DNA of 64,000 bases from NCBI GenBank assembly GCA_005883615.1, contig VBEC01000018.1, positions 167,473-231,472 of the forward strand, read 5' to 3'. The notes under the pieces were generated by a model that searched no databases, was not told the origin of the DNA, and saw only the letters and a program-made list of their open reading frames with translations. Positions 1 through 64,000 of this stretch are shown here, one piece after another. Numbering within the stretch: position 1 is the first letter of the stretch; the number at the start of each line of letters is the position of its first letter. This DNA comes from Chloroflexota bacterium. GTDB taxonomy: Bacteria > Chloroflexota > Limnocylindria > Limnocylindrales > CSP1-4. The position numbers and the translations under genes are program-made.

Positions 1-1
1 C

Positions 2-373
2 GCCGTCCGGGAGCTGGCGCGCAACCCATCCGTGTCGGGTACGACGATCGATGTGACGGAGGTCGCCGGCCACTGGCCGATGGAGAAGCTGGTACGTTCC
101 GGGCGTCTGGTGGAGCACGCGAGAGCACTCGCCGTCCGGCTCGGTTTTCCGCTCAACGACGCCGCCACCGGCGGCGCCTCGGATGCCAATACGACGGCCG
201 GGATGGGAGTCCCGAGCCTTGACGGCCTTGGACCAATCGGTGGCAACGACCATGCTCCCGAGGAGTACCTCGAAGTCGACTCGATCGTTCCGCGGACGAC
301 CCTGCTGGCCGGCCTGCTCCTGGCCACCGCGCGCGATCCCGTGATCGCTGGATGGCGCGACGACCGTCCGTGA
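2..373 (+). CDS. M20-family metallopeptidase, C-terminal part (glutamate carboxypeptidase-like)
   Basis: The reading frame is open from the window edge, so this is the 3' end of a gene that begins upstream. About 123 residues are visible. The segment GGASDANTTAGMGVPSLDGLGP, followed by EEYLEVDSIVPRT, matches the C-terminal catalytic lobe of M20 dipeptidases and carboxypeptidase G2-type enzymes, where a Gly-Gly-x-Ser-Asp stretch precedes a loop and a late His/Glu metal region. These enzymes cleave C-terminal glutamate or dipeptides using two zinc ions. The metal ligands of the N-terminal half lie outside the window, so substrate cannot be judged. It overlaps the next gene by 4 nt (GTGA), which suggests co-translation with the RidA gene. 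Confidence 0.75.
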   Translation, partial: AVRELARNPSVSGTTIDVTEVAGHWPMEKLVRSGRLVEHARALAVRLGFPLNDAATGGASDANTTAGMGVPSLDGLGPIGGNDHAPEEYLEVDSIVPRTTLLAGLLLATARDPVIAGWRDDRP

Positions 374-753
374 ACCGACGGTCGATCTCGTCCGGCGGGC
401 CCTGGGAATCGATCGGCGGCTACAGCCGGGCGGTCGTCGTCGGCGACTCGTGCTGGGTGGCGGGCACGACGGACGCAGGACCCGATGGCACGTCCAGGCA
501 TCCCGGGGACATCGGCGCCCAGGCGCGCGCCGTCTTCGAGATCGTCGGACGAGCCCTGGCCGAGGGTGGCTTCTCGATGTCGGATGTGGTACGCACCCGC
601 ATGTTCCTGACCGACATCGCCCGCGCGCCTGAGGTGATCGAGGTCCATGGCGAGATATTCGGTTCGATCCGGCCGGCGGCGGCGATGGTGCAGGTGACTG
701 CTCTTATCGATCCGAGTCTGTTGATCGAGATCGAGGTGGACGCGCACCGCTGA
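370..753 (+). CDS. RidA (YjgF/YER057c/UK114) family protein
   Basis: About 127 residues from the GTG at 370. That start overlaps the upstream peptidase stop as GTGA, the junction style used throughout the window; an in-frame ATG at 352 is the alternative. The fold signature is clear: SRAVVVGDSCWVAGTT near the N-terminus, a central QARAVFEIVGRALAEGGFSMSDVVRTRMFLTD, and a C-terminal RPAAAMVQVTALIDPSLLIEIEVDA. RidA proteins hydrolyse reactive enamine/imine intermediates or act as related detoxifying trimers. The Arg usually needed for imine deaminase activity lies near RPAAAMVQV. Its position beside a peptidase fits amino-acid catabolism, but the specific substrate is not evident. Confidence 0.85.
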   Translation: MNRRSISSGGPWESIGGYSRAVVVGDSCWVAGTTDAGPDGTSRHPGDIGAQARAVFEIVGRALAEGGFSMSDVVRTRMFLTDIARAPEVIEVHGEIFGSIRPAAAMVQVTALIDPSLLIEIEVDAHR

Positions 754-783
754 ACCGGCGGCGTCGCTGGCGGAGCGCGGGCG

Positions 784-1113
784 TCAGGCGAGTCCGATAG
801 CGCGGGCGCCGGCCACGAGGAGCACCGCGGCGAGGAGGCCCACGAAGAGGTTGCGCCGCCAGACAACGAGGACGACACACAGTGGGACCGCCACCCACTC
901 GATTCCTACGTGGAGCGATCCAGGGCCCTGCGCATCGGTCACGAAGGTGCTCTTGGCGGCCAATGCCGCAAGGACGGCCGGCGCCACGAGGCGGAGATAC
1001 TCCAGCACGCGCGGGGACAGCTGCTCGAAATGTCCCGAAAGCAGGGGCAGTGCCCGCGACGGGTAGGTGGCAAGGAACATGGCAGCGGCGAGCCCGACGA
1101 GGTCGAGCTTCAT
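784..1113 (-). CDS. azlD: AzlD-family branched-chain amino acid transport subunit
   Basis: A 109-residue, very hydrophobic protein with about four membrane segments. The FLATYPSRALPLL stretch near residues 14-26 is characteristic of AzlD, as are the short length and location. AzlD partners AzlC to form an exporter of branched-chain amino acids (BrnFE-type). Its ATG at 1113 overlaps the azlC stop by 4 nt (ATGA), so the two are translationally coupled. It ends 30 bp from the convergent RidA gene with no obvious hairpin terminator between them. Family assignment is secure; the transported substrate is inferred. Confidence 0.8.
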   Translation of the reverse strand: MKLDLVGLAAAMFLATYPSRALPLLSGHFEQLSPRVLEYLRLVAPAVLAALAAKSTFVTDAQGPGSLHVGIEWVAVPLCVVLVVWRRNLFVGLLAAVLLVAGARAIGLA

Positions 1114-1946
1114 GACCCGATCTCATTCGACCCACCGCCCGCCGCACGCGTCCTCTCGGCCAGCGCCCGGCCGGCCGCGCTCCGGCCCATCGGCATCGGG
1201 TTGTCGGGCTGCTCTCCGAGGATGACCCCGGGCAGCGCCAGCCCCACGAACGGGCCGATGAGGCCTCCGGCGAGCACCGCAACCCGGGTGTCGATGAGGA
1301 GCCCGACCACCACCGCTACGACGCACCCAGCCACCACAGCCACGATTTCGCGGCGGCCGGTCACGAGGGCTACCACCAGGCCGGACATTGCCGCGGGAAA
1401 CACGACGTCAAGACCAAGTCGCGCCGGGTCAGGGATCGCGCTCGCGCCGATCACGCCGATCAGGGTGGCCACGTTCCATGGGATGAAGGTGGCCCCGATT
1501 GCGGCCAGCCAGTAGCCCCTGAGGTCCGCGAAGCCGAGTCTCTGGAAGTGCGCAACGCTGAGGGCAAACCCCTCGTCGGTGAGGAAATGGGCCATCACGG
1601 CCCTCTTCAGCGCTGGAACCTCCACGAGCCAGGGCCGCAGCGCGGCCGAGTAAAGGAGGTGGCGAGCGTTCAGCAGCGCAGTCAGCAGGAAGATCGCCGG
1701 CCAGGGCATGCCTGCACGGACGAAGCCGACCGCGGCGAATTGGGCGGCGCCTGCAAACACCACTACGCTCATCACGGAGGCTTCGATCACCGAGAAGCCG
1801 GCCTGGCGGGCCGCCAGCCCGAAGACGACCCCGAATCCCCCGGCCGACGCCATGATCCCGAGGGAATCGAGGACGAGCTGGCGTCGGCCGGAGCGCAGGG
1901 CGGCGCGCCGAGCCTCCCGCTCCGATGGAGTTCGCGGGCTCACCAT
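1110..1946 (-). CDS. azlC: AzlC-family branched-chain amino acid exporter, large subunit
   Basis: 278 residues. After a charged N-terminus of about 25 residues it has some seven to eight membrane segments. GFGVVFGLAARQAGFSVIEA and VVFAGAAQFAAVGF near residues 40-80 and LLTALLNARHLLYSAALRPWL near 95-115 are typical AzlC/YgaZ/BrnF motifs. It would extrude leucine, isoleucine, valine or methionine together with AzlD encoded just downstream. It lies 31 nt downstream of a small ABM-domain gene on the same strand. The ATG at 1946 is used; a GTG follows immediately and would shorten the protein by only one residue. Confidence 0.87.
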   Translation of the reverse strand: MVSPRTPSEREARRAALRSGRRQLVLDSLGIMASAGGFGVVFGLAARQAGFSVIEASVMSVVVFAGAAQFAAVGFVRAGMPWPAIFLLTALLNARHLLYSAALRPWLVEVPALKRAVMAHFLTDEGFALSVAHFQRLGFADLRGYWLAAIGATFIPWNVATLIGVIGASAIPDPARLGLDVVFPAAMSGLVVALVTGRREIVAVVAGCVVAVVVGLLIDTRVAVLAGGLIGPFVGLALPGVILGEQPDNPMPMGRSAAGRALAERTRAAGGGSNEIGS

Positions 1947-1977
1947 TCCAGCCGTTGCCTGCGCTCCAAGCGCCGGC

Positions 1978-2283
1978 TCAGGCCCGGACGGCGACCTCGT
2001 GGTGGGTCACCGTCAGGTCCTTCGCGACCAGAAAGGAGTCGTCCTCCGGGTAGAAGATCGCCTGGTCGATGTCGTCCCCGGCGAACGCCTTGATGTCGTC
2101 GAGCGATCGCCAGGAGGACTGGACGACGAACTCGGTCTCGTCGCCAAGCGTGCGACGAAGCACCATGACCCCCTCGTTGCCGGGCGTTGCCCGGATCTGT
2201 CGGACGCCCGTTTTGAGCAGGTAGTCCACGTATCGGTGGGCGTCGGTCGATCGGGTCCGGCCGGCCCAACTGCGAACGATCAT
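1978..2283 (-). CDS. small ABM/dabb-like ferredoxin-fold protein
   Basis: 101 residues. The pattern RYVDYLLKTGVRQIRATPGNEGVMVLRR, then ETEFVVQSSWRSLDDIKAFAGDD and a terminal beta strand with paired His residues (THHEV), resembles the antibiotic-biosynthesis-monooxygenase / dimeric alpha-beta barrel fold. Many such proteins are small homodimers acting on reactive organics or haem, or have no known substrate. A good Shine-Dalgarno (GGGAGGAA) sits 6-8 nt before the ATG at 2283, unlike the leaderless-type starts elsewhere in the window. It lies between a zinc-ribbon-like gene and azlCD on one strand. No specific function can be assigned. Confidence 0.65.
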   Translation of the reverse strand: MIVRSWAGRTRSTDAHRYVDYLLKTGVRQIRATPGNEGVMVLRRTLGDETEFVVQSSWRSLDDIKAFAGDDIDQAIFYPEDDSFLVAKDLTVTHHEVAVRA

Positions 2284-2326
2284 TCGCGGTTCCTCCCTGA
2301 CTAATCGGTGTCCTGGCAGCGAGCGC

Positions 2327-2599
2327 TCAACGCAGGAAGGTCTTACCGCACACCCCGTCGCAGGTCACGTACAGGGCGTGCAGGTCGCGCGCGTACCCTG
2401 CGACGTGCAGCAGCCCGTCACAGCCCTTGGTCGGGCACTTCCAGACCCACCAGCGCTCGTTGTGATCGGGCGGGGTCGTCTCGGCAGTGACCTTGTCTCG
2501 AAGCTCTGGGCGTGCGTTCAGGATCGCCTCCACTCGGGCCGCCCGCTCGACCTCGGTCTCGCTCGTGTAGGGGTAGTTCTGCCCGACGTTCGAGGTCAC
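2327..2599 (-). CDS. hypothetical small protein with paired cysteines (zinc-ribbon-like)
   Basis: 90 residues from GTG at 2599. I do not recognise a named family. The C-terminal half carries two cysteine pairs, KCPTKGC and CDGVC, separated by about 25 residues with aromatic and His residues, compatible with one structural zinc site. The N-terminal half is polar and helical (TEVERAARVEAILNARPELRDKV). No membrane segment or signal peptide. It is the first gene of the run leading to azlD and lies just downstream of an intrinsic terminator of the ggt/LLM operon. A role in nucleic-acid or metal binding is possible but not demonstrated. Confidence 0.55.
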   Translation of the reverse strand: MTSNVGQNYPYTSETEVERAARVEAILNARPELRDKVTAETTPPDHNERWWVWKCPTKGCDGLLHVAGYARDLHALYVTCDGVCGKTFLR

Positions 2600-2621
2600 C
2601 GGCCGCTCCCGCGCACTCGAT

Positions 2622-2669
2622 CAAAAAGGCCGGTGACAGCGAACGTGTGAGCGCAGCCCTGTCACCGGC
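2622..2669 (-). terminator. intrinsic terminator, minus strand, after the ggt/LLM operon
   Basis: On the minus strand GCCGGTGACAG pairs perfectly with CTGTCACCGGC (arms 2659-2669 and 2629-2639, 19-nt loop) and is followed by CTTTTTGA. It lies 50 nt past the stop of the luciferase-family gene and 23 nt before the small cysteine-pair gene. A TATACT hexamer at 2677-2682 sits directly in front of it, so it could also act as an attenuator for the downstream gene. Confidence 0.7.
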
Positions 2670-2718
2670 GAGCGCGAGTATAGACCCCGTTCGGCGCCTA
2701 TAGGCCAGACCGCAAGGG

Positions 2719-3732
2719 CTAGCGCGCCGGGAACACGGCGAGGATGGACTCGGTAGCCCGGCGATCCCATCCCGGCGCGGTGGCATACCAGGGCGCCGCG
2801 AGGATCACGCGGTCGAGGCCTGGTACTGCGGCCCAGCCGGCAAGCCGGTCGCGGACTTCATCCGGCCGTCCTGCGATCGCGACAGCGTCGAGGAACTCGT
2901 CGTCCACGAGCGCCGCCATGCGGTCGTGATCCCTGCGGACGAACGCCCGGCGCAGCTCGCCCTGAATGCTGGCACGACCGTGCAGCTCGAGGATCGGCAG
3001 ATATGTTCGGGTTGTGGCATAGAACGCGAGCTGAAGCCGGGCGGCTCGTCGGGCGGCATCGGTGTCATCACCAACCGAAACGATGGCTGTTGCAGTGATC
3101 GGGCAGGCCCTCGGCGATCGACTCGATGCCGCCACGCCGTCTGCCAGCGCTGGAGCCACGATTTCGCTCAGGTAGCGCGGCGAGGCGAGCGGATGACCGA
3201 TCAAGCCGTCGGCAACGGAACCGGCCGTGCGAGCCATGATCGGGCCCACGCCGGCGAACAGGATCGGCACGTCCGGTCGTCCTGGTTGCGCAGGGCCATG
3301 AAACGTGGGCATCCGGATCGTGTAGAAGCGGCCCGCGTGGCGGACATCCGTGCCGCGGTTGGCACTCCACACCGTCCGAAGGGCCTGGGCGTACTCCGCC
3401 AGCTTGGGAGCCGGGTGCTCGAAAGGCACCGAGAAGCGGCCCTCGAGCACACGCTTGACCTGCGTCCCGAGCCCGAGGACGAAGCGGCCGCCGGACAGCT
3501 CGTCGAGGTCCCACGCCTCCATGGCTGTCACGGTCGGCGAACGCGGGAAGGCGAGTGCAATGGCCGTCCCGACCCGCACCCGACTCGTAGCACCGATCGC
3601 GGCGGCCGCCTGGATAAACGCCGAGCGGGTGAGCTCGGCGACCCAGACCGACTCGAAGGCAGCCCGCTCTGCCGACCGTGACAGCGCGGCGATGTCCTCG
3701 AGCGACCCACCAACCCCCAGCCCGATCCGCAT
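2719..3732 (-). CDS. LLM-class (luciferase-like) flavin/F420-dependent oxidoreductase
   Basis: 337 residues forming a TIM-barrel luciferase-like monooxygenase. Typical features are MRIGLGVGGSLEDIAALSRSAERAAFESVWVAEL at the start, GTAIALAFPRSPTVTAMEAWDLDELSGGRFVLGLGTQ around residues 57-92, and IPILFAGVGP-type segments near 175. The WDLDELSGGRF and RSPTVTA motifs are common to actinobacterial-style F420-dependent members (MER-like). Which cofactor is used, F420H2 or FMNH2, cannot be read from the sequence with certainty. The ATG at 3732 lies 6 nt after the ggt stop, so the two genes form an operon. Confidence 0.82.
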   Translation of the reverse strand: MRIGLGVGGSLEDIAALSRSAERAAFESVWVAELTRSAFIQAAAAIGATSRVRVGTAIALAFPRSPTVTAMEAWDLDELSGGRFVLGLGTQVKRVLEGRFSVPFEHPAPKLAEYAQALRTVWSANRGTDVRHAGRFYTIRMPTFHGPAQPGRPDVPILFAGVGPIMARTAGSVADGLIGHPLASPRYLSEIVAPALADGVAASSRSPRACPITATAIVSVGDDTDAARRAARLQLAFYATTRTYLPILELHGRASIQGELRRAFVRRDHDRMAALVDDEFLDAVAIAGRPDEVRDRLAGWAAVPGLDRVILAAPWYATAPGWDRRATESILAVFPAR

Positions 3733-3738
3733 CCCGTG

Positions 3739-5406
3739 TTACCAGACCGCCGGCAAGCCGGCGCTGCGGGGATCCGTTGCCGCGGCTACCCCTCCCTCAT
3801 CCGCACCGGGCCCACCAGCCGCAAGCTCGATGGCGTGGCAGTGCCCGACCGCCGAATCGAACGGTGCGGCGGGATGCAGCGGATGGCCAAAAGATTCGAG
3901 GGCGGCCAGGGTTTCGGGCGCGAAGCGGGGCTCAATAGTGACCTCGACGGGCGGCGCGAAGTGGTCGGCCGGCTCGACGAACCATCGGGGAGAGGCGATG
4001 GCACTGGCAACGTCAAGGGCTCCGTCGACGAGGGCCGAAACAACCTGGGCGAAGATCTGCGGCTGAGCGTCGCCACCCATCGAGCCCACGACCACCCACG
4101 GCTCCCCGTCGCGAAACAGCATGCCCGGCAGCAGCGTATGGAGGGTCCGCTTGCCCGGCGCAAGCAGGTTCGGGTGGTCCGGCTCGAGTGAGAAGTAGCT
4201 CCCGCGGTTCTGGAAGTGGACGCCGGTCTCCGCATCGACCACCCCGGAACCGAAGCCCATGTAGTTGGACTGGATCAGGCTGACCGCGTTGCCCTCGGCA
4301 TCGACGCTGGCGAGGTAGATCGTGCCTCCACCGCGTGGCGCGGTGCTGGCCGGCGGCAGGGCGGCCAGCGACGGGTGGATCCGCCCGGCAAGCTCGGCGG
4401 CGTAGGTTCGATCGAGCAGGTGTTCGACGGGCACGTCGTGAAATACAGGATCTGTGACCGCGGCATCCCGATCGGCGAAGGCCAGCTTCGCGGCCTCGAT
4501 GCCCAGATGGACCCAACCGGGATCCGCGACGCCCTCCGGCCCGAACGCGGAGGCCGGCGGCGGCTCGAAACATTCGAGCACGTTCAGGAGCTCGAGCGCG
4601 ACGATCCCCGAGCTGTTCGGCGGGTGCGTCGTGACCTCAACCCCGCGATATGTGGTGGCGATTGGATCCGCGAGCGTACAGAGATGGTCGGCAAGATCGC
4701 CGGCCGTGATGAGCGATCCCGCGCCTTTCAGGCCACGCGCGAGCTTGGCGGCGAGCTCGCCCTCATAGAAGTCGTCGAACCCGGCATCCGCGAGGCGCTC
4801 GAGCGTCGCTCCTAGGGCCGGCCGGCGCACGATCTCGCCTGGTCGCCAGGGCCGGCCATGTGGCCGGAACTGCGAAGCCCACGCCCGGCCTTCATCGGGG
4901 AGTGCGCCACCCAGGGCGGTGGCGGTTCGTTCCACGGACCCGATGAACGCCTCGTCCGCCGGAAATCCATCCCGCGCCAGCTCGATGGCTGAAGCCAGGA
5001 TCCGGTCGCGCCCCAGCCGGCCGTGGCGCCGATGCGCGTCGCCCCACGACCGCACGGCTCCCGGTATCGTCACCGACATCGGACCGCGGAAGGGGAGGCG
5101 ATCGAGGCCCGCCCGGCGCAAGCGCACGGGATTCGCATCAGCCGGCGCACGGCCGGACCCGTTCAGCGCCGTCTCCGTCCGCGAGCCCGCATCCCAGATC
5201 AGCCAGAACGCATCCCCGCCCAATCCGCATGCCTGGGGCATCACGACCGCGAGGGCGGCGTTCGTCGCGATCGCGGCGTCCACCGCCGTTCCACCCGAGC
5301 GGAGGATGTCCAGGCCGGTCGCGGTGGCCAGGTGGTGGGGAGCGACGACTCCGCCATGGCGCCCGCGTGCCAGCGACGCCGGGACGAGTGGTCGGTTGGG
5401 GGTCAT
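3739..5406 (-). CDS. ggt: gamma-glutamyltransferase / gamma-glutamyl hydrolase
   Basis: 555 residues, the usual length for an Ntn-hydrolase proenzyme that self-cleaves into large and small chains. The probable nucleophile is Thr362 in RGGGTIYLASVDAEGN, the position of the conserved TTH-type motif. Here the motif reads TIY, as in hydrolase-like branches. NYMGFGSGVV downstream and GLGGDAFWLIWDA near residue 61 match the family. No clear signal peptide is visible, so it may be cytoplasmic. It starts at ATG 5406 with TAGACT 7 nt upstream, and is followed at 6 nt by the LLM oxidoreductase gene. Substrate may be glutathione or another gamma-glutamyl compound. Confidence 0.88.
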   Translation of the reverse strand: MTPNRPLVPASLARGRHGGVVAPHHLATATGLDILRSGGTAVDAAIATNAALAVVMPQACGLGGDAFWLIWDAGSRTETALNGSGRAPADANPVRLRRAGLDRLPFRGPMSVTIPGAVRSWGDAHRRHGRLGRDRILASAIELARDGFPADEAFIGSVERTATALGGALPDEGRAWASQFRPHGRPWRPGEIVRRPALGATLERLADAGFDDFYEGELAAKLARGLKGAGSLITAGDLADHLCTLADPIATTYRGVEVTTHPPNSSGIVALELLNVLECFEPPPASAFGPEGVADPGWVHLGIEAAKLAFADRDAAVTDPVFHDVPVEHLLDRTYAAELAGRIHPSLAALPPASTAPRGGGTIYLASVDAEGNAVSLIQSNYMGFGSGVVDAETGVHFQNRGSYFSLEPDHPNLLAPGKRTLHTLLPGMLFRDGEPWVVVGSMGGDAQPQIFAQVVSALVDGALDVASAIASPRWFVEPADHFAPPVEVTIEPRFAPETLAALESFGHPLHPAAPFDSAVGHCHAIELAAGGPGADEGGVAAATDPRSAGLPAVW

Positions 5407-5413
5407 CCGCGAG

Positions 5414-5419
5414 AGTCTA
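5414..5419 (-). promoter_or_regulatory. putative -10 element for leaderless ggt
   Basis: TAGACT lies 7 nt before the ggt ATG, so transcription would begin at or beside the start codon. No convincing -35 is visible. Confidence 0.45.
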
Positions 5420-5525
5420 CGGCCGAGTGGCCGCGCGGCGGCCGAGCGGTGGTCGGGCGGCGACCAGGGCGCGGCCGAGCGGGAGTCCGGCGGCGGTCGG
5501 ACGTCGGTCGGACGGTCGCGGCGGG

Positions 5526-5531
5526 TAGGCT
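5526..5531 (+). promoter_or_regulatory. putative -10 element for leaderless MFS gene
   Basis: TAGGCT lies 7 nt before ATG 5539 with no Shine-Dalgarno in between. It sits in the divergent region shared with ggt, which is otherwise a G+C-rich stretch with imperfect GCGGCCGAGCGG repeats. Confidence 0.4.
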
Positions 5532-5538
5532 AGCGGGA

Positions 5539-6849
5539 ATGGAACGCTCGCTCTGGGCCGTCCTGATCGGGACATTCACGCTCCGCTTCAGCACCGCCCT
5601 CACGGGCACCACGCTCATCTTCTATCTCGCCGACCTGCCGAAGCTGGGCGGCCCGCGCGTCGACCCGGCGGAGGTCGGAGCGCTCGTGGCGGTGTTCTTC
5701 GCGGCCGAGCTCGTGCTGTCGACCCCGTTCGGCATCGTGTCGGACCGGTTGGGACACCACCGGGTCATGCAGCTCGGGCCGATCTTCGGAGCGGTCGCCG
5801 TTGTGCTGACGTGGGCGACCACCGACCTGTTCGTCCTCGGTGGAACTCGGCTATTGGAGGGCGCCTCAACAGCGGCCAGCGTGCCTTCGATCCTCGGGTT
5901 CATCGCTCTTGCCACCGCCCACGACGAGTCCCTGCGTGGACGAGCCTCGGCCCGATTCGAGGGCGCCACGCTGGCCGGCATCGGTGGGGGCGCGGTCGCC
6001 GCGGGCGTCCTCTACGGTGGAGTCGGGAGCTGGGACGGGTTCGGTCGGACGACGTTCCTGCTGAATGCCATCTTCTACGCGATCTCGTTCCTGATCTACC
6101 GCTTCGGAGTGACCGATCCCCGAGCAGAGCGTGGGGGTGGTGCCGCGGCGCCCATGTTCGACCTCCAGCGTTACCGTCGATTGCTCGCTTCGTCGCACGT
6201 CTGGCTGCTGGCGCCGACCTGGATCGCCATCAACGCAGCATTGGGGCTGTGGACGACCCAGTCGATCTTCCAGCTCGTCAGGGAGCGCGATCGGCACTTT
6301 GCCGACCAGCTCCTGATGGGTGGCTTCGATCCGGCCGTCATCAGCGCCGGCCTGGCCGCGGCGCTCGTGGTGTTCTTCCTCGGCCTCGTCTTCTGGGGCG
6401 ACCGCTTCAAGCTCTACCGACGGACGACCATCATCTTCTTCGGCATCGCCGGTGGTGCCGGCGTGGTGGCCGGCGCCCTCCTCGTCAATCACAGCGAAGG
6501 GATGGCCTGGTACGTGCAGGCCCTCGGCGGTGCGATGGTGATTGCCGGGTTGTTCGTGTTGTCCGGAGCGACGCCGGCGGCGCTGGGGCTCCTGGCCGAC
6601 GTGTCCGAGCGCTACCCCCACGACCGTGGCGCGATCATGGGCCTGTATTCGGTCTTCCTGGCGCTCGGGCAGATTGGGGGCAGCCTGCTGGGTGGCCAGG
6701 TCGCCCGGTTCAAGGGGATCGACGCGATTCTGTTGCTGACGCTGGCGTTCCTGGCGATCGCCCTGCTGCCGTTGTGGCGCCTGCGGTCGTTCGAGCACCA
6801 GCTCTCGCCCGATCCGGCGCTATCGCCCGCGGAGCTGGAGCCGACCTGA
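5539..6849 (+). CDS. MFS transporter (drug/metabolite efflux type)
   Basis: 436 residues with about 12 membrane segments. The motif GIVSDRLGHHRVMQLGPI near residues 72-90 is the MFS loop 2-3 motif (DRxGxR/K-type). GATLAGIGGGAVAAGVLYGGVG near 150-170 resembles the motif-5/TM5 glycine-rich helix of efflux members. ATG 5539 was chosen because the frame upstream is Arg/Pro-rich non-coding sequence and because the TAGGCT element fits a leaderless start. The gene is divergent from ggt and is followed after 80 nt by degV. Substrate is unknown. Confidence 0.85.
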   Translation: MERSLWAVLIGTFTLRFSTALTGTTLIFYLADLPKLGGPRVDPAEVGALVAVFFAAELVLSTPFGIVSDRLGHHRVMQLGPIFGAVAVVLTWATTDLFVLGGTRLLEGASTAASVPSILGFIALATAHDESLRGRASARFEGATLAGIGGGAVAAGVLYGGVGSWDGFGRTTFLLNAIFYAISFLIYRFGVTDPRAERGGGAAAPMFDLQRYRRLLASSHVWLLAPTWIAINAALGLWTTQSIFQLVRERDRHFADQLLMGGFDPAVISAGLAAALVVFFLGLVFWGDRFKLYRRTTIIFFGIAGGAGVVAGALLVNHSEGMAWYVQALGGAMVIAGLFVLSGATPAALGLLADVSERYPHDRGAIMGLYSVFLALGQIGGSLLGGQVARFKGIDAILLLTLAFLAIALLPLWRLRSFEHQLSPDPALSPAELEPT

Positions 6850-6929
6850 GGCCAGGCAGGGTCGCCAAACTCGGCGGTTGCGCCCGTATTATTCGAGCCA
6901 CGACGAGTCGGGGGAGAGGGAGTCCGGCC

Positions 6930-7787
6930 ATGAGCCCTGTCGCGATCGTGACCGACTCCGCGTCCGACCTCACGCCGGAGCTCGCCGCGGCGACCGGCAT
7001 TCGCGTCGTCCCGCTCGAGGTCACCTTCGGCGACGAGCACTTTCGAGCCGGCGTCGACCTGTCGACCGCGGCGTTCTGGGAACGCATGGTGGCCCCGGAC
7101 GCGCCGTTTCCAACGACCGCGGCCGCGAGCCCGGGCGAGTTCCAGTCCGTGTTCGAGGCTTGCTTCGCGGGCGGCGCCGAGGCCGTCGTGTGCGTCGACG
7201 TTGCTGGATCGTTATCGGCCACGGTCAAGAGCGCGACGATCGCCCGAGACCTGCTGCCCGCGCGTGAGATCCACGTCGTGGACTCGACGTCGGCCTCGAT
7301 GGGCGAAGGCGTCCTGGCGCTCATCGGGGCGGAAATGGCGGCGCGCGGTCTCGGTGCCCGGGAGATCGCCGATGCGCTCACGGAACGCGCCGCCGACCTG
7401 AATGTGTTCGTGGCGCTCGACACGCTCGAATACCTGCGGAAAGGCGGCCGCATCAGCGGCACCCAGGCGACCATCGGCGGGCTGCTCTCGGTCAAGCCGA
7501 TCATCACCATCAAGGATGGGACCGTGGACACCGCCGACCGGGTCCGAACGCGATCGAAGGCGCGAGAGCGGGTGATCGAACTCCTCAGCGAGCGGCCGGT
7601 CGAGCGCCTTGCGATCCTGTACACCACGTCCACGCCCGACGAGGTGGCCGCATTTCGCGACGAGGTCGTGGCCGGCCTGCCGGGCGGCGTGGACAACGCC
7701 TGCGTGACCGTCCAGCCGGTCGGGCCATCGGTCGGGCCGCACCTCGGGCCGGGCTGTCTCGGGGGCGTCGTCCTGTACCGCCGATGA
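6930..7787 (+). CDS. DegV family fatty-acid-binding protein (FakB-like)
   Basis: 285 residues. The start MSPVAIVTDSASDLTPELAAATGIRVVPLEVTFGD, the TTAAASPGEFQSVFE segment near residue 66 (binding-loop Thr/Ser) and LDTLEYLRKGGRISGTQATIG near 162 are canonical DegV motifs. DegV/FakB proteins bind a fatty acid and present it to the FakA kinase for incorporation into phospholipids; no fakA is seen here. A TATTAT hexamer lies at 6887-6892, and purine-rich GGGGGAGAGGGAG precedes the ATG by a few nucleotides. It follows the MFS gene by 80 nt and may have its own promoter. Confidence 0.85.
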   Translation: MSPVAIVTDSASDLTPELAAATGIRVVPLEVTFGDEHFRAGVDLSTAAFWERMVAPDAPFPTTAAASPGEFQSVFEACFAGGAEAVVCVDVAGSLSATVKSATIARDLLPAREIHVVDSTSASMGEGVLALIGAEMAARGLGAREIADALTERAADLNVFVALDTLEYLRKGGRISGTQATIGGLLSVKPIITIKDGTVDTADRVRTRSKARERVIELLSERPVERLAILYTTSTPDEVAAFRDEVVAGLPGGVDNACVTVQPVGPSVGPHLGPGCLGGVVLYRR

Positions 7788-7812
7788 GACCGAAAATGGG
7801 GCTCTTGATCGG

Positions 7813-7840
7813 CTGACGGGCATCGACCGTCGGCTATACT
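7813..7840 (+). promoter_or_regulatory. promoter for glutamate dehydrogenase gene
   Basis: CTGACG (7813-7818), a 16-nt spacer, then TATACT (7835-7840). It predicts a transcript start near 7847 and a 5' leader of about 165 nt before the ATG at 8013. No known riboswitch class is recognised in that leader. Confidence 0.5.
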
Positions 7841-8012
7841 CGCGCCACCTTTCGTGCCGCGAGGCGTGGCCTATTGGCCTTCCGAGGTCGGGGGCAGAGC
7901 TCTGCGACACCTCCGCCCGAGGATCGAGCGCCGAGCGCCGTGGGGCCGTCCGGGAGACGACCCAGAACGCGGGCCGCCCCGAACGCCGCCCGCAGCGGAG
8001 GAACACGACTCG

Positions 8013-9278
8013 ATGACGACCGAGCACGTCGCTGCCGCGATCAATGCCTGGGAGGTTGCGCAGCGACAGTTCGACCTGGCCGCCGACAGGCTCAACCTGG
8101 ACCCCGGCCTGCGCCGAGTTCTGCGCGAGCCACGGCGCGAGCTGACCGTGCATTTCCCGGTCAAGATGGACGACGGGTCGGTGCAGGTGTTCACCGGTTA
8201 TCGCGTCCAGCACAACCTCGGTCGGGGACCGGCCAAGGGCGGCATCCGCTATCACCAGGATGTGACCCTCGACGAGGTCAAGGCCCTCGCCATGTGGATG
8301 ACCTGGAAATGCGCCGTCGTGGGGATCCCGTACGGCGGAGGCAAGGGCGGCGTGGTCGTCGATCCCAAGAAGCTCTCGGCCAAGGAGGTCGAGGCCCTCA
8401 CCCGCCGGTTCACCACCGAGATCGAGGTCCTGATCGGTCCTGAGCGCGACATTCCGGCTCCCGATGTGAACACCAATGCCCAGGTCATGGCCTGGATGAT
8501 GGATACCTACTCGATGCACCAGGGCTACACGGTGCCCGGGGTGGTCACCGGCAAGCCCATCAGCCTTGGCGGCTCCGAAGGCCGCACCGAGGCCACCGCG
8601 CGAGGTACGGTCTTCTGCGTCGTCGAGGCGGCGAATCACCTCGGCATCGACCTGCGCCGGGCGACCGTCGCGATCCAGGGCTTCGGGAACGCCGGATCGA
8701 TCGCCGCGAAGCTGATGCGCCAGGAGGGCTCCACGGTCTTGGCCGTGTCGGACTCGACCGGCGGCATCCACAACTCCAACGGCATCGACATCGACCGGGT
8801 GATCGCCTGGAAGAAGGAGCACGCCACGGTCCAGGGCTTCCCAGGCTCGATTGACATCAGCAACTCGCAGGTCCTCGAGATCGAGTGCGACGTGCTGATC
8901 CCGGCGGCGCTGGAGAACCAGATCACGGCTCGCAACGCCAGCCGAATCCGCGCCAAGATCGTCGCCGAGGCGGCCAATGGCCCGACGACGCCTGACGCGG
9001 ACGAGGAGCTTTTCCGCCGGGGCGTGTTCATGATCCCGGACATCCTCTGCAACGCCGGCGGCGTGACGGTCAGCTACTTCGAGTGGGTGCAGGATCTCAA
9101 TCGCGACCACTGGAGCGAGTCGATCGTCAACGCCAAGCTCAAGGACATCATGGTTCGCGCCTTTGGTGAGACCCTCGCCATCTCGAGGCGCGAGGAGTGC
9201 GACATGCGCACCGCCGCCTACCTGCTCGCCGTCGAGCGGGTCGCCAACGCGACGTCGATGCGCGGGTTGTACCCGTAG
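8013..9278 (+). CDS. gdhA: Glu/Leu/Phe/Val dehydrogenase (glutamate dehydrogenase)
   Basis: 421 residues, the hexameric (small) GDH class. Substrate-binding and catalytic features are present: GPAKGGIRYH (Lys75), WMTWKCAVVGIPYGGGKGGV with Lys111 in the catalytic GGGKGG motif, and DVNTNAQVMAWMMDTYS near residue 155. The Rossmann motif is IQGFGNAGSIAAKL near 226. It interconverts glutamate with 2-oxoglutarate and ammonia. Coenzyme preference is not certain. The ATG at 8013 has a Shine-Dalgarno GCGGAGGAA about 8 nt upstream; the Arg/Pro-rich frame further upstream is leader, not protein. Confidence 0.92.
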   Translation: MTTEHVAAAINAWEVAQRQFDLAADRLNLDPGLRRVLREPRRELTVHFPVKMDDGSVQVFTGYRVQHNLGRGPAKGGIRYHQDVTLDEVKALAMWMTWKCAVVGIPYGGGKGGVVVDPKKLSAKEVEALTRRFTTEIEVLIGPERDIPAPDVNTNAQVMAWMMDTYSMHQGYTVPGVVTGKPISLGGSEGRTEATARGTVFCVVEAANHLGIDLRRATVAIQGFGNAGSIAAKLMRQEGSTVLAVSDSTGGIHNSNGIDIDRVIAWKKEHATVQGFPGSIDISNSQVLEIECDVLIPAALENQITARNASRIRAKIVAEAANGPTTPDADEELFRRGVFMIPDILCNAGGVTVSYFEWVQDLNRDHWSESIVNAKLKDIMVRAFGETLAISRREECDMRTAAYLLAVERVANATSMRGLYP

Positions 9279-9549
9279 TCCGACCGCCAGCAGGCGGACG
9301 AACGGTTCGCCGACGGGTCAGCGAGGGCCGTTGACCCGGGTCTGCATGACATACGAACACCAGGTGGTCGTTCCCCGGCCCGAAGCGCTGCTTCGCGCCC
9401 AGCCTTCCGGGCTGCAGCCAAGACTTCTGCCGAGCCGAACGTCGCGCGGGAGAAATCGACCCACGCCTCAACGACAAGCCTGGCGCACGCGCGTCAAAGG
9501 GTCGCCGGGCGTGCCTCGCCGGGCTCCCGGTGGGGCCGAACCCCGGTGC

Positions 9550-9555
9550 TACCAT
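9550..9555 (+). promoter_or_regulatory. putative -10 element for leaderless hypothetical gene
   Basis: TACCAT lies 7 nt before ATG 9563. The 270 bp between gdhA and here otherwise shows only a TTGACC at 9331 without a well-spaced -10, and no recognisable RNA gene. Confidence 0.4.
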
Positions 9556-9562
9556 CCGGCCC

Positions 9563-10168
9563 ATGCTCGATCACGAAGAGAAGTTCCTGTTCAAGGAGGA
9601 GATCCTCCATCTGGCCAACGCGCTGGGCGAGCCCGCGGCCCTGGACAACGTCGAGGATCTCCTGGCCGACGTGATCACCAATCCACGCTTCGATTCGGAG
9701 GTCTTCACCCTCGAGCGCAGCCTCCAGGTCATGCTCGGGCCACGCGCCGGAACGACACTGGTCGGGCTTCTGACGGTGGCTCCGGAGGTGTTCGACGAGG
9801 TCGCCGAGGTTCGTATCGCACCCGAGGTTCATGAGCGGCTCGTTGCCTGGCGGGCGCGCTTCGGGCTGGCCATCGACAACGCCCTGAACTTCCTGAACAA
9901 CCCCGACGGCATCCAGGGCCACAACTTCGCGACCCAGATCGCCCACGTGGAGGAACGCCGCGTCCTCCAAGGCCGGCTGACGCTCGTCCGCTACAACAAC
10001 GAGCCGCAGTTCTTCGTGGCCGACGCGAGCGTGTTCATGGGCCTGGTCGTCGACGTCATGGAACGCCTTGGGCCCTACCTGGAGCCCGACGCCGTCGACT
10101 CGGAGACGATCTCCAGGCTGCGCGACGCCGTCCAGCTGATCGAGCGAAAGACGACCGCGCGCAGCTAG
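9563..10168 (+). CDS. conserved-looking hypothetical protein
   Basis: 201 residues from ATG 9563; an in-frame GTG at 9530 would add 11 residues. Soluble and acidic, with no signal or membrane segment. It begins with a helical region (HEEKFLFKEEILHLANALGEPAALDNVEDLLADVI), then alternating beta/alpha segments including VLQGRLTLVRYNNEPQFFVADASVFMG near 143-170. I do not recognise the family. It precedes the P-loop/DRTGG gene by 26 nt in the same direction, so the two are probably transcribed together and may share a function. Confidence 0.65.
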   Translation: MLDHEEKFLFKEEILHLANALGEPAALDNVEDLLADVITNPRFDSEVFTLERSLQVMLGPRAGTTLVGLLTVAPEVFDEVAEVRIAPEVHERLVAWRARFGLAIDNALNFLNNPDGIQGHNFATQIAHVEERRVLQGRLTLVRYNNEPQFFVADASVFMGLVVDVMERLGPYLEPDAVDSETISRLRDAVQLIERKTTARS

Positions 10169-10194
10169 TTCCTGCTCAGCCAGACGTCCGCCCG

Positions 10195-11304
10195 ATGGCA
10201 TCGATGAGTCATCTGTATCTCGCCGCGACCGGCCAGAACCGCGGAAAGACGACGGTCGCGGTCGGGTTGGTGGACGGCTTCCTCTCGCGCGGCCTGTCGA
10301 CGGGATTCATCAAGCCCGTCGGCCAGCGAACGGTCATCGAGCACGGCGTCGCGGCCGATGAGGACGCAGTCCTTATGAAGAGCGTCTTCGACCTGCCCGA
10401 GCCACTCTCCCTCATGAGTCCGGTTCACATACCGCGGGGCTTCACCAAGGCGTACATCGCCGGCGACGTCGTCGAGGACCTGGCGGCTCGCGTCCGCACG
10501 GCATTCGAGCGGCTTACCGCGGAACGTCAAATCGTGCTCGTGGAGGGGACAGGCCACGCCGGAGTCGGTGCCGTGATCGGCCTGTCGAACGCCGTGGTCG
10601 CAGCGATGCTCGGCACGCCGGCCGTCATCGTGTCCGAGGGTGGAGTCGGCCGACCGATCGACGAGATCGTGCTGAATGCCGCCCTGTTCGCCGCCCACGG
10701 TGTCGCGGTTGCCGGGGCGATCGTGAACAAGGTCCAGACCGACGCGCAGCCGGGCATCGCTCGGACACTGGAGCGAGGGCTTGCCCGGCACGGCATAGCG
10801 CTGCTGGGCATCCTGCCCTACCGCCCGATCCTGTCCAACCCGACGCTCGGGATGATCCTGGAGGGAGTCCACGGCGAAAGAATCCATCCCGGTCCCGATC
10901 TCGACCGCGTCATCGACAATGTGGCGATCGGGGCGATGGAGCCCGGCCACATGCTGCAGCGGATCGGTCCGGGCACGCTGGTCATCGTTCCGGGAGATCG
11001 ACAGGACGCCATCCTCGCCTTGACCGCGGCGCACATGGCGGGCAATGGCCAGGGCGTTGCGCTCGGGCTGGTGCTGACTGGGGGCTATCGGCCGCCACAC
11101 GGAGTCCTTGCCGAGATCCGCCGGGCAGACCTCTTCGCGACGCTCGTCCATGAAGACACTTATCCCGTGGCGTCGGAGATCCACGACCTCCTTGTCAAGA
11201 CGCACGCGGCGGACCTCGAGAAGGTCGCCACGATCAAGGCGCTGGTCGCCGAGCACCTCGACATCGATCGCATCCTGGAGGTGGCCGGTCCTTCCGTCGG
11301 GTGA
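10195..11304 (+). CDS. P-loop (BioD/CobQ-like) plus DRTGG-domain protein, Pta N-terminal-like
   Basis: 369 residues; ATG at 10195 with a second in-frame ATG at 10204. Residues 5-30 read HLYLAATGQNRGKTTVAVGLVDGF, a Walker A like that of dethiobiotin synthetase/CobQ enzymes. VLVEGTGHAGVGAVIGLSNAVVAAMLGTPAVIVSEGG near 118-155 is the matching Walker B/switch region. Residues about 215-350 resemble a DRTGG domain, the arrangement found at the N-terminus of long phosphotransacetylases and in stand-alone ATPases. No acyltransferase domain follows. It is convergent with panC. A nucleotide-binding regulatory role is inferred; an enzymatic function is not shown. Confidence 0.7.
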   Translation: MASMSHLYLAATGQNRGKTTVAVGLVDGFLSRGLSTGFIKPVGQRTVIEHGVAADEDAVLMKSVFDLPEPLSLMSPVHIPRGFTKAYIAGDVVEDLAARVRTAFERLTAERQIVLVEGTGHAGVGAVIGLSNAVVAAMLGTPAVIVSEGGVGRPIDEIVLNAALFAAHGVAVAGAIVNKVQTDAQPGIARTLERGLARHGIALLGILPYRPILSNPTLGMILEGVHGERIHPGPDLDRVIDNVAIGAMEPGHMLQRIGPGTLVIVPGDRQDAILALTAAHMAGNGQGVALGLVLTGGYRPPHGVLAEIRRADLFATLVHEDTYPVASEIHDLLVKTHAADLEKVATIKALVAEHLDIDRILEVAGPSVG

Positions 11305-11331
11305 GCGGGTTGGGCGTTCCGGGCGGCCGGT

Positions 11332-12186
11332 TCATGGCAGCGGCTCGTTGTCGATGAGCCGGGTGGACCCGAAGCGCACCGCGAGCGAGAGCAGTGCCGC
11401 CCCGTCAACCCGGGCCAACTCCCGCAGCGTCTGACCGTCTGCCACCGACGTGTACTCCACCTTTGCCAGCGGTTCAAGCGCCAGCTCGTCGCTCATGACC
11501 TGTCGAAGGGTCTTGGCCGATCGCTCGCCCGCCGCCCAGCGCGACCGGGCCGCGAGCAGCGCGCGATGCAGGATGGGCGCCGCCTCCCGTTCCGCGGCAG
11601 ACAGGTGGACATTGCGCGACGAAAGGGCGAGGCCGTCTGCCTCGCGCACCGTCGGGCAGGCGATGACGTCGGTTGGCAATGCCAGGTCGATCGCCATGCG
11701 CCGGACGACCATGACCTGCTGGGCGTCCTTCTGCCCGAAGTACGCCCGATCGGCGCCCACCAGCGCGAACAGGATGGCGACGACCGTCGCGACGCCTTCG
11801 AAGTGCCCGGGCCGCGCGGCCCCCTCGAGCGGCTGGCCGACGGCGCCAATTGACACCGTCGTGTCGAAGCCCGGCGGGTAGACCTCGTCCACGGGCGGTG
11901 CGAAGACGAGGTCGACGGCCTCCTCGGCGCAGATGGCAAGGTCGCGGCCCTCGCTGCGGGGGTATCTGGCGAGGTCCTCCGGGCTGTTGAACTGGCGCGG
12001 GTTGACGAAGATGGTGACGACGGTCGTGGCATTTTCCGAGCGCGCCCGCTGGATCAGCGAGCGGTGACCTTCGTGAAGCCAGCCCATGGTGGGCACCAGC
12101 CCGATCGGGCGCGGCGCGGCAGCCAGGGCCCGGCGCAGCTCTCCCCGGGTGCGGACGACCTCGAGCTGCACCTCGGAGGTCGCCAC
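11332..12186 (-). CDS. panC: pantothenate synthetase
   Basis: 284 residues, standard length. It joins pantoate and beta-alanine with ATP to give pantothenate. PTMGWLHEGHRSLIQRAR near residue 31 is the HxGH nucleotide-binding motif. FVNPRQFNSPEDLARYPR near 61, GVATVVAILFALVGADRAYFGQKDAQQ near 129-155 and SSRNVHLSAAER (KMSKS-equivalent SSRN) near 189 are all intact. GTG start at 12186, 16 nt after panB. Last gene of the coaX-coaBC-panB-panC operon; panD (aspartate decarboxylase) is not in the window. Confidence 0.95.
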   Translation of the reverse strand: MATSEVQLEVVRTRGELRRALAAAPRPIGLVPTMGWLHEGHRSLIQRARSENATTVVTIFVNPRQFNSPEDLARYPRSEGRDLAICAEEAVDLVFAPPVDEVYPPGFDTTVSIGAVGQPLEGAARPGHFEGVATVVAILFALVGADRAYFGQKDAQQVMVVRRMAIDLALPTDVIACPTVREADGLALSSRNVHLSAAEREAAPILHRALLAARSRWAAGERSAKTLRQVMSDELALEPLAKVEYTSVADGQTLRELARVDGAALLSLAVRFGSTRLIDNEPLP

Positions 12187-12202
12187 GGGCGGGGTGCCGA
12201 CC

Positions 12203-13126
12203 CTAGAGATCGCGGTCGAGCGGAATGCCCGCGCTCCCGGCGGTCCCCAGGACGCCTTCCGAACGGTCCAGCGCGGACCGACCGAGCACCTCGTCGAGGA
12301 CGGTCTGATCCATCTGCGAGGACTCCTCGGTCCCGGGGAAGGTCCCTGCCGTCACGTCGGCTGCGAACTTTTGGGCCGCCTCGAGGATGGTTTCGCGCAG
12401 GTGAGCATACGGCCGCGCATGTCGCGGGATGAAAGAGCCGAGTCCCAGCAGGTCAGTCACGACCTGGACCTGTCCGCTGCAACCGGGTCCGGCCCCGATC
12501 CCGATGGTCGGGATGCGCAAGCGCTCGGTGATCGCAGCGGCCAGCTGGGCGGGGATCAGCTCGAGGACCATCGAAAACGCACCAGCCTCCTGGACCGCGA
12601 GCGCGTCGGCGATGACGCTTCGGGCGCGGTCGGCGGTCTTGCCCTGGACGCGGACCTTGCCGCCCATCGCGTATTTGGCCTGCGGCGTCCAGCCGATGTG
12701 GCCCTGGACCGGAATGCCCGCCCGGACGAGGGCCTCGATGACCCGCGCGGTGCGCACGCCGCCTTCGACCTTGACGGCCTGGGCACCGGCCTCGCGCAGG
12801 AAGCGCCCCGCGCTGTCGAGCGCCTCGTCGACCGTGGCGTACGACATGAACGGCATGTCGCCGATGACGAGCGACCGCCCCGCGCCTCGAACCACGGCCC
12901 TTGTGTGGTGGAGCATGTCCTCCATGGACACGCGCACGGTCGACTCGTAGCCGAGCATGACCTCGCCGACCGAATCGCCCACGAGGATCAAGGGGATGCC
13001 AGCCTCGTCGAGAAGCCGGGCGGTGGGAAAGTCGTACGCCGTCAGCATCGGAATCGGCGTCCCGTCGCCGTGCATTCGGGCGATGTCGGCGACGGTCAAG
13101 CGCTGGTTCTCGGCGGTGGCGCTCAT
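12203..13126 (-). CDS. panB: 3-methyl-2-oxobutanoate hydroxymethyltransferase
   Basis: 307 residues. It adds a hydroxymethyl group from 5,10-methylene-THF to 2-oxoisovalerate, the first committed pantothenate step. LTAYDFPTARLLDEAGIPLILVGDSVGEVMLGYEST near residues 24-60 and the VKVEGG and HIGWTPQ segments match the family. The metal-binding Asp and catalytic Glu regions are present. The C-terminus is about 35 residues longer than usual (DQTVLDEVLGRSALDRSEG...). ATG at 13126 overlaps the coaBC stop by 4 nt. Confidence 0.95.
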   Translation of the reverse strand: MSATAENQRLTVADIARMHGDGTPIPMLTAYDFPTARLLDEAGIPLILVGDSVGEVMLGYESTVRVSMEDMLHHTRAVVRGAGRSLVIGDMPFMSYATVDEALDSAGRFLREAGAQAVKVEGGVRTARVIEALVRAGIPVQGHIGWTPQAKYAMGGKVRVQGKTADRARSVIADALAVQEAGAFSMVLELIPAQLAAAITERLRIPTIGIGAGPGCSGQVQVVTDLLGLGSFIPRHARPYAHLRETILEAAQKFAADVTAGTFPGTEESSQMDQTVLDEVLGRSALDRSEGVLGTAGSAGIPLDRDL

Positions 13127-14508
13127 GTGCGGCTCTCCTGCGTGAGAAGTCCAGTGTGAGCCGCGGCGTCCCGAGCGTCCAGCAGGCCGGCCACGAGGTC
13201 GAGCAGGCGGTCGGCCACCTCGCGCTTCGTGAGGAGTGGCCAGGACTCGGGCCGGCCATCGGCTCGATACACGGTTACCCGATTGGTGTCCGTGCCGAAT
13301 CCGGAGTCCGCCGCGCCAACGTCATTGGCGACGAGCAGGTCGAGGCCTTTGCGCTCCAGCTTCTCCGGCGCGCGCGCCAGCGAGCCGGTTTCTGCGGCGA
13401 AGCCGACGAGGACGGGTCGAGGCTCCAGGGGACGGCGGGTTTCGCGGCCATCGGCGTCCATCCCGCGTGCGATGCGACTGACCTCGGCGAGGATGTCGGG
13501 GGTCGGTTCGAGCTCCAGCGTGAGCGAGTCGGCTCGGGCGAGCTTGGTCTCCGCAGGGCGCGCCGGGCGGAAGTCGGACACCGCGGCGGCCATGACCAGC
13601 GCATCGAACCCAGCCTGCCCGGGCTGATCGGTGAGCGCCTCGAGCAGAGCGGCCCGCATCCGTCCCGCCGACTCGGCTGGGACGACTGCTGCCCGGACGC
13701 CCTCCGGCAGAGGCACCCTCACGTTCGCGACCACGAGCGTCACGCGGGCGCCACGATCCAGGGCGGCCTGCGCAACGGCTATCCCCATCTTTCCGGTCGA
13801 CCGGTTGGTGATGGATCGGACCGGGTCGATAGCCTCGGAGGTGCCGCCGGCCGTGATCACCAGATGCCTGCCCGTGAGGTCCGCCTCGCGCGGCATGATG
13901 GCCTCGGGAGGCCGGGCGGGCGCGTCAGGCGCGCGGACGGGGCCATCCCCGACCGCTGCCACGACGGCATCAACGATGGTCGGCAACGCCGCCAGGCGGC
14001 CCACTCCGGACCGACCAGACGCCAGCGCGCCGGTCTCCGGCGCGACGATTCGGTAGCCGAAGTCTTCGCGGAGCCGCCGCACGTTCGCAGTCGTGGCGGG
14101 ATGCGCGTACATCTCCCCGTCCATTGCGGGCGCGGCCACCACCGGCGCCGTCGTCGCCAGGCACGTGGCGGTCACCACGTCGCCGGCCAATCCGCTCGCC
14201 ATTGCCCCAAGCCAGTGCGCCGTTGCTGGCGCCACGACGACCGCGTCGGCCGTCTCGGCGACGACGATGTGACCGATGCGGCCATCGGGCAGGAGCGCCA
14301 GCACATCGCTTTCCGCCGGGTGCCGGGTCAGCGCCTCGAGCGTCAACGGCGCGACGAATCGAGTCGCGCTCGGCGACAGCAGGGCAACCACGTCGGCGCC
14401 CTCGGCCTGCAAAAGGCGGACCAGCTCGGGCGCCTTGTAGGCGGCGATTGAGCCCGTGACGCCGACGGCGATCAGGCGCCCCTCCAGGCGGCCCGGTTCG
14501 CGCCTCAC
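13123..14508 (-). CDS. coaBC: bifunctional phosphopantothenoylcysteine decarboxylase / phosphopantothenate-cysteine ligase
   Basis: 461 residues. The N-terminal flavoprotein decarboxylase (CoaC, about 1-190) begins GVTGSIAAYKAPELVRLLQ and has IGHIVVAETADAVVVAPATAHWLG with the active-site His. The conserved PxMNxxMW loop reads PAMDGEMYAHPAT, so the usual Asn is Asp; actinobacterial enzymes also vary here (PAMHxEMW). The C-terminal ligase (CoaB, about 215-461) has VITAGGTSEAIDPVRSITN, STGKMG and the late AND motif (LVANDVG). It makes 4'-phosphopantetheine from 4'-phosphopantothenate and cysteine. GTG 14508 overlaps coaX by GTGA. Confidence 0.93.
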   Translation of the reverse strand: MRREPGRLEGRLIAVGVTGSIAAYKAPELVRLLQAEGADVVALLSPSATRFVAPLTLEALTRHPAESDVLALLPDGRIGHIVVAETADAVVVAPATAHWLGAMASGLAGDVVTATCLATTAPVVAAPAMDGEMYAHPATTANVRRLREDFGYRIVAPETGALASGRSGVGRLAALPTIVDAVVAAVGDGPVRAPDAPARPPEAIMPREADLTGRHLVITAGGTSEAIDPVRSITNRSTGKMGIAVAQAALDRGARVTLVVANVRVPLPEGVRAAVVPAESAGRMRAALLEALTDQPGQAGFDALVMAAAVSDFRPARPAETKLARADSLTLELEPTPDILAEVSRIARGMDADGRETRRPLEPRPVLVGFAAETGSLARAPEKLERKGLDLLVANDVGAADSGFGTDTNRVTVYRADGRPESWPLLTKREVADRLLDLVAGLLDARDAAAHTGLLTQESRT

Positions 14509-15317
14509 CCGAGACCCATTCCGATCGGCTCGCCGCCGGTCACCTCGGCGTGGAAGATGGCCAGGCCGCGCAGCGTCAGCTCTGGGTCGATCGCGTCGAC
14601 GCCGTCGACGCCCCGAGCCCAGGGTGCCGCCGAGAGCCCGCCCGTCAGGATTGCGTGGACGGCCGAAGGCTCGATGCCTGCGGAGTCGGCCAGCTCCTGG
14701 CGGGTGCGAGCCAGCAGCCCGGATGCGAGCGCCTGATAGCCGAAGATCGTGCCCGATTGCATGGCAGTCACGGTGTCACGGCCGATGGCGCGGTCGGGGG
14801 AGCGCAGCTCGATACGCGGGAGCTTGGCCGTGTGCGCGGCGAGCGCCTCGAGCCCAAGCTCGAGGCCCGGCGCGATGGCGCCCCCGATGTAGGCACCGTC
14901 CGACGCGACGCAATCGAACGTCGTCGCGGTGCCGAAGTCGACGACGACGGCCGGCGTGCCGTACAGACGCGCGGCCGCGAGCGCGTTGACCAGCCGGTCC
15001 GCCCCGACTTCCGCGGGCCGTTCGACGCGAACGGGCAGCGGCACCGTCCCGGCAGAGGCGACCAGCAGCGGCACGCCCCGCCGACCGGCGATGGCCTCGA
15101 TCCCGGCGGTGAGGTCCGGGACGACCGAGGCACACGACAGGGCGGTGATCTCACCGAGGTTGCTCGCGTCGAGCCGGAGTAGACCGTCGAGCAGCAGCTC
15201 CAGCTCGTCGGCCGTGGCGAGGGGTTGCGTCGCGGCCCGCCTGGCGGCCAGCAGCGTGCCGCCCTGCACCAGGCCGGTCGTCACGTTCGTGTTGCCGATG
15301 TCCACGGCGAGCAACAT
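14505..15317 (-). CDS. coaX: type III pantothenate kinase
   Basis: 270 residues. MLLAVDIGNTNVTTGLV at the N-terminus is the ASKHA phosphate-1 motif (Asp6). RPAEVGADRLVNALAAARLYGTPAVVVDFGTATTFDCV near 98-135 carries the catalytic Asp and the second phosphate motif. GAIAPGLELGLEALAAHTAKLP near 147 is also diagnostic. This kinase phosphorylates pantothenate, is insensitive to CoA feedback and often needs a monovalent cation. First gene of the CoA operon. ATG 15317 lies 6 nt from a TATCAT hexamer, implying a leaderless transcript. Confidence 0.95.
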   Translation of the reverse strand: MLLAVDIGNTNVTTGLVQGGTLLAARRAATQPLATADELELLLDGLLRLDASNLGEITALSCASVVPDLTAGIEAIAGRRGVPLLVASAGTVPLPVRVERPAEVGADRLVNALAAARLYGTPAVVVDFGTATTFDCVASDGAYIGGAIAPGLELGLEALAAHTAKLPRIELRSPDRAIGRDTVTAMQSGTIFGYQALASGLLARTRQELADSAGIEPSAVHAILTGGLSAAPWARGVDGVDAIDPELTLRGLAIFHAEVTGGEPIGMGLG

Positions 15318-15323
15318 GGCGGG

Positions 15324-15329
15324 ATGATA
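15324..15329 (-). promoter_or_regulatory. putative -10 element for the coaX-coaBC-panB-panC operon
   Basis: TATCAT lies 6 nt before the coaX ATG; a 5' UTR of essentially zero length is implied. No clear -35. Confidence 0.45.
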
Positions 15330-15408
15330 CGCGGGGCGGAATCCGTGCCATCGCGGCGCCCTCGCTGCGGTACCATCCGCGCGTCGGGAACCGGCTGGAG
15401 AGGTGTCG

Positions 15409-15468
15409 GGACTCCTGGGCAGCCAGCCGCGTCAGCCCAGACTCCGTCGATCGGCCAGATAGGAGTCC
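15409..15468 (+). promoter_or_regulatory. possible ribosome-site-sequestering hairpin
   Basis: GGACTCCT (15409-15416) is the exact reverse complement of AGGAGTCC (15461-15468). The latter contains the AGGAG Shine-Dalgarno of the gene starting at GTG 15472. A TACCAT hexamer at 15371-15376 would give a leader of about 90 nt containing both arms. Pairing would hide the ribosome site, so translation could be conditional. Folding was not computed. Confidence 0.35.
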
Positions 15469-15471
15469 TGC

Positions 15472-16047
15472 GTGTCGTCCTTGCCGCCCGCAAAGTTCTT
15501 CGTCAACCGCGGCATCGTCGCTTCCCGGGCGGACATGGACCACCTGCTTCGCCCGCTGCTCAAGCAGACGGTCACGTACCGATACTTCCGCGGTCGCGAC
15601 ATGATCGCCCACGGCACCGGCTGGGTGGAGCGCATCGTCCTCGACCAACCAGACGTATCGAGCTACTTCACGCCCCTGTCCATCTGCGTGAACATCGACT
15701 CCTTCGAGCACCTCGAATTCGAGACCCGGCCGGACCAGTTCATCGTCTACGCACTGGTCCAGGGCGACGAGCGTGTCGTGATCGAGTTCGCGCCAACCGC
15801 AAACCGCGAGGACAATGCGGCGAGCGACCAACACCAGCTCGAATTCGACACGAGCGGTTTCGTCCAGATGGAGCTCCAGGGCCTGGACTCGGAGGATACG
15901 GGTACCACCGGGCCCGATCCAACCCGACACTCGAACGAGGACGGTGCGTCGAGAGATGGCCACGATCCCGACGAGGGTGGCCGGCCGGAGCACGAGGGCG
16001 GCCCGGCGCGCGGCGACGGCGGTTCAGCACGCGACTCGGCCGGCTGA
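15472..16047 (+). CDS. hypothetical protein with acidic low-complexity tail
   Basis: 191 residues from GTG 15472, with AGGAG four nucleotides or so upstream. Residues 1-125 look like a small beta-rich domain (KFFVNRGIVASRADMDHLLRPLLKQTVTYRYFRGRDMIAHGTGWVERIVLD... SICVNIDSFEHLEFETRPDQFIVYALVQGDERVVIEFAP). Residues 140-191 are Gly/Asp/Glu-rich and probably disordered (DGHDPDEGGRPEHEGG). No signal or membrane segment. The family is not recognised. It stands between the divergent CoA operon and the purine permease gene. Its leader could fold over its own ribosome site. Confidence 0.6.
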   Translation: MSSLPPAKFFVNRGIVASRADMDHLLRPLLKQTVTYRYFRGRDMIAHGTGWVERIVLDQPDVSSYFTPLSICVNIDSFEHLEFETRPDQFIVYALVQGDERVVIEFAPTANREDNAASDQHQLEFDTSGFVQMELQGLDSEDTGTTGPDPTRHSNEDGASRDGHDPDEGGRPEHEGGPARGDGGSARDSAG

Positions 16048-16133
16048 GCGCAGCCGTCGCACATTGGCACTGACGCGCCCGGCCCATCAGGGAGGGGCGC
16101 CGGCAGCGACACGGAGAGGAGGGTTCTCAGCAG

Positions 16134-17525
16134 GTGGCTACCAGTACTCAGGTTGAGTCTCGGCCCGCGCCCGTGGGGGAGACGGGCCTGGCAGCTTACT
16201 TCGGCTTCGCCGAGCGGGGCACTGACCTGGCGACGGAGATCGGCGCCGGTGTAACCACGTTCATGGTAATGGCCTACATCCTGTTCGTGAACGGCAGCAT
16301 CATCGCCAAGCCGCTGGGCCTGGACGCCTCGGCCGTGGCAGCCGGTACCGCCTTGGTCGCCGGGATCATGACCATCGCGATGGGGGTCATCGGAAAGTAC
16401 CCATTCGCGCTAGCCGCCGGCCTTGGGATCAACGCGATCGTGGCCTTCACGCTCACGGCCAAGGGTCTCGACGCCAAAGGCGCGATGGGCGTCATCGTGC
16501 TCGAAGGCATCGCGATCACGATCCTCGTGGCAGTCGGGCTGCGCGAGGCGATCATGGAGGCGGTGCCACTCGCCCTCAAGCGCTCGATCGGCGTGGGCAT
16601 CGGCCTGTTCATCCTGTTCATCGGTTTTTCGAACGGGGGCCTGATCGGCTCGAATCCCACAGGCAAGGGCACGCCGGTCTTTCTGGCTTTCCCGACTACC
16701 CCAGCCCAGGGGGTATTCCTGCTCGGGCTCGCGATCACGTTCGTGCTGTACGCGAGGCGCATTCGAGCCGCGCTGATCATCAGCATCATTGTCACCACAA
16801 TCATCGCGATCCTCGCCGGGGTGACGTCGGTCCCGGCGGCCGACAAGCTGATCGTCGGCCCGAATTTCTCGACGATCGGCCTCGGGCTTCAGGACCCGTT
16901 CCAGGCTTTCGCCAAGCTGGGCGCAATCACGGCGGTCCTGACGATCTTCGCGATCATGCTGAGTGACTTCTTCGACACGATGGGCACGGTCACCGGCATC
17001 GCGGCCGAGGCAGGCCTGGCGCGTCCGGATGGCACCGTCCCCGGGATCGGTCGCGTGCTCATGGTCGACTCTGTAGCTGCGATCGCCGGCGGCGTCGGCG
17101 GCGTCTCCTCGAACACGACCTACATCGAGAGCGCAGCGGGAGTCGCCGAAGGCGGTCGGACGGGCTTCGCGTCCGTCGTGACGGGTGTCCTGTTCCTGCT
17201 CGCGATCTTCCTGTCGCCGATTGCCCTGATCGTGCCCGGCGTGGCCACGGCACCGGCCCTGGTGCTCGTTGGCTATCTCATGTTCACCCTGGTGAAGGAC
17301 ATCCCGGTCGGCGATCTGGAGGACGGACTGCCGGCCCTGCTGACGATGATCCTGATGCCGCTGACCTACGACATCACCGTGGGGATCGGTGCCGGCTTCA
17401 TCTCGTGGGTCCTCCTCAAGGTCGTTCGCGGACGGGCCGCCGAGATCCACCCGCTGATGTGGCTGGTTTCGATCGGTTTCGTGATCTTCTTCGCGAACGT
17501 CTGGATCCAGTCGGTCGTCAAGTAG
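16134..17525 (+). CDS. NCS2-family purine permease (guanine/hypoxanthine, AzgA/PbuG type)
   Basis: 463 residues, about 13-14 membrane segments. TDLATEIGAGVTTFMVMAYILFVNGSII (28-55), a long GLGINAIVAFTLTAKG stretch (98-113), MLSDFFDTMGTVTGIAAEAGL near 277-297 and SSNTTYIESAAGVAEGGRTG near 328-347 are diagnostic of AzgA-type guanine/hypoxanthine/adenine:H+ symporters. Strong Shine-Dalgarno GGAGAGGAGGG about 12-20 nt before the GTG at 16134. No purine riboswitch is seen upstream. Followed by a strong intrinsic terminator. Confidence 0.9.
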   Translation: MATSTQVESRPAPVGETGLAAYFGFAERGTDLATEIGAGVTTFMVMAYILFVNGSIIAKPLGLDASAVAAGTALVAGIMTIAMGVIGKYPFALAAGLGINAIVAFTLTAKGLDAKGAMGVIVLEGIAITILVAVGLREAIMEAVPLALKRSIGVGIGLFILFIGFSNGGLIGSNPTGKGTPVFLAFPTTPAQGVFLLGLAITFVLYARRIRAALIISIIVTTIIAILAGVTSVPAADKLIVGPNFSTIGLGLQDPFQAFAKLGAITAVLTIFAIMLSDFFDTMGTVTGIAAEAGLARPDGTVPGIGRVLMVDSVAAIAGGVGGVSSNTTYIESAAGVAEGGRTGFASVVTGVLFLLAIFLSPIALIVPGVATAPALVLVGYLMFTLVKDIPVGDLEDGLPALLTMILMPLTYDITVGIGAGFISWVLLKVVRGRAAEIHPLMWLVSIGFVIFFANVWIQSVVK

Positions 17526-17544
17526 CGTTTTCGCTCAGACCGCG

Positions 17545-17577
17545 GCCGGCGCCCCGCCCAGGGCGCCGGCCCTTTTG
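17545..17577 (+). terminator. intrinsic terminator after the purine permease
   Basis: GGCCGGCGCCC pairs with GGGCGCCGGCC around a 6-nt loop (17545-17572), followed by CTTTTG. Strong G+C stem; the U-tract is short. Confidence 0.75.
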
Positions 17578-18048
17578 ATTCCCTGCATTTGGATCAGCTC
17601 GGAATTCGAATGGCGATTGATTGTCCTGCCACAGGCCAGCGCGGCACGTTGCTGCCAAGTCTGCTGATTGCCGAGGGTGCGTCACAAGCGACCTGTGCCT
17701 GCACGACACTCCGCCCCAACGGCCAGTTCGGGCGAGATCGCCCGGCGCGCCCTGCCGAAACGATGCACGCGCGCGATCACGCGGCGCGGCCGCGCCCGGC
17801 CTTCGAGGTGCCCGGAACTGCGATGCACTGCGCCGCCGTGCGCAATGCGCCTCGAACATCGAAGGGGACCCAGACCGGAGGGGCCCTCAGCCGACGACGG
17901 GTGCAATGCGTGCAATAGCGGTGGTCGCAGTTGACCTCCCGGCCGACGTATCAGGCGAATTTCGCAAGGGTGCCCAGCGAATCCTGGTTCGGGCTGATGA
18001 GCCGGCAAGAGGTCGGAGCCGCAAGGAGGCGGCGGTGCCCCGATCAAG
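17578..18048. other. about 470 bp without a supportable gene
   Basis: The frame of the downstream M16 peptidase is open back through this stretch, but its translation is Arg/Cys/Pro-rich and unlike protease N-termini. Small ORFs on either strand have no recognisable sequence. Several local inverted repeats are present around 17760-17860 (for example ATGCACGCGCGCGAT and GCGATGCACTGCG). Signatures of RNase P RNA or tmRNA were looked for by eye and not found. Confidence 0.4.
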
Positions 18049-18054
18049 TACCAT
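18049..18054 (+). promoter_or_regulatory. putative -10 element for the M16 peptidase operon
   Basis: TACCAT lies 7 nt before ATG 18062, the same spacing as in the other leaderless-type starts of this window. It supports 18062 over the longer upstream-extended frame. Confidence 0.45.
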
Positions 18055-18061
18055 CGCGCGG

Positions 18062-19339
18062 ATGTTCGAACGGACGGCGCTGCCCGAGGGGCCGCGCGTG
18101 ATCAGCGCCCGGCTGCCCGGAGCGCGCTCGGTCTCAGTCGCCGCGTACGTGCTGGCGGGATCCCGGCTTGAATTGCCGGACCAGGCCGGCGTCGCCCATT
18201 TCATGGAGCACATCACCTTCAAGGGCACGGCGGCCTATCCGACGACGCGAGCGATCTCCGAGGCGATCGAGGGCGTCGGCGGCAGCTTCAACGCGGCGAC
18301 CGATCGCGAATCCACCGTCTACTGGGTGCGCGTGCCCGCGCGCGAGCTGGAGCGAGCCCTGGGAGTGCTCGGTGAGCTCATCGTGCGGCCGACACTCTCG
18401 CACCGCGAGATCCGCAACGAGCGGACGGTCATCATCGAGGAGATCCGCTCGTACCTGGATGACCCCGCCGAATACGCCCAGATCCTCTTTCAGCAGGCGA
18501 TGTTCGGAGTCGGCGCCCTGGGCCGCGAGATCTGCGGGGACGAGGCGGGTATTCGGGCATTGCCCGAACGCACGATCCGGGACTTCTGGGCCAGTGCCTA
18601 CCGGCCCGCCAACGTCGTGGTCGCCGTGGCCGGCGACCTCCCCCACGAGCAGAGCGTGCAGCTTGCCGGGCGAGCCTTCGGCCGCGGCAACGGCGTAGTA
18701 GGCCCCTTCGATCCCGCCCCGACCCTGCCCGCCGGCCAGCGCTTCCTGATCGGACATAGGGACGCCAGCCAGGCCCATCTCGTGGTCGGGGTTCCGGCCC
18801 TCCGTCGCGACCATCCCGACGCCTGGGCCCTTGGCGTGCTGAACGCGGTCCTTGGCGACGGGATGAGCAGCCGGCTGTTCCTGTCCGTCCGCGAGGAGAA
18901 GGGACTGGCTTACGACGTCGGCTCGGGGGTGGTGGACTACGCCGACGCGGGTGCGTTGGCCATCTCGGCCGGCGTCGATCCGAGGCATCTCCGGCCGGCT
19001 CTCGCGGCCATCCTCGACGAGCTGGTTCGCCTTCGCGGGGAGCTCGTGCCGGCTGAGGAGCTCGCCAAGGCGAAGGCCTACATCTCGGGTGGCCTGGAGC
19101 TCCGGATGGAGGAGACGCGCCATCTCGCATCCTGGATCGGCGGTCAGGAAGCGCTGCATGAACGCGTGCTGACCCTCGACGAGGCGCTCGCCGCGGTAGC
19201 CGCCGTCAGCGCGGAGGACGTGCAGCGAGTTGCCGGCGACCTCTTCAGGGACGAGAAGCTTCGGCTTGCGGTGGTGGCCCCGGTTCGCCGCGGAAGAGGT
19301 CTGGAGGCTCGACTCCGGTTGCCGGATGTCCATGCTTGA
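18062..19339 (+). CDS. M16-family zinc metalloprotease (processing-peptidase-like)
   Basis: 425 residues. The inverted zinc motif HxxEH is HFMEH at His46-His50 with Glu49 as base, followed by ITFKGT. The distal Glu ligand lies in NERTVIIEEIRSYLDDP near 120-136. LNAVLGDGMSSRLFLSVREEKGLAYDVGS near 260-290 is the substrate-binding R/Y region of M16B members. Such proteins (YmxG/PqqL-type) are cytoplasmic and degrade or process peptides. It overlaps the next gene by 14 nt. An in-frame ATG at 17906 is rejected because the extension is unlike M16 sequence. Confidence 0.88.
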   Translation: MFERTALPEGPRVISARLPGARSVSVAAYVLAGSRLELPDQAGVAHFMEHITFKGTAAYPTTRAISEAIEGVGGSFNAATDRESTVYWVRVPARELERALGVLGELIVRPTLSHREIRNERTVIIEEIRSYLDDPAEYAQILFQQAMFGVGALGREICGDEAGIRALPERTIRDFWASAYRPANVVVAVAGDLPHEQSVQLAGRAFGRGNGVVGPFDPAPTLPAGQRFLIGHRDASQAHLVVGVPALRRDHPDAWALGVLNAVLGDGMSSRLFLSVREEKGLAYDVGSGVVDYADAGALAISAGVDPRHLRPALAAILDELVRLRGELVPAEELAKAKAYISGGLELRMEETRHLASWIGGQEALHERVLTLDEALAAVAAVSAEDVQRVAGDLFRDEKLRLAVVAPVRRGRGLEARLRLPDVHA

Positions 19340-20303
19340 GAGCGGGCAGGGCACTGCCGACGTCCAGTTGATCGGCGCGGAATCGCAACCTGAGCCGCGC
19401 CGCGAACCCAGGGTCGACCTTCGGCTGGCCCGCCTGCACCTCAGGACGGGGGTCCATGGGCTCGCCCGAGCGGAGCTGGAATCCCTGGTCGGCTGGGGCG
19501 AGCTCGACGAAGAGTCGCTGATCGACCTCGCCGAGGCACGCTGGAGGACGGGCGACCTGGAGGGGGCCGGGGATGCCGCTCGAGCGTTCCTTGCAACGGG
19601 GCGCGAGGCCGTGCTCGGTCTTGTCATCGCTGCCGAAGCGATCGCGGCAGCCGGCCGCCCTGGCGAGGCGCGTCGCCTGGCGGGCCAGGCCCTCGAGCGC
19701 GCGGGCGATTCGCTGGACGGACTCTTCGCGGGGATGCCCCGGAGCGGCATCTGGCCGCACGATCCTTCTGATCCGGGGGAGCACGTCGGCCCGTTGCTCG
19801 GAGAATCGGCGGGCGCGGCAGCGTCCGGCCGGGCCGCGGAGACAGCTGCTTCCGCCGAAACAGCGACGGCCGTCTCCTCAGGCGATGACGACCTCGGCCT
19901 TTGGGAAGGCCACCCGCAAGACCTTCGACCGCTGCCCGTCCCACCGGACGCCGCCGCGGAGCTGGAGGCAGCGCGCGATCTGCTGACGGCGGGCGATATC
20001 GATAGAGCGGCCGTACGACTCGCCGTCGTCCTGCGCGTGAGCCCGGTCCTGGCGCCCGCCGTTCTGGACGTGCTGCCGCCCGATGCCGGCCCGGCGCTCG
20101 AACTGGTTCGCGGCGACGCCTTCCGGCTGCTCGGACACGATGGCGACGCGCAGCGTGCCTATGCTTCGGCGCTGGCCGGGGTCACGGCTGACATGTCGGC
20201 GCGCGAGAGCGTTGCTCCCGAAAGCAGCTATCAGCGGCCGGAAGATGGTCCGCCAGAGGAGGGCGGCGATCCGCCGAACCACCCATCCGACAGCCCGGAG
20301 TAG
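19326..20303 (+). CDS. TPR-like hypothetical protein
   Basis: 325 residues from ATG 19326 (a second ATG two codons later). Residues 30-140 are helical with TPR-like alternation (ARLHLRTGVHGLARAELESLVGWGELDEESLIDLAEARWRTGDLEGAGDAARAFLATGRE), and a second helical block spans 220-300. They are joined by an Ala/Ser-rich linker (about 160-215), and the tail is disordered (PEDGPPEEGGDPPNHPSDSPE). No membrane segment. It sits between the M16 protease and ndk with overlap on one side and 2 nt on the other. A scaffold or interaction role is inferred. Confidence 0.6.
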   Translation: MSMLESGQGTADVQLIGAESQPEPRREPRVDLRLARLHLRTGVHGLARAELESLVGWGELDEESLIDLAEARWRTGDLEGAGDAARAFLATGREAVLGLVIAAEAIAAAGRPGEARRLAGQALERAGDSLDGLFAGMPRSGIWPHDPSDPGEHVGPLLGESAGAAASGRAAETAASAETATAVSSGDDDLGLWEGHPQDLRPLPVPPDAAAELEAARDLLTAGDIDRAAVRLAVVLRVSPVLAPAVLDVLPPDAGPALELVRGDAFRLLGHDGDAQRAYASALAGVTADMSARESVAPESSYQRPEDGPPEEGGDPPNHPSDSPE

Positions 20304-20305
20304 TC

Positions 20306-20767
20306 GTGTCCGAACGCACCCTCGTCCTGATCAAGCCCGATGCCGTCCAGCGGCTGCTCGCCGGACGCCTGATTGCGCGTTTCGAGGAACGCGGCTTGAA
20401 GATCGTGGGACTCAAGCTGGTGCAGGTGGATCGCGATCTCGCCGAGCGTCACTACGCCGTTCACCGCGACAAGCCGTTCTTCGGCGGTCTGGTCGACTTC
20501 ATCACGTCGAGCCCGCTGGTGGCCGTCGCGCTCGAGGGCCCGCGCGCCATCGCCGTCGTCCGTGCGATGGTCGGCGCCACCCGTCCCCATGAAGCAGCCC
20601 CTGGCACGATCCGCGGGGATTTCGGCCTGGAGACGGCCCAGAATCTCGTCCACGCCTCGGACGGACCGGAGACGGCCGACGTGGAGCTCGCCCTGTGGTT
20701 CACGCTCGGTGAGCTCGCGAGCTACGAGCGCGATATCGATCGGTGGGCGCTCGCTCCGGCCGAATGA
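20306..20767 (+). CDS. ndk: nucleoside diphosphate kinase
   Basis: 153 residues. ERTLVLIKPDAVQR at the N-terminus and the active-site loop NLVHASDG with phospho-acceptor His116 are intact. GATRPHEAAPGTIRGDFG near 91-107 provides the nucleotide-binding Arg and Thr residues. It balances NTP pools by phosphate transfer from ATP. The start GTG lies 2 nt after the preceding stop. It is convergent, with a gap of only 20 bp, with the NuoN-like gene. Confidence 0.96.
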   Translation: MSERTLVLIKPDAVQRLLAGRLIARFEERGLKIVGLKLVQVDRDLAERHYAVHRDKPFFGGLVDFITSSPLVAVALEGPRAIAVVRAMVGATRPHEAAPGTIRGDFGLETAQNLVHASDGPETADVELALWFTLGELASYERDIDRWALAPAE

Positions 20768-20787
20768 CGCCGGCCTGCAGAGGCTGG

Positions 20788-22812
20788 CTACGGGAGCTTA
20801 TCTGGGCTTACTGCCTGACCCTGGACCCCCGGCTCGGGTGCCGGAGCCCTGGCAGCGGCGGGCCCGCCCCAGCCGCCGGCCGCCGCAACCAACGCAGCCA
20901 ATGCCAGCGCCAGCACCAGCACGGAACTCACGAGTGTCCGGTTGACATCGAGAAGCGGGCCTGCCCAGCGGGGCGATGCGGCGAACACGCCGGCCACCAT
21001 CCTCGCCCCACGGCCCACCGCCCGAGCGCCTCGCTGGGCCACCCGGGCACCTCGCTGAGCCACCCGGGCGCCTCGCTCGGCTACCGGCTGAGCGGCTTCG
21101 CGAGTGCGGCCGGCGGCGGCGCGCCCGCGCGTGGACAACTCGGCCAGACGGACCGCCCACCGTCCACGCTGAATCCTGCCCGCCGCGGCGCGTCTGCTAG
21201 CCAGCAACTCGGCCAGGCGGACCGTCCAGGGCCCAAGTTGCGCCCAGCGCGTCGCCGCGGAGGAGGGTGCCTGGATGGGGGACCGCCGCTGGACCGAAGA
21301 CCGCGCCTGAACCGCAGGTGGCACCTGAACAGCCGACGGCGCCTCAGCCGTAGGCGGCGCCTGAATCGTCCGCGGTGCCTGGACCGACGACCGCGCCCGG
21401 ACGGAGAACAGCGCCTCGCGGCGGGAGCGGCGACGCTCGGCCATGCCCGGCTGCGATGACGCCTCGGGAGCAGCGCGCGGGCCGTCGAGGCTGGGCGAAG
21501 AGCGAGCCCAGCCGGCCAGTGCAACCCCTTCGGGCCATCGCGGTCGATCTCCCGCGACCGCACGGACGCCCGGCGCCGGGTCCGCAAGTCCCACGGCCAG
21601 CAGGCGCGCGTAGTAGGCCAGTGCGGCGATCGCGCCCAGGGACAGCACGGCGCGAGCCGGTCCGTCGCTGGCGAGTCTGACGAGCGCCATTCGCACGTCG
21701 AAGGAAACGAGTCCGGGCAGGCCGACCGTGGCGACCGCCACCATCACGAGGGCAGCGGTCAGAGTCGGGCTGCTGCGCGCCCATCCGCGCAGCTCTCCCA
21801 GGCGCCTCGTCCCGAAGCGCGCGCGGATTGCCAGCACCCATGCCGCGAACGCGGTCTTGGCCAGCACGAACACGAGGATCCAGGTCCGCACGGGCTGCCA
21901 TGTCGCCGGATCGAGCGGTCCGAAGGCGAGCAGGACGAAGGCCGCATCCTGCACGATCGAGTAGGCAACCATGTGCTCGATGTCCTCCTGGATCCAGGCT
22001 GCGAATGCTCCCAGGAGCAGGCTGATCGCGGCGATCGACACGATCAGGGCGCGCTCGAGGGGTAAAGCCAGCGGAACCGGGGTCAGCGGAGCGATCGAGC
22101 CGTCGACCCAGGCCAGTCCGACGACCGCGAAGACCGCCGGGCTCCAGGCCATCAGCAGGGGCAGGCCGATCTCCGGCGCCGAGTCGGCCACGCGCGCAGC
22201 CCAGACGTGAAATGGGATCGCGCCGAAACGGAAGGCGACCGCAATGGCCATGGCGAGGTACGCCAGGCCGACGACCGCAGGCTCCGCACTGAGAGCGCCG
22301 AGCGGCCGCGCCATCCAGGCCATGGCGATGAGCGCGAGGACGCCTGCCACGGCGATCGCCCGAAGCTCCCGGGCCCCGACCCCGACGCGCCGTGAGGTGA
22401 TGGGCACGACGAGCGAGACGAGAACGCCGACGAGTCCGGCGGCGACGGTTGCGGCGATCGCCGTCATGGGATCGGGTATCGCGAGCGCCAGCCCGGCGGC
22501 ACCGAACGCCGCCAGCGAGGCGCCGGGCAGGTTCCGTTGCCAGGTCCCCGAATTGGAGGCCGACCAGCCCAACAGGCACAGGAGCAGCGACGCCGAGCAA
22601 CCCATCGCAAGGAAAATCCGCTGGTATTCGCTCCCGACGAGGAATTCCCCGCCGACCGAAAGGCGGTCACCGGGCACGATCGCGAGCGCGGCCACGGCCG
22701 AGACGAGAAGTCCAAGCCAGCCTATTGCAAATGACACGCCGGTCAGGCTCCGCGTCAGGAGCGACAGGATCCCGAAGCCGAACGACGTGGCCAGGAACGG
22801 GAGGACGCTCAC
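20788..22812 (-). CDS. NuoN/MrpD/HyfB-like proton-translocating membrane subunit with long repetitive tail
   Basis: About 674 residues from GTG 22812, which is 10 nt after the upstream stop; an ATG at 22857 is the alternative. The first 430 residues have about 12-13 membrane segments and the Proton_antipo_M core: FRFGAIPFHVWAARVADSAPEIGLPLLMAWSPAV and AAWIQEDIEHMVAYSIVQDAAFVLLAF, where His/Lys/Glu residues line the antiporter channel. Residues about 440-640 form an Arg/Ala/Gln/Pro-rich cytoplasmic tail with short repeats (QAPPTAEAP, GARVAQRGARVAQ). A last membrane helix (VLVLALALAALVAAAGG) follows. No other complex I, hydrogenase or Mrp genes are nearby except the small partner encoded upstream. 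Confidence 0.7.
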   Translation of the reverse strand: MSVLPFLATSFGFGILSLLTRSLTGVSFAIGWLGLLVSAVAALAIVPGDRLSVGGEFLVGSEYQRIFLAMGCSASLLLCLLGWSASNSGTWQRNLPGASLAAFGAAGLALAIPDPMTAIAATVAAGLVGVLVSLVVPITSRRVGVGARELRAIAVAGVLALIAMAWMARPLGALSAEPAVVGLAYLAMAIAVAFRFGAIPFHVWAARVADSAPEIGLPLLMAWSPAVFAVVGLAWVDGSIAPLTPVPLALPLERALIVSIAAISLLLGAFAAWIQEDIEHMVAYSIVQDAAFVLLAFGPLDPATWQPVRTWILVFVLAKTAFAAWVLAIRARFGTRRLGELRGWARSSPTLTAALVMVAVATVGLPGLVSFDVRMALVRLASDGPARAVLSLGAIAALAYYARLLAVGLADPAPGVRAVAGDRPRWPEGVALAGWARSSPSLDGPRAAPEASSQPGMAERRRSRREALFSVRARSSVQAPRTIQAPPTAEAPSAVQVPPAVQARSSVQRRSPIQAPSSAATRWAQLGPWTVRLAELLASRRAAAGRIQRGRWAVRLAELSTRGRAAAGRTREAAQPVAERGARVAQRGARVAQRGARAVGRGARMVAGVFAASPRWAGPLLDVNRTLVSSVLVLALALAALVAAAGGWGGPAAARAPAPEPGVQGQAVSPDKLP

Positions 22813-22822
22813 AGCAGGCGCG

Positions 22823-23437
22823 TCAGCGTTCGAGACCGGGACGCCGTCGCAGGCCATCGACCGGAGCAGCCGCCGCGTCGGCGTTCGCTGACAGGAACGC
22901 AACCGCCGCGCCGAGCACGACCGTGAGGCCGCCGATCACGAGCTGTTCCAGGGCTACGGGCGTCCCGGCAAGGCTGACCCGAATGAGGCCGCTTGCAGTC
23001 ACCAGCAGGATCAGGCCGTTGCCGAGGCGGAAGACCTCCCGGCCGAACACGATCGGCAGGACCGCCGCCGTCGCGAGCGCGAAGCCAGCGGCAGCGGCTG
23101 CTGCTGGCCCCATCGCCGGCGCGCCGAGTCCGAGAGTGCCCCATCCCGCGGCGAATGCAGCCGCCGCGGCGAGGGCCTCCACAGGCCAGCCGACCGTCGA
23201 GCCACGGCTGGGAAGTGCCATGTCACGAGCGCTGATCCACAGGAGGTAGGCCGCCAGCGTCGACGAGAGCAGACGGGCGGCCAGGGGCAAGGGTCCGGCC
23301 AGAGGATCGGACAGGAACGGCGTACCGAGCAGCGTGATCGTGATGCCAAGGAGCGCGGTCCTCGGCTCACGCGCCGAGACGCATACCACCGCGCCCGCGA
23401 CCACGACGATAGCGGCGGCCGCCAGCAGCAGGGTCAC
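22823..23437 (-). CDS. small polytopic membrane protein, NuoK/HyfE/MrpC-like
   Basis: 204 residues, about six to seven hydrophobic helices, nearly no soluble part. FRLGNGLILLVTASGLIRVSLAGTPVALEQLVIGGLTVVLGAAVAFL near 145-190 resembles NuoK/MrpC/HyfE helices that pair with NuoN-type antiporters. Similarity is by pattern only. The GTG at 23437 overlaps the lepB stop as GTGA, and the NuoN-like gene starts 10 nt after its own stop, so the three are one transcript. The Ala-rich composition makes homology judgement weak. Confidence 0.6.
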   Translation of the reverse strand: MTLLLAAAAIVVVAGAVVCVSAREPRTALLGITITLLGTPFLSDPLAGPLPLAARLLSSTLAAYLLWISARDMALPSRGSTVGWPVEALAAAAAFAAGWGTLGLGAPAMGPAAAAAAGFALATAAVLPIVFGREVFRLGNGLILLVTASGLIRVSLAGTPVALEQLVIGGLTVVLGAAVAFLSANADAAAAPVDGLRRRPGLER

Positions 23438-24030
23438 GGAGCCGCCGGACTGAGCTCCGGGTGAGGCGGCGTCGGCAGGATCCCGAACGTACTGAAGGGC
23501 CAGTAGCGAAGCCAGGCTCGCCCGATCACCGAATCGAGCTTGATGGGGCCGAAGACGCGCGAATCCGCAGAGCTCATGCGGTGGTCGCCCAGGACGAACA
23601 GCTCACCGCTCGGTACGACCCACAGGCTCTGGCTGGTGGACACGGTCGGCTGGGGTGAGCCGTCGCTGTCCTTGAACACGTAAGACGTCTCGTTGAGCTT
23701 GACATTGTTCACGTACACGAACCCGTCGTCACGGATCTCGACCTTGTCGCCCCCGACCCCGATGACCCGCTTGATGTACGGGACTCCCTCGGGCTGCTGG
23801 TATTGCTGGGGCGGTTGGAAGACCACGATGTCGCCGGTCTTATAGCGATCGAATCGGGGGGACAGCTTGTCAACGAGGATGTACTGGTCGGGCTCGAGGG
23901 TGTGCTCCATCGATTGCTGCTGGACCCGATATGGGGATGCAATGAAGGTGTTGATGACGAGATAGATGACGGCTGTCAGGACGAGGGTTTCGATGACCTC
24001 GAACAGGCACCCGAGGGGCCGTTTGCTCAC
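23434..24030 (-). CDS. lepB: signal peptidase I
   Basis: 198 residues with one N-terminal membrane helix (about 12-30). The catalytic dyad is Ser40 (QQQSMEHTL) and Lys87 (YIKRVIGVGGD). GELFVLGDHRMSSADSRVFGPI near 140-165 is box E (GDxxxxSxDSR). It releases secreted proteins by cutting signal peptides on the outer face of the membrane. GTG start at 24030 with TATACT 9 nt upstream. Co-transcribed with the two antiporter-like subunits, which is an unusual partnership. Confidence 0.94.
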   Translation of the reverse strand: MSKRPLGCLFEVIETLVLTAVIYLVINTFIASPYRVQQQSMEHTLEPDQYILVDKLSPRFDRYKTGDIVVFQPPQQYQQPEGVPYIKRVIGVGGDKVEIRDDGFVYVNNVKLNETSYVFKDSDGSPQPTVSTSQSLWVVPSGELFVLGDHRMSSADSRVFGPIKLDSVIGRAWLRYWPFSTFGILPTPPHPELSPAAP

Positions 24031-24039
24031 AAGTCCGGG

Positions 24040-24045
24040 AGTATA
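24040..24045 (-). promoter_or_regulatory. putative -10 element for lepB operon
   Basis: TATACT lies 9 nt before the lepB GTG, again implying a leaderless or near-leaderless mRNA. No -35 matched. Confidence 0.45.
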
Positions 24046-24207
24046 GGGGCTGTGCTATCGTGCCGCCCCGTGTCCCCCCTCGACCGGTCGCAGGCGTGGT
24101 TGTCGCTGCCGTCGAGGATGCCCCGGCGAAATGCACGCTGGGCGCAGTGCCGCGCGACGCCGGCATGAGGCGCCCTCGAATCCGGGCTGAGCGCCGGGCG
24201 TTCTGAC

Positions 24208-26277
24208 ATGCGCCGCGCGATCGAGATCGGCAGTGCGCTCGTCGCCGTGATCGCGCTCGGCCTGGTGCTCTACAACGCCACCCTGGTCGACCGCCGCCCG
24301 CCCAACGTCGACCGGATCGCCCTGAGCCTGCCGGCCGGGGACGCACATCGCGGCCAGACGCTGACGGCGATCGACATCGAGTTCAGCGAGCCCGTCCAGT
24401 CGCCGTCGGTCGAGAGCCGGTTCCGCCTCGATCCGTATGTCCCGGGCACCTTCGCGTGGAACGGCAACAGGACCGCCGCGATCTTCACGCCTTCGGCCCG
24501 CCTCACCCCCAGTACACATTTCACCGTGCGGCTGGACGCTGGCTTCGAGGATCTCGCCGGGAACGCGGCTTCGGCGACGCCCGACCCCTTCGTCTTTGAC
24601 ACGGTTGGCCCGCCGACGGTCATGTCCACCGACCCGCCCGACGGTGCCAGCCAGGTCCCCGTGGACAGGAAGCTCAAGATCACGTTCGATCGGCTGATGG
24701 ACACGGGCGCCGTGGAGGCCGCCCTCAGGATCGATCCGGACGTGGCTCATCAGGCCAGCTGGTCAGGACCGGTGCTCACGCTCTCGTTCCCAGCGCCCCT
24801 GCAATTCGGAACGTCCTACACCATCACAGTCGGGGAAGGTGCCGTCGACACTGACGGCAGCCATCTGGGCTCAGCCTCCTCCACAACGTTCACAACGGTC
24901 GCAGCGGGCCTCGCGCCGGTCACCACGGTTCCCGCTCCGAACGTCGCAGGCGCCAGTATCCGAGGCCCCATCGGGATCGTGTTCGACGCCCCGATCGACC
25001 CGGCATCGATCGCCGATTCCTTGCGGATCACGCCGTCGGTCGCAGGCTCGATTTCGGTCTCCTCGTTGCCCGACGACAGCACGCCCATCACCGCTCCGAT
25101 CTCGAGCCCCAGCGCGCCAATCGGACGCGTCCTGCTGTTCACGCCGTCCGGCCAACTCGCTCCCCACACCACGTACACGGTCAGCCTGTCCGCGACCGTG
25201 CGCCGCCTGGATGACCCCGGCCAGGTTGCGGCCGCTCGGACATGGGCATTTACGACGGGCCAGGCAACGTCATCCGCCCAGAACCAGGTCGCCTTCCTGA
25301 GCGCGCGCGCCGGGGTGCGCAATTTGTGGCTGATGAATCCGGATGGCAGCAATCCGCGGCAGATCACGAGCGAGCTCGTGCCACTGTCCGGTTATGACGT
25401 CAGCCCGGACGGCGGGACCATCGCGTATTCGGCCGGCGGGCTTGTCCATGTGGTGCGGGTGGACGGCAGCGACGCGCGGACCGTCACGACGTCCGGCCAC
25501 TGGGACTACAGCCCGACCTTCTCACCCGACGCTCGGTCTGTCCTGGTCGCCCGGCGCGGGACGGACGGAGGCGACCTGGGCTTCTGGCTGGTCCCCCTTC
25601 CCGGCGCCCCCGACAACCGTGAACGCCAGGTTCTGCCGACGGGTGCCCCGGCTGTCGACTCCGTCGGCCTCGACGGAGACGGGTTACTGCCCACCTCCGG
25701 GACGCCCCCCTGGTTCCGGCGGGCGGCCTTCGGCGGGGATACGGGAGTGGTGATGCTCACCGCGGCAGATGGGCACCTGTGGATCGTCGACACCCAGCCG
25801 CCCGCGTCGCCCCCCGAAGAAATCGAGCTCACCGCGGAGACAATGCCCGTGTGGGATTCGACCGACTTGAGCTTCATCGTGGCGGGCAGGCGACCCGCGG
25901 CTGCCGCGGCCGAGCCGGGTATCTGGCGAGTCCGGCCGACCGGCCTGGTCACGAGGGTCGCAGACGGCACCGGACCGGTAGCCTCCGACGGCAGGGGCGG
26001 CCTGGCGTTGCTCGCAGGTTCAGGCCCGGGAGGGTCGGTTGACCCGCTGCGCATGGCGTTCCTGGCTCCCGGCGGCACCGCGCCCCTCAGCCTGACCAGC
26101 GGAGCGGGCCCAGCCGACCGGTGGCCTGCCTTTGCACCCAACGGCGACCTGATTCTGTTCCTGCGCGTTTCAACGTCGGCGCCGGATCGCTCCGAGGGCA
26201 TCTGGGTCATCCAGCCCGATGGCCGCCAGCTACGCCAGCTCAGCACCGACGGCTCGTATCCTCGCTGGCCGCCCTAG
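24208..26277 (+). CDS. membrane-anchored protein with three Ig-like (Big_5) domains and TolB/WD40-like propeller
   Basis: 689 residues. An N-terminal helix (about 7-26) is likely an uncleaved anchor, so the rest would be extracytoplasmic. Three SbsA-type Ig-like domains follow: residues about 35-130, 135-230 and 240-350. Each opens with a PP/DGA-type start and an IEFSEPV, ITFDRLMD or IVFDAPID strand and closes with FVFDT, TTFTT or WAFTT. From about 355 the repeats VAFLSARAGVRNLWLMNPDGSNPRQIT, ...YDVSPDGGTIAYS and FSPDARSVLV... are PD40/TolB propeller blades up to the C-terminus (WVIQPDGRQLRQLSTDGSYPRW). Cell-surface binding or sensing is inferred. Confidence 0.75.
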   Translation: MRRAIEIGSALVAVIALGLVLYNATLVDRRPPNVDRIALSLPAGDAHRGQTLTAIDIEFSEPVQSPSVESRFRLDPYVPGTFAWNGNRTAAIFTPSARLTPSTHFTVRLDAGFEDLAGNAASATPDPFVFDTVGPPTVMSTDPPDGASQVPVDRKLKITFDRLMDTGAVEAALRIDPDVAHQASWSGPVLTLSFPAPLQFGTSYTITVGEGAVDTDGSHLGSASSTTFTTVAAGLAPVTTVPAPNVAGASIRGPIGIVFDAPIDPASIADSLRITPSVAGSISVSSLPDDSTPITAPISSPSAPIGRVLLFTPSGQLAPHTTYTVSLSATVRRLDDPGQVAAARTWAFTTGQATSSAQNQVAFLSARAGVRNLWLMNPDGSNPRQITSELVPLSGYDVSPDGGTIAYSAGGLVHVVRVDGSDARTVTTSGHWDYSPTFSPDARSVLVARRGTDGGDLGFWLVPLPGAPDNRERQVLPTGAPAVDSVGLDGDGLLPTSGTPPWFRRAAFGGDTGVVMLTAADGHLWIVDTQPPASPPEEIELTAETMPVWDSTDLSFIVAGRRPAAAAAEPGIWRVRPTGLVTRVADGTGPVASDGRGGLALLAGSGPGGSVDPLRMAFLAPGGTAPLSLTSGAGPADRWPAFAPNGDLILFLRVSTSAPDRSEGIWVIQPDGRQLRQLSTDGSYPRWPP

Positions 26278-26331
26278 TCCGGCCTGTCGCCGGCGTGTCG
26301 CTGAATAGGGGCAGTCGCATCCGCGGTTTGA

Positions 26332-26337
26332 TACACT
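26332..26337 (+). promoter_or_regulatory. putative -10 element upstream of hppA
   Basis: TACACT in TTTGATACACT, about 125 nt upstream of the hppA ATG. No good -35 at 16-18 nt. The leader holds no recognisable riboswitch. Confidence 0.35.
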
Positions 26338-26461
26338 CCGCCCCGCCCTGAGCCGGTGTCGCGCTGCACCGGGACCGCCCGACTCCGACATCCGCCGGGC
26401 ATCCGCCGAGGTACGGCCTGTCCCGCGGCCGCAGCGTTCACGTGGAGGACCGAACACCCTG

Positions 26462-28672
<2,211 letters not shown>

Positions 28673-28751
28673 AGCCGCAGCGTCATTCACGCCGGCCCGC
28701 CGAGCTCGAGGGCCCAGTGATGCCGACCCCGACCCATCGCGGTGCTGAGTA

Positions 28752-29576
28752 ATGGAGCAGATCCTCCACGCCGCGATCCTGGGCCTCGTCCAGGGACTGA
28801 CCGAATTCCTGCCCGTATCATCCTCGGCGCACCTCATCCTCGTGCCGCGCTTCCTGGGCTGGAACGACCCCTTCGTGGACACGGCCGCCTTCGACGTCAT
28901 GCTCCACATCGGCACGCTGCTGGCCCTGCTCATCTATTTCTGGCGGGACATCTGGCGCCTGCTGGCTGCGTTGCTGGGCTCAATTCGCGATCGGCAAATA
29001 GGCGCGGATCCGGACCGGCGGCTGGCGTGGCTGCTTGTCGTCTCGGTGATCCCGGCGGCCTTGCTCGGTGCCGGCCTGGAGAGCTTTTTCGACACATTCT
29101 TCCGGGAGCACATCGGCTGGATCGGCCTGTTCCTCCTGCTCGGTGCAGCGCTGCTGTGGCTAGCCGAGCGGTGGGGCAGGCAGACGCGGCAGCTGGATGG
29201 CCTCCGTTTTGGAGACGCCCTGGTCATCGGCATCGCCCAGGCCCTGGCGCTCTTCCCAGGCATCAGTCGATCGGGGATCACCATCGCCGCCGGCCTGTTC
29301 CTTGGGCTGGAACGCGCAGCGGCGGCTCGATTCGCCTTTCTGATGGCCATTCCGGTGATCGCCGGCGCCGGGCTCGTCAAAACCCGCGAGCTCCTTGGGA
29401 GCGGGCTGGGAGGCCATGAAGGAGCGCTCGCTGTGGGGATGGCACTTTCCGCGGCGTCGGGCCTTGCCGCGATCGCGTTCCTGCTCGCCTACCTGCGGCG
29501 AAACTCGACGGCCGTGTTCATAACCTACCGCGTGGTCCTCGCGGCCCTCGTCGTCGTGCTCCTGCTGGCGCGATAG
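28752..29576 (+). CDS. uppP: undecaprenyl-diphosphatase
   Basis: 274 residues, eight predicted membrane helices. QGLTEFLPVSSSAH near residues 12-25 carries the (E/Q)xxxE-type motif and Ser residues, and FPGISRSGITIAAGLFLGLERAAAARFAFLMAIPVI near 166-200 is the PGxSRSG phosphate site. The enzyme recycles undecaprenyl diphosphate for cell-wall polymer synthesis. It starts 79 nt after hppA; the two may be co-transcribed. Confidence 0.95.
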   Translation: MEQILHAAILGLVQGLTEFLPVSSSAHLILVPRFLGWNDPFVDTAAFDVMLHIGTLLALLIYFWRDIWRLLAALLGSIRDRQIGADPDRRLAWLLVVSVIPAALLGAGLESFFDTFFREHIGWIGLFLLLGAALLWLAERWGRQTRQLDGLRFGDALVIGIAQALALFPGISRSGITIAAGLFLGLERAAAARFAFLMAIPVIAGAGLVKTRELLGSGLGGHEGALAVGMALSAASGLAAIAFLLAYLRRNSTAVFITYRVVLAALVVVLLLAR

Positions 29577-29608
29577 GCGCCTGGCGGACGAGCGGATCGG
29601 CCTGAGCG

Positions 29609-30073
29609 GTGGAAGTCATGAAGCAGCTCCGCCAGCGCGCGATTCGCGACCTGGTCGAGCAACGCGCGATCCGAACCCAGCAGGAATTGGCGGGCGCGCT
29701 TCGAGAGCGAGGCTTTCGGACAACGCAGGCCACGATCAGCCGCGACGTCGCCGAGCTCGGTCTGATCAAGGCCGGCCATGGCGGGGCGCAGGCGTATGCC
29801 CTCCCGCCCCGTTTGATCGAGGCGGAGACATCCGGCGAGGACCGCCTGCGGAAGCTCCTCAAAGACCTGCCGGTGGAGTTTCGCGAGTCGGGTCTCATGC
29901 TTGTGGTCCGAACCCTGCCAGGGTCTGCCCATGCGATCGCGGCGGCCCTCGACCGCGCCCGGTGGCCAGAGGTGGCCGGCTCGATCGCCGGCGACGACAC
30001 GGTGTTCGTGGCATTCGGCGATCGGGGCTCATTGCAACGCGTCCGACGCCGCCTGGCCGCCCTGGCTCAATAG
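29609..30073 (+). CDS. argR: arginine repressor
   Basis: 154 residues; GTG 29609, or ATG 29618 three codons later. N-terminal winged helix RDLVEQRAIRTQQELAGALRERGFRTTQATISRDVAELGLIK with the TQATISRD recognition helix. The C-terminal hexamerisation/arginine-binding domain has RTLPGSAHAIAAALDRARWPEVAGSIAGDDTVFVAF, with the GDD arginine contact. It regulates arginine biosynthesis and catabolism; no arg genes lie in this window. 32 nt after uppP. Confidence 0.93.
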   Translation: MEVMKQLRQRAIRDLVEQRAIRTQQELAGALRERGFRTTQATISRDVAELGLIKAGHGGAQAYALPPRLIEAETSGEDRLRKLLKDLPVEFRESGLMLVVRTLPGSAHAIAAALDRARWPEVAGSIAGDDTVFVAFGDRGSLQRVRRRLAALAQ

Positions 30074-30143
30074 GCGCTGGCCCGCTCGAGGAGCGGTTCC
30101 GCGTTCTGCAAGTCTTTCGAGAGGCGAGGTGCGCCTCGCGCTT

Positions 30144-30172
30144 TTGACACCCCACAGAGGGCGGGCTAAGAT
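30144..30172 (+). promoter_or_regulatory. consensus sigma-70 promoter for greA-lysS-serS
   Basis: TTGACA (30144-30149), 17-nt spacer, TAAGAT (30167-30172). The best canonical promoter in the window. Predicted start near 30179 leaves a leader of about 107 nt before greA. Confidence 0.8.
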
Positions 30173-30285
30173 GCGCGCCGGCCGAACTTCAGGCGCGCGA
30201 CCGCCGTACGCGCAGTCGCCTGGAGTTCTTTCCTTTATCGAGCACCCGGCCGAACGCGTTCGGCCCAAGGGGGGCCCAACCCACC

Positions 30286-30750
30286 GTGAACAACAAACCC
30301 ACGTACCTCTCGCGAGAAGGCCTCGAGAAGCTTCGGGCCGAGCTTGACGAAATGGTCAACGCGCGCCGCCAGGAGGTGGCCGCCCGCATCCACGATGCCA
30401 AGGAGCACGGCGACCTGACCGAGAACGCCGAATACGAGGACGCCAAGAACGAGCAGGCGTTCGTCGAAGGCCGCATCCAGGCGCTCGAGGCGATCATCAA
30501 GAACGCCACGATCATCGACGAGAACCACTCCACCGACCACGTCCAGATTGGTTCCACGGTTGCCGTCGACAGCCCTGACGGCAAGGAAGTCTTCACGATC
30601 GTCGGTTCAGCGGAGGCTCGCCCCACGGAGGGGCGGATCTCCAACGAATCACCGGTCGGTCGCGCCCTGCTCGGCCACAAGAAGGGCGAGAAGGTGCTGG
30701 TCCGAGTCCCCGCCGGGGACTTCACTTACCGGATCGACAAGATCACCTAA
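30286..30750 (+). CDS. greA: transcription elongation factor GreA
   Basis: 154 residues. The N-terminal coiled coil carries the acidic tip pair in HGDLTENAEYEDAKNEQAFVEGRI (residues 39-62, D and E of DLTENAEY). The C-terminal FKBP-like domain has GRISNESPVGRALLGHKKGEKVLV. GreA enters the RNA polymerase secondary channel and stimulates cleavage of backtracked RNA. GTG start at 30286. It lies 6 nt before lysS and behind the consensus promoter. Confidence 0.96.
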   Translation: MNNKPTYLSREGLEKLRAELDEMVNARRQEVAARIHDAKEHGDLTENAEYEDAKNEQAFVEGRIQALEAIIKNATIIDENHSTDHVQIGSTVAVDSPDGKEVFTIVGSAEARPTEGRISNESPVGRALLGHKKGEKVLVRVPAGDFTYRIDKIT

Positions 30751-30756
30751 GACTCG

Positions 30757-32391
30757 ATGGATTGGGCCGACGAGCTGGCGGCGTCCGTCAGCGGTCCCCA
30801 GGTCGTCAACGACTCGAAGACGCCTTCCGGGACCGTCCACGTCGGCAGCCTGCGCGGGCCGGTCATCCTCGATGTCATCGTCCGCGCATTGCGGGCCAAC
30901 GGCATCGTCACGACGTACCTGTACGGCGTCGACGACATGGATCCCATGGATGCGCAGGCGCTGTTGACGCCCGACGCCGTCGAGCGCGAGATGGGCCGCC
31001 CGCTCGCGAGCATTCCCGACCAGGTCGACGACGGCCACCCGTCCTATGCGCGCCATCACGGCCAGATCTTCATCGACATCTTCGCCGGGCTGGGCATTCG
31101 GCCCGACCGCTACTACTGGATGAGCGAGATCTACCCGTCGGGCCGGCTCGATCCCTATATCCGGCTCGCCCTCGATCGAGCGGCCGACGTCCGCGAAATC
31201 TACCGGCGGGTCGCCAACGTCCAGCACCCGGCGGAGTGGCACCCACTCCAGGTCGTGTGCGAGAACTGCGGCAAGATCGGGACCAACATCGTGACCCGCT
31301 GGGACGGTGAGCGGGTGTACTACGAATGCCGCCCGGCCCTGGTCGCCTGGGCCCGTGGCTGCGGCCACAGCGGCTGGATTTCGCCGTTCGGCGGCAATGC
31401 CAAGCTCCCGTGGAACCTGGAGTGGGCGGCTCAATGGGGGTTGCTGCGGGTCACGATCGAGCCGTGCGGGAAGGACCTCTCGACAGCCGGCGGGTCCCGC
31501 GAACGGTCTGACGCGATCGCGCGAGAGGTCTTCGACCTCGAGCCGCCGCTGAACGTCCCCTACGAATTCCTGAACGTCGGCGGGCGGAAGATGTCGACCT
31601 CGAAGGGCAAAGGCGCGGCGGCGCACGAGATCGCCGAGGTGGTGCCGCCGGAGCAGCTCCGCTTCCTGTTCGTCCGTCATCGGCCGAACACGGCAATCGA
31701 GTTCGACCCCGATGGCACGGACGCCATCCCGCGGCTGTTCGACGAGTTCGACAAGTTCGCGGCCGCCGCGGCCGGCCGGGAGGTCCGAGGCGAGCTTCCG
31801 CCGAATCCCGAGCGCGTCTTCGCCTACGCGCTGCTCTCGCCGGATTCCGACGTGGCGGGGGAGGCCGCGGCCTTCAGGCCGTCGTTCTCGCACGTCGCCC
31901 TGCTCGTCCAGATACCGGGAGTCGACGTTCACGCCCGGATCGCCGCCGAGAAGGGCTCGGAGCTGACCGAGCGGGAAACCGAGATCCTCACCCAGCGCAT
32001 CTCGGCCGCCGAAAAGTGGCTGGCGTCCTACGCCCCGGAGAACGCCAGGCTGGCCGTCCAGGAGGGGTTGCCGCGTGAGGTCGCCGCCCTCGGAGAAGAC
32101 CAACGGCTATACCTGGGCGCGCTCGCGCTTCGAGCCGAGGAGGAGCATCCGGCAAGCGGCGAGGCGTGGCAGGCGCTCATCTTCTCCGTTGCAAGCGGGG
32201 CGGCGATACCGCAGGGCAGGGCGTTCGGCGCGCTGTACTTCGCCCTTCTGGGACGACCGAACGGCCCGCGGGCCGGCTGGCTGTTGGCCAGCCTGAGTCC
32301 CGAGTTCGTGCTGCGACGGCTTCGCGACGCGGCCGGCTGGCGTCCTCCGGAGGCCGAGCTTGCCGCGGTCCGCGAGGGACGGGAGCCGTGA
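30757..32391 (+). CDS. lysS: lysyl-tRNA synthetase, class I
   Basis: 544 residues. This is the archaeal-type class I enzyme rather than the common class II LysRS. The HIGH-equivalent is HVGS (His28), with DSKTPSGTVHVGSLRGPV around it. The KMSKS-equivalent is KMSTSKGKG (278-286). A zinc-knuckle insertion contains CENC (168-171) and further cysteines near 191 and 202. It charges tRNA-Lys. Class I LysRS occurs in most archaea and scattered bacteria. It is embedded in the greA-lysS-serS operon, with its stop overlapping serS by GTGA. Confidence 0.93.
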   Translation: MDWADELAASVSGPQVVNDSKTPSGTVHVGSLRGPVILDVIVRALRANGIVTTYLYGVDDMDPMDAQALLTPDAVEREMGRPLASIPDQVDDGHPSYARHHGQIFIDIFAGLGIRPDRYYWMSEIYPSGRLDPYIRLALDRAADVREIYRRVANVQHPAEWHPLQVVCENCGKIGTNIVTRWDGERVYYECRPALVAWARGCGHSGWISPFGGNAKLPWNLEWAAQWGLLRVTIEPCGKDLSTAGGSRERSDAIAREVFDLEPPLNVPYEFLNVGGRKMSTSKGKGAAAHEIAEVVPPEQLRFLFVRHRPNTAIEFDPDGTDAIPRLFDEFDKFAAAAAGREVRGELPPNPERVFAYALLSPDSDVAGEAAAFRPSFSHVALLVQIPGVDVHARIAAEKGSELTERETEILTQRISAAEKWLASYAPENARLAVQEGLPREVAALGEDQRLYLGALALRAEEEHPASGEAWQALIFSVASGAAIPQGRAFGALYFALLGRPNGPRAGWLLASLSPEFVLRRLRDAAGWRPPEAELAAVREGREP

Positions 32392-33749
32392 GCGTCGGCG
32401 CCCAGCGCCTCCGCGAAGACCACGATCGAGTCCGCCAGGGCGCGATCGACAAGGGCGAGGATCCCTCCGTCGTGGACCGCGCGATCGAGCTCGACGTCCG
32501 CCGGCGCGAGCTGGCCAACGAAGGCGACCGGCTGAAGGCGGAACGCAACCTTGCATCGAAGCGAATCGGTGAGGCGATCAGGGGCGGGGCCCAGCCCGGT
32601 GGCGGGGAGGTTGCCGAGCTGCGGGCCGCCTCTACCGAGTTGGGCGGGCGGATCGATGCCATAGACGCCGAACTGGCGGCCGTGGAAGGGGAGCTCGACG
32701 AAACGCTCCTCCGCATACCCAATCCGGCCGACCCCGATGTGCCGGTCGGTGGTGAAGAGGCAAATGTCACGATCCGCGAGTGGGGGGAGCAGTTGCCGCG
32801 CGAGCAGCCCGCGGAGGGAGAGGTCGGCGCCGACGCCGAGCCCGGTGCTCGGACCTGGACTCGTCGCCCCCATTGGGAGCTGGCACAGGGGCTCGACATC
32901 ATCGACAACGCCCGCGGGGCGAAGATCGCCGGCTCGGGTTTTCCGGTCTACAAGGGCGCTGGCTCGGCGCTGCAGCGCGGCCTGATCAACTGGTTCCTCG
33001 ACGTCCACACCCGGGAGCACGGCATGACGGAAGTGTGGCCGCCGGCCGTGGTCAACGCCACCTCGGCGCGCGGGACCGGACAGATCCCGGACAAGGAAGA
33101 CCAGATGTACGTCGTGACGCGCGACGACCTGTACCTCGTGCCGACCGCCGAGGTGCCAGTCACGAACCTGCATCGCGACGAGATCCTGGACGCGGCGGAA
33201 TTGCCAATCCGGTACGCCGCCTATTCGCCCTGCTTCCGACGCGAGGCTGGCGCGGCGGGCAAGGACACAAGGGGAATCCTGCGCGTGCATCAGTTCGACA
33301 AGGTCGAGATGGTCCTGTTCGAGAAGCCGACCGAGTCCGATGCGGCGCTGGAGTGGATGACGGCCCGAGCCGAGGTCCTCCTTCAACGGCTTGGGTTGGC
33401 CCACCGTGTGCTGCTCATGGCGACCCGCGAGATGGGCTTCGTGCAGGCCAAGAAATACGACCTCGAGGTCTGGGCACCCGGCGTCGAGCGCTGGCTCGAG
33501 GTGAGCTCGTGCTCGAACTTCCGTGACTACCAGGCGCGCCGCATGGCCATCCGCTACCGCCCGGAGCCGGGTGCGAAACCGGAGCTCGTGCATACGCTGA
33601 ACGGCTCGGGCCTCGCCCTCGCACGCACTGTCGCCGCTCTCCTGGAGACCTACCAGCAGCCGGACGGCTCGATCGAGGTCCCCGATGTGCTGGAGCCGTA
33701 CCTGGGAGTCGACCGAATCGCCGCGGTCCCTCAGGCTTCGGCCCGGTAG
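32388..33749 (+). CDS. serS: seryl-tRNA synthetase
   Basis: 453 residues from GTG 32388, chosen because it overlaps the lysS stop as GTGA and begins the coiled-coil arm properly; the upstream open frame lies inside lysS. The long N-terminal coiled coil that contacts the tRNA-Ser variable arm is at about 20-110. Class II motifs include PPAVVNATSARGTGQIPDKEDQMY, YSPCFRREAGAAGKDTRGILRVHQFDKVE (motif 2) and NGSGLALARTVAALLETYQ (motif 3). A tRNA-Ser gene follows 21 nt downstream. Confidence 0.95.
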   Translation: MSVGAQRLREDHDRVRQGAIDKGEDPSVVDRAIELDVRRRELANEGDRLKAERNLASKRIGEAIRGGAQPGGGEVAELRAASTELGGRIDAIDAELAAVEGELDETLLRIPNPADPDVPVGGEEANVTIREWGEQLPREQPAEGEVGADAEPGARTWTRRPHWELAQGLDIIDNARGAKIAGSGFPVYKGAGSALQRGLINWFLDVHTREHGMTEVWPPAVVNATSARGTGQIPDKEDQMYVVTRDDLYLVPTAEVPVTNLHRDEILDAAELPIRYAAYSPCFRREAGAAGKDTRGILRVHQFDKVEMVLFEKPTESDAALEWMTARAEVLLQRLGLAHRVLLMATREMGFVQAKKYDLEVWAPGVERWLEVSSCSNFRDYQARRMAIRYRPEPGAKPELVHTLNGSGLALARTVAALLETYQQPDGSIEVPDVLEPYLGVDRIAAVPQASAR

Positions 33750-33757
33750 GCCGCTGA

Positions 33758-33763
33758 TATCCT
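33758..33763 (+). promoter_or_regulatory. putative -10 element for tRNA-Ser(UGA)
   Basis: TATCCT 7 nt before the first base of the tRNA. The same hexamer at the same distance precedes tRNA-Ser(CGA) at 58448-58453. Confidence 0.5.
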
Positions 33764-33770
33764 GACCCTC

Positions 33771-33856
33771 GGAGAGGTGGCCGAGTGGTTGATGGCACCG
33801 GTCTTGAAAACCGGCGGGCGAAAGCCTCGTGGGTTCGAATCCCACCCTCTCCGCCA
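33771..33856 (+). tRNA. tRNA-Ser(UGA)
   Basis: 86 nt including encoded CCA. Acceptor GGAGAGG pairs with CCTCTCC, discriminator G. The anticodon TGA is at 33805-33807 in loop TCTTGAAAA. The long class II variable arm (GGGCGAAAGCCTC region) and GTTCGAATC T-loop are present. Directly downstream of serS, the gene for its own synthetase. Confidence 0.95.
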
Positions 33857-33869
33857 GCCAGCCGCTTGG

Positions 33870-35105
33870 TCACGGGAAGTTCTCGGCAGGCAGCTGCCGC
33901 TCCATCCACCTCACGTCGTCCTCGAGGGTCGCTCGCTCCGCGGCGTATTCGCGTCCGAATGCTGTCCGGAACCTGCGAGCCAGGTCAGCCATGGCGCGCG
34001 CGAAGTCGGAGGCCGGTTCACGCGAGGTGCCGAGCAGCCGCGCGAACCGATCCCGCGCCGGATTGAAATACTGGTTCTGGCCGAACTGGAGCATGCCCGG
34101 GTAGGCCTCGACGAGCGCAGTCAGGACGGTCCGCTGCTCGTCGGTCTCCGCCAACGCCTCAATCGCTCGGCGGATCGACCGAGACGGGTCATAGCTCCTG
34201 GCGTCCCAAGCAAAATCCGCGCAGGTCGCGAGGGCCAGTCGGTTGAATCGGTTCTGGCGCCGCATCGGGTTGGCCATGTAACCCTCGGCCACCTCTGGGA
34301 GATCGGGATCGCGCCCGGTAACCGGACCGAGATGCATGGTCGGCTGGTCGTCGTTGACCGGATAGTTGTCCCAGATCACGAGCGAGTGACCGACGGCCTC
34401 CCGGAACGCCTCCGCTGCGCGACGGGTGATCCTCGGCGTCACGACGGCGTCGCCCGTCCAGAAGACCAGAACAGCCGGGTCCAGGTCGCGCGCGACCGCG
34501 TCGAGGTATCGCCCGTCGCCCGGTTCTCTGGCATAGCCCCAATAGATCGTTGGGCAGAAGATCATCCGGGCGCCAGGATCGGACAATCGAAGCCGTCCGA
34601 CCAGCGCATTGACCAGCCGGCACTGAGCGGAGGCGTCGATCCCCTCGCCCACGTCGTCGAGTGAAACGTTGAACCAGCGCACGCCCAGGCCCTGCATCCA
34701 GGCGTAGTGCGCCCACAGGGCGTCGACGTCGGCCGGCCGTTCGGGCCGGGCGAATCGGGTCGAGAACAGGTTCGGGTTCATGCTGAAGCAGAAGTCGATT
34801 CCGGCATCGCGGCAGGCCGCGACGACTCCTTCGAACGCTCGGGCCTTCCAGGCCGGCAAGGGCTCCCACCAGCGGTTGCAGCCGGGTGTGCCCCACGGCC
34901 GATCCTCGATGGCGCACATGCTGGCGTAGCAGTTCATCAGGAAGTTGAAGCGGACCGTCGGCAGCCACGGGATGATGTCGAGATACTGCTCCGGCGCCCA
35001 CGCCCAGCCCTTGATCCCGCGGAGAGCGAAGCGCGTCGACCCGCCGGCCAGCCCCGGATCGTCCCCGGCGGCGGGGGGCTGAGGGAGCTGCGGCCCGGCG
35101 TCCAT
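33870..35105 (-). CDS. GH84-like beta-N-acetylglucosaminidase domain protein
   Basis: 411 residues, no signal peptide. RGIKGWAWAPEQYLDIIPWLPTVRFNFLMNCYA near residues 29-61 is the typical G(x)EG-like opening of the O-GlcNAcase/NAGidase TIM barrel. RWFNVSLDDVGEG places the tandem catalytic Asp150-Asp151, and SLVIWDNYPVNDDQ (241-254) is the NYPVND substrate-binding motif. GH84 enzymes remove N-acetylglucosamine by substrate-assisted catalysis. Chain length is short for the family, with no carbohydrate-binding module. It follows the surface-protein gene by 28 nt. Actual substrate is unknown. Confidence 0.75.
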   Translation of the reverse strand: MDAGPQLPQPPAAGDDPGLAGGSTRFALRGIKGWAWAPEQYLDIIPWLPTVRFNFLMNCYASMCAIEDRPWGTPGCNRWWEPLPAWKARAFEGVVAACRDAGIDFCFSMNPNLFSTRFARPERPADVDALWAHYAWMQGLGVRWFNVSLDDVGEGIDASAQCRLVNALVGRLRLSDPGARMIFCPTIYWGYAREPGDGRYLDAVARDLDPAVLVFWTGDAVVTPRITRRAAEAFREAVGHSLVIWDNYPVNDDQPTMHLGPVTGRDPDLPEVAEGYMANPMRRQNRFNRLALATCADFAWDARSYDPSRSIRRAIEALAETDEQRTVLTALVEAYPGMLQFGQNQYFNPARDRFARLLGTSREPASDFARAMADLARRFRTAFGREYAAERATLEDDVRWMERQLPAENFP

Positions 35106-35113
35106 CCGGGGTT

Positions 35114-35119
35114 ACGGTA
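35114..35119 (-). promoter_or_regulatory. weak -10-like element before GH84-like gene
   Basis: TACCGT lies 8 nt before the ATG at 35105. It falls between the surface-protein stop and this start, and may allow separate leaderless transcription. Confidence 0.3.
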
Positions 35120-35133
35120 ATGCGCCGGCCGGA

Positions 35134-36552
35134 TTACGGACGCGCAGTGCGCCGGAGGCGACGGCGCTGCACGCCAAAAGCGCCAAGCTTTCGCCGGACC
35201 AGGGGAAGCCAGAGGATGCCGAGGCCAGCCTGGGCCAGGATCGCGAGGATCAGCAACAGCCCGGGCACGGTCATGACGAAGGCGGGCACCGCCCAGTCGA
35301 AGCCGCCGAACCCCCCGAATTCTCCGCCCAACAGTGCGAGCGGGTCGATCTGGGCTGCCGACACCGCAAACGGTTCTCCCGCGGCCGAGCCACCCCCTTC
35401 GCTGATGGGTCCCGGCCTTGGGTCGCCGGATGACGCGGGGGTGGTGACTATTCCCTGCCTTGGGTCGCCGGATGACGCGGGGGTGGTGACGAGTCCCTGC
35501 GCGGGACTGCTGGTCCCCGGGTCGGCGGAGGGCGTGGAGCTGCCCGCTGTACCGGCGCCGCCTCCCGATGGGCTTGCATTCGAGCCCGGTGGGGGAGCCG
35601 GCGCCGTAGTCGGGCCGGGAGGTGGCGTAGAACCAGGCGGCGGAGTCGCCGCCGGGCCGGGATCGGGCGTGGGCGTGGCCGTCGCAGTAGGAGCCGGGGT
35701 CGCAGTAGGAGCCGGGGTCGGGGTGGGAATCGGCGTCGAAGTCGGCGTGGAAGTCGGGGTGGAGGTCGGATTTGGTGTCGAAGCCGGAGTCGGCTGTGGC
35801 GTCGCCGTCGGCGTTGGCTTTGGAGTTGGGGTTGCGGTGGGGGCGGGAGTTGGCGTCGGGGTCGGGCTCGGGAGGGTGACGGTCAGCGTCACTGAAACGG
35901 ATGCAGACCAGGCGATGCCATCCGAGACGCGGTACTGGAACCCATCCGCTCCGGAGTAGCCGCTGTTCGAGGTATACGTGAAGCCGCCGTTCGCGGCCAG
36001 GCTGAGCGACCCGTGACTCACCCCCGAAACGAGCGAAGCCGTCAAAGGATCGCCGTCCGGGTCCGTGTCGTTGCCGAGGATCCCTGGCGCGGAGACGACT
36101 CTTGGGGCTCCGGCCACAGCCGTATACGTGTCGCTCCTGGCGATGGGCGCTGCGTTCGTGATCGTGATCGTGTCGGTCGTGGACGGGCAGCCCAGGAGGC
36201 ATCCGGTCGGGTGGTAATGGAAGACATCGGTGCCGACGTAGCCGGCGTTCGGCGTGTACCGATAGCCGCCGTTCGAGTTGAGGATGAGGACGCCGTGAGA
36301 CGGCCCCGAGACCAGAACTGCCGTGGAGTTGCCCAGGAGATTCAGGTCGTTGCCGAGGACGCCGGGAGCAGGGACGACCGCCACCCGGTCATGGACCATC
36401 GTCAAGGTGTCCGGTAGCGGCAAGAGGCCCAGAGCGAGGACATGCTGAGTCCAAGGCCCATTCGTGACGGCGATTCCGGGAATCGCCCCAACGGCGAGGG
36501 CTGCCGCCAGAACCGCAACGCGAGCACACTGCGCGCGCGAGCCCTCCTTCAT
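35134..36552 (-). CDS. cell-surface protein: two cadherin/Ig-like domains, Pro/Thr stalk, C-terminal anchor
   Basis: 472 residues. A signal-like hydrophobic segment spans about 10-30. Two Ig/cadherin-like (Big_9-type) domains follow at about 48-133 and 135-228, each with VLGND or [11 protein letters not shown] and a [24 protein letters not shown] strand. Residues about 230-300 are a Thr-Pro repeat stalk, then a Ser/Gly/Pro region with a duplicated 14-residue unit ([11 protein letters not shown]...). One membrane helix (about 425-447) precedes a basic tail ([21 protein letters not shown]). The layout is that of a wall-spanning surface protein with a C-terminal membrane anchor; no LPxTG. Overlaps the upstream GGDEF/HD-GYP gene by ATGA. 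Confidence 0.75.
35416..35499 (+). repeat. 42-bp tandem duplication inside the surface-protein gene
   Basis: Two in-frame copies of a 42-bp unit (35416-35457 and 35458-35499), near-identical except for two or three bases, encoding 14-residue repeats [16 protein letters not shown] recent slippage duplication, likely length-variable. Confidence 0.85.
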
Positions 36553-38384
36553 GCCACTTCCTGGCGGGGGGTCCAGACCGCGATCGAGGCGACCTCGACA
36601 CCGGGCAGGGGAGCATCCGGAGCGTTCTCGATGCCATCCACGAAGGCGCGCACAAGCCGCTCCTCCAGCTGGCTGCCGGCCGCGTCCTCGAGCCGGATCA
36701 ACGCCTCACGAGTGTCGAGCGCCTTGCGGTACGGCCGCGTCGTCGTCATGGCCGAGAACGCGTCACCGACGGCCAGGATCCGGCCGATCAGCGGGATCGC
36801 GTCGCCTTCCAGGCGCTCGAGGTAGCCGTCGCCGTCCCAGCGTTCGTGGTGGTGGCGAATCCCCGCTCGCACGACCTCCACGTCGGGGACGTCGCGGACG
36901 ATCATGTCGCCGAGCGCGACGTGTTGCTTGACGATGGCGTACTCGGCGGACGTCAAGCGGCCCGGTTTGCGCAGGATGGGATCGGGGATGCCGATCTTGC
37001 CGATATCGTGCAAGAGGCCGGCGACGTGTATGGACCGGACGAGCTCAGGGTCGAGGCCAAGGCGTTCGGCCAGGAAGACGGCGTATCGGGCGACATCCTC
37101 GGAATGCCGCTTCGTGTAGCGGTCCTTCGTGTCGACGGCAATCACGAGGCCCTGCAGAACGTCGAAGCCGGTCGCCGGTATCTCTTCCTCTCTGTCTTTG
37201 CCGGCAACGCGGATGGCATCCCCGCCGCTCGCCTTTGCCTCCTCGAGGGTGCCCGCGGCCGACGACAAAAGCACGGTGACGGATGTGCCGTGTTCGGGAT
37301 AGGTGCACAGCCCGGCACTGATCGTCACGGGCAATCGTTCGGTGGTCTCGAATTGGAGGCTCAGGTCGACCAGGGCAGTCCGGATCCGCTCGACGGAGGG
37401 CTCGAGATCCACGACATCCCTGGCCCGGGCGACAAGCAGGAACTCGTCGGGACCGTAGCGCCCCACCTGGATCGCGGCCGGAACATGTTGGCCGATCAGG
37501 TCTACGAGCGAGAGGAGTGCCTGGTCCCCGGCACGATGGCCGTGGTTGTCGTTCAGCAGGCGGAAGTTGTCGATGTCGAGCAGTGCGACACCGAGCGGCA
37601 CACCGCTGGCCCTGGCATGCTCGAGTTCCTGCGCGAGAAGCCCGACGAGGACACCGTGTGTGAGCGTTCCCGTGAGCGGGTCGCGGCGGGTCGACTCCAG
37701 CAGGGCGGCCTGCTGCCTCGTGAGGCGGCCCTGGGCAGAGCGGAAGATCAGAAAGAGCAGCAACGCGGCGATGAGTCCGGCGCTCAGGGTGACCAGGACC
37801 ACGTCGCGGCGGACGCCCCCGAGGCGGTCGAGGATCGGCGCGGCGTCGCGCCAGATGCCCACGACAGCTCGTACCCGCCCCCCTGTCAGGGCGGGCAGGT
37901 ACTCGCGCAAGAGCGTCGGTGACGGGAATGTTCCGGGCCCCGCCTCGGCCTGGTCGACCGGCACCAGGCGTGCCTGCGCGGAACCCCGCGCCGCAAGCTC
38001 GAAATCACCGGCGATAGGCACCGTCCCGCCGGCGAGCAGGGGATCGTCGGCGGCGAGGATCCTGCCCTCCGGAAGGAGGAGCTCGACCCGCAGGATTTCG
38101 CCCGGTCGGGTCAGTGTCGCCAGCTGCGCCTGCAGCCGCACCAGCTCTTCGGCCGTGACGCCCTGTCCGCCCTGATCGAGATAACGCGGCTGCACGTAGG
38201 CGTTGACAAAGGCTCGCGTGGTCGCCGAATCACTGCCGACGACGTCGTTCAGTGCAGATGCCGAGAAGTGAGTCGAGACCATGACCGCCTGTGCCGTGGC
38301 TGTGATCCCGAGGAGCGCAAGGAATGCGCCGAACACCAGGATCAGGAGGATCGGGCGGCGGGACTGCGGCTCAGAGCCGAACAC
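36549..38384 (-). CDS. membrane sensor with degenerate GGDEF and HD-GYP-type domain
   Basis: 611 residues. TM1 at about 12-35, an extracytoplasmic sensor region about 36-190 and TM2 about 195-215. The GGDEF domain is at about 230-395; its signature reads YGPDEF (310-315), so the second Gly of GGDEF is Pro and cyclase activity is doubtful. The HD-GYP domain (about 405-590) has [10 protein letters not shown] with His459/Asp460 and [12 protein letters not shown], so GYP is GYL (520-522). The HD metal ligands persist. It may bind GTP/c-di-GMP and hydrolyse c-di-GMP. GTG start at 38384. Co-transcribed with the surface-protein gene. Confidence 0.85.
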
Positions 38385-38645
38385 GTTGGGTGGCCTCGTT
38401 GTCGTTGGGGGGCGAATGGCCGCAGCCTATGCATGCGCGCGCGAGGGACCCACAGGCCGAAAGTTTCGACCGACCAGCACAAGTCAGGTGCGAGAGGGCA
38501 CCGTCGCCAGATCCCCTTGCCCGGTGATCCCCGCCCTGGCGAGGCGGGTATCCTCATTCGAGGACAACCTCGCGTCCTGCAGGCGGCCGGCGGCACATTC
38601 CAGCTGTGACCGATCCGGCCGACCCGACAGACGAGGAAACCGCCA
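38385..38645. other. intergenic region between divergent genes
   Basis: 260 bp. Contains TATCCT at 38549-38554, right after a CCCGCC...GGCGGG hairpin, as a possible -10 for the plus-strand gene, and TAGGCT-type sequence near 38420 on the minus strand for the sensor gene. Nothing else is recognised. Confidence 0.35.
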
Positions 38646-39353
38646 GTGGAACGACTCCGGGGCCGAGCCGACTCGGTGCACAACCTGGCCCGCATCGTCG
38701 GGCTGATCGGGCTCGGCATTCTTGTCGTGGGTGCCGTGCTGCCATGGGGCAACGCCGGTCCAGGCGACACGTACGGGGCCTTCGACCATTTCGGCGACGG
38801 CTTCCTGTCGCTGGTCTGCGGCGTCAGCCTGGTTGCGCTCCTGTTCGGCGGCGGCGCACGCGAAAGCCGGACTCGGACCGTCCAGCTGCTTCCGGCGATT
38901 CTCGGGGTCGGGACGTTCCTGCTGACGCTGGCCGGGTATCGCAGCGTCGAGGCATGGGTGCATGGTCTCGAGGGCATTGGCCAGCGACCGACGTTCGAGA
39001 CGGGGATCTACCTCAGCCTCGTGGGCGGCGCGGTGGAGGCGCTCGCCGGGTTCACGTCGACGGTAATCACCGTGCGGAGTGTGTCGGTCTGGCGGGATGA
39101 AGGCGCCGAGGACCGAGCCTTTGCCCGTGATTTCTTCGGCAGGCTGCTCGTCGGGGCCGTCCTGGTCATCGGGGGAGCCGTCGGAGGAGCCTTGCTCGGG
39201 CTGCAGCTGCCGGGCAGGCTGCCCAACTCCTTCCTGATGCTCCTGCTGGCGCTGATCGGGGGCACGATCGGCGCCTACATTGCGAATCGCCTGTGGGAGC
39301 GGGGGTATCCCGATCGAGGGGACATAGTCGGGCACCGGCGCATGGACGGTTGA
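38646..39353 (+). CDS. hypothetical polytopic membrane protein
   Basis: 235 residues from GTG 38646, with GAGG about 9 nt upstream. Five or six membrane helices: about 14-34, 55-68, 80-100, 120-140, 168-190 and 200-220. Short soluble loops include GNAGPGDTYGAFDHFGDG between helices 1 and 2, which is probably outside. A glycine-rich hairpin (VLVIGGAVGGALLGLQLPG) spans helix 5. No family is recognised. It is immediately upstream of the trp promoter, but nothing links it to tryptophan. Confidence 0.6.
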   Translation: MERLRGRADSVHNLARIVGLIGLGILVVGAVLPWGNAGPGDTYGAFDHFGDGFLSLVCGVSLVALLFGGGARESRTRTVQLLPAILGVGTFLLTLAGYRSVEAWVHGLEGIGQRPTFETGIYLSLVGGAVEALAGFTSTVITVRSVSVWRDEGAEDRAFARDFFGRLLVGAVLVIGGAVGGALLGLQLPGRLPNSFLMLLLALIGGTIGAYIANRLWERGYPDRGDIVGHRRMDG

Positions 39354-39369
39354 CACGTCCCGGCCGAGC

Positions 39370-39399
39370 TTGACGCCCTAGCGCCCGCGCACCTAGACT
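39370..39399 (+). promoter_or_regulatory. trp operon promoter
   Basis: TTGACG (39370-39375), 18-nt spacer, TAGACT (39394-39399). Predicted transcript start near 39406, just ahead of T-box stem I. Confidence 0.7.
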
Positions 39400-39409
39400 C
39401 CCGTCCACA

Positions 39410-39711
39410 TCTGAACAGAAGGCTGTGAACGGGACGAGTACCCGTCGCGTGTCGGCAGAGAGACCCGGTGGCTGGTGGAAACCGGGGCGGCAGTGACGGC
39501 GAATGGACCCGGGAGCCTCCGGACCGAACCCGCGGCCACCAGGCCACGCAAGTAGGCTCCGGCGCAGAGCGCCAGCGATAGAGGGCAGCGCCGATCGGCG
39601 GCATCGGGTAACCGGGCCGGCCCGTCGGTCAGGCAAGTGCGGCAACGCCGAATGAGGGTGGCACCGCGGAAGGCTCGACCTTTCGTCCCGGGACGAGAGG
39701 TCATTTTGTTT
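39410..39711 (+). promoter_or_regulatory. T-box riboswitch (tRNA-Trp sensing) controlling trpEGD(CFB)A
   Basis: Stem I has the GGGACGAGTA motif near 39430 and the distal AGAGA...GGTGGCTGGTGGAAACCGG region (39458-39485). The specifier loop reads GAATGGACC with codon TGG at 39504-39506, which is tryptophan. The T-box sequence AGGGTGGCACCGCGG is at 39655-39669. Its TGGC would pair with the NCCA end of uncharged tRNA-Trp, where C complements the G discriminator usual for bacterial tRNA-Trp. The terminator at 39677-39711 is the expression platform. Uncharged tRNA-Trp should stabilise the antiterminator and switch the operon on. Confidence 0.93.
39677..39711 (+). terminator. T-box-controlled intrinsic terminator
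   Basis: GACCTTTCGTCC pairs with GGACGAGAGGTC (12 bp with one G-U) around a 2-nt CG (so a slightly shorter effective stem), followed by ATTTTGTTT. It begins 7 nt after the T-box sequence and is mutually exclusive with the antiterminator. Confidence 0.9.
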
Positions 39712-39755
39712 CTCGGGCGCGGGCCCGAGCGCCGCACGACCCGGAGGACCACCTC

Positions 39756-41420
39756 ATGACCAGCAGCGACCCGCTCAGTCTCACGGCGGCGAAGCGCCTG
39801 GCCGCGAATGCCGACACACTCCTCCTCAAGGCGACCCGACCGGCCGATCTCGAAACGCCGATCGGGGCCTTTCTGCGCATGGACGACGGCGGTCCGGCCT
39901 ACCTGCTGGAGTCCGTCGAGGGTGGCGAGCGACTGGGTCGGTACTCCTTCCTGGGTGTCGTGCCGCGTCGCCTGCTCGAGGTTCGGGGCGGCCGGGCGAC
40001 GGTCCAGACGCGCCCGGTGACAGTGAGCCAATACGACCCTTCGCTCCCGACCGAAACCTTCGATGCGGCCGATCCCCTGGCCGCGCTCCGTGCATTCATG
40101 CCTCGGCGCCGCGTCGAGCCGCGCGAGGGAATGCCACGATTCACGGGCGGTGCGGTTGGCGCGCTCGCGTACGACGCGGCCACGGCATTCGAGCCCAGCG
40201 TCCCCGTCCTCGATCGCGACCCCGTCAACGTGCCCACGGCGGCATTCATCGAGACGGACCTGGTCCTCGTCTTCGACCATCTCTCGCACGACCTCTCGGC
40301 GGTCGCATCGCTGCACACGGCCGCGCCCGATCTCGAGGGCCGCTACCGCATCGCCGAGCGCGCGATCTTCGAGGCGCTCGAGCGCACCGGGCGCCCCAGT
40401 CCGGCCGAGCAGGCCAACGGTTCGAGCGCTGCGGTGGCGGACTCGCAACCGCCGATTGCGGAGGGGATCGACACGAGCCTCGGGCGTGATCAGTACATCC
40501 GTGCGGTGGAGATCGCCAAGGACGCAATCGCCGCCGGCGAGGCGATCCAGGTCGTTCTCGCGCGCCGGCAGTCGATCGACCTCCCGCGGCTCGCCGACGA
40601 TCGGCGACTCGACGGCATCGGTCTCTACCGCGCCCTGCGGCGGGTGAATCCGAGCCCGTATCTCTTCTTCGTTCGGACGCCGTCGTTCGAGGTCGTCGGC
40701 GCGTCGCCCGAGCTTCTCCTCCGGGTCGAGGGGGATCGCCTGACCACGCACCCCATTGCCGGGACGCGTCCGCGCGGTGCGACGCCGGCCGAGGACGCGA
40801 TCCTCGCCGAGCAGCTCCAGCGCGACCCGAAGGAGCGCGCGGAGCACGTCATGCTCGTCGACCTCGGGCGCAACGACCTGGGGCGTGTCGCCCGGCCGGG
40901 AACCGTGGCGGTTACGAAATACATGGAGGTCGAACGCTACAGCCACGTCCTGCACCTGGTCTCGCACGTCGAAGGCCGGCTGAAGCCCGACCTCGACGCG
41001 CTCGACGCGCTGCGGGCGGTCTTCCCTGCGGGCACCCTCTCGGGGGCGCCGAAGGTGCGCGCGATGCAGCTCATTGCGGCCGCGGAAGGAGAGCGCCGCG
41101 GGCTGTACGGCGGCGCCGTTGGCTACCTCGGCTATGACGGCAACCTGGATACCGCGATCACGATCCGGTCCGCCGTGCTGCGCGAGGGGATGGCACACAT
41201 TCACAGCGGAGCGGGCATCGTCGCCGGCTCGGTTCCCGAACGAGAGTTCGAGGAGACCGAGCACAAGGCTGCGGCACTGCGACGAGCGATCGAGCTGGCC
41301 GCAGGGCTGGAGTCGACCTCCGATCGCGCCGCTCCCCAGGCCGGCGGCGCACGCGGACTCGACGGCGAAGAGGACGGGACGTCGGCTCCGGCACCCGCCG
41401 GAATGAGAGGCCGGCCATGA
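39756..41420 (+). CDS. trpE: anthranilate synthase component I
   Basis: 554 residues, somewhat long. It converts chorismate and ammonia (from TrpG) to anthranilate. The allosteric tryptophan pocket motif LLESVEGGERLGRYSF is at about 49-64. The chorismate-binding domain has RRVNPSPYLFF, PELLLRVEGDRLTTHPIAGTRPRGAT, VDLGRNDLGRVA, FPAGTLSGAPKVRAM and HSGAGIVAGSVPEREFEE. The C-terminal 40 residues are a Gly/Ala-rich tail. ATG 39756 has GGAGG about 9 nt upstream. It overlaps trpG by 4 nt. First gene under the T-box. Confidence 0.97.
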   Translation: MTSSDPLSLTAAKRLAANADTLLLKATRPADLETPIGAFLRMDDGGPAYLLESVEGGERLGRYSFLGVVPRRLLEVRGGRATVQTRPVTVSQYDPSLPTETFDAADPLAALRAFMPRRRVEPREGMPRFTGGAVGALAYDAATAFEPSVPVLDRDPVNVPTAAFIETDLVLVFDHLSHDLSAVASLHTAAPDLEGRYRIAERAIFEALERTGRPSPAEQANGSSAAVADSQPPIAEGIDTSLGRDQYIRAVEIAKDAIAAGEAIQVVLARRQSIDLPRLADDRRLDGIGLYRALRRVNPSPYLFFVRTPSFEVVGASPELLLRVEGDRLTTHPIAGTRPRGATPAEDAILAEQLQRDPKERAEHVMLVDLGRNDLGRVARPGTVAVTKYMEVERYSHVLHLVSHVEGRLKPDLDALDALRAVFPAGTLSGAPKVRAMQLIAAAEGERRGLYGGAVGYLGYDGNLDTAITIRSAVLREGMAHIHSGAGIVAGSVPEREFEETEHKAAALRRAIELAAGLESTSDRAAPQAGGARGLDGEEDGTSAPAPAGMRGRP

Positions 41421-42163
41421 TCCTCGTGGTCGACAACTACGACTCGTTCACCTTCAACCTCGTGCAGGCGCTGGAGGCAGCGGGTGCGTCGGTCGTGGTG
41501 TACCGCAACGACGCGATCGACCGGAACGGCCTCGAACGGTTGGCCGACGACCCGGCCGCGGACCTGCGCGGCATCGTCATCTCGCCGGGTCCGGGCTCGC
41601 CGGCGACGGCCGGGGTATCCGTGGCTGCGATTCGGGTCGCCGCGCAGCGCGGTCTCCCGTTGCTCGGCGTGTGCCTGGGAATGCAGTCCATGGCTGAGGC
41701 GTTCGGCGGATCGATCGTCCGCGCACCGACCCTGGTGCATGGAGAAGCCTCCGTGGTCGAGGGCGACGGCGCGGGGCTGCTTGCAGGATTGCCCGCGTCA
41801 TTCCCGGGCGCTCGATACCACTCACTGTGCGTGGACCCGGCGACGCTCCCGTCCGAGCTACGCATCACCGCGACGAGCCCGGAGGACGGCGTGATCATGG
41901 GTCTGCGCCACGAGTCGCTGCCGATCGAGGGCGTCCAGTTCCACCCCGAATCGGTCCTCACGCCCGAGGGTCCGCGGCTGCTCGCGAACTTCCTGCGCCT
42001 GGCGGGAGAAGGAGAGGCCAGTCGCCTGGATGCGGTCAGCGGCTCGTTCGCCACCCAGGGCATGGCCGAGCGCCCGGTCAACGCTCGCGAGGCGGACGAA
42101 TCGGCGCCGGAGGTCCAGGCCGGCACGGCGACGCGTCCGGCGGTCGCCGGGGGCCGGTCATGA
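41417..42163 (+). CDS. trpG: anthranilate synthase component II (glutamine amidotransferase)
   Basis: 248 residues. Class I amidotransferase triad: Cys86 in LLGVCLGMQSMAEAFGG, plus His and Glu in GVQFHPESVLTPEG near 173-185. MILVVDNYDSFTFNLVQ is the standard N-terminus. It supplies ammonia to TrpE. About 50 extra residues after the catalytic domain (LAGEGEASRLDAVSGSFATQGMAERPVNA...) are polar and unlike typical TrpG, perhaps a linker or tail. ATGA overlaps at both ends. Confidence 0.96.
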   Translation: MILVVDNYDSFTFNLVQALEAAGASVVVYRNDAIDRNGLERLADDPAADLRGIVISPGPGSPATAGVSVAAIRVAAQRGLPLLGVCLGMQSMAEAFGGSIVRAPTLVHGEASVVEGDGAGLLAGLPASFPGARYHSLCVDPATLPSELRITATSPEDGVIMGLRHESLPIEGVQFHPESVLTPEGPRLLANFLRLAGEGEASRLDAVSGSFATQGMAERPVNAREADESAPEVQAGTATRPAVAGGRS

Positions 42164-43212
42164 GCGAGGTCGTCCGAGCCGCGCTGTCGGCCGTCGTCGA
42201 GGGCCAGAGCCTGACACTGGACCAGGCGCGCGACGCGATGGGCGCCGTGATGGACGGCGAGGCGACCCCCGCCCAGCTCGCGGCGCTGCTGGTGTCCCTG
42301 CGCATGCGAGGCGAGACAATCGAAGAGCTGGCCGGTTTCGCGACCGCGATGCGCGACCGCGTGGTTCGAGTGGAGGCGCCCCCCGGGACGATCGACACGT
42401 GCGGTACGGGCGGCGACGGCAGCGGCACGTTTAACATCTCGACCGCAGCCGCGCTCGTGGCGGCGGCCGCCGGGGTCCCTGTTGCCAAGCACGGCAACCG
42501 CGCCGTCACGTCCAACTCGGGCTCGGCAGACGTCCTCGAGGCTCTCGGCGTGCGCATCGACCACGACGCACAATCAGCCGGTGAAGCGCTCCGGCGAGAC
42601 GGCTTCGCCTTCCTATTCGCCCTGAACTTTCACCCTGCGATGAAGCACGCCGGCCCAACGCGGCGCGAGATCGGGGTCCGCACCGCATTTAACCTGCTCG
42701 GGCCGCTCACGAACCCGGCCGGCGCCATGCGCCAGGTCGTCGGCGTGGCCGATCCGCTCGCCGCCCCGCGGGTCGCGGCGGTGCTCCGGCTGCTGGGCAC
42801 AGATCGTGCGCTCGTCGTGCACGGGGAGGGGGTGGACGAGCTGCCGCTCGACGGCAGCGGGGTCCTGTACGACGTCTCGCCGTCCGGCGTCGCGCGTCGG
42901 GAGGTGGTCGCGTCGGATCTGGGGCTGGCGGCGGCCTCGACGCACCGATTGCAGGGCGGCTCCCCGGATGAGAACGCCCGCTTGATCGAGGCGGTGTTGC
43001 GAGGCGAGGGAGGACCCGGGCGGGACGTGGTCACTCTCAATGCGGCTGCCGCACTGCTTGCAGCAGGTCGAGTGAACGCGCTCGAGGCGGGACTCGGTCT
43101 CGCGTCAGCCGCGATCGACGACGGTGCGGCAGCGGCGCTCCTGGATCGGCTCCGGGAAGCGAAATCCGCGCACGAGGCGGGCACGCTGGCTGCGGAAGGC
43201 GCGCCGGCGTGA
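42160..43212 (+). CDS. trpD: anthranilate phosphoribosyltransferase
   Basis: 350 residues from ATG 42160, which overlaps the trpG stop as ATGA; the frame continues open upstream inside trpG and that part is not used. PRPP-binding motif DTCGTGGDGSGTFNIST near 78-95. KHGNRAVTSNSGSADVLEALG and FNLLGPLTNPAGA are canonical. It attaches phosphoribose to anthranilate. GTGA overlap with the fused trpCFB gene. Confidence 0.96.
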   Translation: MSEVVRAALSAVVEGQSLTLDQARDAMGAVMDGEATPAQLAALLVSLRMRGETIEELAGFATAMRDRVVRVEAPPGTIDTCGTGGDGSGTFNISTAAALVAAAAGVPVAKHGNRAVTSNSGSADVLEALGVRIDHDAQSAGEALRRDGFAFLFALNFHPAMKHAGPTRREIGVRTAFNLLGPLTNPAGAMRQVVGVADPLAAPRVAAVLRLLGTDRALVVHGEGVDELPLDGSGVLYDVSPSGVARREVVASDLGLAAASTHRLQGGSPDENARLIEAVLRGEGGPGRDVVTLNAAAALLAAGRVNALEAGLGLASAAIDDGAAAALLDRLREAKSAHEAGTLAAEGAPA

Positions 43213-46154
43213 CGATCGCGGAGGCACCTCGCGGGGGAGGCCGGCGGGCAGGATCCCCAAGCCGTGGCCGGAGCGCGCGACGCGCAGGTCGAGGGGGCGT
43301 GGTCGACGAGATCGCCGCCCGACGGGCTGCGGACGTCTCCGCAGAGATCGCCGGCCGCACGTTCGCTTCGCTGGCCCGGGCCGCAGACAGAGCATTGCCG
43401 CCACGGGACATCGCCGGGCTGCTCGCCCGCCCGGGGCTCCATCTCATCGCCGAGGTCAAGCGCGCGTCGCCTTCAGCGGGTCGAATCGTCGAGGCGGACG
43501 AGGATGTCGTGGCGCGCGCCCGCGCCTACCAGGCCGGCGGGGCGAGCGCGATCTCGGTGCTGTGCGAGCCGCACTGGTTTGCGGGGTCGGTCGACGACGT
43601 CCGCGCCGTGCGTTCGGCCGTGAGCATCCCGGTTCTCGCCAAGGAGTTCGTGGTCGATGCTCGTCAGCTGCCGCTGCTGCGCTCGGCCGGGGCCGATGTC
43701 GTCCTGCTGCTGGCGGTCCTCCATCCGGCGCGTCGCCTTGCCCGGCTGGTCGACCTTGCCCGGGACGTCGGCCTCGAACCTCTGGTCGAAGCACACGACG
43801 AACGAGAGCTCGAGCGCGCGCTCGCCAGCGGCGCGAGGCTGATCGGGATCAACAACCGCGACCTCCGGAGCCTCGAGGTCGACCCCGAGCGCTGCGTTCG
43901 ACTGCGCTCTCAGGTTCCAGACGACTGCCTGGCCATCGCCGAGTCGGGCGTTCGCGAGGCCGACCTCCTGCGCACCTGGCGCGCGGTCGGGTTCGATGCG
44001 GCCCTGGTTGGCGAGACCCTCGTCCGGGCCCCGGATCCTGCCGCAGCCGCGCGTGCTTTCGTGGGTGCAGGCGCGCCGCCGGCGGACATCGCCGCCGAAG
44101 CGCGAGCTCCAGTGGTCAAGATCTGCGGGGTGGCGGATCGCGAGGGGGTCGTCGCGGCTGTTCGCGCGCGGGTCGACGCCATCGGGCTCAACCTGGTGCC
44201 GGGCACACCACGCGCGCTGCGGCTCGATGAGGCCGCCGAGCTGGCGAAGCTGGCCCGTGCGGTCTCCGCGCCGGGGCAGGGCCTCAGGGTTGTTGCAGTC
44301 ACCGTGGACGAAACCGCCCCGGCGCTTGCTCGGATCGTCGAGGCCATCGACCCGGATGTCGTGCAGCTCTCGGGGGACGAGCAGCCGGCCCTCCTCGAGG
44401 ACATCACACGACCCGTCTGGAAGGTTCTCCATCTGCGGCCGACGGAAGCTGAGCTCGACTCGGTGGAACGGATTCGCGACCGTGCCATCGGCGTCGTCGC
44501 TGCAGCTCGGCGCTTCCTCGAGGCAGCCAACTGCGAGCGGATCATGCTCGACACGGCCGGCGGCCTGCATCCGGGCGGAACCGGGACGCCGGTTGACCGA
44601 TCGCTTGCAGCGGCCGTGGCGAGGGAGGTTCCGGTTGTCCTTGCCGGGGGGTTGAACGCCGCGAACGTCGGTGCCAGCCTGCTGGCTATCCCGGCGATCG
44701 GCGTTGACGTGGCTTCCGGAGTCGAGCGGCCACGAATCGCCGGCCAGCGACCGACGAAGGATCCTCTCCAGGTCGCACTCTTCGCCAAGCGCGCTCGAGG
44801 CGCGCGGTTCGACCGTCCGCTGACAGCAGCGCGGCCGACGCCGATCCACCCGGGGCTCCTCGAGGCGGACGAGCATGGGAGATGGGGCGCCGATCGGGCC
44901 TTTGGTGGCCGTTACGTGCCAGAAACCTTGATGGCCGCTCTGCAGCAGCTGGAATCGGAGTACCTGCAGATCCGGCAGGACCCAGGCTTCTGGGCCGAGC
45001 TGCGGCAACTACTGACCACCTACGCGGGCCGCCCGACCCCGCTCTATCGCGGCGATCGTCTGGCCGTCGCCGTCCTCGCCTCCGCACGCAAGGTTGCGGG
45101 CAGCCGAAACGGCACGGAGGGTGGACGGAACCATGCGGACGGCACCCTGCCGGGCAGCCTTCGGCTGTATCTCAAGCGGGAGGACCTCGCCCACACGGGG
45201 GCACACAAGATCAACAACGCGCTAGGCCAGGCGCTCCTGACGCGGCGCCTTGGCAAGACCCGCGTGATCGCCGAGACCGGCGCAGGCCAGCACGGCGTGG
45301 CGACCGCGACGGCGTGCGCGTTGCTGGGGCTGCCCTGCGTCGTTTACATGGGCGCCGAGGACATCGAGCGGCAGAAGCCCAACGTGCTACGCATGTACGC
45401 GCTCGGCGCCGAGGTCCGGCCAGTGACATCCGGCTCGGCCACCCTGAAGGACGCCATCAACGAGGCGATGCGCGACTGGGTGACGAACGTCGAGACCACG
45501 CACTACGTCCTGGGATCGGCAATGGGACCGCACCCGTATCCGATCCTCGTCCGCGATCTGCAGCGGGTCATCGGCGATGAGGCGGCCACTCAATTGCTGG
45601 CGGCCGAAGGCCGGCTGCCGGATCTGGCCCTGGCGTGCGTCGGCGGAGGCTCCAACGCCATCGGACTCCTGTCGCGCTTCATCGGTGAGCCCGCCGTTCG
45701 CCTCGCGGTGGCAGAGGCAGCGGGCGAGGGGATTGCGACCGGCCGGCACGCGGCCGCCGTGGCGGGAGGTTCGCCCGGGATCCTGCACGGGGCTCGCTCG
45801 CTGATGCTCCAGGATCGAGATCGGCAGGTCGTCGAGGCCCATTCGATCTCTGCCGGGCTCGACTACCCGGGCGTCGGTCCGCAGATCGCCGCACTGGCAA
45901 CCGCCGGCCGCGTCGAGCTGGCGGCGGCGACAGATGTCGAAGCCATCGAGGCCCTGCGGGGGGTGGCAGCGGCGGAGGGCATCCTGCCTGCGCTCGAGAC
46001 GGCACACGCCTTCGCCGTCCTGCCCCGGCTGCTGGCCGGCCTGGAGGGGCGCGGCGGGCCGTGGCCGGCAGAGACCGTCGTCCTCCTTGGCCTGTCGGGT
46101 CGAGGAGACAAGGATCTCGGGGCCATCGAACGGCCCGAGGCCGGGCGTCCGTGA
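43209..46154 (+). CDS. trpCFB: trifunctional TrpC-TrpF-TrpB fusion: IGP synthase / PRA isomerase / tryptophan synthase beta
   Basis: One uninterrupted 981-codon frame from GTG 43209. Residues 1-30 are Arg/Gly-rich. TrpC is at about 31-285, with HLIAEVKRASPSAG (78-91), LAKEFVVD (143-150), INNRDL and IAESGV. TrpF is at about 300-530, with VKICGVADREGV (catalytic Cys306), VQLSGDEQ and MLDTAGG (Asp448). TrpB is at about 540-975, with GGRYVPETL, the PLP lysine Lys667 in HTGAHKINN, AETGAGQHGVA and VGGGSNAIG. TrpB has an insertion of about 20 residues (near 624-648) after PLYRGDRL. All three active sites look intact. The TrpB unit would pair with TrpA encoded 4 nt into its stop. TrpCF fusions are well known; TrpB appended to them is unusual. 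Confidence 0.95.
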   Translation: MTIAEAPRGGGRRAGSPSRGRSARRAGRGGVVDEIAARRAADVSAEIAGRTFASLARAADRALPPRDIAGLLARPGLHLIAEVKRASPSAGRIVEADEDVVARARAYQAGGASAISVLCEPHWFAGSVDDVRAVRSAVSIPVLAKEFVVDARQLPLLRSAGADVVLLLAVLHPARRLARLVDLARDVGLEPLVEAHDERELERALASGARLIGINNRDLRSLEVDPERCVRLRSQVPDDCLAIAESGVREADLLRTWRAVGFDAALVGETLVRAPDPAAAARAFVGAGAPPADIAAEARAPVVKICGVADREGVVAAVRARVDAIGLNLVPGTPRALRLDEAAELAKLARAVSAPGQGLRVVAVTVDETAPALARIVEAIDPDVVQLSGDEQPALLEDITRPVWKVLHLRPTEAELDSVERIRDRAIGVVAAARRFLEAANCERIMLDTAGGLHPGGTGTPVDRSLAAAVAREVPVVLAGGLNAANVGASLLAIPAIGVDVASGVERPRIAGQRPTKDPLQVALFAKRARGARFDRPLTAARPTPIHPGLLEADEHGRWGADRAFGGRYVPETLMAALQQLESEYLQIRQDPGFWAELRQLLTTYAGRPTPLYRGDRLAVAVLASARKVAGSRNGTEGGRNHADGTLPGSLRLYLKREDLAHTGAHKINNALGQALLTRRLGKTRVIAETGAGQHGVATATACALLGLPCVVYMGAEDIERQKPNVLRMYALGAEVRPVTSGSATLKDAINEAMRDWVTNVETTHYVLGSAMGPHPYPILVRDLQRVIGDEAATQLLAAEGRLPDLALACVGGGSNAIGLLSRFIGEPAVRLAVAEAAGEGIATGRHAAAVAGGSPGILHGARSLMLQDRDRQVVEAHSISAGLDYPGVGPQIAALATAGRVELAAATDVEAIEALRGVAAAEGILPALETAHAFAVLPRLLAGLEGRGGPWPAETVVLLGLSGRGDKDLGAIERPEAGRP

Positions 46155-47038
46155 ACGCCGTGGTGACACTGGCCGACGCCCGATCGAATGGTTCCCATCC
46201 GGCGCCGCCGCTCGAGGGTACGCGCGCCACAGCCGGGGCCCGGCGGATCGAGACGGTTTTCCGTCGCGCTGGTGAAGCGGGCCGCGCGGCTCTCATCCCG
46301 TATGTCGTCGCGGGCTATCCGGATCTCGAGGCCAGCCTGGACGTGGCCCTGGCCGCGATCGATGCGGGGGCCGACGTCCTCGAGGTCGGGCTGCCGTATT
46401 CCGATCCTCTCGCCGACGGCGCCACCCTGCAGCGCGCGTCATCTGCCGCGCTGGGCGCGGGGGCGACCTTCGATCGTTCGGTAGCCCTCCTCGAGCGGAT
46501 CGCCGGGGCGCGCGCGGCCGTCCCGCTCGTGCCGATGGCCTACGCCAACCAGATCATCGGCGGTGGCGATGGGCGTGACGCCGCTCGTCGCCTCGCGTCG
46601 GCCGGTGCGGCCGGCGTGATCGTGGCCGACCTGACGCCCGACGAAGGCGCGCCCTTCGAGGCTGCCGCCCGCGACGCTGGCCTGGCTGTGGTCTACCTTG
46701 TCGCCCCGACGACCCCTCGCGACCGGCGTCGTTTCATCGCCGGGCGGACCGGCGGATTCCTTTATTGCGTGTCGCTCGTCGGCGTGACCGGTGCGCGCCG
46801 GTCACTTCCGCGGGCGGTCGGCCGGCTGGTCCGTGAGGTCCGTGCGATTTCGCCTGTGCCGGTCGCCGTCGGCTTCGGTGTCAGCCGCCCACAGCACGTT
46901 CGCGCGCTCGCGCGCGCGGGCGCCGACGGCGTCATCGTGGCCTCCGCCCTGGTGGATGCCCTGGGCCTGGACGGCCGGAATGTCGCGGCTCTTGGGACGT
47001 TGGTCGCGCAGATGCGGAGCGCGACTCAGCGCCCGTAG
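46151..47038 (+). CDS. trpA: tryptophan synthase alpha subunit
   Basis: 295 residues from GTG 46151 (GTGA overlap with trpCFB). Catalytic Glu in DVLEVGLPYSDPLADGATLQ and Asp in DPLADG are present. The loop-6 region PTTPRDRRRFIAGRTGGFLYCVSLVGVTGAR and the phosphate site VGFGVSRPQHV are conserved. It cleaves indole-3-glycerol phosphate to indole for the TrpB domain. The N-terminal 30 residues are a polar extension. It overlaps the convergent rhomboid gene by 13 bp, tail to tail, with no terminator between them. Confidence 0.95.
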   Translation: MNAVVTLADARSNGSHPAPPLEGTRATAGARRIETVFRRAGEAGRAALIPYVVAGYPDLEASLDVALAAIDAGADVLEVGLPYSDPLADGATLQRASSAALGAGATFDRSVALLERIAGARAAVPLVPMAYANQIIGGGDGRDAARRLASAGAAGVIVADLTPDEGAPFEAAARDAGLAVVYLVAPTTPRDRRRFIAGRTGGFLYCVSLVGVTGARRSLPRAVGRLVREVRAISPVPVAVGFGVSRPQHVRALARAGADGVIVASALVDALGLDGRNVAALGTLVAQMRSATQRP

Positions 47039-47781
47039 CCGAATCGCTGCGTGCGCGCTGGTGGCTGGCTCCGGAAGATCAAGCCGACCACCAGACCGGC
47101 GATGAACCCGCCGACGTGCGCCAGGTAGGCCACGCCGCCCGTCTGCTCGGTGAGTGCGATCTGGCCAACCCCGTTCACAAGGTTGAGGAGGAACCACAGC
47201 CCGATTGCGACGAGGGCCGGTACGGCGAACGGGATGAACCGGAAGACCAGGATCCAGACGCGGTTGGTGGGGAACAGCGCGAGGTAGGCGCCAAGCACCC
47301 CCGCGATGGCGCCTGACGCTCCGAGGCTCGGGATGAACGAATCCGGGTTTGGAAGGATCTGCGCGATTCCCGCCACGACCCCGGCGCCCAGATAGAGCAC
47401 CACGTACATCGGGCTCCCCAACCGGCGCTCCACGTTGTCCCCGAAGATCCACAGGAACCACATGTTGCCGAGGATGTGCAGCCAGCCACCGTGCAGAAAC
47501 ATGCTGGTGAAAATCGTCAGCCAGATCGGCCTCGGGCCGGGCTCCTCGTCGATTAGCCCCCTCTCGCCGCCGACGGTGATCTCCTTGGGTCCGACGAGAT
47601 CGACGTTGTGGGTGATCTCGTAGGGGATCGTGCTGTAACCGTAGGTGATCGGTTGGCGCTCCTTGCCCGATTCGGGGAGCTGGAGCAAGAGGAACACGGC
47701 GAAGTTCGCGAGGATGATCAGGAGCGTCACGGGGGCCCGTCGTCCGCCGGGCTCGTTCTGGTCGCCGATCGGGAAAATCAT
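47026..47781 (-). CDS. rhomboid-family intramembrane serine protease
   Basis: 251 residues from ATG 47781 (MIFPIGDQNEPGG); an upstream in-frame ATG at 47817 would add 12. About six membrane helices. Catalytic Ser156 in LGASGAIAGVLGAY and His222 in YLAHVGGFIAG, with HILGNMWFLWIFGDNVE supplying the oxyanion-hole Asn/His. A long loop between helices 1 and 2 (about 37-85) faces outside. It cleaves substrates within the membrane; substrate unknown. It lies 96 nt beyond the chorismate mutase gene and may be the last gene of the aro transcript. Confidence 0.9.
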   Translation of the reverse strand: MIFPIGDQNEPGGRRAPVTLLIILANFAVFLLLQLPESGKERQPITYGYSTIPYEITHNVDLVGPKEITVGGERGLIDEEPGPRPIWLTIFTSMFLHGGWLHILGNMWFLWIFGDNVERRLGSPMYVVLYLGAGVVAGIAQILPNPDSFIPSLGASGAIAGVLGAYLALFPTNRVWILVFRFIPFAVPALVAIGLWFLLNLVNGVGQIALTEQTGGVAYLAHVGGFIAGLVVGLIFRSQPPARTQRFGYGR

Positions 47782-47877
47782 CGAATCCTCCAGCCCGCGG
47801 CCGCTCGAAGCGCACATAGTCGCCCTTGAACGTGGGCGACCGCAATCCCCGGCTCCGGCAAATCTTGGGGATGCGTC

Positions 47878-48207
47878 TCAGGCGGGTGGATGCGCCCCTG
47901 CTGGTCCGTCGCGCTCACCGCGCTCGAGGGTTCGAGCCACGCTCATCAGCCGTCGATAGACCGCCAGCAGGTCGGCTTGCGGTGTGGGCCCGGTATTCGC
48001 CATCGAGACGCGCAGGAGCACCTCGCGTTCTCGATCGAGATCGCGGACGGCTTGCCGCCCAGCCGCACTCTTGGCCCGGCCGACCTCGAGAGCGAGCTCG
48101 GCTCGTTCGTTCAGGAGCTCGACGATCCGCCGGTCCAGGGCGTCGATCCGACGCCGAAGCCTGCGCAGCTCGGCAGTCTCTTGCCGGCCGGTCCCGTGCT
48201 CAGCCAC
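47878..48207 (-). CDS. chorismate mutase, AroQ class
   Basis: 109 residues from GTG 48207, which overlaps the dehydroquinase stop by 8 nt; an ATG at 48252 gives 124 residues. All-helical CM type II: LRRLRRRIDALDRRIVELLNERAELALEVGRAKSAAG carries the Arg/Lys active-site pattern (R.. D.. I..LL..R....V...K), and the later DREREVLLRV and LLAVYRRLMSVAR complete the fold. It converts chorismate to prephenate, diverting flux to Phe/Tyr. No prephenate dehydratase or dehydrogenase is in the window. Confidence 0.88.
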   Translation of the reverse strand: MAEHGTGRQETAELRRLRRRIDALDRRIVELLNERAELALEVGRAKSAAGRQAVRDLDREREVLLRVSMANTGPTPQADLLAVYRRLMSVARTLERGERDGPAGAHPPA

Positions 48208-48640
48208 GGCCGTCTTCCAGCCGTCCGGCGATGGATTGGAGCGCCAGGGCATAACCCGCGGGCCCTTTGCCGACGATCGACTCGATCGCGATGTCGCGCA
48301 GGAAGTTGACCTGCCGGAACGCCTCGCGTGTCGACGGATCGGACAAGTGGACCTCGATGAACGGCCGCGAGATCCCGAGCAAGGCGTCGCGCAGCGAAAC
48401 CGACGTGTGGGTGAGGCCGCCGGCGTTCACGATCGCAGCGTCGAAATCTCGGGCGTGGAGGCGATCGATCAAAGCGCCCTCGTGGTTCGACTGGAAGAAC
48501 GCGATCTGCAGGCCGAGGGTCTCCGCGAGGCTCGCCAGCTCCGCATGGACTTCGTCGAGCGTCTGGCGCCCATAGATCTCGGGCTCCCGTGAACCCAGCA
48601 GGTTCAGGTTTGGCCCCTCCAGGACGAGCACGGTCGTCAC
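48200..48640 (-). CDS. aroQ: 3-dehydroquinate dehydratase, type II
   Basis: 146 residues. VLVLEGPNLNLLGSREPEIYG with the catalytic Tyr23, FFQSNHEGALIDRLH near 49, INAGGLTHTSVSLRDAL-type loop near 72-86 (NAGG) and EVHLSDPSTREAFR are the hallmark motifs. It dehydrates dehydroquinate to dehydroshikimate as a dodecamer. GTG start overlaps the aroKB stop (GTGA). Confidence 0.96.
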   Translation of the reverse strand: MTTVLVLEGPNLNLLGSREPEIYGRQTLDEVHAELASLAETLGLQIAFFQSNHEGALIDRLHARDFDAAIVNAGGLTHTSVSLRDALLGISRPFIEVHLSDPSTREAFRQVNFLRDIAIESIVGKGPAGYALALQSIAGRLEDGRG

Positions 48641-50298
48641 GTTCGCGCCGGCGCCCCCGAACCGGCGAGAACGCCCCCAACGATCTCCTCGATGAGGTCT
48701 ACTGGAACGTCGTCCCGGACTTCGACGCCGGCCTCGTTCGGAAGGACCCAGCGCAGCCTGCCGTCCCCGGCGTGCTTCTTATCGGTGTCGAGCGCCGCAA
48801 GGATGGCATCGAGCGCCAGGTGGAGCGGATCGACCCCGAGGCCCAGCCGGGACAGGAGCGCCTCCACTCGGTCGGCCCGGGCGCCGGGCGTCGAGCCAAG
48901 CGCCGCCCCAAGGCGGCAGGCCGCGCGCAGGCCATAGGCGACGGCTTCTCCATGGCGAAGTCCCGAGTAACCCGCGGCGGCCTCCAGGCCATGGCCCACC
49001 GTGTGGCCCAGGTTCAGGCGGATTCGACCGGCGCCCGCGTCAGAGTCGGCCTCGCGCTCGTCGGCGGAGACGACCTCGATCTTCTTCCAGGCGCAGCGCT
49101 CGACCAGCTCGGCCACGGTGCCGTCCTCGAAAACAGCGTCTTCTCCGTGCACGATCGCATCCCCGTCCGACTCGAGCAGCTCGAACAGGCGCTCGTCGCC
49201 GAGGATGGCCATCTTCACCGCCTCCCCAAGCGCCGCGCGCCGCTCGCGCTCGGGGAGCGAACGCAGCACCGCTACGTCGATGACGATGGCGGCGGGCTGG
49301 TGGAATGCCCCAATCAGGTTCTTGCCCTCGGGCAGGTCGACACCCGTCTTGCCTCCGATCGAGGAGTCGATCTGGGCGACGAGCGTGGTGGGGAGGTGGA
49401 TCAGGGGAACACCACGCAGCCATACCGCGGCGAGGAAGCCGGCCGCATCGCCGAGCGCCCCTCCGCCAACGGCGACGAGCGGCTCGTCACGGGCGACGCG
49501 CAGGTCGGCCAGCGTTCGCGCCGTCTCCTCGATCACCGCCATGCGCTTGGCCGCCTCGCCCTGAGGCAGCTCGACGATCTCCAGCGGGATCGCCCGCGCG
49601 GCCAGGCTCTCCCGGATCTCCCCGCCGACCGCGTTCCAGGCTCCGGGCTCGGTGATGACGACGGCGCGACGCGCCTCCAGCCGCATGAGCTCCTCGACGA
49701 GGGCCGTCCCGAGGATCCCCTCGCCGATCGTCACCCGCCCGAGACGGGAATCCGACCGGAGCAGGAGCGTGCCTCGACGCGATGGCGCCTCGGCGACGAG
49801 GTTGTCGACCGTCTCGAGGACGGACGGCAATTGGACGATCGCATTCACGCGCTCGGCGCCCGCGTAGAACGGCCGCCGGCCGTCGGCAAGCCCGCGCATC
49901 GCCGAGATGGGGTCGCGGCCAACCACCAGCGGGCGGATCGTCGGGCTGCGCCGCAGGCGCTGCGCGAGGACCTCCGGTCGTGCGTCCAGCCAGATCGGCA
50001 GGCGGCGCCGGTACAGCCGCCAGCGGTTGCGCGGATCGAGCACCGCACCACCGCCCGTGGCCACCACGCGGCGAACAGCCGGGTCGCGGTCGGCGGGACC
50101 GAGGTCGGCCACGGCGGCCCGCTCCAGGCTCCGGAAGCCTGCCTCCCCCTGCGACGCGAAGATGTCGGGGATCGACTGGCCGGCATGGCGTTCGACGACC
50201 TCGTCCAGGTCGATGAACTCCGCGCCGTGATGATGGGCAAGGCGCCGGCCGACGGCGGTCTTTCCGCTGCCGGGGAGGCCGACGAGGATGACGTCCAT
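48637..50298 (-). CDS. aroKB: fused shikimate kinase / 3-dehydroquinate synthase
   Basis: 553 residues, a two-enzyme fusion. Residues 1-170 are shikimate kinase: Walker A GLPGSGKT (7-14), FIDLDEVVE, GEAGFRSLE and VVATGGGAVLD. Residues about 178-553 are dehydroquinate synthase: VAVGGGALGDAAGFLAAVWLRG (276-296), DSSIGGKTGVDLPEGKNLIG (311-330), GEAVKMA and the zinc-site region LNLGHTVGHGLE and LRHGEAVAYG. The enzymes act at steps 5 and 2, so the fusion is not between consecutive steps. ATG 50298, 23 nt after aroC. Confidence 0.96.
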   Translation of the reverse strand: MDVILVGLPGSGKTAVGRRLAHHHGAEFIDLDEVVERHAGQSIPDIFASQGEAGFRSLERAAVADLGPADRDPAVRRVVATGGGAVLDPRNRWRLYRRRLPIWLDARPEVLAQRLRRSPTIRPLVVGRDPISAMRGLADGRRPFYAGAERVNAIVQLPSVLETVDNLVAEAPSRRGTLLLRSDSRLGRVTIGEGILGTALVEELMRLEARRAVVITEPGAWNAVGGEIRESLAARAIPLEIVELPQGEAAKRMAVIEETARTLADLRVARDEPLVAVGGGALGDAAGFLAAVWLRGVPLIHLPTTLVAQIDSSIGGKTGVDLPEGKNLIGAFHQPAAIVIDVAVLRSLPERERRAALGEAVKMAILGDERLFELLESDGDAIVHGEDAVFEDGTVAELVERCAWKKIEVVSADEREADSDAGAGRIRLNLGHTVGHGLEAAAGYSGLRHGEAVAYGLRAACRLGAALGSTPGARADRVEALLSRLGLGVDPLHLALDAILAALDTDKKHAGDGRLRWVLPNEAGVEVRDDVPVDLIEEIVGGVLAGSGAPART

Positions 50299-50321
50299 CG
50301 AGCGCGGGCGGCGCGAGCCGC

Positions 50322-51626
50322 TCAGTCGTCCCCGCCGGAGCCGGATTCACCCGATGAGGCCGAGGCTGCGGCCGTGCTGCCGGGCGAGCCCGCCGGACCG
50401 GAGCCATCTGCCTGGTCGTGCGTCGCGGCGCTCCGGGCCCGATAGTGCTCCAGGGCGTCGCGGGTGTCGGCCAGGGTGTCGCCGCCGAACTTCTCGAGGG
50501 CGAAGTTCATCAGCGTCAGCAGCACCATGGCCTCTCCAACGATGCCGGCGGCAGGAACGACGCTGATGTCACTCCGCTCGTAATGCGCCTTCTCGACCGG
50601 CCGGCCGGTGATCAGGTCGGCCGACGGAAGGGGCCGGGCTAGCGTCGAGATCGGCTTGACGGCGCCACGCACCACGATCGGTTGGCCGTTCGTCACGCCG
50701 CCCGTCAGGCCACCGGCGTTGTTGGAGCGGTGGATCCATCGGCCGTCCTCGTCACGACCTTCGATCACGTCGTGGACCGCCGAGCCGAAACGCCGGGTCT
50801 GCTCGAAGCCAAGGCCCAGTTCGACGCCCTTGACGATGTTGATGCTCATGACGGCTGCCGCAAGAGCGGCATCCAGCCGGCGGTCCCAGTGGACGTACGA
50901 GCCGAGCCCCACGGGCAGCCCATGAGCGACCACCTCGAACACGCCGCCGACCGTGTCACCATTCGACCGGGCCTCGTCGATCCGGGCGATCATCCGGCTC
51001 TCGGCCTCCGGATCGGGACAGCGCAACGGCGATTCCTCGGCCTCCTCGCGCGTGCGAGTCGATCTCTCGGGGTCAACCGCGACGCCACCGACCTCGGCAG
51101 TGAACGACCAGACCTCGATGCCCAGCGCGGCCAGAAAGGCTCGCGCGACGGCGCCTGCGGCCACGCGCGCCGCGGTTTCGCGCGCGGAAGCCCGCTCGAG
51201 CACGTTTCGGACATCGCTGAAGTCGTACTTGATCGCGCCCGCCAGATCCGCGTGACCGGGACGCAGGCGGGTCACCGGGGTCGATCGCTTGTCGCCTCCC
51301 TCGGCCGCCACGGTCAGCTCGGCCGCCTCGTCCTCCGACAACGGCTCGACCTGCATGACACGCGTCCAGTTCTCCCAGTCGCGGTTGCGGACCAGGAGCA
51401 GGATCGGGGACCCGAGCGTTATCCCGTGACGCACGCCGGAAACGATGTCGGCCCGGTCCCGCTCGATCTGCTGGCGGGCACCCCGACCGTAGCCGCGCTG
51501 GCGACGTGCCAGGTCGCTCGCGATCTGTTCGGCGGTGAGGGGCAACCCGGCAGGCACGCCTTCGAGGATCGCGCCGAGGCTCTGGCCGTGCGATTCGCCG
51601 GCGGTCAGGAAGCGGAAGCCGGCCAC
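50322..51626 (-). CDS. aroC: chorismate synthase
   Basis: 434 residues. GESHGQSLGAILEGVPAGLPL (10-30), RRQRGYGRGARQQIERD (FMN/NADPH region), RPGHADLAGAIKYDFSDVRNVLERASARETAARVAAGAVA and RSNNAGGLTGGVTNGQPIVVR are canonical. It eliminates phosphate from EPSP using reduced FMN. The last 35 residues are a disordered Ser/Gly-rich tail, not part of the family fold. GTG 51626, 1 nt after the aroE stop. Confidence 0.97.
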   Translation of the reverse strand: MAGFRFLTAGESHGQSLGAILEGVPAGLPLTAEQIASDLARRQRGYGRGARQQIERDRADIVSGVRHGITLGSPILLLVRNRDWENWTRVMQVEPLSEDEAAELTVAAEGGDKRSTPVTRLRPGHADLAGAIKYDFSDVRNVLERASARETAARVAAGAVARAFLAALGIEVWSFTAEVGGVAVDPERSTRTREEAEESPLRCPDPEAESRMIARIDEARSNGDTVGGVFEVVAHGLPVGLGSYVHWDRRLDAALAAAVMSINIVKGVELGLGFEQTRRFGSAVHDVIEGRDEDGRWIHRSNNAGGLTGGVTNGQPIVVRGAVKPISTLARPLPSADLITGRPVEKAHYERSDISVVPAAGIVGEAMVLLTLMNFALEKFGGDTLADTRDALEHYRARSAATHDQADGSGPAGSPGSTAAASASSGESGSGGDD

Positions 51627-51627
51627 G

Positions 51628-52527
51628 TCACTCCGCCGCCGAGGCCCCTGCGGCCGCTTCGGCGGCGGCGTCCGAGCCCTCGAGCCCGACGGCCCGGGAC
51701 TCCTCGAGCTTGGACTGCATGAGCTCGAGGGGCGCCGGCTTGCCGGTCCACAGCGTAAAGGCTGCCGCGCCCTGGTGGAGCAGCATCAGCTCACCGTTGA
51801 GCGTGGTGTCGCCGGCCGCCTCGGCGTCTCGCAGCAGACGCGTCGTCGGCGGGTTGTACACGAGGTCCAGCACCAGCAGGTCGGGTGGCAGCAGCTCGGC
51901 CGGGAAGGGCCGCTCGTCGCCGCTGAGGCCGATCGACGTGGCATTGATGAGCACCTTCGTCTTCGCCAGCTCCGCCTCGATGATCGATTCGTGCCAGGGC
52001 ATCGCGCGCAGCTCCATGTGGGCCGCGCTCCGGCCGAAATGGCGGACCAGGGCCTCTGCCCGGTGGAGATGCCGATTGAACACGACCACCCGTTGGAAGC
52101 CTTCGGCGATGAGGCCATACACGACCGCCCGGCCGCCGCCTCCGGCACCCAGGACGACGGCTGTGCGCGGCATCTTCTGGCGCCCGACGAGCCGATCGAG
52201 CGCAACCCGGAAGCCGGCCACATCCGTGTTGTGCCCGACGAGTCGCTTGCCTTCCCGCGTAATCGTGTTGACGGCGCCCGTGGCATGCGCCTCCTCCGTC
52301 AGCCGATCGACGAGGGGGACCGTCTTCTCCTTGTGCGGGATCGTGACGTTGGCGCCCAGGAATTCGTCGCCCCGAATCTCTGCGATGGCATCCGCGAGCT
52401 GCTGTGGGGTGCGATCCCACAGCTCGTACTTCGCGTCGATGCCCAGACTGTCGAAGGCGGCCTGGTGCATCGCGCCTGACAATGAGTGCGCGACGGGGTG
52501 CCCGATAAGAACGACTCGCTTGCTCAC
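51628..52527 (-). CDS. aroE: shikimate dehydrogenase
   Basis: 299 residues from GTG 52527, chosen because it overlaps the aroA stop as GTGA and gives the standard N-terminus VVLIGHPVAHSLSGAMHQAAFDSLGID. Catalytic Lys/Asp are in NVTIPHKE and VGHNTDVAGF. The Rossmann motif is VLGAGGGGRAVV, and VFNRHLHRAEAL suggests an NADPH-binding Asn-Arg. It reduces dehydroshikimate. The C-terminal Ala/Glu tail is low-complexity. Confidence 0.95.
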   Translation of the reverse strand: MSKRVVLIGHPVAHSLSGAMHQAAFDSLGIDAKYELWDRTPQQLADAIAEIRGDEFLGANVTIPHKEKTVPLVDRLTEEAHATGAVNTITREGKRLVGHNTDVAGFRVALDRLVGRQKMPRTAVVLGAGGGGRAVVYGLIAEGFQRVVVFNRHLHRAEALVRHFGRSAAHMELRAMPWHESIIEAELAKTKVLINATSIGLSGDERPFPAELLPPDLLVLDLVYNPPTTRLLRDAEAAGDTTLNGELMLLHQGAAAFTLWTGKPAPLELMQSKLEESRAVGLEGSDAAAEAAAGASAAE

Positions 52528-53927
52528 GCGCGCACCCCCTCCAGATCGGCCAGAAAGCCTGGATACGAGATCGTTGCGCTGTCGGCACCCATAACGGCGG
52601 TTTCGCCGTCCGCGAGCAGCCCCGCCACTGCGAAGGTCATGGCCAGGCGGTGGTCGTCCAGGCTGTCGGCCGGCGCGCCGTTGAGACGAGCTTCTCCGGA
52701 GATGTGGAGGTCGTCGCCCTCGACCTGCACGTGCGCGCCGAGCGCTGCAAGCCCGGTGGCGATGCCCGCGATCCGATCTGATTCCTTCTTGCGCAACTCG
52801 CCCGCTCCGCGGATGACCGTGGTGCCAGCCGCTTGCGTGGCCGCCAGGCAGAGGACGGGGATCTCGTCGATCGAGGCGGCCACCTCGGCGGGAGCGATCT
52901 CGATGGCCTCGAGGCGGGAGGAACGCACGCGCAGGTCCGCCATCGGTTCCCCGCTGTCTCCGTCGGCCTGGTCCGCCCGTGCGAGGAGAGGCGTCTCTTC
53001 GATTCGGGCGCCCATCCGTCGCAACAGGTCTATGACCGCGCGACGCGTCGGGTTGACACCAACCGACCGTACGGTCAGCTCCGCGTCCGGATGGATTGCG
53101 GCGGCGACCAGCCAGAAGGCAGCCGCCGACACATCTCCTGGAATCCGCTCGTCCACTGCCCGCACCCGCAAACCTCCCGTCAGGCTCCACGCGACGCCTT
53201 CCCCGGAGCCTTCGTCCGACTGCCGCTCGACCGGGACCCCCCTGGCACGAAGCATTCGTTCTGTGTGGTCGCGCGTCCCGACCGACTCCCGGACCGTCGA
53301 GCGACCCTCGGCACGAAGGGCGGCGAGGAGGATCGCCGACTTCACCTGGGCACTCGGCACCGACGTGGTCACGTCGATAGCCCGGAGTGGTGTGCGACCC
53401 GATACGGTCAGAGGTGGAAGGGAGTCGTTGCTGCGAGCGCTGAGCTCGGCACCCATCGCGCGCAGGGGCTCGATGATACGAGCGACCGGGCGCCGCCGCA
53501 ACGATTCGTCGCCGTCCAGGGTGGCCCGAAATGGCATTCCGGCCAGCAGTCCGGCGAAGAGGCGCAGGCTCGTTCCAGAATTCCCGCAGTCCAGGGTTTC
53601 TCGCGGCTCCCTCAGGCCATCCACGCCCGGCGACACGACCCGATAGTCGACGATGCGGCCGTCATCCCGAAGGCGTTCGACCTCCGCACCCAAAGCGGCG
53701 ACGATCGCTGCGGTCGAGCGGACGTCGGCGCCGTCGCCGGCACCCTGAATGGAGCTGTTGCCCTCGGCGAGCGCTGCCAGGATCAGCGCGCGGTGGCTGA
53801 TCGACTTGTCGCCAGGCATCCGCAGTTCGCCCCGGAGCCTGGCCGCGTGCAGGATGACCGCGGTCTGCCCCGACCTCGCGCCTGGCGATCGACCCTCCGT
53901 TGCCGGACGGGCGGCGGCCGCGCTCAA
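52524..53927 (-). CDS. aroA: 3-phosphoshikimate 1-carboxyvinyltransferase (EPSP synthase)
   Basis: 467 residues from TTG 53927. The TTG overlaps the aroF stop as TTGA and is the only start that leaves the N-terminal strand [20 protein letters not shown] intact; the frame further upstream lies within aroF. Other motifs: [18 protein letters not shown] near the PEP/glyphosate region, the P-loop-like [24 protein letters not shown], and [13 protein letters not shown] with [18 protein letters not shown] at the C-terminal end. The glyphosate-site segment reads GNSGTSLRL, as in sensitive class I-like enzymes, though sensitivity cannot be concluded. Confidence 0.94.
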
Positions 53928-55000
53928 TGCCCGCTCGCGCCACCCACCCCGAGCGCCGGAGCGGATGGCAATGGGTCGCCGTGCAGGTGGCGAACCTGGG
54001 CATGGATCGGCACGAGAGCCGACATCATCGAGCGGAACTGCTCGAGTGTGAGGGACTGCTCGCCGTCCGAGAGCGCCTCCTCCGGCCGCGGATGGACCTC
54101 GACCATCACCCCGTCGGCCCCGGCGGCGACGCCGGCGAGGGCCATCGGCTTGACCAGCCAACGCTTCCCGGTCGCGTGCGAGGGGTCGACGATGACCGGG
54201 AGATGCGTGAGGTGATGGAGCAGCGGCACGGCGGCCAGGTCCATGGTGTTGCGGGTATAGGTCTCGAACGTCCGGATGCCACGTTCGCACAGGATCACAT
54301 TCGGGTTGCCCGAGGAGACGATGTACTCCGCTGCCATCAGCCACTCTTCCACGGTCGCGCCGTAGCCGCGCTTGAGCATGACCGGCCGCGCGACGCGACC
54401 GACCGCCGTCAGAAGCGAGTAGTTCTGCATGTTGCGCGTCCCGACCTGGAGGATGTCGGCGTACTCCTGGACGATGTCGACCTGGTTGGGCTCCATGACC
54501 TCGGTGACGACCGGCAGGCCGGTCCGCTCCCGGGCTTCGGCCAGGTAGCGCAGCGCCTCAACGCCAAGTCCCTGGAACGTGTACGGGCTCGTCCGCGGCT
54601 TGAAGGCTCCTCCGCGAAGGATGGTCGCGCCGTTGGCCGCCACGGAGTCCGCGGTCTCGAACAGCTGCTCGCGGCTCTCGACCGAGCAAGGACCGGCCAT
54701 CACGGTGAGCGAACCGTCGCCGATCGTGGCGTTCAGCACGCGCACGACCGTGTCCTCCGGATGGAACTCCCGCGAGGTGAGCTTGAAGGGCCGGCTGATC
54801 CGAGTCACCGTCTCGACACCCGGCAGTGCCGAGAGGCGATCGATGAGACGCTGGCGGCGCGGTCCGATCTCGCCGACCACGGCAATGACTACTCGCTCCG
54901 TCCCCTGATGGTCGAACGGTGTCATCCCCTCGGACAGGATGTGGCTCTTGACGCCGTTGATGTCGGCTTCGCTGGCACCCCCGGCCATCACCACGAACAT
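53924..55000 (-). CDS. aroF: 3-deoxy-7-phosphoheptulonate synthase (DAHP synthase, AroA(beta)/KDO8PS-like type)
   Basis: 358 residues. Residues 1-70 form the N-terminal ferredoxin-like regulatory domain ([22 protein letters not shown]... [11 protein letters not shown]) that mediates feedback in Thermotoga-type enzymes. The barrel has [73 protein letters not shown] and [12 protein letters not shown]. It condenses PEP with erythrose-4-phosphate. ATG 55000. First structural gene of the aro operon, behind the leader-peptide attenuator. Confidence 0.96.
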
Positions 55001-55043
55001 CGCGTGTGTCCTTCTGTTCGGCTCAATGAACTCTCTATCCGGT

Positions 55044-55074
55044 CAAAGAAAAAAGCAGAGGCCGTGACCTCTGC
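55044..55074 (-). terminator. attenuator terminator of the aro operon
   Basis: On the minus strand GCAGAGG pairs with CCTCTGC (arms 55068-55074 and 55055-55061, 6-nt loop), followed by TTTTTTCTTT. It lies 48 nt past the leader-peptide stop and 44 nt before aroF. Confidence 0.88.
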
Positions 55075-55121
55075 TCCATCCCGGCAAGACCCGCGCTCCG
55101 GGGTCTAGGCTCCGGGGCTGG

Positions 55122-55157
55122 TCATGCCGGGCTGTCGTAAAAGTAAAAGTGGCTCAT
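55122..55157 (-). CDS. aro operon leader peptide MSHFYFYDSPA
   Basis: An 11-codon ORF from ATG 55157 to TGA 55122, encoding MSHFYFYDSPA. Four consecutive aromatic codons TTT TAC TTT TAC occur at positions 4-7. It sits between a good promoter and a rho-independent terminator in front of the DAHP synthase gene. This is the architecture of translational-stalling attenuation: shortage of charged tRNA-Phe or tRNA-Tyr would stall the ribosome and prevent terminator formation. The ATG falls only about 6 nt after the predicted transcript start, so the leader may be translated leaderless. An antiterminator pairing was not worked out. Confidence 0.85.
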   Translation of the reverse strand: MSHFYFYDSPA

Positions 55158-55169
55158 GTGCGTGGCCGG

Positions 55170-55198
55170 ACAGTAGCCGAGGCCTCTCAGGAAGTCAA
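55170..55198 (-). promoter_or_regulatory. aro operon promoter
   Basis: TTGACT (55193-55198), 17-nt spacer, TACTGT (55170-55175). Transcript start predicted near 55163. Confidence 0.75.
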
Positions 55199-55234
55199 CG
55201 CGGTCGGTTGTCGGGGCCGCGCCGCTCTCTGACC

Positions 55235-55255
55235 AACGATCACCCAGGGATCGTT
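55235..55255. promoter_or_regulatory. inverted repeat upstream of the aro promoter
   Basis: AACGATC, 7-nt spacer, GATCGTT: perfect 7-bp arms about 37 bp upstream of the aro -35. Could be an operator, or chance. The remaining sequence up to 55506 shows nothing else convincing apart from a TAAGCT at 55486-55491 that may serve tRNA-Ser(GCU). Confidence 0.3.
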
Positions 55256-55506
55256 AGGCGGCTCGCTGCAGACCGCAGGCCTTGGCGCACCGCCGATTCA
55301 TCCCATGGCGCGCTCAGCCCGGGATGGATCCAGCCGGCCGTTGGGCCCGCGAGCTTCCAACAGGCGGTGCACGGTGACGAACGATACGTCCGCGTTGGTT
55401 TGACAGCGACTTCGCGCTCACGATCGGGCCAAAAAACCCGCATCTCCGGGTCGCGCCCCGAGCAGGTCGCGCCGGGGCCAGGTGCTAAGCTTCGGCCGCT
55501 GCCGAC

Positions 55507-55598
<92 letters not shown>

Positions 55599-55612
55599 GC
55601 CACCCAGCACGT

Positions 55613-55688
55613 GCGCCCGTAGCTCAGCGGATAGAGCGTCAGGTTGCGGACCTGAAGGTCGTGGGTTCGAGTCCCGCCGGGCGCGCCA
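55613..55688 (+). tRNA. tRNA-Arg(GCG)
   Basis: 76 nt with encoded CCA. Acceptor GCGCCCG/CGGGCGC, D-stem GCTC/GAGC, anticodon stem TCAGG/CCTGA with loop TTGCGGA and anticodon GCG at 55646-55648. A20 in the D-loop and C35, the main arginine identity elements, are present. GCG reads CGC and CGU directly. Most bacteria instead use an ACG gene edited to ICG by TadA. Confidence 0.92.
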
Positions 55689-55733
55689 ACTCCCGACCGC
55701 ATCTCCTGACTCGACTCGCCGGAGGGCTTGCCG

Positions 55734-56615
55734 TTGGAGCGCATCGGCTTCCTGGGGCTCGGCACCATGGGTGCCGCGATGGCGGCCAACCTGGCTCGCG
55801 CGGGCTACCCCCTGACGGTTTGGAATCGGACGCCGGGTCGAGCCGCGGAACTCAGGAAATTGGGCGCGAAGGAGGGAGACCACCCAGCCGAGGTCGCGGC
55901 CGCGAGCGACGTCGTGGCCATCTGTGTCTCGGACTCGCCGGACGTCGAGGCGGTGCTCTTTGGCGAGCACGGGGTCGCTGAGGGCATCAAGGCGGGCTCG
56001 CTCGTCATCGACTGCTCGACGATCTCGCCGGCCGTGACGTGGCAGGCTGCCCAGCGGCTCGCCAGGCAGGAGGTCGACCTCGTGGACGCGCCGGTCAGCG
56101 GTGGCTCGGAAGGCGCTCAGAAGGCGACCCTCACCATCTTCGTGGGCGGAGAGCCGGCGGCCTTCGAGCGGGCGCGCCCGATCCTCGAGGTCCTCGGCAA
56201 GACCGTCACCCACGTTGGCCCGAGCGGGTCCGGCCAGGCGGTGAAGGCAGTCAACCAGGTGATCCTGGCGGGAACCTACCTCGGCGTCGCCGAAGGAATC
56301 ATTCTCGCGATGAAGTCCGGGCTCGACGTCGAGCAGGTCGTCGAAGCCCTCGGCGGCGGTGCCGCCCAGAGCTGGGTCCTGGCCAACCGAAGCGGCCGGA
56401 TGATCGCCAACGACTACCCGCTCGGTTTCAAGACGTCGCTTCACCGCAAGGACCTTGGGATCGCCCTCGCGCTGGCCGCCGAGGTCGGCGCGACCCTGCC
56501 CGTCGCGGCGCTGTGTGCCCAGCTCGAAACCGGCCTCGTGACGCAGGGTCACGGGGACGACGACATGTCGGCGGTGGCGCGCACCATCCGCGAGCTCTCG
56601 GGCCTCGAGGCATAG
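55734..56615 (+). CDS. NAD(P)-dependent beta-hydroxyacid dehydrogenase (3-hydroxyisobutyrate dehydrogenase family)
   Basis: 293 residues from TTG 55734, chosen because GGAGGG at 55721-55726 is 7 nt upstream; the TTG at 55728 would be too close to it. Rossmann GFLGLGTMGAAMAANLARAG (5-24) with NRTPGRA (31-37) suggesting NADPH. Substrate motif VDAPVSGGSEGAQKATLTIFVGG (117-139) and catalytic Lys171 in SGSGQAVKAVNQ. It would oxidise 3-hydroxyisobutyrate or reduce tartronate semialdehyde or a related substrate. Which one cannot be told. Confidence 0.9.
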   Translation: MERIGFLGLGTMGAAMAANLARAGYPLTVWNRTPGRAAELRKLGAKEGDHPAEVAAASDVVAICVSDSPDVEAVLFGEHGVAEGIKAGSLVIDCSTISPAVTWQAAQRLARQEVDLVDAPVSGGSEGAQKATLTIFVGGEPAAFERARPILEVLGKTVTHVGPSGSGQAVKAVNQVILAGTYLGVAEGIILAMKSGLDVEQVVEALGGGAAQSWVLANRSGRMIANDYPLGFKTSLHRKDLGIALALAAEVGATLPVAALCAQLETGLVTQGHGDDDMSAVARTIRELSGLEA

Positions 56616-56650
56616 TCGACCTCGAGCATCCCCAGGTTTGCGCGCGGGGC

Positions 56651-57859
56651 CTAGACCGCGGCGACCTCGAGCGGAAGCGCATCGGGCTGGCCGACTGGCA
56701 GCATGGGGTGACCCAGCCGATCGGAGTAGCGCGGCCGGAAGCGTTGATCGTTGTACATCGTCGGGACGTCGACGCGGCGCGGAGGCACCGTCGGGTCCGG
56801 CAGCTCGGTATGTGCGTACTTGCCGTCCCGGATCGCGACCATTCGGCCGCTCGAGCCGTCGCGAATGAGATCCATGGCGACGTTCGCAAAGGTGATCGCG
56901 ACCATCTGGTCGAGCGAATCCGGCTCGCCGCTGCGGAGGTCGTAGGTGAGCTCGCTGGCCACGGTCTCCTCGCCCGACCGGCGGTGGATCTCGTCCGCGA
57001 GGACCTCGCCGATGTTCGCCTTGTGCCGGTGGCCGTAGGCGTCGGCCTCGCCGATCTCGGGTAGGCGTCCGCCGCGCCACATGGCGCCCTCGGCAGCCAC
57101 GACGAGCGCGTAATGGCTGGGGTTAAGCCGCTTGTCCTCGGCCAGCACCTCGACGAGGGCGTCCAGGTCGAAGGGCGACTCCGGAATGAGGCAGCGGGCT
57201 GATGCGACGTAGGCGGTGTAGAGCGCCGTGAAGCCGCAGTCTCGCCCGAAGATCCGGAAGACTCCCACCCGCTCGTGCGATCCGAGCGTCGTCCGCTGGC
57301 GGCCGATCAGCTCCTTCGCCCGGGTGATGGCCGACGAGAAACCGATGCAGTACTCGGTCCCCGGCACGTCGTTGTCCATCGTCTTGGGAATTGCAATCAG
57401 CGGCACTCCGCTCTCGGACAGAACGCGCGCGAAGCTGAGGGTGTCGTCGCCGCCGATAGCGACCAGATAATCGAGTCCCAGCCGGCCGATGTTCTCGAGG
57501 ACGATCGGCGTTAGGTCGTACACGCCGTCGCCGGCCGCGAGGCTCGGAAGCCGATCGGGTGCGATTGCCGCCGGCAGGCGCACCGCGGGCATCTTGCGCG
57601 GGTTCGTCCGCGACGTGTGGAGGACGGTGCCACCCGTGCGGTCGATGGTGCGCGTGTTGTCCCGATCGAGCCGCCGGAGGTACTCCTTGTCGAGCTCCCT
57701 GCCGGGCTGCATGTGCGTCAGGCCTTCCCAGCCGCGGCGGATGCCGATGACGTCATACCCCAGCTCGGTGGAGCGGTACACCACGCTCTTGATGACCGGG
57801 TTCAGTCCCGGAACGTCGCCGCCGCCCGTGAGGATGCCGATCCGGCGCGTGCTGGCCAT
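56651..57859 (-). CDS. 6-phosphofructokinase, PPi-type active site
   Basis: 402 residues. GILTGGGDVPGLNPVIKSVV at the N-terminus. The phosphoryl-donor site has GGDDT (136-140) rather than GGDGS, and PKTMDND (158-164) with Lys159 in the position that is Gly in ATP enzymes. This Asp/Lys pair is the known signature of pyrophosphate-dependent enzymes. RFGRDCGFTA-like IFGRDCGF and EGAMWRGG are present. It interconverts fructose 6-phosphate and 1,6-bisphosphate, reversibly if PPi-dependent. ATG 57859 with TAGCAT 8 nt upstream. Ends 35 bp from the convergent dehydrogenase gene. Confidence 0.9.
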   Translation of the reverse strand: MASTRRIGILTGGGDVPGLNPVIKSVVYRSTELGYDVIGIRRGWEGLTHMQPGRELDKEYLRRLDRDNTRTIDRTGGTVLHTSRTNPRKMPAVRLPAAIAPDRLPSLAAGDGVYDLTPIVLENIGRLGLDYLVAIGGDDTLSFARVLSESGVPLIAIPKTMDNDVPGTEYCIGFSSAITRAKELIGRQRTTLGSHERVGVFRIFGRDCGFTALYTAYVASARCLIPESPFDLDALVEVLAEDKRLNPSHYALVVAAEGAMWRGGRLPEIGEADAYGHRHKANIGEVLADEIHRRSGEETVASELTYDLRSGEPDSLDQMVAITFANVAMDLIRDGSSGRMVAIRDGKYAHTELPDPTVPPRRVDVPTMYNDQRFRPRYSDRLGHPMLPVGQPDALPLEVAAV

Positions 57860-57867
57860 CTCGCGAC

Positions 57868-57873
57868 ATGCTA
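57868..57873 (-). promoter_or_regulatory. putative -10 element for leaderless phosphofructokinase gene
   Basis: TAGCAT lies 8 nt before the ATG at 57859. Confidence 0.4.
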
Positions 57874-57907
57874 ACCGAGAGGTCGAAGAAGCCGCGACCC
57901 GGGCGAG

Positions 57908-57913
57908 TATGAT
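57908..57913 (+). promoter_or_regulatory. putative -10 element for TadA-like gene
   Basis: TATGAT lies 7 nt before ATG 57921. The two divergent leaderless-type promoters for this gene and the phosphofructokinase sit within 46 bp. Confidence 0.45.
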
Positions 57914-57920
57914 CCCGGCG

Positions 57921-58388
57921 ATGAATTACGAGCTGTTCATGGGCGAGGCGCTGGCAGAGGCCCGACTGGCACTCGATCACGGCGAGCGCCCCATCGCCGC
58001 GGTAGCGGTGGTCAACGATGCGATGGTTGCCCGGGCGCATGACCGGGTTCGCGAGTCCAACGACCCGACCGCGCACGCAGTGGTCGTCGCGCTCCGTGAG
58101 TCCGCCCGGAAGCTCGGCTCGACGGACCTCAGCGACGCCACGATCTTCGCCACCCTGGAGCCGTGCGCGATGTGCGTCGGCGCCCTCCTGGAAAGCGATG
58201 TGGCGGCGCTCGTGTACGCGGTTCCCAACGAGGTCGACGGGGCCGCCGGCTCGGTGGTGCAGCTGGCGCAACATGCCGGGCTTCCCCGCCGGATCAAGGT
58301 CGTCAGTGGCATCCGTCGCGACGAGGCGGAGGAACTGTTCGGGGCCGCGCCGGAGGCCAGGACCGTCGCGCCGCAGCCGGCTCGCTGA
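57921..58388 (+). CDS. TadA-like nucleoside deaminase with catalytic Glu replaced by Val
   Basis: 155 residues from ATG 57921; ATG 57909 is in frame and possible but falls inside the -10. Fold motifs of the cytidine-deaminase superfamily are present: FMGEALAEARLALDHGERPIAAVAVV, then DPTAHAVVVALRE and TLEPCAMCVGALL. The zinc ligands His52, Cys82 and Cys85 remain. The proton-shuttling Glu of the HAE motif is Val54 (codon GTG where GAG would give Glu), so classical deamination should be lost. Candidates are an inactive paralogue, a decaying tadA, or a zinc protein with a new role. A tRNA-Arg(GCG) that needs no inosine lies 2.3 kb away. Confidence 0.82.
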   Translation: MNYELFMGEALAEARLALDHGERPIAAVAVVNDAMVARAHDRVRESNDPTAHAVVVALRESARKLGSTDLSDATIFATLEPCAMCVGALLESDVAALVYAVPNEVDGAAGSVVQLAQHAGLPRRIKVVSGIRRDEAEELFGAAPEARTVAPQPAR

Positions 58389-58460
58389 CCGTCGAGGTCC
58401 CTGCTCCGGGCGCCGGCTAATGGCTCGGACGCCTCGGGTCCCTTTGGTATCCTCGTCGAC

Positions 58461-58546
<86 letters not shown>

Positions 58547-58734
58547 ATGATCGCCTCGCTGACGAGCCGTGGCCATGGCGGCGCCTTCGAGCCCTCACTC
58601 ACGCACGCCCGGGCGCGCTCGTGACGGACTCTCGACGCCAAACCTCGGGCCGATGGCGTCGCGGAGCTCCGCCTTGGGCCTCGGTGGGCGAGGGGCAACA
58701 CCACGATTTAGGTGCCCGTAATCTGTAGGTAGCG
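58547..58734. other. spacer between tRNA-Ser(CGA) and tRNA-Ser(GGA)
   Basis: 188 bp. TAATCT at 58718-58723 is a likely -10 for the downstream tRNA. No protein-coding sequence is convincing. Confidence 0.4.
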
Positions 58735-58822
58735 CGGAGAGGTCGCCTAGAGGCCTAGGGCGCCGCACTGGAAATGCGGTATGGGGCAACCCATCGGGGG
58801 TTCGAATCCCCCCCTCTCCGCC
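58735..58822 (+). tRNA. tRNA-Ser(GGA)
   Basis: 88 nt with encoded CCA. GGAGAGG/CCTCTCC acceptor, discriminator G. Anticodon GGA at 58769-58771 in loop CTGGAAA, stem CCGCA/TGCGG. Long variable arm TATGGGGCAACCCATC. Confidence 0.94.
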
Positions 58823-58860
58823 AAGTCCTGCCCGACGCATCCTATGGTGAGCACGGCCCT

Positions 58861-58866
58861 TAGACT
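58861..58866 (+). promoter_or_regulatory. putative -10 element for leaderless cyclase-ATPase gene
   Basis: TAGACT lies 6 nt before ATG 58873. Confidence 0.45.
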
Positions 58867-58872
58867 GCCGAC

Positions 58873-61800
58873 ATGCCCGAGGAGCGGAAGCTCGTCACCG
58901 TCCTGTTCATCGACGTGGTCGGCTCGACGTCGATGGGCGAGGCGAACGACCCGGAGGTCGTCCGCGCCGTGCTCGCCCGCTATTTCGAACACATGCGGGC
59001 GATCGCAGAGGCTCATGGCGGGACCGTCGAGAAGTTCATCGGCGATGCCGTCATGGCGGTCTTCGGGGCGCCTCGCCTCCACGACGACGATGCTGAGCGG
59101 GCCGTCCGGGCCGCGCTCGCCATGCGCGAGGGCATGGAGGCCCTGAACGCGGAGCTTGCCGTACACGTCGAAGCCCGCATCGGGGTGAACAGTGGCGAAG
59201 CGGTCGCGGCCGTCGGCCAAGGGGAGCAGGCCCTGGTCACCGGCGACGTCGTCAACGTCGCCGCGAGGCTTGAACAGGCGGCAACTGCCAACGAGATCCT
59301 CGTCGGGCCACTGACCGAGCAGCTGACCCGTGAGGCGATCGACTACGCCGGCCGGGAGCCATTGGCCGTGCGCGGAAAGGCGGAGCCGGTGACGGCCTTC
59401 TCTGCGATGCGTGCGCGAACGGCTGTCCCAGAGCAGGCGCGCGGCCTCCCCGGCATGCGGGCTCGGCTCGTCGGTCGCGAGCACGAAATGCATCTGCTGC
59501 TCGAGACCTTCGAGCGGGCGCTGAAGGATCGCCGTGCGCAGCTTTTCACGATCGTGGGAACAGCAGGGATTGGCAAGTCACGCCTTGTCGGCGAGTTCCT
59601 GGCCCGGGTCGCGGGCCAGGGCGAGATCGTTGTTCGTCGCGGTCGATGCCTTCCTTATGGAACCGGCATCACGTATTGGCCGCTGATGGAGATTCTCCAG
59701 GACGACCTCGGCGTCCGGCTCGCGGATGGCCGGCACCGGGCGCCCGAACTACTGGCCGACCGTCTCGAGGTCCTGCTCCCGAGCAGGGAGGGGCGGTCGG
59801 CGATCGAGAGCCGAGCCGCGGTAATCCTGGGTCTGCAGGAGGCCGGTGACGCCCTGCCGGACGTGTCCGCCGCTCGACTGCCGGCCGAGCTTGGATGGGG
59901 GATGCGACGCTATCTCGAGGCCGTTGCCACAGCCTCACCGACCATCGTCGTGGTGGACGATCTTCAATGGGCGGACCCGGTCGTGATCGACGTCCTTGCC
60001 GGCATCGTCGAGCGCTCGCTCGACGTCCCACTGATGATCGTGACTGTCGCTCGACCTGAGCTCCTGGAGCACCAGCCGGGCTGGGGCGCAGGCCGGACGA
60101 ACGCGGCAGTCGTCGACCTCGAGCCTTTGAACGACACCGAGACGCGAACCCTCATTGGCCGCCTCCTGGACGTCGAGGAGCTCCCGGACGATCTCCGGTC
60201 GAAGATCGTCGCGCGCTCCGAGGGCAATCCGCTCTTCTGCGAGGAATTCCTGCGGATGTTGATCGACGAGGGCCGACTCATCCGCGAGGGTAATCACTGG
60301 CGAGCCTTGCCCGGGACGACCGAAGTCCGGGTCCCGGAATCGATCCAGGCGCTCCTGGCTGCGCGCCTCGATGGCCTCGAGCCGGACGTGAAGCAATTGG
60401 TGCTGGCGGCAAGCGTCGTCGGGGAACGCTTTGAGCTCGACCAGCTTGGGGCGCTGGGCAACCTGCAGGACGCCGAAGCGACGATAGGCCGCCTCGAGAG
60501 GACAGGATTGATCGTCGAAGATCGAGAAAGTGGACGTCGGGACGCGTACCGCTTCCGACATCTTCTGATCCGGGACGTCGCCTACTCCTCACTGCCAAAG
60601 CGCGAGCGAGCCGACGCCCACGAGGCGTTTGCCGGCCACCTTGCCGGGGCCGCCGCCGATCGCCATGAGCTCACCGAGATCCTGGCGCACCATGCAGACC
60701 GTGCGCTCGACCTCTCACTCGAGTTGCGCCTGTCGGGTGACCTCCTGGCGCGACGGGCGCGCCTGGCTCTCGGATGGTCGCTCGCCGCAGCTGAACGCGC
60801 GATCGATCGACAGGACCGACCCGCCGCCGGATCTTTTCTGGGTACATCCGCCCTTGCTTCGGAGGCGCTGGGTGGCGGTGTCGAGGGCGGCGATGCGGCG
60901 CGCCTGGCTCTCCTCCAGGCGAGGCTCGCCGGGTTACGGGGAGACTATCTCACGGCTCGCCGCGGCCTGACGGACGCGACGCGCCTCGCCGAGGAGGCTC
61001 GCCGGCCCGACCTGGCGGCCGCAGCGCAGCACGCCCTGGCCGGAGTCCTGGTGTTCTCGGCCGGCGGGCCCTCCGACGATCAGGAATTGGAACGTGCGGT
61101 CTCGCGGGCGATTGCCCTCTACGACGGAATTGGTGACGTCGGTGGTCGCTTGTCGGCCGAGCTCCTGGGGCTCGAGCGTCTGTTCGGCGCGGGCGAACTG
61201 ACCGAGATGATCCGGCGCGGCAGGGAGCTCGCGCAGACGGCCCTGTCAATCGGCGAGGGCGGACGTGCGGCTGCGATCCTCACGCGCCTGGCTTCTGCCG
61301 CCGAATGGCAGGGCAAGCCCGCGCTCGCTGAGTCGCTCCTGGAGCAGGGTGAGGCGCTGGCCGTCCAGAACGGTCTTCGCTCGACGTTGCTCCTCGCACG
61401 GTTTTATCGGCTGCGCTTGCACTGGATGCGCGGTGAATTCGAGGCCGTGGAATCGGGGGCTCGCGATGTCGTCTCCGACGCCATCGAGGAAGGAGATGGC
61501 AACCTGGCCCTGGCGACTCTTCGGCTCCTCGGCGAGACGCTGATGGAGGAGGGTCGTTTCGCAGACGCCGACGTGCCGTTGGCGAAGGCGCTCGAAGCCA
61601 GCGAAGCCTCGGGCGACCGCTGGAGCAGGACCGAGTTGCTGGCGTTCCGGGCACGTTGTGCCGCCGAGCTCGGGGACATCGTCGCCGCCGAACGTCTCCT
61701 CTCGGCGGCGGAGGAGATGCTGCGCCAATCGGATTTGGCTGGACGGTCCGTCTTCGACACCGCCCTCGGCACGGTTCGCCGGTTGGAGGGGCGCCTCGAG

Positions 61801-62079
61801 GAAGCCGAGGCAGCCTTCAGGCGGGCAGTCGACCTGATCCGCTCGACTGAATACTGGTGGTGGAGCGCTAGCGCCGTACCGCTTGTCGAACTGCTGGTGG
61901 AGGTGGGGAGGCGGGAAGAGGCTGCGGCACTCTTCATCGATCTCGAACAGGTCTTCGCGGCGACTGGTTATGGCCTTCGAGAGCAGGAGCGAGAGCGGCT
62001 CCGCCGGGAGCTTCTCAGCCGACCCGCAGTCTCGCTCAGCTCAGCCGGCAAGCGGCGCCGAGCGCCGACCAAAACATGA
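58873..62079 (+). CDS. class III adenylate/guanylate cyclase - AAA/STAND ATPase - TPR protein
   Basis: 1068 residues. The cyclase domain (about 5-180) has metal Asp14 (LFIDVVGSTS) and Asp58 (KFIGDAVMAVFG), and the transition-state Asn128/Arg132 in VVNVAARLEQA, so it looks active. The ATPase (about 198-520) has LVGREHEMHLLLETF, Walker A GTAGIGKSR (229-237) and Walker B IVVVDDLQWAD near 356-366. Residues 600-1050 are TPR-like helices. This is the AcyC/AAA/TPR layout common in actinobacteria and Chloroflexota, with the ATPase-TPR part (STAND-like) probably regulating cyclase output. No membrane segment. Confidence 0.9.
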   Translation: MPEERKLVTVLFIDVVGSTSMGEANDPEVVRAVLARYFEHMRAIAEAHGGTVEKFIGDAVMAVFGAPRLHDDDAERAVRAALAMREGMEALNAELAVHVEARIGVNSGEAVAAVGQGEQALVTGDVVNVAARLEQAATANEILVGPLTEQLTREAIDYAGREPLAVRGKAEPVTAFSAMRARTAVPEQARGLPGMRARLVGREHEMHLLLETFERALKDRRAQLFTIVGTAGIGKSRLVGEFLARVAGQGEIVVRRGRCLPYGTGITYWPLMEILQDDLGVRLADGRHRAPELLADRLEVLLPSREGRSAIESRAAVILGLQEAGDALPDVSAARLPAELGWGMRRYLEAVATASPTIVVVDDLQWADPVVIDVLAGIVERSLDVPLMIVTVARPELLEHQPGWGAGRTNAAVVDLEPLNDTETRTLIGRLLDVEELPDDLRSKIVARSEGNPLFCEEFLRMLIDEGRLIREGNHWRALPGTTEVRVPESIQALLAARLDGLEPDVKQLVLAASVVGERFELDQLGALGNLQDAEATIGRLERTGLIVEDRESGRRDAYRFRHLLIRDVAYSSLPKRERADAHEAFAGHLAGAAADRHELTEILAHHADRALDLSLELRLSGDLLARRARLALGWSLAAAERAIDRQDRPAAGSFLGTSALASEALGGGVEGGDAARLALLQARLAGLRGDYLTARRGLTDATRLAEEARRPDLAAAAQHALAGVLVFSAGGPSDDQELERAVSRAIALYDGIGDVGGRLSAELLGLERLFGAGELTEMIRRGRELAQTALSIGEGGRAAAILTRLASAAEWQGKPALAESLLEQGEALAVQNGLRSTLLLARFYRLRLHWMRGEFEAVESGARDVVSDAIEEGDGNLALATLRLLGETLMEEGRFADADVPLAKALEASEASGDRWSRTELLAFRARCAAELGDIVAAERLLSAAEEMLRQSDLAGRSVFDTALGTVRRLEGRLEEAEAAFRRAVDLIRSTEYWWWSASAVPLVELLVEVGRREEAAALFIDLEQVFAATGYGLREQERERLRRELLSRPAVSLSSAGKRRRAPTKT

Positions 62080-62103
62080 GCCGGGGAGCTCTGCCTGCCC
62101 TGC

Positions 62104-62109
62104 TATCAT
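62104..62109 (+). promoter_or_regulatory. -10 element for SRP RNA
   Basis: TATCAT 5 nt before the predicted first base of the SRP RNA. Confidence 0.5.
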
Positions 62110-62114
62110 CGGCG

Positions 62115-62382
62115 GGCCGTGCTAGGCGGGGAACTAGCGGTGCCCTGTACCTGCAATCCGCTCCAGCAGGGCTGAATTCCCTCCCGAGGTCTCCGCTCTC
62201 GAAAGCCGCCGCCTCGAGCGACGTTGAGGGCCGGGTCCCGCGCAGCGGCGACTCGTGAACCGTGTCAGGTCCGGAAGGAAGCAGCACTAAGCGAACCTCG
62301 TCGGGTGCCGCGGAACGGCCTGGTCCGAGCCGCTCGTGATGGTGGGCACGGAAGCGCCCAGATCGACGGAGGGTGCACGGCC
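62115..62382 (+). ncRNA. ffs: signal recognition particle RNA, large bacterial type with Alu domain
   Basis: About 268 nt; the ends GGCCGTGC (62115-62122) and GCACGGCC (62375-62382) pair. The 5' Alu-domain portion GTGCTAGGCGGGGAACTAGCGG... GTACCTGCAATCCGCT and the domain IV core GTCAGGTCCGGAAGGAAGCAGC closely follow the Bacillus subtilis scRNA pattern. It scaffolds Ffh for co-translational targeting. It lies between the cyclase gene and dnaX, as in several Gram-positive genomes where the SRP RNA gene neighbours dnaX. Confidence 0.95.
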
Positions 62383-62410
62383 AACACCTCCGCCCGAAGC
62401 CAGGAGCTCC

Positions 62411-64000
62411 GTGACGTCGATCAGCCGCGCGACCACCATGAGCCGCGTGACAACGAGCGCGCCTCATCAGGCGCTCTACCGCCGTTGGCGCGCACAGACG
62501 TTCAGCGAGATCGTCGGCCAGCAGGCCGTGGTCGTCACCCTGCGCAACGCCGTGCGGACGAATGCCGTCGCGCATGGCCTCCTGTTCGTCGGGCCCCGCG
62601 GCACCGGCAAGACGTCGATGGCCCGAATCCTGGCCAAGGCCCTGAATTGCACGAACCTGGTCGACGGCGAACCGGACGACACGTGCGAGGCCTGCGTCGC
62701 GATCCGCGATGGTCGAGCCCTCGACGTGGTGGAGATGGACGCCGCCTCGAACAACAAGGTCGACGACATGCGCGACCTGCTGCCGCGTGTTTACACGGCG
62801 CCATCGGACCTGCGACGCAAGGTCTTCATCGTCGACGAGGTCCAGCGGATCAAGGAGGGCTGGGACGTCCTCCTGAAGACACTCGAGGAACCGCCCGATC
62901 ACGTCGCCTTCATCTTCTGCACCACGGACAGTAGCCAGATCCGTCCCGCCGTCGTCTCGCGGCTTCAGCGTTTCGACTTCCGGCGGCTGACCGTTCCCGA
63001 GATCGAGGGCAAGCTGCATCGGATCCTGGCGGACGACGGCCGACCGACCGACGAGGACGCGGTCCACCTGATCGCCCAGCTGGCGGCGGGAGGCATGCGC
63101 GACGCGGAAGGGATGCTCGACCAGCTGCTGGCCGGCGGCACTGAGCGCCTGACCGCAGATGCCGTGCGCGACCTGCTCGGCCTTGCCGACGCGGAGACAG
63201 TAAGGGCCTTCGTGAAGGCGCTGCTGGAAGGCGAGGCGCTGGTGGGCATCGAAGTCCTCGACCGGCTGGAGGAGCGGGGGCGAGACCTCCGCTCATTCAT
63301 GGACCAGGCGGTCGAGGTGGTGCGGGCGGAACTCGGAGCGTCGCTCGTCTCGCCAGCCGCCGCTCGTCGGGGCGCGTTGATCTCGACGGGTCGACGGCTT
63401 GCCGCGATCGATCCGGCTCGCGGTGGTCCGGGCGGCCTGCGCTTCCAGCTCGAGTTGGCACTGCTGGATTCGCCCCCGAGCGACAGCCACTCGGAAGCGC
63501 GCGCAGGTCATGTCGCGGCGTCCGCGACGGTGCGTCCCGAACCACCAGCCGCAGACCTTGGGGCGCGCGTCGGCGAGCCGGTCGACCAGCTCTCTGAGCA
63601 GGTCGCCGAGCCTGTCAGCCAGCCAGCGCAGCAGGTCGCCGAACCTGTGTCCAAGCCGGCGCCCGACCCTTTGCCCGACGAAACTCCCACGGCGGGGGCC
63701 GTCGCTGCGGATCAGGTCGCACCCGGGAAGCCGGCGGCCGGGCGGGAACAGCCCCCACCCGCCACGACCGAGCCCGTGGTGCCCGACGATCAGTCGCCCG
63801 CCACGGATCTCGACGCGCTCCGGCACCGGTGGCCGGAGATCGTCGCGGTCATCAGCGCCCATCCGCCAACCAAGCCGCTCATCCTCGCCTGCCGTCCGAT
63901 CTCGGTCGAAGGAACAGTCGTCACGCTGGGCTTCCCCGAAGGCCAGAGCTTCCTCAGGGACGTTGCCGAGCGGCGTCGCTCCGTCCTCGAAGAGGGGATC
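62411..64000 (+). CDS. dnaX: DNA polymerase III subunits gamma/tau (partial, runs off the window)
   Basis: 530 codons are visible from GTG 62411, which has AGGAG 4 nt upstream; later in-frame ATG 62438 and GTG 62447 are alternatives. HQALYRRWRAQTFSEIVGQQAVVVTL is the universal DnaX start. Walker A GPRGTGKTS (61-69), zinc-module cysteines in ALNCTNLVDGEPDDTCEAC, Walker B VFIVDEVQRI (DEVQ in place of the usual DEVH), and RLQRFDFRRLT follow. The clamp-loader AAA+ domains end near 360. A Pro/Ala/Glu/Val-rich linker with VAEPVSQPAQQVAEPVSKP repeats precedes the tau-specific domain that starts near 470. Confidence 0.95.
   Translation, partial: MTSISRATTMSRVTTSAPHQALYRRWRAQTFSEIVGQQAVVVTLRNAVRTNAVAHGLLFVGPRGTGKTSMARILAKALNCTNLVDGEPDDTCEACVAIRDGRALDVVEMDAASNNKVDDMRDLLPRVYTAPSDLRRKVFIVDEVQRIKEGWDVLLKTLEEPPDHVAFIFCTTDSSQIRPAVVSRLQRFDFRRLTVPEIEGKLHRILADDGRPTDEDAVHLIAQLAAGGMRDAEGMLDQLLAGGTERLTADAVRDLLGLADAETVRAFVKALLEGEALVGIEVLDRLEERGRDLRSFMDQAVEVVRAELGASLVSPAAARRGALISTGRRLAAIDPARGGPGGLRFQLELALLDSPPSDSHSEARAGHVAASATVRPEPPAADLGARVGEPVDQLSEQVAEPVSQPAQQVAEPVSKPAPDPLPDETPTAGAVAADQVAPGKPAAGREQPPPATTEPVVPDDQSPATDLDALRHRWPEIVAVISAHPPTKPLILACRPISVEGTVVTLGFPEGQSFLRDVAERRRSVLEEGI

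Follow-up and report, generated by a model that had tools for sequence, protein, structure and literature searches.

Substrate channelling has its textbook example in TrpA and TrpB, the paired subunits of tryptophan synthase, and it is an old question whether enzymes of earlier pathway steps join in this channelling. Several of these enzymes are found fused to one another, and the protein described here, a fused TrpC-TrpF-TrpB of 981 amino acids (gene trpCFB, protein CFB), can be compared with each of the known arrangements. The enterobacterial TrpCF of E. coli (1PII; PRK09427) shares with CFB both barrels and their order along a single chain, but it is without TrpB, and the relative placement of its barrels is unlike the one predicted for CFB. 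In the TrpF-TrpB fusion (PRK13803) TrpF is attached to the N-terminus of TrpB as in CFB, but TrpC is missing, whereas the TrpC-TrpB fusion (PRK13802) carries TrpC N-terminally and TrpB C-terminally on one chain, as CFB does, with no TrpF in between. CFB remained below the cut-off of all three models, with 253.8 bits for PRK09427 (cut-off 380), 591.1 bits for PRK13803 (cut-off 819) and 579.9 bits for PRK13802 (cut-off 1386). The two-enzyme fusions onto TrpB, TrpF-TrpB and TrpC-TrpB, both of which have NCBIfam models, were missing from a preliminary description of this DNA. The TrpF-TrpB fusion has been reported to be rare in bacteria and archaea (PMC11237513). A larger fused tryptophan enzyme occurs in Euglena (PMC2395257; PMC6630311) and has five catalytic domains (PMC2395257). 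It combines several late pathway steps on one polypeptide like CFB, but is eukaryotic and larger, and the operon of CFB keeps TrpA and TrpD as separate genes. While NCBIfam has models for the pairwise C-F, F-B and C-B fusions, it has none for the C-F-B triple, and no description of the triple was found in the literature searched, which included few of the subscription journals that published the main reviews on trp fusions. The triple is an unusual, lineage-wide new combination extending the known two-enzyme fusions and is not categorically new; its architecture may already be present, unremarked, in a protein database.

The gene trpCFB occupies positions 43209-46154 on the plus strand of the window, i.e., of the whole stretch of 64,000 nucleotides analysed, which belongs to a 3.06 Mb draft assembly of 112 contigs. 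It is a single open frame of 981 codons, recognised by the frame itself, by Pfam matches, by conserved residues and by a structural model. Its GTG start at 43209 overlaps the trpD stop (GTGA) and is supported by the relatives, because these open with a similar stretch, (M/V)T(I/L)xE, ahead of GVVxEIAARR. A second GTG at 43299 may serve as an alternative start; residues 1-28 are disordered in the AlphaFold model. Pfam and residue conservation define a TrpC domain (residues 31-283, positions 43299-44057, plus strand) and a TrpF domain (residues 301-531, positions 44109-44801, plus strand), and together with NCBIfam and PDB matches a TrpB1 domain (residues 557-981, positions 44877-46151, plus strand). 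The preliminary description had read TrpC, TrpF and TrpB from this one frame of 981 codons and had proposed a domain search, which confirmed the reading: IGPS (PF00218) matched residues 33-283 with 234.5 bits (cut-off 27), PRAI (PF00697) residues 303-507 with 75.7 bits (cut-off 22.7), and PALP residues 652-949 with 113.2 bits, also above its cut-off. The signatures it had named, KRASPS, KEF, C306, D448, and K667, were found at the positions it had given.

Conservation was followed in 46 sequences from species-level genomes of the family to which the source organism belongs (family f1). In the TrpC domain E82, K84, K145, E194, N215, E245, and S246 are invariant in all 46, the first six being the equivalents of the catalytic residues E51, K53, K110, E159, N180, and E210. 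In the TrpB domain K667 is the lysine binding PLP, and E689, D885, E930, and S963 correspond to E109, D305, E350, and S377; these five and K747 are invariant wherever the 46 sequences reach. A variable insert lies within the domain at residues 621-648. The TrpB1 model TIGR00263 yielded 533.2 bits, above its curated cut-off of 392.45, and TIGR01415 yielded 146.1 bits, so that by its sequence the fused domain is to be classed as TrpB1 and not as the stand-alone TrpB2 type. The PDB chains closest to CFB in sequence are TrpB beta chains, with IGPS following lower in the list.

The gene lies in a compact operon in the order trpE-trpG-trpD-trpCFB-trpA on the plus strand, in which adjoining genes overlap by four bases. 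The first gene, trpE (39756-41420), encodes anthranilate synthase component I of 554 amino acids (Chorismate_bind, 312.9 bits; best NCBIfam match trpE_most) and shares four bases with trpG (41417-42163), the glutamine amidotransferase gene (GATase, 190.6 bits). It is followed by trpD (42160-43212; Glycos_transf_3, 279.1 bits), the start of which was chosen from the overlap of its ATG with the trpG stop (ATGA) and from the start of the domain. Downstream of trpCFB, the GTG of trpA (46151-47038; 295 amino acids; TIGR00262, 224.3 bits, cut-off 102.35) overlaps the trpCFB stop. The alpha subunit is thus encoded separately by the next, overlapping gene, as had been stated in the preliminary description. 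About 60 bases upstream of trpE ends a leader (39416-39693, plus strand) which was matched end to end by the T-box model RF00230 (59.9 bits, E 3.3e-11) and looks like a T-box, but scores below the curated gathering score of 93. It contains a specifier UGG, the tryptophan codon, at 39504-39506 and an antiterminator bulge UGGC at 39659-39662, which would pair with the G discriminator base expected of bacterial tRNA-Trp. Specifier and bulge point to an operon whose most likely inducing signal is a shortage of charged tRNA-Trp.

The triple fusion is a real trait common to the whole family f1 of uncultivated soil Chloroflexota. A PRAI match is present in 87 of 107 genomes of the family, and in 80 of these 87 the frame containing it has 850 codons or more; TrpC, TrpF, and TrpB could be read from one frame in 55 genomes. 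The exceptions inspected proved to be contig ends or frame breaks (e.g., G005 in L169 and G072 in L167/L168), and none among them had intact split trpC, trpF, and trpB genes. Five members that are at least 90% complete (G024, G027, G099, G080, and G013) lack TrpF, TrpC, and TrpB1 altogether, and therefore the pathway has been lost there as a whole. Another family of the same order, with genomes of about 1.1 Mb, has no TrpC or TrpF. This fits the reduced Limnocylindraceae, which have been described as the sister of CSP1-4 (PMC13212565), so that f1 most likely represents CSP1-4, in the class Limnocylindria.

Outside f1 the survey of the phylum, covering the matches listed from a sample of 400 genomes and 78 further genomes picked across families, found the triple only in genus g41 of the sister family f4 (G170, with contig-end fragments in G169). 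A stray contig of 3 kb in G014 carries an f4-like copy. In other Chloroflexota families the PRAI frames listed were too short or, where checked, without TrpB, and TrpC-TrpF fusions were present at 13 of 60 Chloroflexota loci checked. Among the best 80 loci obtained by scanning 84,980 prokaryote genomes, the triple was in one frame only in seven Chloroflexi relatives (L002-L008). Two of these 80 loci have TrpF-TrpB in one frame (L017 and L019), one has TrpC-TrpF (L070), and many others carry C, F, and B adjacent as separate genes in the same order. The preliminary description had considered the addition of TrpB uncommon, and this was borne out both by its absence from other Chloroflexota families among the PRAI frames listed and by the lack of an NCBIfam model of its own.

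Trees of TrpB as well as of TrpC unite the f1 fusions in a single clade, with 100% bootstrap support in both. A joint clade of f1 and f4 fusions reached a p-AU of 0.865 on TrpC and is not rejected, and support was weak in the TrpB tree; the junctions of the two families differ in length and sequence. In relatives from other phyla C, F, and B are neighbouring separate genes in that order. The fusion in f1 would have a single origin, predating the diversification of the family, and would have arisen from such adjacent genes, which are still separate in relatives.

As a whole, these data are best explained if CFB is, very probably, a functional enzyme with three activities in tryptophan synthesis. 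TrpF is followed by a connector (residues 532-556, positions 44802-44876, plus strand) of constant length, in which R533, P537, P543, and D554 are conserved. K513, close to the end of TrpF, and F565, at the beginning of TrpB, are 52 residues apart in 46 of 46 f1 sequences, and the mean pairwise identity of the connector is 0.58, compared with 0.57 for TrpF, 0.68 for TrpC and 0.34 for the loop insert of TrpB (n = 46). As its length is fixed and its identity matches that of TrpF, the connector is constrained. The link between TrpC and TrpF, measured from D276 to K304, has 28 residues in 38 of the 46 sequences and 32-35 in the remainder. These data have to be weighed against a neutral accident, in which adjacent, translationally coupled genes lost the stop codons separating them and the domains, although joined by a floppy tether, function just as if they were apart. 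Such an event would take little change where adjoining trp genes overlap by four bases, and the same gene order occurs unfused in relatives. A free tether would, however, be expected to vary in length, and the length of the connector is the same in all 46 genomes and its conservation equals that of TrpF, unlike that of the free insert of TrpB; nor were intact split genes found in f1 among the exceptions inspected. We regard a neutral accident as rather unlikely.

A second alternative concerns the middle domain, which might be a structural relic, with PRAI activity supplied from elsewhere. What speaks against the three-function enzyme is that PRAI is the most diverged domain of CFB, with about 24-34% identity to stand-alone TrpF, and that the histidine of its QLHG motif is replaced by serine, asparagine or alanine in 44 of 46 f1 members. 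A relic would fit the low Pfam score of PRAI, the E-G-D-C-B-A operons without any TrpF in the sister families f3 and f5, and the glutamate that has taken the place of the catalytic aspartate in 3 of 3 f4 fusions. In f1, on the other hand, the catalytic cysteine C306 and aspartate D448 are invariant in 46 of 46 members, and GGTG, the second GG and GVDVxSG are retained in essentially all of them. The genome of the window has one PRAI match and hence this domain as its sole TrpF. With catalytic residues invariant, an inactive TrpF in f1 is unsupported and the relic very unlikely. For the sister families devoid of TrpF, PriA, a HisA with TrpF activity, was considered but not borne out: their HisA proteins score above the cut-off of TIGR00007, the model for HisA, and reach 173.7-189.3 bits with the bifunctional model TIGR01919, below its cut-off of 306.45.

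It is likewise highly improbable that cleavage after translation, or an internal start in front of TrpB, yields separate working subunits. The sequence is compatible with cleavage, but the length of the connector is conserved, and residues 532-574 contain no methionine, the first one being M575 within the first helix of TrpB. The chance that an assembly or frameshift artefact has fused separate genes is negligible: although the source assembly is a draft, and the preliminary description had been wary of a frameshift or stop between the domains, 55 separately assembled f1 genomes share the triple in one frame, which excludes chance and assembly error, and the TrpF-TrpB connector is conserved.

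The three-function enzyme was modelled with AlphaFold as one single chain, without dimer partner or TrpA, giving a pLDDT of 86.3 and a pTM of 0.86 (32 rows); a model of the TrpC-TrpF part gave 90.0 and 0.90 (8 rows). Both models are confident, the last part of the connector less so, with block means of 62-75. In a Foldseek search with the whole chain the TrpB part matched solved TrpB structures with a TMt of 0.91-0.95. For the TrpC-TrpF part the top matches were the bifunctional TrpCF structures 1PII and 7ETY over the full length, with TM values of only 0.44-0.50 and an rmsd of 15-16 A; over both barrels the predicted model, built from 8 sequences, deviated from 1PII by 16.2 A in 515 columns. 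Single IGPS chains, in contrast, fitted this part with a TMt of up to 0.97 and 1.3 A. Because single IGPS fits well but the pair does not, each barrel is a normal one, and the mutual arrangement of TrpC and TrpF is predicted to differ from that in E. coli TrpCF.

In the proposed mechanism the TrpF domain would isomerise phosphoribosylanthranilate (step 3), the TrpC domain would close the indole ring to form indole-3-glycerol phosphate (step 4), and the TrpB1 domain would join indole and serine (step 5b). TrpA, a separate protein, would most likely dock on the TrpB dimer as it normally does. The activity of each domain of CFB, the docking of TrpA and any gain from proximity are what we infer. 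How an alpha-beta complex assembles on such a fusion had been asked in the preliminary description, and the question can be answered in part. TrpB1 is the type that works with TrpA. K747, invariant in 46 of 46 f1 sequences, is the equivalent of Salmonella beta-K167, which pairs with alpha-D56, and in TrpA the partner motif is preserved, with LEVGLPYSDPLADG and GVTG both retained. A TrpA-TrpB chain is present among the PDB matches, and, to judge from PRK13802 and PRK13803, other lineages tolerate fusions at the N-terminus of TrpB. Given the TrpB1 type, the kept interface residues and this tolerance of the TrpB N-terminus, we would expect CFB and TrpA to assemble with two copies of each.

The triple rounds off the series of pairwise fusions, C-F, F-B, and C-B. 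With TrpC and TrpF fixed to TrpB throughout the family by a connector whose length does not vary, the question of channelling becomes testable with one natural gene and its TrpA. It is possible that indole-3-glycerol phosphate is passed directly from TrpC to TrpA. That CFB and TrpA form one ordered particle of four activities, in which the connector of fixed length sets TrpC for this direct transfer, is a tentative and in our estimate unlikely extension, but if it were true, such a particle would carry the classic indole tunnel of tryptophan synthase further up the pathway by one or two steps.

The genome that carries the trpC-trpF-trpB fusion gene (trpCFB) also encodes a stand-alone tryptophan synthase beta chain of the TrpB2 type, which lies beyond the window (G000:C27:79764-80798, locus L281) and matches the models PRK12391 and TIGR01415 with 735.3 and 659.2 bits, respectively. 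Members of the same family, f1, which have lost the trp operon retain a match to the TrpB model equal in strength to that of L281. Such retention would suit a role in indole salvage.

Convergent with the trp operon, a group of shikimate genes is found in the window. It comprises an AroK-AroB fusion of shikimate kinase and 3-dehydroquinate synthase (48637-50298, minus strand), an adjoining class II dehydroquinase (48200-48640), and, next to these two, a chorismate mutase domain protein (47878-48252). The AroK-AroB fusion scored 218.2 bits with the known bifunctional model PRK14021 and did not reach its cut-off of 565. A gene for a rhomboid-family protease (47026-47817, minus strand) separates this group from the trp operon.

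A diverged TrpC-TrpF-TrpB fusion occurs in the f4 type (L161, L163, and L166), where the junction between TrpF and TrpB is much shorter, the catalytic aspartate of TrpF is replaced by glutamate in all three proteins, and the GGTG motif of TrpF is changed as well in two of them. Fusions of TrpC and TrpF were found at 13 loci spread over several further Chloroflexota families (L176, L177, L178, L180, L186, L189, L198, L199, L203, L205, L257, L259, and L261), most with frames of about 480-570 codons. Some members of genus g2 have, alongside their triple fusion, an additional stand-alone TrpF-like frame (L170, 5829-6635; L171, 5727-6416).

In the families f3 and f5, which belong to the same class as f1, seven operons (L158, L159, L160, L162, L164, L173, and L174) have the order trpE-G-D-C-B-A and lack trpF, and no recognisable TrpF was detected anywhere in the genomes searched with PF00697 and a custom TrpF profile. 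The HisA proteins of these families score above the line of the HisA model and below that of the bifunctional HisA/TrpF model. A dual-substrate HisA beyond Actinomycetota, if true of f3 and f5, would be of interest.
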